A stretch of 21,953 bases of DNA, taken from IMG/VR virus record IMGVR_UViG_3300021959_009755, positions 1-21,953 of that record; one strand, written 5' to 3'. Positions 1-21,953 of the stretch are shown one piece after another. Position 1 is the first letter of the stretch. Each line of letters opens with the position of its first letter. The position numbers and the translations under genes are program-made. Source of the DNA: a virus. Under the pieces are notes generated by a model that saw nothing but the letters and a program-made list of their open reading frames with translations, searched no databases and was not told where the DNA came from.

Positions 1-125
1 TCATATAGCTTGTTTATTCTAGTGATTCTTCCGTCAATAGGTGTATGATTTTCATAATCCCATTTACCACTGGGCAATTGATGCGCACGACAGATAGTAC
101 CATCAATATCTACGATATATTTCAT
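1..125 (-). CDS. HAD-superfamily phosphatase, N-terminal part (runs off left edge)
   Basis: Only the first 41 codons are in the window. They begin MKYIVDIDGTIC, with the HAD motif I DxDGT at residues 6-10, in which the first Asp is the phosphorylated nucleophile in this superfamily. The next residues (RAHQLPSGKWDYENHTPIDGRI) resemble short phage and capsule-locus HAD proteins that act on small phosphorylated substrates; the substrate cannot be told. The ATG at 125 has a good ribosome binding site, AAGGA, six bases upstream, and lies ten bases beyond the stop of the DUF3310 gene, so it is probably co-transcribed with it. It could be a sugar-phosphate phosphatase linked to the glycan genes or a polynucleotide/nucleotide phosphatase. 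The HAD call is strong, the role unknown. Confidence 0.8.
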   Translation of the reverse strand, partial: MKYIVDIDGTICRAHQLPSGKWDYENHTPIDGRITRINKLY

Positions 126-134
126 GATTAGTCC

Positions 135-680
135 TTATAAGTTATTATCATGTATGTATAGTTGAAGAAGTGCATAGTGTAACACCTTCATTAAATCTTT
201 ACGAGCATCATCTCTCGTACCTTTATTTAAATACCTACTTGCATATTTATCTACATTTCCCATGCAGAATCCAGTGCCATGACCTTTATCCATAATGTTT
301 TCCATAGATTGAATCTTATTGGTATTATAGTGAGAAGCATAAGTACTATCAATATAGTCTGTAAACTCTTCTATCAGTTTATCTTCATTAAACTTATAAA
401 CATTTGTTTTAGGTCCAATATTTATAGAACCATCTTCTTTACGTTCCATAACCACTTTAAAACCTAAATCTTCAATCTCTTCTTTTGTGTATTGGTTATG
501 CCCATGTCCAGCAGCAGAGTTCCAACCAATTGTTTGTGGTTCTGGTCTTATATCGTTTGGTGATATTGGTCTCATATCTTCTCCAATTTTAAATCTATCT
601 GTTGTTCCTTGGTATCTACCATACACGACACCATCTACTCGTTCATATGTTAATGGTACACCTGGTTTAAGTGTTCCCAT
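135..680 (-). CDS. DUF3310 (SaV-like) domain protein
   Basis: The protein has 181 aa. Its last 44 residues (138-181) fit the DUF3310/SaV-like pattern of phage proteins: a short glycine-asparagine stretch (FCMGNVDKYASRY), a Lys-Gly turn, then a helix with DLMKVLHYALLQL. The family is sometimes labelled nucleotide kinase, but I know of no solid function and see no Walker A motif. Residues 1-60 look like an unrelated beta-rich N-terminal part with Pro-rich linkers. The ATG sits in a TAATG overlap with the stop of the upstream gene, so translation is probably coupled. Its neighbours (HTH, PC4-like, HAD) suggest nucleic-acid or nucleotide metabolism rather than glycan work. Confidence 0.65.
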   Translation of the reverse strand: MGTLKPGVPLTYERVDGVVYGRYQGTTDRFKIGEDMRPISPNDIRPEPQTIGWNSAAGHGHNQYTKEEIEDLGFKVVMERKEDGSINIGPKTNVYKFNEDKLIEEFTDYIDSTYASHYNTNKIQSMENIMDKGHGTGFCMGNVDKYASRYLNKGTRDDARKDLMKVLHYALLQLYIHDNNL

Positions 681-988
681 TATCCAATCTTCTTTTTGAT
701 AGCTTCTAATAACTTACTTAAATTTTCTTTTTTATTTAAATTAGTTCCTACTACTTCTACACCCAGAATCTCTTCTAACTCTCTTAGCATAACTTTAACA
801 GTTAATGACTTATCTTCTTCGTCTAATTCAGGTTTTTCATATATTTTAAGCTGTACTAATTTACTTATAACACTTCTATATCCTTTTTCAAATATAGATG
901 CTAATTCATGTACATCTTTAATTTCTTCTTCAAGATAAAGCCTAGTTAATTCAGCTTCTTGCTCATCATTCCAAGCTTTAATACTCAT
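680..988 (-). CDS. Small putative helix-turn-helix DNA-binding protein
   Basis: The protein has 102 aa from the ATG at 988, which has GGAG seven bases upstream. A longer frame starting at a TTG (1009) lacks such a site. Residues 5-50 (AWNDEQEAELTRLYLEE ... VHELASIFEKGYRSVISKLVQL) look like a three-helix Myb/SANT- or GcrA-type fold, with the last helix as the recognition helix. The C-terminal half is charged and probably helical (KVMLRELEEILGV), ending in a Lys-rich tail. It overlaps the PC4-like gene by 11 bases. A transcription or replication accessory role is plausible next to a ssDNA-binding protein, but the HTH is read by eye and not proven. Confidence 0.5.
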   Translation of the reverse strand: MSIKAWNDEQEAELTRLYLEEEIKDVHELASIFEKGYRSVISKLVQLKIYEKPELDEEDKSLTVKVMLRELEEILGVEVVGTNLNKKENLSKLLEAIKKKIG

Positions 989-1265
989 ATTCATTCTCCA
1001 ATTCTTCAAATTCCAATTCTAATTGATTATTCCATATGTACCTTTGAGCTACTGCTTCTGCTGCATCATTTAATAAAGGTATTAAAGAGCTAACTTCGTC
1101 TGCTGGAATAGAAAATCCTGTCTTAGTAGGAAACCATTGTCCTGTATCTCCATCCATTGTATAATCTCTTATGTGCAAATATAGTTTATCTCTAAATTCA
1201 TTAATAGTTACTTTTACTGCATTACCATTTGGTTTATGAAATGCTGTACCAAAGTCTATATTCAT
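978..1265 (-). CDS. PC4/p15-like ssDNA-binding protein
   Basis: I place the start at the ATG at 1265, which forms an ATGA overlap with the stop of the oxygenase gene upstream; this gives 95 aa. Residues about 16-65 (VKVTINEFRDKLYLHIRDYTMDGDTGQWFPTKTGFSIPADEVSSLIPLL, quoted in parts: INEFRDKLYLHIRDY and PTKTGFSIPADEVSSL) match the PC4 coactivator layout of two to three beta-strands, the PTKTG(F/I)S turn and a closing helix. PC4-type proteins bind single-stranded DNA as dimers, and phage members have been linked to replication, recombination and transcription. The C-terminus is strongly acidic (EFEELENEYEY), like the acidic tails of phage ssDNA-binding proteins that contact partners. Confidence 0.6.
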   Translation of the reverse strand: MNIDFGTAFHKPNGNAVKVTINEFRDKLYLHIRDYTMDGDTGQWFPTKTGFSIPADEVSSLIPLLNDAAEAVAQRYIWNNQLELEFEELENEYEY

Positions 1266-1858
1266 ATTGTTACTACTTTTTCGGTACTTATAAAATCTCT
1301 TGCCCAAGCTGTGACTGGGTATAACTTAAATATCTGTACCAATGCATATCTAGTTTCTGTAGTTGACTCATTTAACATTCCATGAGCTACTAAATCAGGA
1401 TCAAAAAATATTGTTTCTCCTTGTTTTAGCCATTGAACTCTACGTTTCTTTTCTGTGTCTATGAATTTATATGTAAAATCTTTACTAGCTGTTAGTGCAG
1501 TAATACTTCTAATCATGTAATCATTTTTATCTTTCACTGCCGTATTATTACCATCAGTATGTAAAGGTATTTCTTGACCTGGAAGTTGTCTATGTATACG
1601 CACTCTGGTAGTTTGCAGTTGAAAATAATCTACTAACTTTTTAACTTGTGGTATTTTATCATATAAAGCAGTATATTTAAAATCATCAGGATTCTCTAAA
1701 GGGTTAGATCTATAAAAATCAAATACACTACCTGATTCACTTTTTATAGATATAGCATCTACATGTCCTGCAAGATCTTGATCTGTATGTTCTACAAATT
1801 TTAATTGTCTAACCCAGCTATTATCAAACTCTAATCTTGTTTTAGCTTTTAATAACAT
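1262..1858 (-). CDS. 2-oxoglutarate/Fe(II) oxygenase, aspartyl/asparaginyl-hydroxylase-like
   Basis: The protein has 198 aa with a double-stranded beta-helix core. It shows the iron-binding HxD (H100, D102, in IPLHTDGNN), a distal His (H159, in DPDLVAHGMLNES) and Arg170 placed to bind 2-oxoglutarate. The stretch RVRIHRQLPGQEIPLHTD is close to what is seen in phage and bacterial Asp/Asn-hydroxylase relatives. Such enzymes hydroxylate proteins or small molecules using O2 and 2OG; the substrate is not visible here. The gene overlaps its upstream neighbour by 17 bases and its downstream neighbour by an ATGA overlap. It is one of three oxygenases of this chemistry in the window, and shares no obvious sequence identity with the one at 3193-3828 beyond the metal motif. 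Confidence 0.75.
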   Translation of the reverse strand: MLLKAKTRLEFDNSWVRQLKFVEHTDQDLAGHVDAISIKSESGSVFDFYRSNPLENPDDFKYTALYDKIPQVKKLVDYFQLQTTRVRIHRQLPGQEIPLHTDGNNTAVKDKNDYMIRSITALTASKDFTYKFIDTEKKRRVQWLKQGETIFFDPDLVAHGMLNESTTETRYALVQIFKLYPVTAWARDFISTEKVVTI

Positions 1859-3215
1859 AGTCTTTTATTTGACCTCCTTCTATAGGTCTATCTAAGAAAT
1901 CTTTACCAAGTATCCACATATCAGGATTATTTGTTTTAATTTCTTTTATCCAATTATTATAACTTTCTGTAACACCTTTTAAGCCATGAAGATAGTGAGC
2001 ATTTACTGTATGAAAAGCATTACTCCACCATATAACACTACCAGGCTCATTTACAATTTTATTAGTTATAGGTGTACAATCTTTTGAAATATCAACATGA
2101 GTCCAAGTATGTTTTAATTTTTTATATCTTTTCCAATGTTCTTTAATAATATCTTCTCCGCCCCACCAAGATATTTCTCTTTTCCACAAGAAATCATCTG
2201 TTTCATTTTCTGTAAGAGTACCGTGCGTTTCATTAAATTGGTATTTTTTTCTTGCCCAATTTATAAATGAAGGGTAATCTTCTCCATTCCATTGAGTTAA
2301 CATCATTTTTTTATATGCTAATGCTGGTTTACTATAGTCATAAAAGTTAACTTTTGCATCATCTTCAAAATTAAAAGTATTTAATATAATATGAGGTTTA
2401 AAACTGGCTGCTAATGTGTATAAATGTCTAATTGGTTCTTGTATTTTACAATATTTTAAATCTAAATATGTTTCAGTATTCCATAAAAATACACATTGTG
2501 GTGCATAGTTTACTATGTTATTTACCCATGACAGTTGAGTTTGTAGATCTTGTATACTACTGGTAGGATATACAAATTCTTTTGCATCTCTAACTTTAGG
2601 ATGAAAATTATATACAGTTAATCCATTTTCTAAACTTGTATTTATAAAATTCCAACCATCTACTAATGGTGTACATACTTTAGTTTCTTCTGTAGGCATT
2701 AAAGCCAAAGGAGTATAATCATCGTGTATATCTTTAACATGTCTATTAGCAGCTGCTAAATGTTCTGGTTTATCTATTTTATGTTTTGCTTCACCCCACA
2801 CAGGTTTGTCAAATTTTTCATAATATTTTAAATTAACTAATATGCACTGTTTATGCAGTCCATAATATCCATTACCTTCTGCCCAGTTACTATTAGGAGT
2901 TTCTTTATCCATAATATGACCTGTAACAAAGAAGTTTTTCTTATCCATCCATTTTTCTATAATTTTAAAAAAAGAACCCTCTCGTACTATATGACCTACT
3001 GCTTGAACTATACAATAATCTACATCATGTTCTAAAGCTTTATCTAATACTTCATTTACAGAGTTTCCGTAGATTATAGGACCAAAGTACTTAAATCTTG
3101 TAAAAAATTCTGTAATCTCTTTACGTTTTTGTTGTATAGTCATATTTCTTGATGCAAACTTAGGATCATCAAATATTGCAACTACATAGTTTTTATTTAG
3201 GCCCATTTTTCGCAT
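1842..3215 (-). CDS. Unrecognised 457-aa protein, possibly glycan-related
   Basis: I do not recognise this protein. The N-terminal 150 residues have an alternating strand/helix pattern (NYVVAIFDD, DYCIVQAVGHIV, NFFVTGHIMDKE) followed by YYGLHKQCILVNLKYYEKF, reminiscent of GT-A-type nucleotide-binding domains but without a clear DxD. The rest is rich in Trp, Tyr and His (WWGGEDIIKEHWKRY, VIWWSNAFHTVNAHYLHG), consistent with a large soluble enzyme that binds sugars or aromatic ligands. There is no signal peptide or membrane span. It is sandwiched between two 2OG oxygenases and overlaps both, so the three may act together. M1 (3215) or M4 (3206) could be the start; neither has a strong ribosome binding site. 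Confidence 0.7.
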   Translation of the reverse strand: MRKMGLNKNYVVAIFDDPKFASRNMTIQQKRKEITEFFTRFKYFGPIIYGNSVNEVLDKALEHDVDYCIVQAVGHIVREGSFFKIIEKWMDKKNFFVTGHIMDKETPNSNWAEGNGYYGLHKQCILVNLKYYEKFDKPVWGEAKHKIDKPEHLAAANRHVKDIHDDYTPLALMPTEETKVCTPLVDGWNFINTSLENGLTVYNFHPKVRDAKEFVYPTSSIQDLQTQLSWVNNIVNYAPQCVFLWNTETYLDLKYCKIQEPIRHLYTLAASFKPHIILNTFNFEDDAKVNFYDYSKPALAYKKMMLTQWNGEDYPSFINWARKKYQFNETHGTLTENETDDFLWKREISWWGGEDIIKEHWKRYKKLKHTWTHVDISKDCTPITNKIVNEPGSVIWWSNAFHTVNAHYLHGLKGVTESYNNWIKEIKTNNPDMWILGKDFLDRPIEGGQIKDYVIKS

Positions 3216-3828
3216 AACTATGCTCTACCAACTCTTTAAATTCTTTTGTTATTTTACCATGTACTATTATATGGTATCTATCTTCATCACTATTATTATA
3301 CACAGCATGTGTATTACCTACATCTAATAATAATGCTTTTCCCGGGGCAAATGGTAAAAATCCTTTATGATCTTTCATTTTAAATTTACAACCTTCAGGA
3401 TTATTTAGTGCAATATTTATAGGAGCTAATCTATGATCATCTGAATCTGTATGCGGAGTAATAAAACCTTGTGGTTCTAGAAGCATAAAACGCACTCTAA
3501 AATAAGTATCAAAGGGAAAATAGTATTTAAAAAATTCATGAGTTATAGGGCATCTTGCACATATCTCTGTCCAATCATAGGGAGTTTCTTCATGACTATT
3601 ATAGCCATATTGTGTAAAATGATTAGTCTTAAAAGGATCAATTCCATGAATACATAGACTTCTCCAACCTTTATGCCTATAACCTCCATACCCGCTGTCT
3701 TCATCCCTATGTTTAACAAAAGTATCTTTTAAAGCAATAGCTTCTTTCAACATATCTTCGTGTGGCATATCTATATCAAGATCTAACCATGGTAATCCAC
3801 TTTCAGTTGCTATTTCTTTATACTTCAT
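3193..3828 (-). CDS. Aspartyl/asparaginyl beta-hydroxylase-family 2OG oxygenase
   Basis: The protein has 211 aa and matches the Asp/Asn beta-hydroxylase (PF05118-type) pattern well: FRVRFMLLEPQGFITPHTDSDDHR with the HxD pair H126 and D128, an APINIALNNPEGCKF strand, then LLDVGNTHAVYNNSDEDRYHIIVHG with the distal His H174 and the 2OG-binding Arg R184. Family members hydroxylate Asp or Asn side chains of proteins, or beta-carbons of amino acids, and need Fe(II), O2 and 2OG. It starts four bases inside the stop of the Fe-S carrier gene (ATGA), so the two are made together. Pairing an iron enzyme with an Fe-S carrier is suggestive, but this enzyme uses mononuclear iron, so a direct supply link is inference. 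Confidence 0.8.
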   Translation of the reverse strand: MKYKEIATESGLPWLDLDIDMPHEDMLKEAIALKDTFVKHRDEDSGYGGYRHKGWRSLCIHGIDPFKTNHFTQYGYNSHEETPYDWTEICARCPITHEFFKYYFPFDTYFRVRFMLLEPQGFITPHTDSDDHRLAPINIALNNPEGCKFKMKDHKGFLPFAPGKALLLDVGNTHAVYNNSDEDRYHIIVHGKITKEFKELVEHSYAKNGPK

Positions 3829-4319
3829 AACATTCCTGTTTCTAATAACATAGACTCATCAAAAGCAAAACTTGTACCACAACCACAACTAGCTTTAGCT
3901 CCTGGATTTTCTACTTTTAGTTGTTTACTCAATCCTGATGTATCTAAATCTATAATACTTCCATATAAATACTTTAAACTAACAGAGTCAATAACTGATG
4001 GTGGATTATCTGAAAATTGTATATCATCTTTTTTAGGATGCGTTTCTACATCAAAAGCGTAATTAAAACCAGAACAACCTCCACCGTCTACTGCAAATCT
4101 AAAATACTGTCCTTGTTCTAAAACGTCTGTAATATATATTTGAGCTTTAGGAGTAATAGTGGGCAGTTGCCCACTAACTTCTTCATTAAATATTGGGACA
4201 TTACCATGAAAATCATCAATAATTTTTCTATCTAATGATGTTTTTTGTGGCTCTGTAGGTAGTTGTGTATTTTGTATTTCTGTTTCGAGTTCAGCAAAAA
4301 ACTTATCTAAATCATCCAT
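3825..4319 (-). CDS. A-type iron-sulfur cluster carrier (IscA/HesB/ErpA-like)
   Basis: The protein has 164 aa; residues about 57-164 are a complete A-type carrier domain with all three cluster-ligand cysteines, C82 (GGGCSGFNY) and C145/C147 (ASCGCGTSF). The family binds and hands over [2Fe-2S]/[4Fe-4S] clusters to apo-proteins. Residues 1-56 are an extra acidic N-terminal region not present in the roughly 105-110-aa bacterial IscA, possibly a docking segment. A-type carriers are a well-known auxiliary gene of marine T4-like phages. The gene has its own promoter-like sequence (4340-4367) and a very good ribosome binding site, AAAAGGAG, six to seven bases before the ATG, which suggests high expression independent of the sugar cluster upstream. 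Confidence 0.9.
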   Translation of the reverse strand: MDDLDKFFAELETEIQNTQLPTEPQKTSLDRKIIDDFHGNVPIFNEEVSGQLPTITPKAQIYITDVLEQGQYFRFAVDGGGCSGFNYAFDVETHPKKDDIQFSDNPPSVIDSVSLKYLYGSIIDLDTSGLSKQLKVENPGAKASCGCGTSFAFDESMLLETGML

Positions 4320-4339
4320 AATATTCTCCTTTTAATACA

Positions 4340-4367
4340 ATAATAATATAAACTACTAAAAAGTCAA
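4340..4367 (-). promoter_or_regulatory. Sigma70-like promoter candidate for the Fe-S carrier gene
   Basis: On the minus strand a -35-like TTGACT (4362-4367) is followed by a 16-base spacer and TATTAT (4340-4345). It sits in one of the few real intergenic gaps of the array (44 bases), with the -35 overlapping the stop codon of the glycosyltransferase gene. The expected start of transcription is near 4333, right at the AAAAGGAG ribosome binding site, giving a very short leader. The AT-rich background makes -10 words common, so the call rests mainly on the good -35 and the position. Confidence 0.4.
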
Positions 4368-5527
4368 TGTCTAACAATATTGTTTCTTACTTTAATATCT
4401 TCTAGCGCATTACCATAATCTTTTGTTATTTTTTCCCATGTATTTATCATATTCATAGCATCTTTTTTAGAATAAACTTCTTCTTCTTTATTATGTGAAT
4501 GGTATATCATTTTAATACCATTTTTTAATGATTCTGCATTTGGTTCATTATAAAAAGTATGAGTACTCATACCTGTCATAGCATCTCCAGGTTTCATTGC
4601 AAATACATTTGAATCTGTAATATTTACAGATCTTCGTTCTATAGGCAGTATAAAACCATTTTCATTAGTTACAAAATCATCTGTAGGTCCATCAGCAGAT
4701 ACTATCGGTACACAACCACAAGCCATTGCTTCTTGTACATGCATACCAAAACCTTCTGCTCTATAAGGATGTACTACAACATCAGATGCTTTAAATAATG
4801 CAGCCATTTCTTTATCAGATAAATCTTCATCAATGTATACTACATCAGAACATCCTGTTTTATATTGCATTTTTATAATTTCATTAAGTATATTACTTTG
4901 TCCATATATTTTAGGATTATCTTTAATTACTAAACATGCTTTATCAAATTTTTTAAAAGCATCTTTCCACGCATTTATAAGAATATCAAGACCTTTTCTC
5001 CATTGAGAATTACCTACATATACAAAGTTAAAACTATCTTTATTTACATATTTACTATCTGAATTATCGTCATTAGTATTAAATAATTCTTTATTATAGC
5101 CATTAGCTACTACAAATAACTTTTCAGGTTTAAGTCCTCCATTTGCAAACACTTTAGCGACATAATTACTCGGAACAATCAATGCATCTGCAAAAGTCTC
5201 AAATTTATACTGCCATTCAAAAGGTACTTTGGTATATTCCCATGGTTGTATATATACAACTTTAGTTCTATCACTTGCAGGCCATTGCCATATTGGTGGG
5301 TATGAATGTCTTATTTGTATATCAGGTTCACTTGTCTCAGCTTTTTCAAGTACTTTTAGTTGTTTTACTATATCTTTGTCTATTTTATATTCAGGATCAT
5401 AACTATCTAAAGGTGTAATAGATATTTCCCAATCGGGATAAATAGTAGTAAGTTGAATAACTAAATTTCTATTAATAATAGAAAGCGAGTGGTTATCATA
5501 GAATTTTCCTACAAAATCAATAATCAT
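4364..5527 (-). CDS. Glycosyltransferase family 4-like (GT-B fold)
   Basis: The protein has 387 aa. The C-terminal half carries the GT4 signature: FNFVYVGNSQWRKGLDILINAW (start of the donor-binding Rossmann domain), then VVVHPYRAEGFGMHVQEAMACGCVPIVSADG, which holds the E-x7-E motif that binds the donor nucleotide sugar. The N-terminal acceptor domain includes FADALIVPSNYVAKVFANGG and VVANGYNKELF, also typical. GT4 enzymes are retaining transferases acting in the cytoplasm on polysaccharide, lipid-linked or protein acceptors; donor and acceptor cannot be told. There is one base between its ATG and the stop of the previous gene. It is the last gene of the sugar cluster before the Fe-S carrier promoter. 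Confidence 0.88.
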   Translation of the reverse strand: MIIDFVGKFYDNHSLSIINRNLVIQLTTIYPDWEISITPLDSYDPEYKIDKDIVKQLKVLEKAETSEPDIQIRHSYPPIWQWPASDRTKVVYIQPWEYTKVPFEWQYKFETFADALIVPSNYVAKVFANGGLKPEKLFVVANGYNKELFNTNDDNSDSKYVNKDSFNFVYVGNSQWRKGLDILINAWKDAFKKFDKACLVIKDNPKIYGQSNILNEIIKMQYKTGCSDVVYIDEDLSDKEMAALFKASDVVVHPYRAEGFGMHVQEAMACGCVPIVSADGPTDDFVTNENGFILPIERRSVNITDSNVFAMKPGDAMTGMSTHTFYNEPNAESLKNGIKMIYHSHNKEEEVYSKKDAMNMINTWEKITKDYGNALEDIKVRNNIVRH

Positions 5528-5528
5528 A

Positions 5529-6359
5529 TTAGTATGCTCTATCTAAGTGTTGCTCTATATAGTTTGTTACTGCATTATTATCTACAGCTCTAAGTATAGG
5601 CCATTGGGCTTCACCAAGTCCTGATGATTTAAAATTATGTAACTCATGATAATTATCTATAGTTACTTGATCCCAGATCTGATAAAAAGGATCATTTTCA
5701 ACCAGATCAGAATGTCCTATATTATTAATCTTCTCATGTAGTGCATCTCTGTCTCTACACAGACTCCAATGTATAGCTACTAAAGGAGACATTATTCTAT
5801 TTACACCTGCAGCACTTTTATCTGTCCAGCGGGCATAAGTAAAAGTACTATCATTTGAAGTTGCCATACCTTGATTTTCTCCAAAAAAAGGTGTTCCATC
5901 TTCATTAGCAATAACTAAGGTAGTATCATCAATAGTTTTATAAGGAGTAGCCCATGTCATACAAATATCTACTTTATTATAATAACGCTCTACAAGAGGA
6001 CAATAATTATAAAAAAAGTCTTTTGCATTAATTAAATATTCATCTGCATCTATACTAAAAATCCATTCATTAGTACATTGTGATTTAAGAAAATTTCTCT
6101 CGTAGTTATCATTTTCAATAGCTACTTTACTTTTTACAAAATCTTCTTCTATAATAGAAATTTTAGAATCTCCATCAATAGCACTTAGATCTGCCCATAA
6201 TTGTTTTTCATCAAAAGAAAAACTATTACCACTCCATGTAGTTCTATTCTTATCAAGACCTAAAATAATTTCATCTACATAATTATAATATTTAGAAACA
6301 CTTTCTGGTAAATAAGCTGCATCATAGCTTATTAAACTTATTACTGATTTCTTTTTCAT
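5529..6359 (-). CDS. GT-A-type glycosyltransferase (family 2-like)
   Basis: The protein has 276 aa. It starts with a hydrophobic strand (SVISLISYDAAYL) and an IILGLDKN segment, and has WIFSIDADEYLINA with the metal/nucleotide-binding DAD-E motif at 104-107, as in family 2-like transferases that begin by recognising a nucleotide-sugar. The HDYW-rich C-terminal half (AIHWSLCRDRDALHEKINNIGHSDL) is similar in style to phage-encoded transferases that modify virion or host glycans. The ATG is preceded by GAGG at a suitable distance and follows the methyltransferase stop by one base. Donor and acceptor are unknown. Confidence 0.72.
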   Translation of the reverse strand: MKKKSVISLISYDAAYLPESVSKYYNYVDEIILGLDKNRTTWSGNSFSFDEKQLWADLSAIDGDSKISIIEEDFVKSKVAIENDNYERNFLKSQCTNEWIFSIDADEYLINAKDFFYNYCPLVERYYNKVDICMTWATPYKTIDDTTLVIANEDGTPFFGENQGMATSNDSTFTYARWTDKSAAGVNRIMSPLVAIHWSLCRDRDALHEKINNIGHSDLVENDPFYQIWDQVTIDNYHELHNFKSSGLGEAQWPILRAVDNNAVTNYIEQHLDRAY

Positions 6360-7124
6360 CTAAGCCTCTTTTTTAGGTGTTGCAACTTTTTTAGGCGTGA
6401 CAGCTTTTTTTACTGTTGATATAAGTTTCTTTTTTAATCCCATAAGTCTAATACCGTTATAATAATGTTTGTGATTAGCCATACTATGAGTTATTCTTAT
6501 AACTTCATATTGTTCTGTAAATTTATCTTGATGTCTTAGTAATGCTTTATTAATTATTTCCATTTTGTCTTGATCAGATACTCCTGCAAATATAACTACT
6601 GACTCATGTGATAAATGGGGTAATACTTTTTCAAAAAAAGTATCATAAGTATCAGGACTATTTGGAAAAATGTCCATAAAACATAGATTAAATTTAGGAA
6701 ATTTAGAATAATCTACTTCTGCAAAATCACCTTCTACTAAGGTAGTTGCTTCGGGATTAATATCTGGTGTTTCTTTATTGTGTCGATTAATATGGTATGA
6801 TAGTTCGTTTTTCATACCCTCCCAAATACCTCCAGGTCCATCAGGTTCGTTTGGACGTATTTCTGTTTGTTCATAACTATAGTTTTCTACACCAACAGCA
6901 GTAGCAGTAGGGTTTCCCATAGTAGCTGCTAACAATGTAGCACCTCTATAAGATCCTAAGTCAAGATAATTTACATTATCTGCAGCACATAAATTATTAA
7001 TCAATGCCAGTAGTCTAGGAGATGCTGCTCCATATATTTTATTATGAAATTTATCTAATTTAGAATTAGACAAATCTGCTTCTTGAAATGCTGCATTTAC
7101 CCATGCTTCATTTAACTTACCCAT
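6360..7124 (-). CDS. Class I SAM-dependent methyltransferase with TPKK-type basic tail
   Basis: The protein has 254 aa. Motif I is NYLDLGSYRGATLLA (residues 52-66) with an acidic residue after the next strand (VGVENYSY), followed by DFAEVDYSKFPKFNLCFMDIFPNS, the usual order of a Rossmann SAM methyltransferase. The final 18 residues (VKKAVTPKKVATPKKEA) form a basic tail with two TPKK units, unlike an enzyme core and reminiscent of the S/TPKK repeats of histone H1 tails. It has a strong ribosome binding site (AAAAGGAG six bases upstream) and an eight-base overlap with the small membrane protein gene before it. Methylation of a sugar is the simplest role from context; DNA or protein methylation is not excluded. 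Confidence 0.72.
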   Translation of the reverse strand: MGKLNEAWVNAAFQEADLSNSKLDKFHNKIYGAASPRLLALINNLCAADNVNYLDLGSYRGATLLAATMGNPTATAVGVENYSYEQTEIRPNEPDGPGGIWEGMKNELSYHINRHNKETPDINPEATTLVEGDFAEVDYSKFPKFNLCFMDIFPNSPDTYDTFFEKVLPHLSHESVVIFAGVSDQDKMEIINKALLRHQDKFTEQYEVIRITHSMANHKHYYNGIRLMGLKKKLISTVKKAVTPKKVATPKKEA

Positions 7125-7353
7125 TGTTTCTCCTTTTAAGAATTTTTTTATCTACAATAAAGAACGGTGCATATATTACAAATAGTAATACTAATGATAT
7201 AAAAGCAGGAATTACTAAAAATACTAATGCCCATAAAATCCATATCCATAATAATATAGTTAATATAGGGCCATTATCACCTGATTTTAATTTTTTAGCT
7301 TCTTTCTCGATGCCTTCGTACATTTCTTGTTTTGTTATGTATACTTTATCCAC
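7117..7353 (-). CDS. Small membrane protein with two hydrophobic spans
   Basis: The protein has 78 aa from a GTG at 7353. An in-frame ATG at 7323 has no ribosome binding site, whereas the GTG has GAG(A) at about seven bases. Residues 1-27 are charged and probably helical. Residues 29-70 (PILTILLWIWILWALVFLVIPAFISLVLLFVIYAPFF, two adjacent segments split at the Pro) are strongly hydrophobic and would form a membrane hairpin, followed by a basic end (KKILKRRNNG) that should stay cytoplasmic. The position between two glycosyltransferase-type genes suggests a membrane anchor for a glycan-handling step, but nothing more specific can be said. Confidence 0.62.
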   Translation of the reverse strand: MDKVYITKQEMYEGIEKEAKKLKSGDNGPILTILLWIWILWALVFLVIPAFISLVLLFVIYAPFFIVDKKILKRRNNG

Positions 7354-8086
7354 TTTTTATCTCTTTGTCCAGCGTTTTATAAAATTTTGAATTTGCCCAT
7401 TTCGCCAGTAATGTTTGTAAGTTTCTCATTTCCATATCGGCCTTAGACTGATCCTTTATTCTTTTATTATCTCTTGATTCATGGTGTAATAGCCTAACAG
7501 GTATTTGATATATATGTTCTCCTGCTTCTCTTGCTTTCAAACAATAATCAACATCTCTATTATATGTCCATTCATATTCTGGACTAAAATCTCCTACAGT
7601 ATTAAGGAAGCTACGTCTTAGATAACATCCCCCAAATGTTGTCCATGCTACTTCTCTGACTGTTGTATATCTTCCATCATCAAGTTCTAGATCTTCTTTA
7701 AATTGAGATTTATTTTCAACTATTAAACCACTACCAAAATGATCTGGTTTTCCATCTGTAAATTTACCTCCAGCACATTGAATATAGTGTTCGTAATTAT
7801 TATTTTGTAAAGGATATAATAGTAATAAACCTAACATTCCTGCTTCTGGATATTTATCTACATATGTTAACATTTCTTCCCACCATCCATCTTTAAATGG
7901 ATGCATATCCGCATGAAGTATAAAAATATCATGTTCTGGAAATTGATTCCACATCTTTTGATACATTAAATCAGAACCGATTCCAGCGGTATCTTTTTCA
8001 TAATGTATATCAAGATCCCAAAACTTATCTTTATGTTCTGCTATTTCATTATCATACACATAGGGTGTGATTACTTTAACTGTCAT
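7346..8086 (-). CDS. Glycosyltransferase family 2-like (GT-A fold)
   Basis: The protein has 246 aa. HDIFILHADMHPFKDGWWEEML holds the DxD-equivalent (H58-A59-D60, D60-M-H62) that binds metal and nucleotide-sugar. Near the end of the domain, YEWTYNRDVDYCLKAREAG (residues 177-189) is the family-2 ED(V)DxxLRxRxxG motif with R-D-V-D in place of E-D. PEAGMLGLLLLY and FGGCYLRRSFLNTVGDF are the usual intermediate motifs. It should act in the cytoplasm with a UDP- or dTDP-sugar donor. Overlaps with both neighbours show that it belongs to the polycistronic array. Donor and acceptor are unknown. Confidence 0.83.
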   Translation of the reverse strand: MTVKVITPYVYDNEIAEHKDKFWDLDIHYEKDTAGIGSDLMYQKMWNQFPEHDIFILHADMHPFKDGWWEEMLTYVDKYPEAGMLGLLLLYPLQNNNYEHYIQCAGGKFTDGKPDHFGSGLIVENKSQFKEDLELDDGRYTTVREVAWTTFGGCYLRRSFLNTVGDFSPEYEWTYNRDVDYCLKAREAGEHIYQIPVRLLHHESRDNKRIKDQSKADMEMRNLQTLLAKWANSKFYKTLDKEIKSG

Positions 8087-8288
8087 TTTTTATTCTTTCC
8101 TCTCGTAATTGACACCCATCAGGTATATTGAACACTTGAGTTGTTGAGTTCCAATAAGTTCTTTCTTCGCCTTCTTTTTGGCGTTTTGGATTGTATTTCT
8201 GATTGTTTGAGTGAACACACGCTATTCCTACTCCCAACCCTACTCCCCAATGGACATGTCTACATCCACGACAATCCTCACTCTTCAC
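8076..8288 (-). CDS. Small Cys-containing protein, possible metal binder
   Basis: The protein has 70 aa from a GTG at 8288, eleven bases inside the upstream gene; there is no ATG in frame, and the GTG keeps the first Cys pair. The cysteines are C6 and C9 (CRGC), C24 and C59/60, with His residues (RHVHW) between them; the pattern C-x2-C-x14-C plus a late Cys could bind Zn or a small Fe-S cluster. WGVGLGVGIAC is Gly-rich and RQKEGEERTYWNST is polar. I do not recognise a family. It lies within the sugar cluster between a family 2 transferase and another small protein. Confidence 0.55.
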   Translation of the reverse strand: MKSEDCRGCRHVHWGVGLGVGIACVHSNNQKYNPKRQKEGEERTYWNSTTQVFNIPDGCQLREERIKNDS

Positions 8289-8496
8289 GCCAAGCTTTTC
8301 CTTCGGGATACTCTTCTAACCACCATACGATTGCGTCATGATAATCTTTATCTTCATCATTCATATGTGCTCTATAAATAGATACTCTTGCAAGTAAAGT
8401 AACTACTGCAGCAACATCTGTTAAATGAGCATTACTTTCCATCTTTTGCTGTAATTCATCCATTATTACAGTTATTTTCTCTTGAATCTTGCTCAT
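8278..8496 (-). CDS. Small helical protein of unknown function
   Basis: The protein has 72 aa. It is almost entirely helical by eye (KIQEKITVIMDELQQKM, DVAAVVTLLARVSIYRAHM) and ends in an acidic WWLEEYPEGKAWREE. It shares a TAATG with the epimerase stop upstream, so it is translated by coupling to it. I do not recognise the family, and there are no Cys residues, signal or membrane spans. Its place directly after an NAD-dependent epimerase could reflect a partner role, but that is guesswork. Confidence 0.6.
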   Translation of the reverse strand: MSKIQEKITVIMDELQQKMESNAHLTDVAAVVTLLARVSIYRAHMNDEDKDYHDAIVWWLEEYPEGKAWREE

Positions 8497-9506
8497 TAGA
8501 TTAATTTATCCGTCCATGTTTTAGGAGTTTGATCTGTTACAAGCTCTATAGGTAAATGATATTCAAACTCTCTTGTTATAGGTTTAATCCAATTAATCAT
8601 ATCTATAATAGTTTGTTTAGCCTCAGTAGCTGCGTTATAGTTAAACTCTTTTCTAATTTTATCACTGGAGCAATAAGCATCTTTAACTTCTCTGGGTCTA
8701 TCTGGGTAGTAATCAAACTGTCTATATACTTCAGAATGATGAAGTACAATTTTTGCTAACTGTTTAATAGTCATTTCATTCTCATCAGGTCCAATATTAA
8801 ATACTTGACCGCATAAGTCTTTACGATTACTTTGCATAATTCTTTCTACGGCAATAATACAATCTCTAACATCTGAAAAAGAACGTTTTTGTTGTCCATC
8901 ACCATATATAATAAGATTTTTATGCTGTGCTGCCCTATTAATCATAATACCTACTACATTTCTAAAAGGATCATAATATCTTTGTCCTACACCTATTACA
9001 TTATGAGGTACTACTGTTACATAGTTTAGTCCGTGTATCTCACTTAACATTTGTAAATGTTCTTCAGCTTGTACTTTAGCTAATCCGTATGGATCTACAG
9101 GTTTTGTAGGCATATCTTCTGTAAATGGAGGTTTTTGGTCTCCATATCTGGCCATAGATGAACAATTTATCATTAATCTTACTTTATTATGTAGAGCTGC
9201 AATAGCTGTACTGATAGTACCTGTTACAATACTACTTGCAGTTATAGTAGGAGAAAACACACTTAGTCCTTCATATGGAAGAGATGCTGTATGAAATACT
9301 ACATCACAATCTGCCATAATTTCTTTCATAAGTTCTGTATCTAATATGTCACCTCTATGATAAGTACATTTTGGATGATCAGGTACGTTACCCTCAACTC
9401 CTCCAATCATATTATCTATACCTACTACTTCATCTCCTTGCATAATAAGGTATCTAGCCATTGTGCTACCTAATAAGCCGCTAATTCCTGTAATAAAAAC
9501 TCTCAT
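8496..9506 (-). CDS. NAD-dependent sugar epimerase/dehydratase (extended SDR)
   Basis: The protein has 336 aa from the ATG at 9506, which forms TAATG with the stop upstream and puts the Rossmann motif right at the start (MRVFITGISGLLGST, GxxGxxG at 7-13). In-frame GTG (9518) and ATG (9512) would add only GMV-type residues. The catalytic YxxxK is Y140/K144 (DPYGLAKVQAE), with Ser116/117 (NCSSMARYG) as the third residue. Extended SDR enzymes of this kind interconvert or dehydrate UDP-, GDP- or dTDP-hexoses with bound NAD. The C-terminal half (PDRPREVKDAYCSSDKIRKEFNY) is also typical, as in UDP-glucose/GlcNAc 4-epimerases. It probably acts in the same pathway as the dehydratase and aminotransferase just upstream. 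Confidence 0.85.
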   Translation of the reverse strand: MRVFITGISGLLGSTMARYLIMQGDEVVGIDNMIGGVEGNVPDHPKCTYHRGDILDTELMKEIMADCDVVFHTASLPYEGLSVFSPTITASSIVTGTISTAIAALHNKVRLMINCSSMARYGDQKPPFTEDMPTKPVDPYGLAKVQAEEHLQMLSEIHGLNYVTVVPHNVIGVGQRYYDPFRNVVGIMINRAAQHKNLIIYGDGQQKRSFSDVRDCIIAVERIMQSNRKDLCGQVFNIGPDENEMTIKQLAKIVLHHSEVYRQFDYYPDRPREVKDAYCSSDKIRKEFNYNAATEAKQTIIDMINWIKPITREFEYHLPIELVTDQTPKTWTDKLI

Positions 9507-10519
9507 TACCATACCCACTTTCTTTTTTTATAGTAATCTACTAATTTAATAATTTCTTCATCAAAATTCTTTTTAGGACTCCAACCATAGTTTTTTATAG
9601 ACTCACAAGATATTGAATATCTTACATCCTGTCCAGGTCTATCGTATTCATAGCTTATATGCTCCTCATAATCGGGTATCTCTACATCTATATTACCCAT
9701 AAAATAAGCATTTATAATTTTTTTAACAGTTACAAAATTAGTTTGTTCATAGTCTGATTGTATATTATAAATATTATTTCTACATGCTTTTTCATATAGT
9801 AAAATAAGTGCTTCTACAGTATCTTCTACATGAGTCCATGATCTAATAGGTAATCCTTTATTATGTAACTTAATTTTTTTATCGCGTTGCAAACATCTAA
9901 CTGCTGTAGGTATTAATTTTTCTGGATACTGATTTTCACCATAATTATTAGAAGGTCTTGCTATAATATAATCTAATCCATGAGTTCTTGACCAACTTTC
10001 AATAAGCATATCAGCAGCTGCTTTAGTAGCTGCATAAGGATTACTGGGCATTAAAGCAGCTGTTTCATCAAAACTACCTTCAACTCTATCCCCATATACT
10101 TCATCAGTTGACACTTGAAAAAATAACGGTTTATTATGTTTTATTTGTACACTTTTATGTGTTATTATTTCTAATAAGTTTTTTACTCCTGATATATTAG
10201 AATCAATAAACTTATCCATATTAACTATACTATTGTCTACATCAGATTCTGCAGCAAGATTAAAAACTACATCACATTCTGGTAATCTTTTAATATCTTT
10301 AATATCATCTTTTATTACTATATAATTATCTGGATACTCTCCAATCAACCAAGACATATCTATATCATTAGCTACATAGGTTAACTTATCTATACCATAT
10401 ACTGTCCAACCTTTTTCTAATAACACACGAGTAAATGTAGTACCTATAAAACCTGCGCATCCGGTTACTACTGCAATTTTTTTATACAATTTTCTATCTC
10501 TTCTGTTAATGCTATACAC
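9506..10519 (-). CDS. dTDP-glucose 4,6-dehydratase-like enzyme (extended SDR)
   Basis: The protein has up to 337 aa. GCAGFIG (20-26) binds NAD; FQVSTDEVYGD (135-144) carries the S/T-D-E triad and NPYAATKAAADML (160-172) the YxxxK (Y162/K166) of the RmlB group. KLTYVANDIDM and ARPSNNYGENQYPEKLIP also match RmlB. These enzymes convert an NDP-hexose to the 4-keto-6-deoxy intermediate, the branch point for amino-deoxysugars. The ATG at 10519 overlaps the aminotransferase gene by 52 bases, unusually long here; a TTG at 10489 would give a start at the usual distance from the Rossmann motif, so the first ten residues are doubtful. The next step would be the aminotransferase encoded immediately upstream. 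Confidence 0.85.
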   Translation of the reverse strand: MYSINRRDRKLYKKIAVVTGCAGFIGTTFTRVLLEKGWTVYGIDKLTYVANDIDMSWLIGEYPDNYIVIKDDIKDIKRLPECDVVFNLAAESDVDNSIVNMDKFIDSNISGVKNLLEIITHKSVQIKHNKPLFFQVSTDEVYGDRVEGSFDETAALMPSNPYAATKAAADMLIESWSRTHGLDYIIARPSNNYGENQYPEKLIPTAVRCLQRDKKIKLHNKGLPIRSWTHVEDTVEALILLYEKACRNNIYNIQSDYEQTNFVTVKKIINAYFMGNIDVEIPDYEEHISYEYDRPGQDVRYSISCESIKNYGWSPKKNFDEEIIKLVDYYKKRKWVW

Positions 10520-11478
10520 TTTATATTTTTATATAAAATATTAGATACATAATATTCCTCAGACAAAGGTTTATAATATTTTCTAAACTCTCTACCTTCA
10601 ACTTCTCCTGATAGTTCTTTTACTTGTGTGTTATAAATAAAAGGTAAACAAGTAGGAAACCACTTATCATTAGTGTGATTAATCCAATACTCTCCATCAG
10701 CTGTTCTCATTTCATATCGTAATTTATTATAATTTTTTAAGAATAACTCTTGCATTTCATCTATATTAAACTGGTCCCACCATTGTAGAATACCTGCGGC
10801 AGCTAATTCACTCATTTTATAATTACCACTTCGTTCATTAGGTGTATCATCTACTATACCAAAATTACAAGCAGCTCTTACACTTTTTTCATATTTTTTA
10901 TCAACAATAGCTAAACCACCTTCTCCAAAACCTATAGGTTTAGTATGATGTAAAGATATATAACTTGCAGCACCTATATTACAGCTATTTGTGCCTTCCC
11001 AAAATGAATAGGGTGTAGCTGCATTATCGAATATAAGTTTTTTATTGCCTATTTTACTTGTAATTTCGTTAATATTTTGTAAATGACCAAAAATATTAGT
11101 TACAATTACTAAGTCTGAATATTTTACTACATATGGGTTATCTAAGTCTATATTACATAGAGGAGTGAGATCTGTAATAATTGATCCTTCTGCAGCTCCT
11201 ATATTATTACTTGGAAAGGTAAATGCTTGTGTAGAAACTCTATGAGTTATTTTTTCATAAGTGTTTAGTCCATGAATAATAGCATTTAAAGCATCTGTAC
11301 CATTACATGTAGCAATTACTGCTTTACTATCATCAATTTTTAACATAGTTCTAGCACGTTCTTCTAAAAGCTGTACGGCATAACCATAGTTTGTAAATTG
11401 ATTGGTTGTATTAGCTGTAAGTAAATACTCATTAAATCTGTTTGAATTAAGTTGTTTTCTAATAATAAAAGGTATCAT
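10468..11478 (-). CDS. DegT/DnrJ/EryC1/StrS-family sugar aminotransferase
   Basis: The protein has 336 aa. Motifs follow the PLP-dependent sugar-aminotransferase order: ATCNGTDALNAIIHG (phosphate-binding GTDAL, 60-64), AFTFPSNNIGA, the pyridine-nitrogen Asp D151 (KLIFDNAATPY), and SLHHTKPIGFGEGGLAI with the Schiff-base Lys K180. NFGIVDD and NYKMSELAAAGILQWW complete the signature. Such enzymes transfer an amino group from Glu or Gln to the keto carbon of NDP-4-keto- or 3-keto-deoxyhexoses. With the 4,6-dehydratase downstream this is a recognisable two-step route to an NDP-amino-dideoxyhexose. The gene is about 30-40 residues shorter than most family members (about 370 aa), the loss being near the C-terminus. 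It joins its upstream neighbour by ATGA. Confidence 0.87.
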   Translation of the reverse strand: MIPFIIRKQLNSNRFNEYLLTANTTNQFTNYGYAVQLLEERARTMLKIDDSKAVIATCNGTDALNAIIHGLNTYEKITHRVSTQAFTFPSNNIGAAEGSIITDLTPLCNIDLDNPYVVKYSDLVIVTNIFGHLQNINEITSKIGNKKLIFDNAATPYSFWEGTNSCNIGAASYISLHHTKPIGFGEGGLAIVDKKYEKSVRAACNFGIVDDTPNERSGNYKMSELAAAGILQWWDQFNIDEMQELFLKNYNKLRYEMRTADGEYWINHTNDKWFPTCLPFIYNTQVKELSGEVEGREFRKYYKPLSEEYYVSNILYKNIKCIALTEEIENCIKKLQ

Positions 11479-12239
11479 ACATTAGTCCAATCCCTAAAAG
11501 GAGAAGTCCAAGGATTAACACAATGTGTAGCAAAAGCAGGCATCGCAGATACTATGTTTCTATTTCTTTCTGCTAAAAGGGTAAATTTATTGTGATCCCC
11601 TAAACTACCTATATGAATATCTAAATCTTCTTTAAAAGTTTTTACTCTACCAGCAAAGGTTCCACAACTACTTGGTACTGTTCTCCAATGACAATAGTTA
11701 GATACTATAATCTGACTATGAAGACCTTGGTATCTTGGTGTGTACTTATCAGGATGATCATATAGTGATACATAGTTTATACTATCATACATATCATATA
11801 CATTTTGTAGCACAGTTGTCCAGCCTGGCATATGCATATAATCATCTTCTACAAGATAGATAATATCTTCATCATTCCAGTCACTAATATTATCTCTAAT
11901 TAATTCATACATTAGGTAGCCTGCAGCTTTTTCTCTATCTGGTGCTTCTACTCTTTTATGTATTTCCCTACCTTGTTCATCATGATCTATGTATGTATCA
12001 CTGCTTAATTCCCACTTTTTATATAGTTCAGGAAGTTTAGCTGCACTATCTATTTGTAGTACATCGGCATGGTAGTTATATTCTTCATGTCCTTGCAACT
12101 CTCCATCATATAGTACAGTTATACTACACTTATCATCTTTAGTTTCTATTAAATTTTCCCAACACTTTCTATAATGAAACCAGTCAGGTCTGTTATTATG
12201 ATTATTCCAACCACAAGTTCTATAAATTATACGAATCAT
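11475..12239 (-). CDS. GT-A-like glycosyltransferase
   Basis: The protein has 254 aa. IIYLVEDDYMHMPGWTTVLQNV (127-148) shows a DxD-type acidic cluster (E131-D132-D133) following a hydrophobic strand, as in GT-A enzymes, and HCVNPWTSPFRDW near the end resembles the C-terminal acceptor loop of galactosyltransferase-like enzymes. The N-terminus (MIRIIYRTCGWNNHNNRPDWF) and KAAGYLMYELI are consistent with a nucleotide-sugar fold but not diagnostic. There are no membrane spans. It is linked by ATGA overlaps to the oxygenase upstream and the aminotransferase downstream. A transferase that adds the amino sugar made by its neighbours is a reasonable reading; the family is uncertain. Confidence 0.62.
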   Translation of the reverse strand: MIRIIYRTCGWNNHNNRPDWFHYRKCWENLIETKDDKCSITVLYDGELQGHEEYNYHADVLQIDSAAKLPELYKKWELSSDTYIDHDEQGREIHKRVEAPDREKAAGYLMYELIRDNISDWNDEDIIYLVEDDYMHMPGWTTVLQNVYDMYDSINYVSLYDHPDKYTPRYQGLHSQIIVSNYCHWRTVPSSCGTFAGRVKTFKEDLDIHIGSLGDHNKFTLLAERNRNIVSAMPAFATHCVNPWTSPFRDWTNV

Positions 12240-12958
12240 ACTTTACTCTTTGGCGCATAAGTATAATTATGTGGATAACCTTTTATAATATATTCAGGAT
12301 CATACATATTATTAAACCTATAATGAACTGACCAACGAGTACCTTCTTTAATATTACCACTTCTATGTACTAAGTTAGAATCAAATACTAATACAGACCC
12401 TTTAGGTACATTAACAGATTTAAATTCAAATTCTGAGTCTTCTACTAATCCAAAGCCATCTTGTAAAGACTTTGTCAAATCTCCTGATTTATGACTTTTA
12501 GGCACTACTTCTAAACGTCCTAAATCTTCTGTAATATCTATTAAAGGAACCCAGCATACTAAGGCATCACTGGAACCTTGCATAGATTTAGAATCTTGAT
12601 GTGCAGGAGTTGTATGATGTACTGATTTTTCTGCTGTATCTTTATTATTAAAATAAATAACAGGACGAGTACATATACTGACTTGAGGCTCAATCATAAA
12701 TTTAGATACTTTATAGCCCAGCATAACACCTAAATGATGTAGTTGTAAATTCCATTGCGCATGTTTAGTGCAATTTGCAAATCTTTCATTATGATTATTA
12801 AATAAATCTACTATATCTTTAGATTTTGTGTATTGTATTTGTTTTTGAAATATTGCTGTAACTGACTCTTTAATTGCATCTAAAAACTCAGTTTCTACAA
12901 GATTTTTTACAATAGTATAACCTTGTTCTTCTAGTTCTTTTAAATTATCTATTTTCAT
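12236..12958 (-). CDS. Phytanoyl-CoA-dioxygenase-like 2OG/Fe(II) oxygenase
   Basis: The protein has 240 aa in PhyH style: EEQGYTIVKNLV at the start, TPAHQDSKSMQGS with the HxD iron ligands H120 and D122, the CWVPLIDITEDLGRLEVVPKSHKSG strand-turn-strand typical of PhyH, then VFDSNLVHRSGN with the distal His H198 and R208 (GTRWSVHYRFNN) for 2OG. PhyH-like enzymes hydroxylate lipids, halogenate or hydroxylate natural products and some sugars. Set in a sugar cluster, hydroxylation of a sugar or lipid carrier is the most natural guess. It differs in motif spacing from the two hydroxylase-like enzymes at 1262-1858 and 3193-3828, so it is not a recent duplicate of either. Confidence 0.82.
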   Translation of the reverse strand: MKIDNLKELEEQGYTIVKNLVETEFLDAIKESVTAIFQKQIQYTKSKDIVDLFNNHNERFANCTKHAQWNLQLHHLGVMLGYKVSKFMIEPQVSICTRPVIYFNNKDTAEKSVHHTTPAHQDSKSMQGSSDALVCWVPLIDITEDLGRLEVVPKSHKSGDLTKSLQDGFGLVEDSEFEFKSVNVPKGSVLVFDSNLVHRSGNIKEGTRWSVHYRFNNMYDPEYIIKGYPHNYTYAPKSKV

Positions 12959-13839
12959 AGTTTTTCTATATCCATTGTTGCATGTGCAATACCTGTTTCG
13001 CCAAAACCATTACCATTATAAAACATATGAAGTTTATCTTTGTAAGTAATAACGGCTGGGTATGCACACATAATTGATTCAAATTCCAGTTCTTGTACTA
13101 TACCAAATTTTGTATCTCTTGACCAGACATAACCATCTTTAGAAGTAGCATGCTCTATAGTATATGCATGCTCAGGATTAGTTCTAAACTCAATACTATT
13201 TCTCACAGAAAACCACATATGAAAAATATCTTTATGTTTATATACTGTAGCAGCGGAAATACCAGCCTCTTCTCCACGTAGTTTAATAGTAGGTATAACT
13301 GATTTATTCCAGTATATACCATCTTCTGAAGTAGCTAATCTAATATTATAAGAAGGCTGCAAATCACCATTCTCATCAGGTAACCACTTATTACAAGATA
13401 AGTAGTAACCCATATACATATTATTAAGTTTATTTACGCATATAGTACCTGAGTATCCCTGATCTACTATATCTGGAGAAAGGATGGGTCCAAGTTTTTT
13501 AAACTTAGCGTTTAAACCTTCTTCTGCTACAGAACAATAATTATAATAAGGAACATCTTGTCTTATAGTCCATCCTATATAGTATAATTTATCTTCAAAC
13601 TTGCAGACTGGCATAACACCTGCGGAATCAGTGCCTCCAGGTTTGCCTGGTACTAACATTTGTTTAGCAGGTGCTAATACATTAGATGGATTACCTTTTT
13701 CTACATCAATAAAATATCCTTCATTTTGATTTAATTTATTACGTGATGTAAAATATATTCTCCAAGAACAATTTCTTTCTTCTAAAACAGGTAGCTGCGC
13801 TTTTTTATCAGAATAGATAATACCATGTTTACTCCACAT
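12955..13839 (-). CDS. GH43-like beta-propeller protein
   Basis: The protein has 294 aa built of repeated beta segments: SWRIYFTSRNK, DKLYYIGWTIR, NNMYMGYYLSCNKW, DIFHMWFSVRNS, DKLHMFYNGNGFG, each with the pattern W/Y-aromatic-aliphatic in strands followed by small-residue turns, as in five-bladed GH43/GH68/GH130-type propellers. The segment NIRLATSEDGIYWNKS is a typical blade edge in this group. I cannot place the catalytic Asp/Glu residues by eye, so enzymatic activity is not shown and it may be a carbohydrate-binding protein. There is no signal peptide, so it acts inside the infected cell or on the virion. It overlaps the acyltransferase upstream by 11 bases. Confidence 0.65.
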   Translation of the reverse strand: MWSKHGIIYSDKKAQLPVLEERNCSWRIYFTSRNKLNQNEGYFIDVEKGNPSNVLAPAKQMLVPGKPGGTDSAGVMPVCKFEDKLYYIGWTIRQDVPYYNYCSVAEEGLNAKFKKLGPILSPDIVDQGYSGTICVNKLNNMYMGYYLSCNKWLPDENGDLQPSYNIRLATSEDGIYWNKSVIPTIKLRGEEAGISAATVYKHKDIFHMWFSVRNSIEFRTNPEHAYTIEHATSKDGYVWSRDTKFGIVQELEFESIMCAYPAVITYKDKLHMFYNGNGFGETGIAHATMDIEKL

Positions 13840-14452
13840 TCTTCAATCTCCGTGCAGGACTTCCTCGATATAAACCCCACGGCTCAGTAATATTTTTAGT
13901 TACAGAAGTATCCATAGCTAACATAGTGCCTTCTGCAATTTCCATAAAGTCACGTATAGTAGAATTAACTCCTAACCACGCGTATTCTTTAATATGACAA
14001 TGACCAGATTGTACTACATGAGAAGTATAAAACACATGATCATCTATAATACTATGATGACCTACATGATTACCAGCCCACATAACAACATTATTACCTA
14101 CTGTTGTTTTAAATTGAATATTATTATATTCTTGTATAAAACAATTATCTCCAATTGCATTCCTATTCCAGATTAAAGCATCATGATGTATAAATGAGGG
14201 CATTCTATAACCTAATGCTTTACATTTATTATATACCTTAGCTCTGGTTCTATTATCTGCTAATGGAGCAAATATATCATATTCTGATGGTGGTCTAGTT
14301 TCGGTTATAGTAGCAAAATCATACATAGGAAAACCCTGAAAAGTATCTGATTCAGGATTATCTTTTGTAAATCCTACAACAGTACTTCCCCAATAGAAAT
14401 GTGCCATCTCTGCTAAGTCTCTATCACCAAATACAATAATTGGTTTAGTCAT
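13829..14452 (-). CDS. NeuD-like sugar O/N-acyltransferase (left-handed beta-helix)
   Basis: The protein has 207 aa. The N-terminal part (KPIIVFGDRDLAEMAHFYW ... VVGFTKDN) is the Rossmann-like segment of NeuD/PglD-type acyltransferases. The C-terminal part has hexapeptide repeats (IGDNCFIQEYNNIQFKTTVGNNVVMWAGNHVGHHSIIDDHVFYTSHVVQSG), with the conserved His-containing turn GHHSII, and ends in GLYRGSPARRL, the usual closing sequence (GxPAR) of these enzymes. They acetylate sialic acids or dTDP-/UDP-amino sugars with acetyl-CoA. After the aminotransferase step this would give an N-acetylated amino sugar; formylation or another acyl group is also possible. One of two such enzymes here. Confidence 0.85.
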   Translation of the reverse strand: MTKPIIVFGDRDLAEMAHFYWGSTVVGFTKDNPESDTFQGFPMYDFATITETRPPSEYDIFAPLADNRTRAKVYNKCKALGYRMPSFIHHDALIWNRNAIGDNCFIQEYNNIQFKTTVGNNVVMWAGNHVGHHSIIDDHVFYTSHVVQSGHCHIKEYAWLGVNSTIRDFMEIAEGTMLAMDTSVTKNITEPWGLYRGSPARRLKNVE

Positions 14453-15158
14453 TGTTTTTATCCTTATAGTTTGGTCTATGTTGTTCGCCTTCCGTAGATT
14501 TTATCTGATGTTCTATCATGTTATTAAACTGTTCAACTGACATTCTACCTAAAGCCGTTAATCCTTGGGATTCTATAGTATGAGAAAATACCATCCATTC
14601 GTCATACTCTTCTAAAAATTCATTAATTGCTGGAACTATTTCTTGTGCACACCCAGTAGTATCATGAAATAGTAAATATTTCTTTGATTTATTACCGTGT
14701 AAATGTAATTCTTGTGATAGTTGTTTATAGGTATGATCAGTATCAAAAAATATACAATGAGAGTTATCAATTTCTATATCTAAGGAACTAGCTTCAACAA
14801 ACTCATGATGTACATAATGTTCTTTTGCGATTCGTTGAAACTTTTCTAAAGTTCCTTCTCCTCCAAATTTATCAGGATGTATATGGTCTACAGATATTAA
14901 AGCTGTTATTGGCTTCATTATTAATGATCTACGATCTTCAGCCATCTCAACTAAACCTGCATCTTTATCCGCTAATCCTTTTAAAAAAGCCCAAGATGAT
15001 CCTAATTCTCTTACACCTAACTCGTGTACTACAGAGCAATCTTCAGCATATTGTCTTAAAATATTAAAATGAGTTGCCATATCGCTTATTGAGTGTCTGT
15101 CCATTGGACTTACACCAGCTTTTGCTGTAAAAATTTCTTGTAATTCTTTTGTGATCAT
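14445..15158 (-). CDS. SAM-dependent methyltransferase-like (cephalosporin-hydroxylase/Methyltransf_24 type)
   Basis: The protein has 237 aa. VVHELGVRELGSSWAFLKGLAD (43-64) is a motif I variant (ExGxxxxGSS) followed by ALISVDHIHPDKFG, in which the Asp after the strand would bind the ribose hydroxyls of SAM, and HCIFFDTDHTYKQLSQELHLH, a DxDHxY segment with an aspartate-tyrosine pair typical of this group. KYLLFHDTTGC resembles the metal-binding strand of related enzymes such as macrolide O-methyltransferases. This group includes methyltransferases acting on sugars in antibiotic and glycan clusters. It is bound by ATGA and eight-base overlaps to WbqC and the acyltransferase, so all three are almost certainly translated from one message. 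Confidence 0.68.
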   Translation of the reverse strand: MITKELQEIFTAKAGVSPMDRHSISDMATHFNILRQYAEDCSVVHELGVRELGSSWAFLKGLADKDAGLVEMAEDRRSLIMKPITALISVDHIHPDKFGGEGTLEKFQRIAKEHYVHHEFVEASSLDIEIDNSHCIFFDTDHTYKQLSQELHLHGNKSKKYLLFHDTTGCAQEIVPAINEFLEEYDEWMVFSHTIESQGLTALGRMSVEQFNNMIEHQIKSTEGEQHRPNYKDKNND

Positions 15159-15829
15159 TTGTTTATTAACTCATATTTATCTATATTATTACGAAGTTCT
15201 TCTGCCCCTACACTAAATAATAAATCAATTATAGAAGTAGAAGGCAGTGAATCTTGTCGTTTAATGAAACATAGTTGGATTGGATTAAATATTTCTTGAG
15301 TATAAAAATCAAGACTCAACCCTCCAATAGGGTTTATGTACATATCCGCATCTAATTCATTACAGATAGTAATAATCTTTTGTTCTGCTTTTAAATGTTC
15401 TACACCAAATGATGAAGATAGATGCCATTTTGATGTTATATTAAGTATATCTGCTATAGTTTCAAAAATTAAAACACAAGCATCTGAAAATTTTTTATCT
15501 TCTAATTCTTTTATAAGTGGAAAAAGATGAACAGAGTATTCTTCAAAATGTGGGCTTTTCTGATAGTTGTGTTGAATTGACCTAATTAATTTTGTAGACC
15601 ATTGAGAACTAATATAATGTTCGTTAATTTTTTTATTTTGAGAAATCTTACGAACTGGAATAGTAAATATCTGTTCTTCACCATTAATAATAATTTTATT
15701 TCTATTCATCCAACTCTTTTTAATAAAAGTAACATCATCCATAAATACAAAATGATCTACTGCTTTCATGAGTTGTAAATACCCAAAATAAGGAAATGCA
15801 TACGGTTGCATTACTGCTACCTTAGTCAT
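15155..15829 (-). CDS. wbqC: WbqC-family protein
   Basis: The protein has 224 aa and matches the WbqC family (PF08889-type) along its length: AVMQPYAFPYFGYLQLMKAVDHFVFMDDVTFIKKSWMNRNKI is the hallmark N-terminal block, followed by FTIPVRK, KSPHFEEY and FLPLI-like segments. Members of the family are found in O-antigen and amino-sugar loci, and some are assigned to aminoacylation or condensation steps attaching an amino acid or glycine to an amino sugar, though the biochemistry is thinly documented. Its presence supports the reading that the neighbouring dehydratase, aminotransferase and acyltransferases make an N-substituted amino sugar. It overlaps both neighbours by four to eight bases. Confidence 0.88.
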   Translation of the reverse strand: MTKVAVMQPYAFPYFGYLQLMKAVDHFVFMDDVTFIKKSWMNRNKIIINGEEQIFTIPVRKISQNKKINEHYISSQWSTKLIRSIQHNYQKSPHFEEYSVHLFPLIKELEDKKFSDACVLIFETIADILNITSKWHLSSSFGVEHLKAEQKIITICNELDADMYINPIGGLSLDFYTQEIFNPIQLCFIKRQDSLPSTSIIDLLFSVGAEELRNNIDKYELINK

Positions 15830-16388
15830 TAGCGTATACTACACCTGATGTTAGTACACAATCACTCTCAAGATCTTCAAATAGAATTTCTCCTGATTCT
15901 AATAAATTAGAATTTTCTATGCATACATTTTTTGATATAGAAGAATAAGGAGAAAGTACATTATGATTTCCTATACCACAATTAACACTAATAGACGTAA
16001 AAGTACATAATAAATTAAAGTTACCTACTTGAGTATTAGCATTTACTAATGAAAACATTAAAAATAAATTACCAATTCCTATAGTAGAACTTAATGATTG
16101 GTAAGAATTAGGTGCTGACATATTAGGCCAGTGATTAATATTGAGTTCATAATAACCTAAAAAGTGGTTATAGAATTGCGTTCTCCACTTAGGGTTAGCA
16201 GTACCTAATATTAATTGTGCTTCTGGTGGATAGGTAAAAGCTTTTGCACCATCTTCTCCAATACAAAAAGCCTTACCATCTTTTAATATGATAAAGCCTC
16301 CAAAGTTTTTTATATGATTAGCCACAATTATTTGCTCAAATACTTCTTGAGCAAAACTTCCGTTTCCTAGAATATATAATTTATTCAT
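15822..16388 (-). CDS. Second NeuD-like acyltransferase, left-handed beta-helix
   Basis: The protein has 188 aa from the ATG at 16388 (preceded by GAGA at a usable distance); an in-frame ATG at 16400 would add MRNK and begin only nine bases after the tmRNA. The N-terminus LYILGNGSFAQEVFEQIIVANH matches the NeuD Rossmann segment. The C-terminal 80 residues are hexapeptide-like turns (TIGIGNLFLMFSLVNANTQVGNFNLLCTFTSISVNCGIGNHNVLSPYSSIS). Unlike the enzyme at 13829, it lacks the typical GxPAR end and the conserved catalytic His turn is degraded (SVNCGIGNHNV), so activity is less certain. It is the first gene of the sugar cluster and follows the tmRNA directly. Confidence 0.72.
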   Translation of the reverse strand: MNKLYILGNGSFAQEVFEQIIVANHIKNFGGFIILKDGKAFCIGEDGAKAFTYPPEAQLILGTANPKWRTQFYNHFLGYYELNINHWPNMSAPNSYQSLSSTIGIGNLFLMFSLVNANTQVGNFNLLCTFTSISVNCGIGNHNVLSPYSSISKNVCIENSNLLESGEILFEDLESDCVLTSGVVYAND

Positions 16389-16450
16389 TTTATTTCTCAT
16401 TATGATTAGAGGCCCGTTCTGTTTCTAGGTGGAACCCATACCCACCAGTA

Positions 16451-16495
16451 TTAAGCTGCTAGAGCATAACCTGTAGGCGCAAAATTATCGTTTGC
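16451..16495 (-). other. tmRNA tag reading frame (ANDNFAPTGYALAA)
   Basis: Inside the coding piece a frame opens with a GCA resume codon and ends at TAA after 14 codons, giving ANDNFAPTGYALAA. The ANDN start is characteristic of alphaproteobacterial tags and ALAA of tags read by ClpXP, as the charged Ala from the acceptor piece is added first. The frame has no start codon, as expected for trans-translation. A YALAA end is the same as in the E. coli tag; the middle (FAPTG) is not one I know from a particular host. Confidence 0.92.
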
Positions 16496-16581
16496 ATTTG
16501 TAGTTGTCTTACGATTAAGGTTGTTTGCACACCTGCTTCTCCACTTAACTATACACTACCTGTCGATCCTATTTCAGCCCC

Positions 16582-16656
16582 ATCAAAAACATACTGTTGC
16601 TCAAGGTTGCGATCCTACGTAGACTTATTGACGCTTTCACGTACTCAGCATGTTTG
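16582..16656 (-). other. Intervening loop removed from the tmRNA precursor
   Basis: The 75 bases join the CCA end to the GGGGCTG start of the coding piece. The two flanks can extend the acceptor stem: CAAA with TTTG, then, beyond a two-base bulge, CATGCTG with CAGTATG (seven pairs with one wobble). This is what a permuted precursor needs before nuclease processing to two pieces. The middle contains another complementary pair (TACGT / ACGTA). Confidence 0.8.
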
Positions 16657-16691
16657 TGGTGGAGCTGTCGGGTACTGCCCCCGAGTCCAGT

Positions 16692-16838
16692 TCAGCTTTC
16701 GTCTTGCTTCTTCAAAGCACTTTGTTTAGCTAGTCTTTTTAATTCTTCAAAATCAATAGTAGCAGATTTTATTAACATATGATCTTCTTCTATTGACCCT
16801 TCTATTTCGTCATCATCAGGTAAAATAACTTTCGTCAA
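16692..16838 (-). CDS. Small 48-aa acidic ORF overlapping the tmRNA acceptor piece
   Basis: The frame starts at a TTG (16838) with a strong AAAGGAG seven bases upstream and 23 bases inside the end of the WYL_2-like gene. It encodes an acidic first half (DDDEIEGSIEED) and a helical Lys-rich second half (IDFEELKRLAKQSALKKQ), 48 aa in total. An ATG at codon 21 also exists but lacks a ribosome binding site. The stop TGA lies about 35 bases upstream of the CCA end, within the expected P2 strand of the tmRNA, so the same bases would serve as codons in the primary transcript and as structure in the mature RNA. No family is recognised. The overlap and RBS make it plausible, the small size keeps it uncertain. 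Confidence 0.5.
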   Translation of the reverse strand: MTKVILPDDDEIEGSIEEDHMLIKSATIDFEELKRLAKQSALKKQDES

Positions 16839-17064
16839 TGGATAACTCCTTTGGGTCAGATTCTACAGAGTTCCAATTAAATACTCTATAATTATCTGCT
16901 TCTAAATCCCAAACCAGTTCCATACCTTCTGGATATGATTGTTCAGAACCTGCTCCTAATACTGTTGTACTAAGAAATGACTGAGGTAAATCAGAAATTT
17001 TAGCAAACACCATATTTCTTGATTCACCGTTTTTCTTTTTAAATGTTCCTTTGAACGCTCTCAT
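16816..17064 (-). CDS. WYL_2 (DUF2693)-like SH3-fold protein
   Basis: The protein has 82 aa from the ATG at 17064, which has GGAG six bases upstream; an ATG at 17076 would add METI-type residues but has no such site. The sequence follows the WYL_2/Sm-like SH3 pattern common in marine T4-like phages: GTFKKKNGESRNMVF (strand-turn-strand with NGxxR), ISDLPQSFL, then GMELVWDLEADNYRVFNWNSV, in which VWD...xFRW is the signature. Members have no established function; the fold suggests RNA or protein binding. It is the first gene behind the promoter candidate at 17092-17120, and the tmRNA follows within the same transcription unit. Confidence 0.6.
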   Translation of the reverse strand: MRAFKGTFKKKNGESRNMVFAKISDLPQSFLSTTVLGAGSEQSYPEGMELVWDLEADNYRVFNWNSVESDPKELSIDESYFT

Positions 17065-17091
17065 TGTTATCTCCATATTTATTATATATGT

Positions 17092-17120
17092 ATAATAGAC
17101 AATGAATAAGCAGTTAGCAA
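17092..17120 (-). promoter_or_regulatory. Sigma70-like promoter candidate for the WYL_2/tmRNA segment
   Basis: TTGCTA (17115-17120) and TATTAT (17092-17097) stand 17 bases apart on the minus strand, directly after the stop of the 109-aa gene in a 56-base gap. Transcription would begin near 17085 and run through the small genes into the tmRNA about 350 bases on. No closer promoter for the tmRNA is apparent. The -35 is only a 4/6 match, so confidence is moderate. Confidence 0.38.
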
Positions 17121-17450
17121 CTACAAAATAACTTTTTTAGAGTCAGTGTGTTGGCTAATTGTTTGTACTAACTTTTTTGATGCAGCATACCAATCTTCAT
17201 GAGTAAACCTAAAATGATAATCTATATGTCCTATTTTATAAAATAGTTTTATATGATCTGCTTTTCTTAAAAATTGACAATACATACCGTCTACCATCCA
17301 TTCATATTGTTTAGTAGAAGGCGTACAGATTTTAGTAACTCTATGTAAAGGCATTACTAAATTTTGTACATGATTATCACTAACTTTTAGACCGAGATGC
17401 ACTATTTCTTTTCTGAAATCCACTTGAATTTTTATTGGATCTGGAAACAT
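17121..17450 (-). CDS. 109-aa protein of unknown function overprinting the bS21 tail
   Basis: The protein has 109 aa starting at the ATG at 17450, inside the bS21 gene, with which it shares 71 bases in another frame. AGGA lies about 12 bases upstream, a weak site. The sequence is beta-rich (VDFRKEIVHLGLKV, IKLFYKIGHIDYHFRF) with a helix at the end (WYAASKKLVQTISQH). I do not recognise the family. Whether its start is truly at 17450 or at a non-ATG codon downstream of the bS21 stop decides how much of the overlap is real. It seems to be co-transcribed with bS21. Confidence 0.6.
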   Translation of the reverse strand: MFPDPIKIQVDFRKEIVHLGLKVSDNHVQNLVMPLHRVTKICTPSTKQYEWMVDGMYCQFLRKADHIKLFYKIGHIDYHFRFTHEDWYAASKKLVQTISQHTDSKKVIL

Positions 17451-17694
17451 TTTTATTTTTATTCCTATTTTTTCTCATAGCATTTAACTCGTTACGAATC
17501 ATTTGCTGTTCTATCTGCTCACGTTTTTTATGCCATCTTTTCTTACCAGCTTTAGCAGCTAATCTACGTTTTTCGCCTGGAGGAGTAAAATGACGTTTTT
17601 CACGTAGTTCTTTAGTCATACCTTCATTGTGAAGTTTCTTTTTAAGAATACGCATAGCTTTATCTACGTCGTTATTACGAACGTAAATAGTCAT
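17380..17694 (-). CDS. rpsU: Ribosomal protein bS21 with basic C-terminal extension
   Basis: From the ATG at 17694 the protein has 104 aa. Residues 1-66 align with bS21: TIYVRNNDVDKAMRILKKKL (first helix), NEGMTKELREKRHFTPPGEKRRL and AAKAGKKRWHKKREQIEQQ. bS21 sits on the 30S platform near the anti-Shine-Dalgarno and is needed for initiation on structured leaders. The family is usually about 65-75 aa; here a further 30 residues (RKNRNKNKNVSRSNKNSSG and onwards) are Lys/Arg/Asn/Ser-rich and disordered, and their DNA overlaps the next gene. A small inverted repeat (CCCA/TGGG) lies between the stop of the gene upstream and the start, near a weak GGGA site. The longer frame starting at 17799 is a non-coding extension. 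Phage bS21 copies are known in SAR11 and other marine phages. Confidence 0.9.
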   Translation of the reverse strand: MTIYVRNNDVDKAMRILKKKLHNEGMTKELREKRHFTPPGEKRRLAAKAGKKRWHKKREQIEQQMIRNELNAMRKNRNKNKNVSRSNKNSSGFQKRNSASRSKS

Positions 17695-17707
17695 TGTTTT
17701 TATCCCA

Positions 17708-18658
17708 TTATTTCTGGGTCTTGGTTTCATATTTTTCATACTGTTCGTAATAATCCTTGATAGTAGACTCATAATCTCTAAACTCGTAGTCGAAATCAAA
17801 AGTCTGTCTAAGTTTATTTGATAAGAGTAATCCTCTCTTCTTACCTGTTGGTCCTAATTTATATTGTGTCTCAAAAGATTTAGGATATACTGCTTTGAGA
17901 GCTTCAGCGTTGCGAGTAAAATCATAAGAGATATTATATGCTCCTGGATTCCATTTGTCTATAATATTTTTTATGCTTAATACAAAGTCTTTTATATATA
18001 TACAACCAGCTTTTTCAACTAACACAGGTTTATTAATAGCAATTTGTCTTTCTATATTCATCCAGATAGGAAATTTTCCATCTCCCATGCCATAAACATG
18101 AATCGGTCTAAGGCATACATCTGTTTTGCTTAGGGCTTTCTCTGCTTCAATTTTACAACTCCCATATAGGTCTACACTTCCTAAAGAGTACTGCTCGTCA
18201 ATTAGATCTTCCCAAGTGCCATAAACCATGCTACTACTTATGTGTAAGCAAGGAGTATCCGGAAAGAATGTTTTTATGTTCTTAAATCCTGATACTATCG
18301 AATGTTGAGTGAAGCACTTAAAATGTTGACTTAATATAGCTTCACTTAGTGCACCACAGTTTATTATTAAATCATATTTATTTTGTTTAAAACTATCAGA
18401 CATATCAAATGTCCATTGTTTATATAGTTTTCTAAATCGGCCTTTAACCAAGCCTATTCTATATTTTAGTGCTAAACGTCTATGTCTTTTTTCTATTGCA
18501 TTGGTTTTTTGTAAACCTTTTTTACCTCTATGAATATATTGATAACTTACATATGAATCATCAAATTTATCAATAATATCTATTGTATGATTCTTACTTA
18601 ATTCCCACACTAAATGACTGCCTATAAAACCTAGACCTCCAGTTATTAGTATATTCAT
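17708..18658 (-). CDS. NAD-dependent sugar epimerase/dehydratase (extended SDR)
   Basis: The protein has 316 aa. NILITGGLGFIGSHL (2-16) is a textbook GxxGxxG, and VDLYGSCKIEAEKAL (162-176) holds YxxxK (Y165, K169) after HISSSMVYG (139-147). The middle (KGLQKTNAIEKRHRRLALKYRIGLVKGRFRKLYK, positions 47-80) is a long basic insertion not expected in usual SDRs and may bind an acidic partner such as nucleic acid or phospholipid. It lies apart from the sugar cluster, separated by bS21 and the tmRNA, and shares little sequence with the two SDRs at 8496-10519, so it may serve a different pathway. NDP-sugar specificity cannot be read. Confidence 0.8.
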   Translation of the reverse strand: MNILITGGLGFIGSHLVWELSKNHTIDIIDKFDDSYVSYQYIHRGKKGLQKTNAIEKRHRRLALKYRIGLVKGRFRKLYKQWTFDMSDSFKQNKYDLIINCGALSEAILSQHFKCFTQHSIVSGFKNIKTFFPDTPCLHISSSMVYGTWEDLIDEQYSLGSVDLYGSCKIEAEKALSKTDVCLRPIHVYGMGDGKFPIWMNIERQIAINKPVLVEKAGCIYIKDFVLSIKNIIDKWNPGAYNISYDFTRNAEALKAVYPKSFETQYKLGPTGKKRGLLLSNKLRQTFDFDYEFRDYESTIKDYYEQYEKYETKTQK

Positions 18659-18660
18659 TA

Positions 18661-18921
18661 TTAACCAATAGCTCCCTTAACCCACTTTATAGCGTAATCA
18701 TTAGTCATCTTAGCATGTATATGGTTTAAATGCACGTCATTTTTAAATACCATAAAACACGGCATTCTATCAGGTCTTTTACAATATCTTGTTAGTCTGT
18801 CATCATTTTCATTAGCAAACTCAGTTTCGAGGTCTGAAATCTCATTAGCTATTGACACAAGCTGAGATTGTATATATGATGAATTTATAGAATTAGAAAA
18901 TCCTACTAATTTATGACTCAT
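18661..18921 (-). CDS. 86-aa protein, possibly with a thioredoxin-like end
   Basis: The protein has 86 aa with a plausible AAGGA-type site upstream of the ATG and an 11-base overlap with the coiled-coil gene. Residues 1-35 are polar and helical (SQLVSIANEISDLETEFANEND). From residue 40 on, RYCKRPDRMPCFMVFKNDVHLNHIHAKMTNDYAIKWV resembles the Pro-strand-turn-strand end of a thioredoxin-like fold (cis-Pro then FMVFKN). There are two Cys (C47, C55), not spaced as CxxC. No firm family; the call is only a resemblance. Confidence 0.5.
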   Translation of the reverse strand: MSHKLVGFSNSINSSYIQSQLVSIANEISDLETEFANENDDRLTRYCKRPDRMPCFMVFKNDVHLNHIHAKMTNDYAIKWVKGAIG

Positions 18922-19096
18922 TTACTCTATCCTTTAAGAACTCTACTTGAGCAGTGAGAGTTTCTATTTGTTCTTTTAGTTCTACAATTTCTTGATGTAA
19001 ATATTTAATATCACCTGCTTGATCAGCAGCTAATTCATTTATATTGGCATTTACTTGCCTAATTTCAAATCTTAAATCTTTTTCAGTTAAATACAT
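18911..19096 (-). CDS. 61-aa coiled-coil protein
   Basis: The protein has 61 aa and is nearly all heptad repeat (IRQVNANINELAADQAGDIKYLHQEIVELKEQIETLTAQVEFLKDRV), with hydrophobic residues at positions a and d, so it should form a parallel coiled coil. It is the first gene of the minus-strand array; the predicted transcription start is within a base or two of its ATG. No ribosome binding site fits upstream, as the leader would be absent. It may form a trimer or dimer with a virion or chaperone function; nothing identifies it. Confidence 0.55.
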   Translation of the reverse strand: MYLTEKDLRFEIRQVNANINELAADQAGDIKYLHQEIVELKEQIETLTAQVEFLKDRVNES

Positions 19097-19102
19097 ATTG
19101 TC

Positions 19103-19131
19103 ATTATACTTTGAAAAAGTTTTTAGGTCAA
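19103..19131 (-). promoter_or_regulatory. Strong sigma70-type promoter heading the minus-strand array
   Basis: TTGACC (19126-19131), 17 bases, TATAAT (19103-19108). Both hexamers and the spacer are nearly ideal. It is located in the 56-base gap between the divergent arrays and is the natural early promoter of the minus strand. The first transcribed base should be about 19096, which is also the A of the start codon of the coiled-coil gene, so the message may be leaderless. Confidence 0.6.
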
Positions 19132-19152
19132 CATAAAAACAAAAGTGTAAAC

Positions 19153-19869
19153 ATGATAGATAAAATTAAAGCTGCAGAAGTATTTAAAAATTTAGATGAT
19201 AGGTGTATACCTATAATAGCTCCTCCAGGTTTACGAGGGCATGCAACTCTTAGAATATTATGTAGCCATAAAGAAGTGTGGTGGGATAGTTCTTTAATGA
19301 ATTACAATGGTATACCTGATATAGATTCATTAACTTACCCTGATGATGGTATATTTATAGACTTTAGAACTCCGGATGCTCCTCATAGTATTAATTTTAT
19401 GAGTGCACACACTATAATGATTACTAATAGACCACTAAATAGATTAAAATGTTTTGACATAATAAAAGACTATTATGATGATCCAAAAAATATTTTACAA
19501 AGTCATACTATATTTCAAGCACATTATATTGAGCATATTCCAGTTAGACCTTTTATATATTTATACAGTTCAAACTTAGCTTATACTATTAAACAAAGAT
19601 CAGTATGGTTTAATAGAGATTATAAAGAAGCAGGCACAGAATATTATAATAAAAAAACTAAAAATTTTATGGAGAATCCTATAAAACAACCTTTAGCTTT
19701 TAATATTGATGTTTATAAACTGTATTCAGAAGATGATTTAGTATTTGAGTCTGAGTATCAAAAAATTGTAAATCATTTTAATTTTACTTCAAATATTGAT
19801 CGTGTTAGGTCTTTTATTAAACTTTATTTAGATAGAGAAAAATCGGTAACTCCCCATGAAAACAATTAA
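19153..19869 (+). CDS. Unrecognised 238-aa protein, possibly sulfotransferase-like
   Basis: I prefer the ATG at 19153 to a TTG at 19111, because the DNA in between belongs to the divergent promoter. The protein is 238 aa, with IPIIAPPGLRGHATLRILCSHKEVWWD (24-50) near the N-terminus, whose PxGxxG-type turn followed by an Arg-rich helix recalls the phosphosulfate-binding loop of sulfotransferases and some phage relatives. The end, YQKIVNHFNFTSNIDRVRSFIKLYL, is also in the style of marine phage sulfotransferase-like proteins. The middle (DGIFIDFRTPDAPHSINFM, RPFIYLYSSNLAY) is unknown to me. No membrane span. It overlaps the SGNH hydrolase start by 14 bases, so the two are co-translated and may modify the same surface polymer. 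The sulfotransferase reading is weak. Confidence 0.55.
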   Translation: MIDKIKAAEVFKNLDDRCIPIIAPPGLRGHATLRILCSHKEVWWDSSLMNYNGIPDIDSLTYPDDGIFIDFRTPDAPHSINFMSAHTIMITNRPLNRLKCFDIIKDYYDDPKNILQSHTIFQAHYIEHIPVRPFIYLYSSNLAYTIKQRSVWFNRDYKEAGTEYYNKKTKNFMENPIKQPLAFNIDVYKLYSEDDLVFESEYQKIVNHFNFTSNIDRVRSFIKLYLDREKSVTPHENN

Positions 19870-20449
19870 TTTTTGTGGTGACTCGTTTGCTTGTATGGAC
19901 GGTCCTACAGAAGTAAAACTATTAATGTGGCAATCTATACTTGCAAAAAAATTAAACTGTACTATTACTGGAACAGGTAAATCAGGTACTGCATACGAAC
20001 ATGCTATTAAAAGTTTTGATGCTAAAACAGATTATACTATTTTTTGTTGGACAGATTCTGCTAGACTGTGGACTAAAGAAAATATACCCATGAGTTTTAC
20101 TTTAGCAGATAAACAAAAAGGCAAAGATAAGAGATATGCAGCTGCATATCTTTATTATAAATACTTATGGGATGAACAATACTGTGAACAACGCTATTAT
20201 AGAGATCTATATTGGTTTGATCATGCAGTTTTATCTGAGTATAAAGGACTAATTATACATTTACCTTGTTTTGATAATATATATCAATTTACACATGGTA
20301 TAAATCAACAACATAAGCTCTTTAATTTTTCTTTTTCAAGACATGCTAAAGCAAAAAGTAAAGAACCAGAGTTTGCTAATCACCTAACTAAACATGAAAA
20401 TGCTATGTTAGCAGATAAACTATATAACATAATTAAACAACATGTGTAG
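19856..20449 (+). CDS. SGNH/GDSL-family hydrolase
   Basis: The protein has 197 aa. NFCGDSFACMD (5-15) carries the nucleophile Ser of the GDS motif, TGTGKSGTAYEHAI the Gly block with its oxyanion-hole residues, DYTIFCWTDSARLW the next strand, and FANHLTKHENAMLADKL (173-189) the C-terminal block with a His (H176, NHLT) in the place of the catalytic His. SGNH enzymes remove acyl groups from sugars, peptidoglycan or lipids. In T4-like marine phages, related proteins are found among tail-fibre or glycan genes, so deacetylation of host surface glycans is a reasonable guess. The Asp of the usual DxxH motif is not obvious. There is no ribosome binding site; translation is probably coupled to the gene before it. 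Confidence 0.72.
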   Translation: MKTINFCGDSFACMDGPTEVKLLMWQSILAKKLNCTITGTGKSGTAYEHAIKSFDAKTDYTIFCWTDSARLWTKENIPMSFTLADKQKGKDKRYAAAYLYYKYLWDEQYCEQRYYRDLYWFDHAVLSEYKGLIIHLPCFDNIYQFTHGINQQHKLFNFSFSRHAKAKSKEPEFANHLTKHENAMLADKLYNIIKQHV

Positions 20450-20491
20450 CACAAAATTCATTTTATGATTGCATGATTCTCTTTTTAGTTG

Positions 20492-20499
20492 TATAAATA
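20492..20499 (+). promoter_or_regulatory. T4-type late promoter (TATAAATA)
   Basis: An exact TATAAATA, the sliding-clamp/gp55-dependent late promoter word of T4, lies in a true intergenic region 28 bases upstream of the next gene's ATG. Transcription would start near 20505, in front of the AAGGAAG ribosome binding site. The same word occurs by chance inside genes here, but only this copy is intergenic and correctly placed. Confidence 0.65.
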
Positions 20500-20526
20500 G
20501 TTAATTAATAAAAATTAAGGAAGATC

Positions 20527-20700
20527 ATGAAAAGACCAACTCTAACAGAAGCAAAAACATTCTTTTATCAAAATGCGCCATTTGTCATGGATGAGTATGA
20601 AGATATGAAACAAGATTATGGTGAGTTTTTTGCTGCACGATATATTATTGAAATACTAATTGATTATAGAAATAATGAGAAGGAAGTGAGTAATGGATAG
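20527..20700 (+). CDS. 57-aa protein, first gene behind the late promoter
   Basis: The frame, MKRPTLTEAKTFFYQNAPFV and onwards to a TAG at 20700, has a good AAGGAAG site four to five bases before the ATG. It is acidic and helical (DEYEDMKQDYGEFFAARYIIEILIDYR). No family is recognised. It overlaps the following gene by eight bases, which supports its reality, and both would be read from the TATAAATA promoter, so it is probably a late-expressed protein. Confidence 0.65.
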   Translation: MKRPTLTEAKTFFYQNAPFVMDEYEDMKQDYGEFFAARYIIEILIDYRNNEKEVSNG

Positions 20701-21007
20701 AATTGTAAACCCGCTTAATGCCATAGGATATTCAGACTGGGGTATTAAGCGTACAATTCGTGAGGCAGAAAATGTTTCACGTTGGAATCCGTGGAAATGT
20801 CATGAATGGATGGAAGAAGCTAGAGATCGTATGGATTTAGACAATTTATTTCACAATGAGTATGATTCAGCTGTACGTCGAATCAATGCTTATTGGCGTA
20901 TGCTTCCGCGATTTAGACATCACAATCCTGACGAATTTTGGAAAAGGGATAAAGTTAGCTACCCACCAATGTATCTGGAACTAATGGTAGATGATTCTGA
21001 TTGGTAG
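20693..21007 (+). CDS. 104-aa protein rich in Trp and Arg, unknown function
   Basis: The protein has 104 aa with AAGGAAGTGAG upstream of the ATG. It has eight Trp and many Arg (RTIREAENVSRWNPWKCHEWMEEARDR, AYWRMLPRFRHHNPDEFWKR) and looks mostly helical; it could be a small DNA- or RNA-binding or virion protein. I do not recognise it. Codon use differs from the neighbours: CGT/CGC/CGA for Arg and GC-ending codons, and the GC content is about 42% against below 30% in the surrounding genes. This points to strong selection for expression or to a different origin. Confidence 0.7.
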   Translation: MDRIVNPLNAIGYSDWGIKRTIREAENVSRWNPWKCHEWMEEARDRMDLDNLFHNEYDSAVRRINAYWRMLPRFRHHNPDEFWKRDKVSYPPMYLELMVDDSDW

Positions 21008-21059
21008 AATTTTCTATTTGCAACAAACTATAAACTATGCTATTAATAAGAGGTAAATT

Positions 21060-21431
21060 ATGTACTTTAAACTTGTGTCAAAAAATGGTTATCGTGATCT
21101 AGTAAGGAACGCGCGTCGAATATGTATTTCACAGCTGAGTGAAGAAGAAAAAAGCGCAGCTTTTGTAGAGCTGTATGAAATACTTAAGGACAAACTCTTC
21201 GAGTCTACGCGTTCACTTAATGTTGAAGCAGCTTATGCAGATCGCTGTATTCATTGGAACCAGCGTGACATTGACCAGATCAAGCCTGTGACCACTACAA
21301 GGAATCCATGGCTACGCTTCAAACGTGAGTTTGAACAGAGTTTGGATGGGAAAATGCCGTCTAAAAATATTGAGATAGCTCTGGCTTGGTTCTATGCAGC
21401 CCCGTATCGTGATGATTGGATTGCTTCCTAA
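21060..21431 (+). CDS. 123-aa protein, GC-rich, unknown function
   Basis: The protein has 123 aa with AAGAGG nine bases upstream of the ATG. It is helical and basic in the first half (GYRDLVRNARRICISQLSEEEKSAAFVELYEILKDKL) with a Trp/Arg-rich end (NPWLRFKREFEQSL, LAWFYAAPYRDDW). It shares the same style and elevated GC as the 104-aa gene before it (about 42% by my count over 21061-21420), so the two may be a pair. A TATAAACT in the 52-base gap (21029-21036) could be a degenerate late promoter. The gene is closed by a strong terminator. Confidence 0.7.
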   Translation: MYFKLVSKNGYRDLVRNARRICISQLSEEEKSAAFVELYEILKDKLFESTRSLNVEAAYADRCIHWNQRDIDQIKPVTTTRNPWLRFKREFEQSLDGKMPSKNIEIALAWFYAAPYRDDWIAS

Positions 21432-21451
21432 TACGACCGTAGGGAGTGTGC

Positions 21452-21481
21452 GAGCGTAGCCGGTACAGCTACGCTCTTTTT
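21452..21481 (+). terminator. Rho-independent terminator
   Basis: A perfect nine-base stem, GAGCGTAGC (21452-21460) and GCTACGCTC (21468-21476), with a seven-base loop, is followed directly by TTTTT (21477-21481). It ends the transcript of the two GC-rich genes from the late promoter. The stem is far more GC-rich than the surrounding DNA. Confidence 0.92.
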
Positions 21482-21497
21482 ATAAGTGAATAGTATA

Positions 21498-21839
21498 ATG
21501 ACAACAAAATATGACGACATGGTATGGAAAATACTAGGTGGTATGCCTATTGAAGTATTTGATGAAGATGACGACACTGTTTGGGAAAACGAAACATGGG
21601 AGTTAGTAAAGGTTAGAACTGAAGGAGATTTTAAAGATTCAAGAGCTATTGGTTCTGCAAATCTAATAACTGCTTTGAACATGGTTCATCAGAGATTATT
21701 AGTTGATGGTACTAAGTCTGATGATATAACAGCATTAAGTCATGATATTTTTAATAATATTTTAGAAAAATTTACAAAAGATAAACTAATCAGGAAAAGA
21801 CCTGAGAATATAAGAAAAACATTTCAATTGGTAGACTAA
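21498..21839 (+). CDS. 113-aa protein of unknown function
   Basis: The protein has 113 aa from the ATG at 21498; a GTG at 21486 in frame would run into the terminator tail. It is acidic at the start (YDDMVWKILGGMPIEVFDEDDDTVWENETWELV), then helical (SANLITALNMVHQRLLVDG, ITALSHDIFNNILEKF) and ends with a basic RKRPENIRKTFQLVD. There is no clear ribosome binding site; TATAAGTG (21481-21488) might be a weak late promoter, and TATAAT overlaps the start codon. The low GC returns here. I do not recognise the family. Confidence 0.65.
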   Translation: MTTKYDDMVWKILGGMPIEVFDEDDDTVWENETWELVKVRTEGDFKDSRAIGSANLITALNMVHQRLLVDGTKSDDITALSHDIFNNILEKFTKDKLIRKRPENIRKTFQLVD

Positions 21840-21842
21840 TCA

Positions 21843-21953
21843 ATGAAACTGGTTACGGCCAAACCACCCTTATACCCTAATATTACTGTAGACGAGATTT
21901 ATTCTTGTCTACCACACTTGTATGAACCAGATGCTAAAGACAGAAGAGTAGCT
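21843..21953 (+). CDS. Start of a gene running off the right edge, unknown
   Basis: Thirty-seven codons are visible, starting MKLVTAKPPLYPNITVDEI, then YSCLPHLYEPDAKDRRVA. The ATG is three bases after the stop of the previous gene and lacks a strong site, so coupling is likely. There is no stop before the window's end. The visible part is too short for a family call. Confidence 0.5.
   Translation, partial: MKLVTAKPPLYPNITVDEIYSCLPHLYEPDAKDRRVA

Follow-up and report, generated by a model that had tools for sequence, protein, structure and literature searches.

Two-piece tmRNAs encoded by phages are already known: the survey in the Melnitz paper covered 18,146 phage genomes and predicted 53 such structures, of which 50 came from marine or aquatic sources (PMC9004378), and a 2025 tmRNA database holds 79 bacteriophage tmRNAs (PMC11915505). 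The gene described here, located in a window of 21,953 bases (the whole stretch of DNA that was analysed), adds another example, and the novelty implied by an earlier note on this DNA was pre-empted by the published phage genes (PMC9004378).

Like the window gene, the ssrA gene of Melnitz (Methylophilales phage EXVC043M/044M) encodes a permuted tmRNA of the alpha-like two-piece kind; Melnitz is a marine T4-like myovirus (PMC9004378), the type of phage to which the window likely belongs, and its gene scored 113 bits with RF04321. This gene differs in its tag (ANDNYVPVDYALAA), its neighbours and a reported glutamine riboswitch; in the window, Rfam at gathering thresholds detected no riboswitch. 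Pelagibacter phage HTVC008M, isolated on SAR11, likewise has a permuted alpha-type tmRNA (KC465899 145161-145370), albeit with a short 10-aa tag, ANFNEYALAA, and a score of 90.6 bits. The same short tag was also seen in two viral contigs (L035 and L037). Permuted tmRNAs are further present in large phages of Alphaproteobacteria, namely roseophages vB_RpoS-V10 and DSS3_MAL1 and Sinorhizobium phage Phosso, although the two roseophage genes encode tags ANINNAPMEMAIAA and ANTNAAPMEMAIAA and lie among tRNA genes. The alphaproteobacterial two-piece tmRNA (RF01849) shares with the window gene its gene order, an acceptor stem with a G-U pair, the resume codon GCA and a tag of the form ANDN...LAA, whereas the window gene lies in a virus and has a tag middle, FAPTGY, that was not found in the bacteria scanned.

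Anatomy of the permuted tmRNA gene

ARAGORN and Rfam identified a complete circularly permuted tmRNA gene of the alpha type on the minus strand of the window. ARAGORN reported a tmRNA* at 16360-16749(-) with the tag ANDNFAPTGYALAA*, while the pseudoknot-free covariance models RF04321 (tmRNA_permuted; 16719-16451(-), full model 1-213) and RF01849 (alpha_tmRNA; 16754-16408(-), E=1.2e-28) scored 118.1 bits against a gathering threshold of 47 and 106.8 bits against 50, respectively; at these scores, a chance origin is excluded. The earlier note had proposed a permuted tmRNA with a CCA-ended acceptor piece first, a coding piece starting GGGGCTG, a seven-base-pair acceptor stem with a G-U pair and a tag frame, and all of these were present. 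Its worry over a low covariance score was dispelled by the high score of the alpha-type model, and its span of 16409-16722 was nearly right, except that the alpha model reaches ~30 nt further in the 5' direction. The minus strand had gone unstated. The parts of the gene are as follows.

16408..16754, minus strand: entire permuted gene of the alpha type, with the extent of the precursor as given by RF01849 (ARAGORN 16360-16749)
16657..16754, minus strand: CCA-ended acceptor piece (tRNA-like 3' part), with the mature 5' end somewhere between about 16754 and 16719
16668..16684, minus strand: T-arm UCGGG / loop GGCAGUA / CCCGA (RF04321 alignment)
16657..16667, minus strand: acceptor-stem 3' strand CAGCUCC plus encoded ACCA, the CCA end lying at 16657
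16582..16656, minus strand: intervening spacer of 75 nt, predicted to be removed (alignment of relatives, spacer lengths)
16575..16581, minus strand: acceptor-stem 5' strand GGGGCUG, start of the coding piece, with the G-U at the third pair
16451..16495, minus strand: tag frame with resume codon GCA, tag ANDNFAPTGYALAA and stop TAA (ARAGORN and coordinate reading)
16408..16450, minus strand: 3' segment with a hairpin (CUGG-UGG / CCACCUAG), identical to the distant phage tmRNA L147 at 41/45 aligned positions

Read in transcript order, a 5' leader with a hairpin is followed by the T-arm, CAGCUCC-ACCA, the spacer, GGGGCUG, P2 with the upstream coding region, the tag, UAA and a 3' hairpin, so that the CCA-ended acceptor piece precedes the spacer and the coding piece as in other permuted genes. 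The two strands of the acceptor stem re-form all seven base pairs (7/7), with a single G-U at the third, and the tag frame opens on a resume alanine codon and closes on a hydrophobic -AA followed by the stop. In the P2 helix that joins the two pieces, 12 of the 15 P2-region pairs were standard and three non-standard, as judged from the NC line of the RF04321 alignment; pairings from cofolding of the two pieces were unstable, with alternatives for P2, and were left out of this assessment.

Viral context and conservation in relatives

The window is an IMG/VR virus record with ~30% G+C, and its genes are mostly concerned with glycans and hydroxylation (a glycosyltransferase, an aspartyl/asparaginyl hydroxylase, a WbqC-like protein and a sugar epimerase), some of them with PHROG matches. 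Most of the window has a gene-by-gene counterpart in three longer contigs of viral origin, G002 (45.5 kb), G004 (36.3 kb) and G003 (63.8 kb), and in each of them the tmRNA occupies the same slot, between the orthologues of the same two flanking genes. A bacterial contig carrying the only ssrA of a host was thus ruled out by the virus record, the colinear viral relatives and the PHROG matches, which bears out the description of the region as otherwise viral; that the phage-borne copy is full-length and apparently intact is confirmed by Rfam and ARAGORN and by its retention across relatives. A promoter search returned none above chance. The neighbouring reading frames are listed below.

15822..16400, minus strand: downstream flanking gene of 192 aa, start codon 8 nt past the tmRNA 3' end, orthologue flanking the tmRNA in relatives
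16816..17076, minus strand: upstream flanking gene of 86 aa, orthologue flanking the tmRNA in relatives
16692..16838, minus strand: 48-aa ORF with a TTG start (TKVILPDDDEIEGSIEEDH...LKKQDES), its last codons overlapping the 5' part of the tmRNA acceptor piece

The 48-aa ORF is probably a real gene that shares bases with the tmRNA, since dN is lower than dS in relatives outside the tmRNA part. A different ORF terminates within the acceptor piece of L138 as well.

The three longer contigs additionally encode a phage exonuclease, an endonuclease and a Nol-like carbamoyltransferase, the named relatives of which are mostly from marine T4-like phages, and the asparaginyl-type tRNA ligase of G003 is closest to that of Prochlorococcus phage P-SSM7, at 68% identity. 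The carbamoyltransferase relatives and the P-SSM7-like ligase point to a marine T4-like phage as the likely owner of the window tmRNA. A Gp23 capsid gene was not found on the fragments of the window lineage, and clustering by shared genes produced one giant component, too coarse for a count of phage lineages. The G003 ligase is a phage class II enzyme (L280:14200-15119; PF00152, phrog_29758), and a tRNA-Asn gene follows it within a few bases; G004 additionally encodes a TctA tricarboxylate transporter (L277:9985-11508; PF01970, E=2e-80).

An alignment of six related sequences showed that the acceptor and coding pieces are almost identical, whereas the spacer that separates CCA from GGGG is replaced wholesale, with lengths from 25 to 94 nt. 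The close relatives L126, L128, L130, L131 and L138 retain the acceptor piece, the coding piece and the tag, and have a spacer that is either unrelated or almost missing. Such replacement next to near-identical mature segments fits a spacer that would be cut out and discarded. The tmRNA of G003 has the tag ANDNFAPEMRLAA and acceptor strands GGGGGCG/CGCCUCC in place of GGGGCUG/CAGCUCC; as GGGGGCG pairs with CGCCUCC, both sides of this stem have changed together.

Distribution and origin of the tag

The tag was queried with the degenerate pattern AN[DN]NFAP[TS]GYA in any codons. The pattern was found in at least 119 viral stretches or contigs in IMG/VR, as opposed to a single contig among 84,980 bacterial and archaeal species genomes, a scan that covered one genome per species and contigs of at least 3 kb and in which uncultured hosts are under-sampled. 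The single contig (C4, L141 / NHBR02000136.1), assigned to a 'Muricauda' MAG, was rejected as a bacterial carrier, since it encodes a T4-type Gp23 major capsid gene as well as a permuted tmRNA and is thus phage DNA placed there by a binning error. The two Rhizobiaceae replicons that served as bacterial controls have the tag ANDNYAEARLAA, and the label 'virus-only' as used here refers to the AN[DN]NFAP[TS]GYA tag alone. Among sequences with the strict tag, about 55 distinct ones show the complete permuted anatomy; several different acceptor stems occur among them, and the tag is kept among carriers despite synonymous codon changes. Searching the literature for the tag string yielded no paper. 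The motif at the start of the coding piece was matched by at least 120 stretches in IMG/VR. Unusual viral tags were also encountered, with AQAA in place of ALAA at the end (L026, L055 and L114) or with a length of 29 aa (L036 and L109).

The tag carriers did not form one clade: this grouping was rejected on a tmRNA tree built without the tag codons (AU p=3e-7) and on the 5' half alone (1e-7). L190, in which the acceptor was misassigned, was excluded from the 5'-half tree and the AU tests of the window clade and included in the codon, first-tree and pairwise analyses. The window tmRNA and L147 share 65% identity in the 5' half, compared with 88% across the tag and 3' end together (Fisher p=9e-5, a value that overstates the difference as L147 was chosen as the best match of ~140). 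In the 3' segment alone, their identity rises to 91%, compared with a mean of 0.61 (sd 0.07) for other sequences, while in the stretch GAGAAGCAGGUG.GCAA the 5' half of the window tmRNA most resembles L068 and L058, its lineage-mates. As the 3' end matches a distant tmRNA and the 5' half matches lineage-mates, we infer, with less confidence than for the gene itself, that the window tmRNA and another phage tmRNA exchanged the tag plus 3' end through recombination within the gene. Extended to all carriers, AN[DN]NFAP[TS]GYALAA would be a virus-only module of tag plus 3' end that is swapped between marine phage tmRNA lineages by recombination and kept by selection, phages thereby choosing their own tag and not that of the host; this broader reading is offered tentatively.

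Instead of exchange, the GYALAA-type tag shared by distant phage tmRNAs may reflect convergence or the legacy of an old viral ancestor, which is possible if somewhat doubtful. The 3' ends of some carriers are indeed dissimilar (the window against L145 or L149, for instance, at 0.30), and AU tests restricted to the window clade, where the free search missed better trees, rejected neither grouping (p 0.59, 0.97 and 0.41), vertical ones included. Against this, tag-sharing pairs are more alike in the 3' segment than other pairs at matched 5'-half identity (~0.67 vs 0.58), and L138 and L147 are near-identical there (98%) on 5' halves that are only 67% identical. What goes beyond earlier knowledge is the presence of the tag across viral contigs and in no genuine bacterial contig of the scan, together with the suggestion that tag modules move between phage tmRNAs; if they do, the tag itself would be under selection in viruses.

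Predicted role in infection

We consider it highly probable that the locus encodes a functional two-piece tmRNA which is vertically kept in a marine T4-like phage and would carry out ribosome rescue and tagging with host SmpB during infection. For the window tmRNA, the course of events from transcription, processing and charging to SmpB use, tagging and degradation is predicted from its sequence. The gene would be co-transcribed with its neighbours, host tRNA-processing enzymes would cut the precursor and remove the spacer, and the two pieces would then pair via the acceptor stem and P2 and be charged by host alanyl-tRNA synthetase, for which the G-U is the identity pair. With host SmpB, the tmRNA could free ribosomes stalled on broken mRNA; mRNA decay in infection would make such stalling common, and ordinary trans-translation with host SmpB, alanyl-tRNA synthetase and ClpXP is the most likely outcome.

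SmpB (PF01668) was detected in none of 38 virus records, several of which are fragments, and a phage SmpB of its own is not a required feature. As no SmpB was seen in the viral relatives examined, that of the host is presumably the partner, and the phage would add to the host pathway rather than take its place. The proposal of the earlier note that the phage takes over ribosome rescue or tag choice in its host is plausible within these bounds, its second part being partly supported by the essential absence of the tag from bacterial genomes.

SspB and ClpX recognise the ANDN and ALAA ends of bacterial tags. Both ends are retained in ANDNFAPTGYALAA, and products to which it is added should therefore still be read by SspB/ClpXP-type proteolysis of the host and degraded. 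One could alternatively envisage an RNA that acts mainly as a decoy or modifier, competing for host SmpB and protecting nascent phage proteins, or altering degradation targets, with an altered tag middle that would weaken or redirect proteolysis and with general rescue as a secondary function. The lack of the tag in genuine bacterial contigs is in line with such a role, as is a tmRNA of phage DS6A which has no coding frame and inhibits endogenous tmRNA in E. coli, as cited in PMC11915505. It is nonetheless unlikely, given that the resume codon, the ANDN start and the ALAA end are all kept, as ordinary tagging predicts. A passenger copy lately captured from a host by transduction or imprecise excision and free of selection in the phage, as might be suspected from the bacterial origin of alpha-type tmRNAs (RF01849) and the common use of ssrA genes as integration sites (PMC9004378, PMC11915505), is very improbable and largely refuted by the conserved slot and intact mature parts in several diverged relatives, by a tag absent from the bacterial genomes scanned and by the window ORFs, in which no integrase or attachment remnant was noticed.

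A tag that is widespread in viruses and unseen in the bacteria scanned offers a specific handle on why lytic phages carry a ribosome-rescue RNA of their own. Tagged peptides in infected cells could tell viral rescue apart from that of the host, and assays of degradation could ask if the viral tag is handled differently. On the bacterial side, the tmRNA gene of S. meliloti Ak57 lies on a record named as a plasmid (L281, 3.7 Mb, pSymB), with an SspB-family gene ~0.2 kb downstream.
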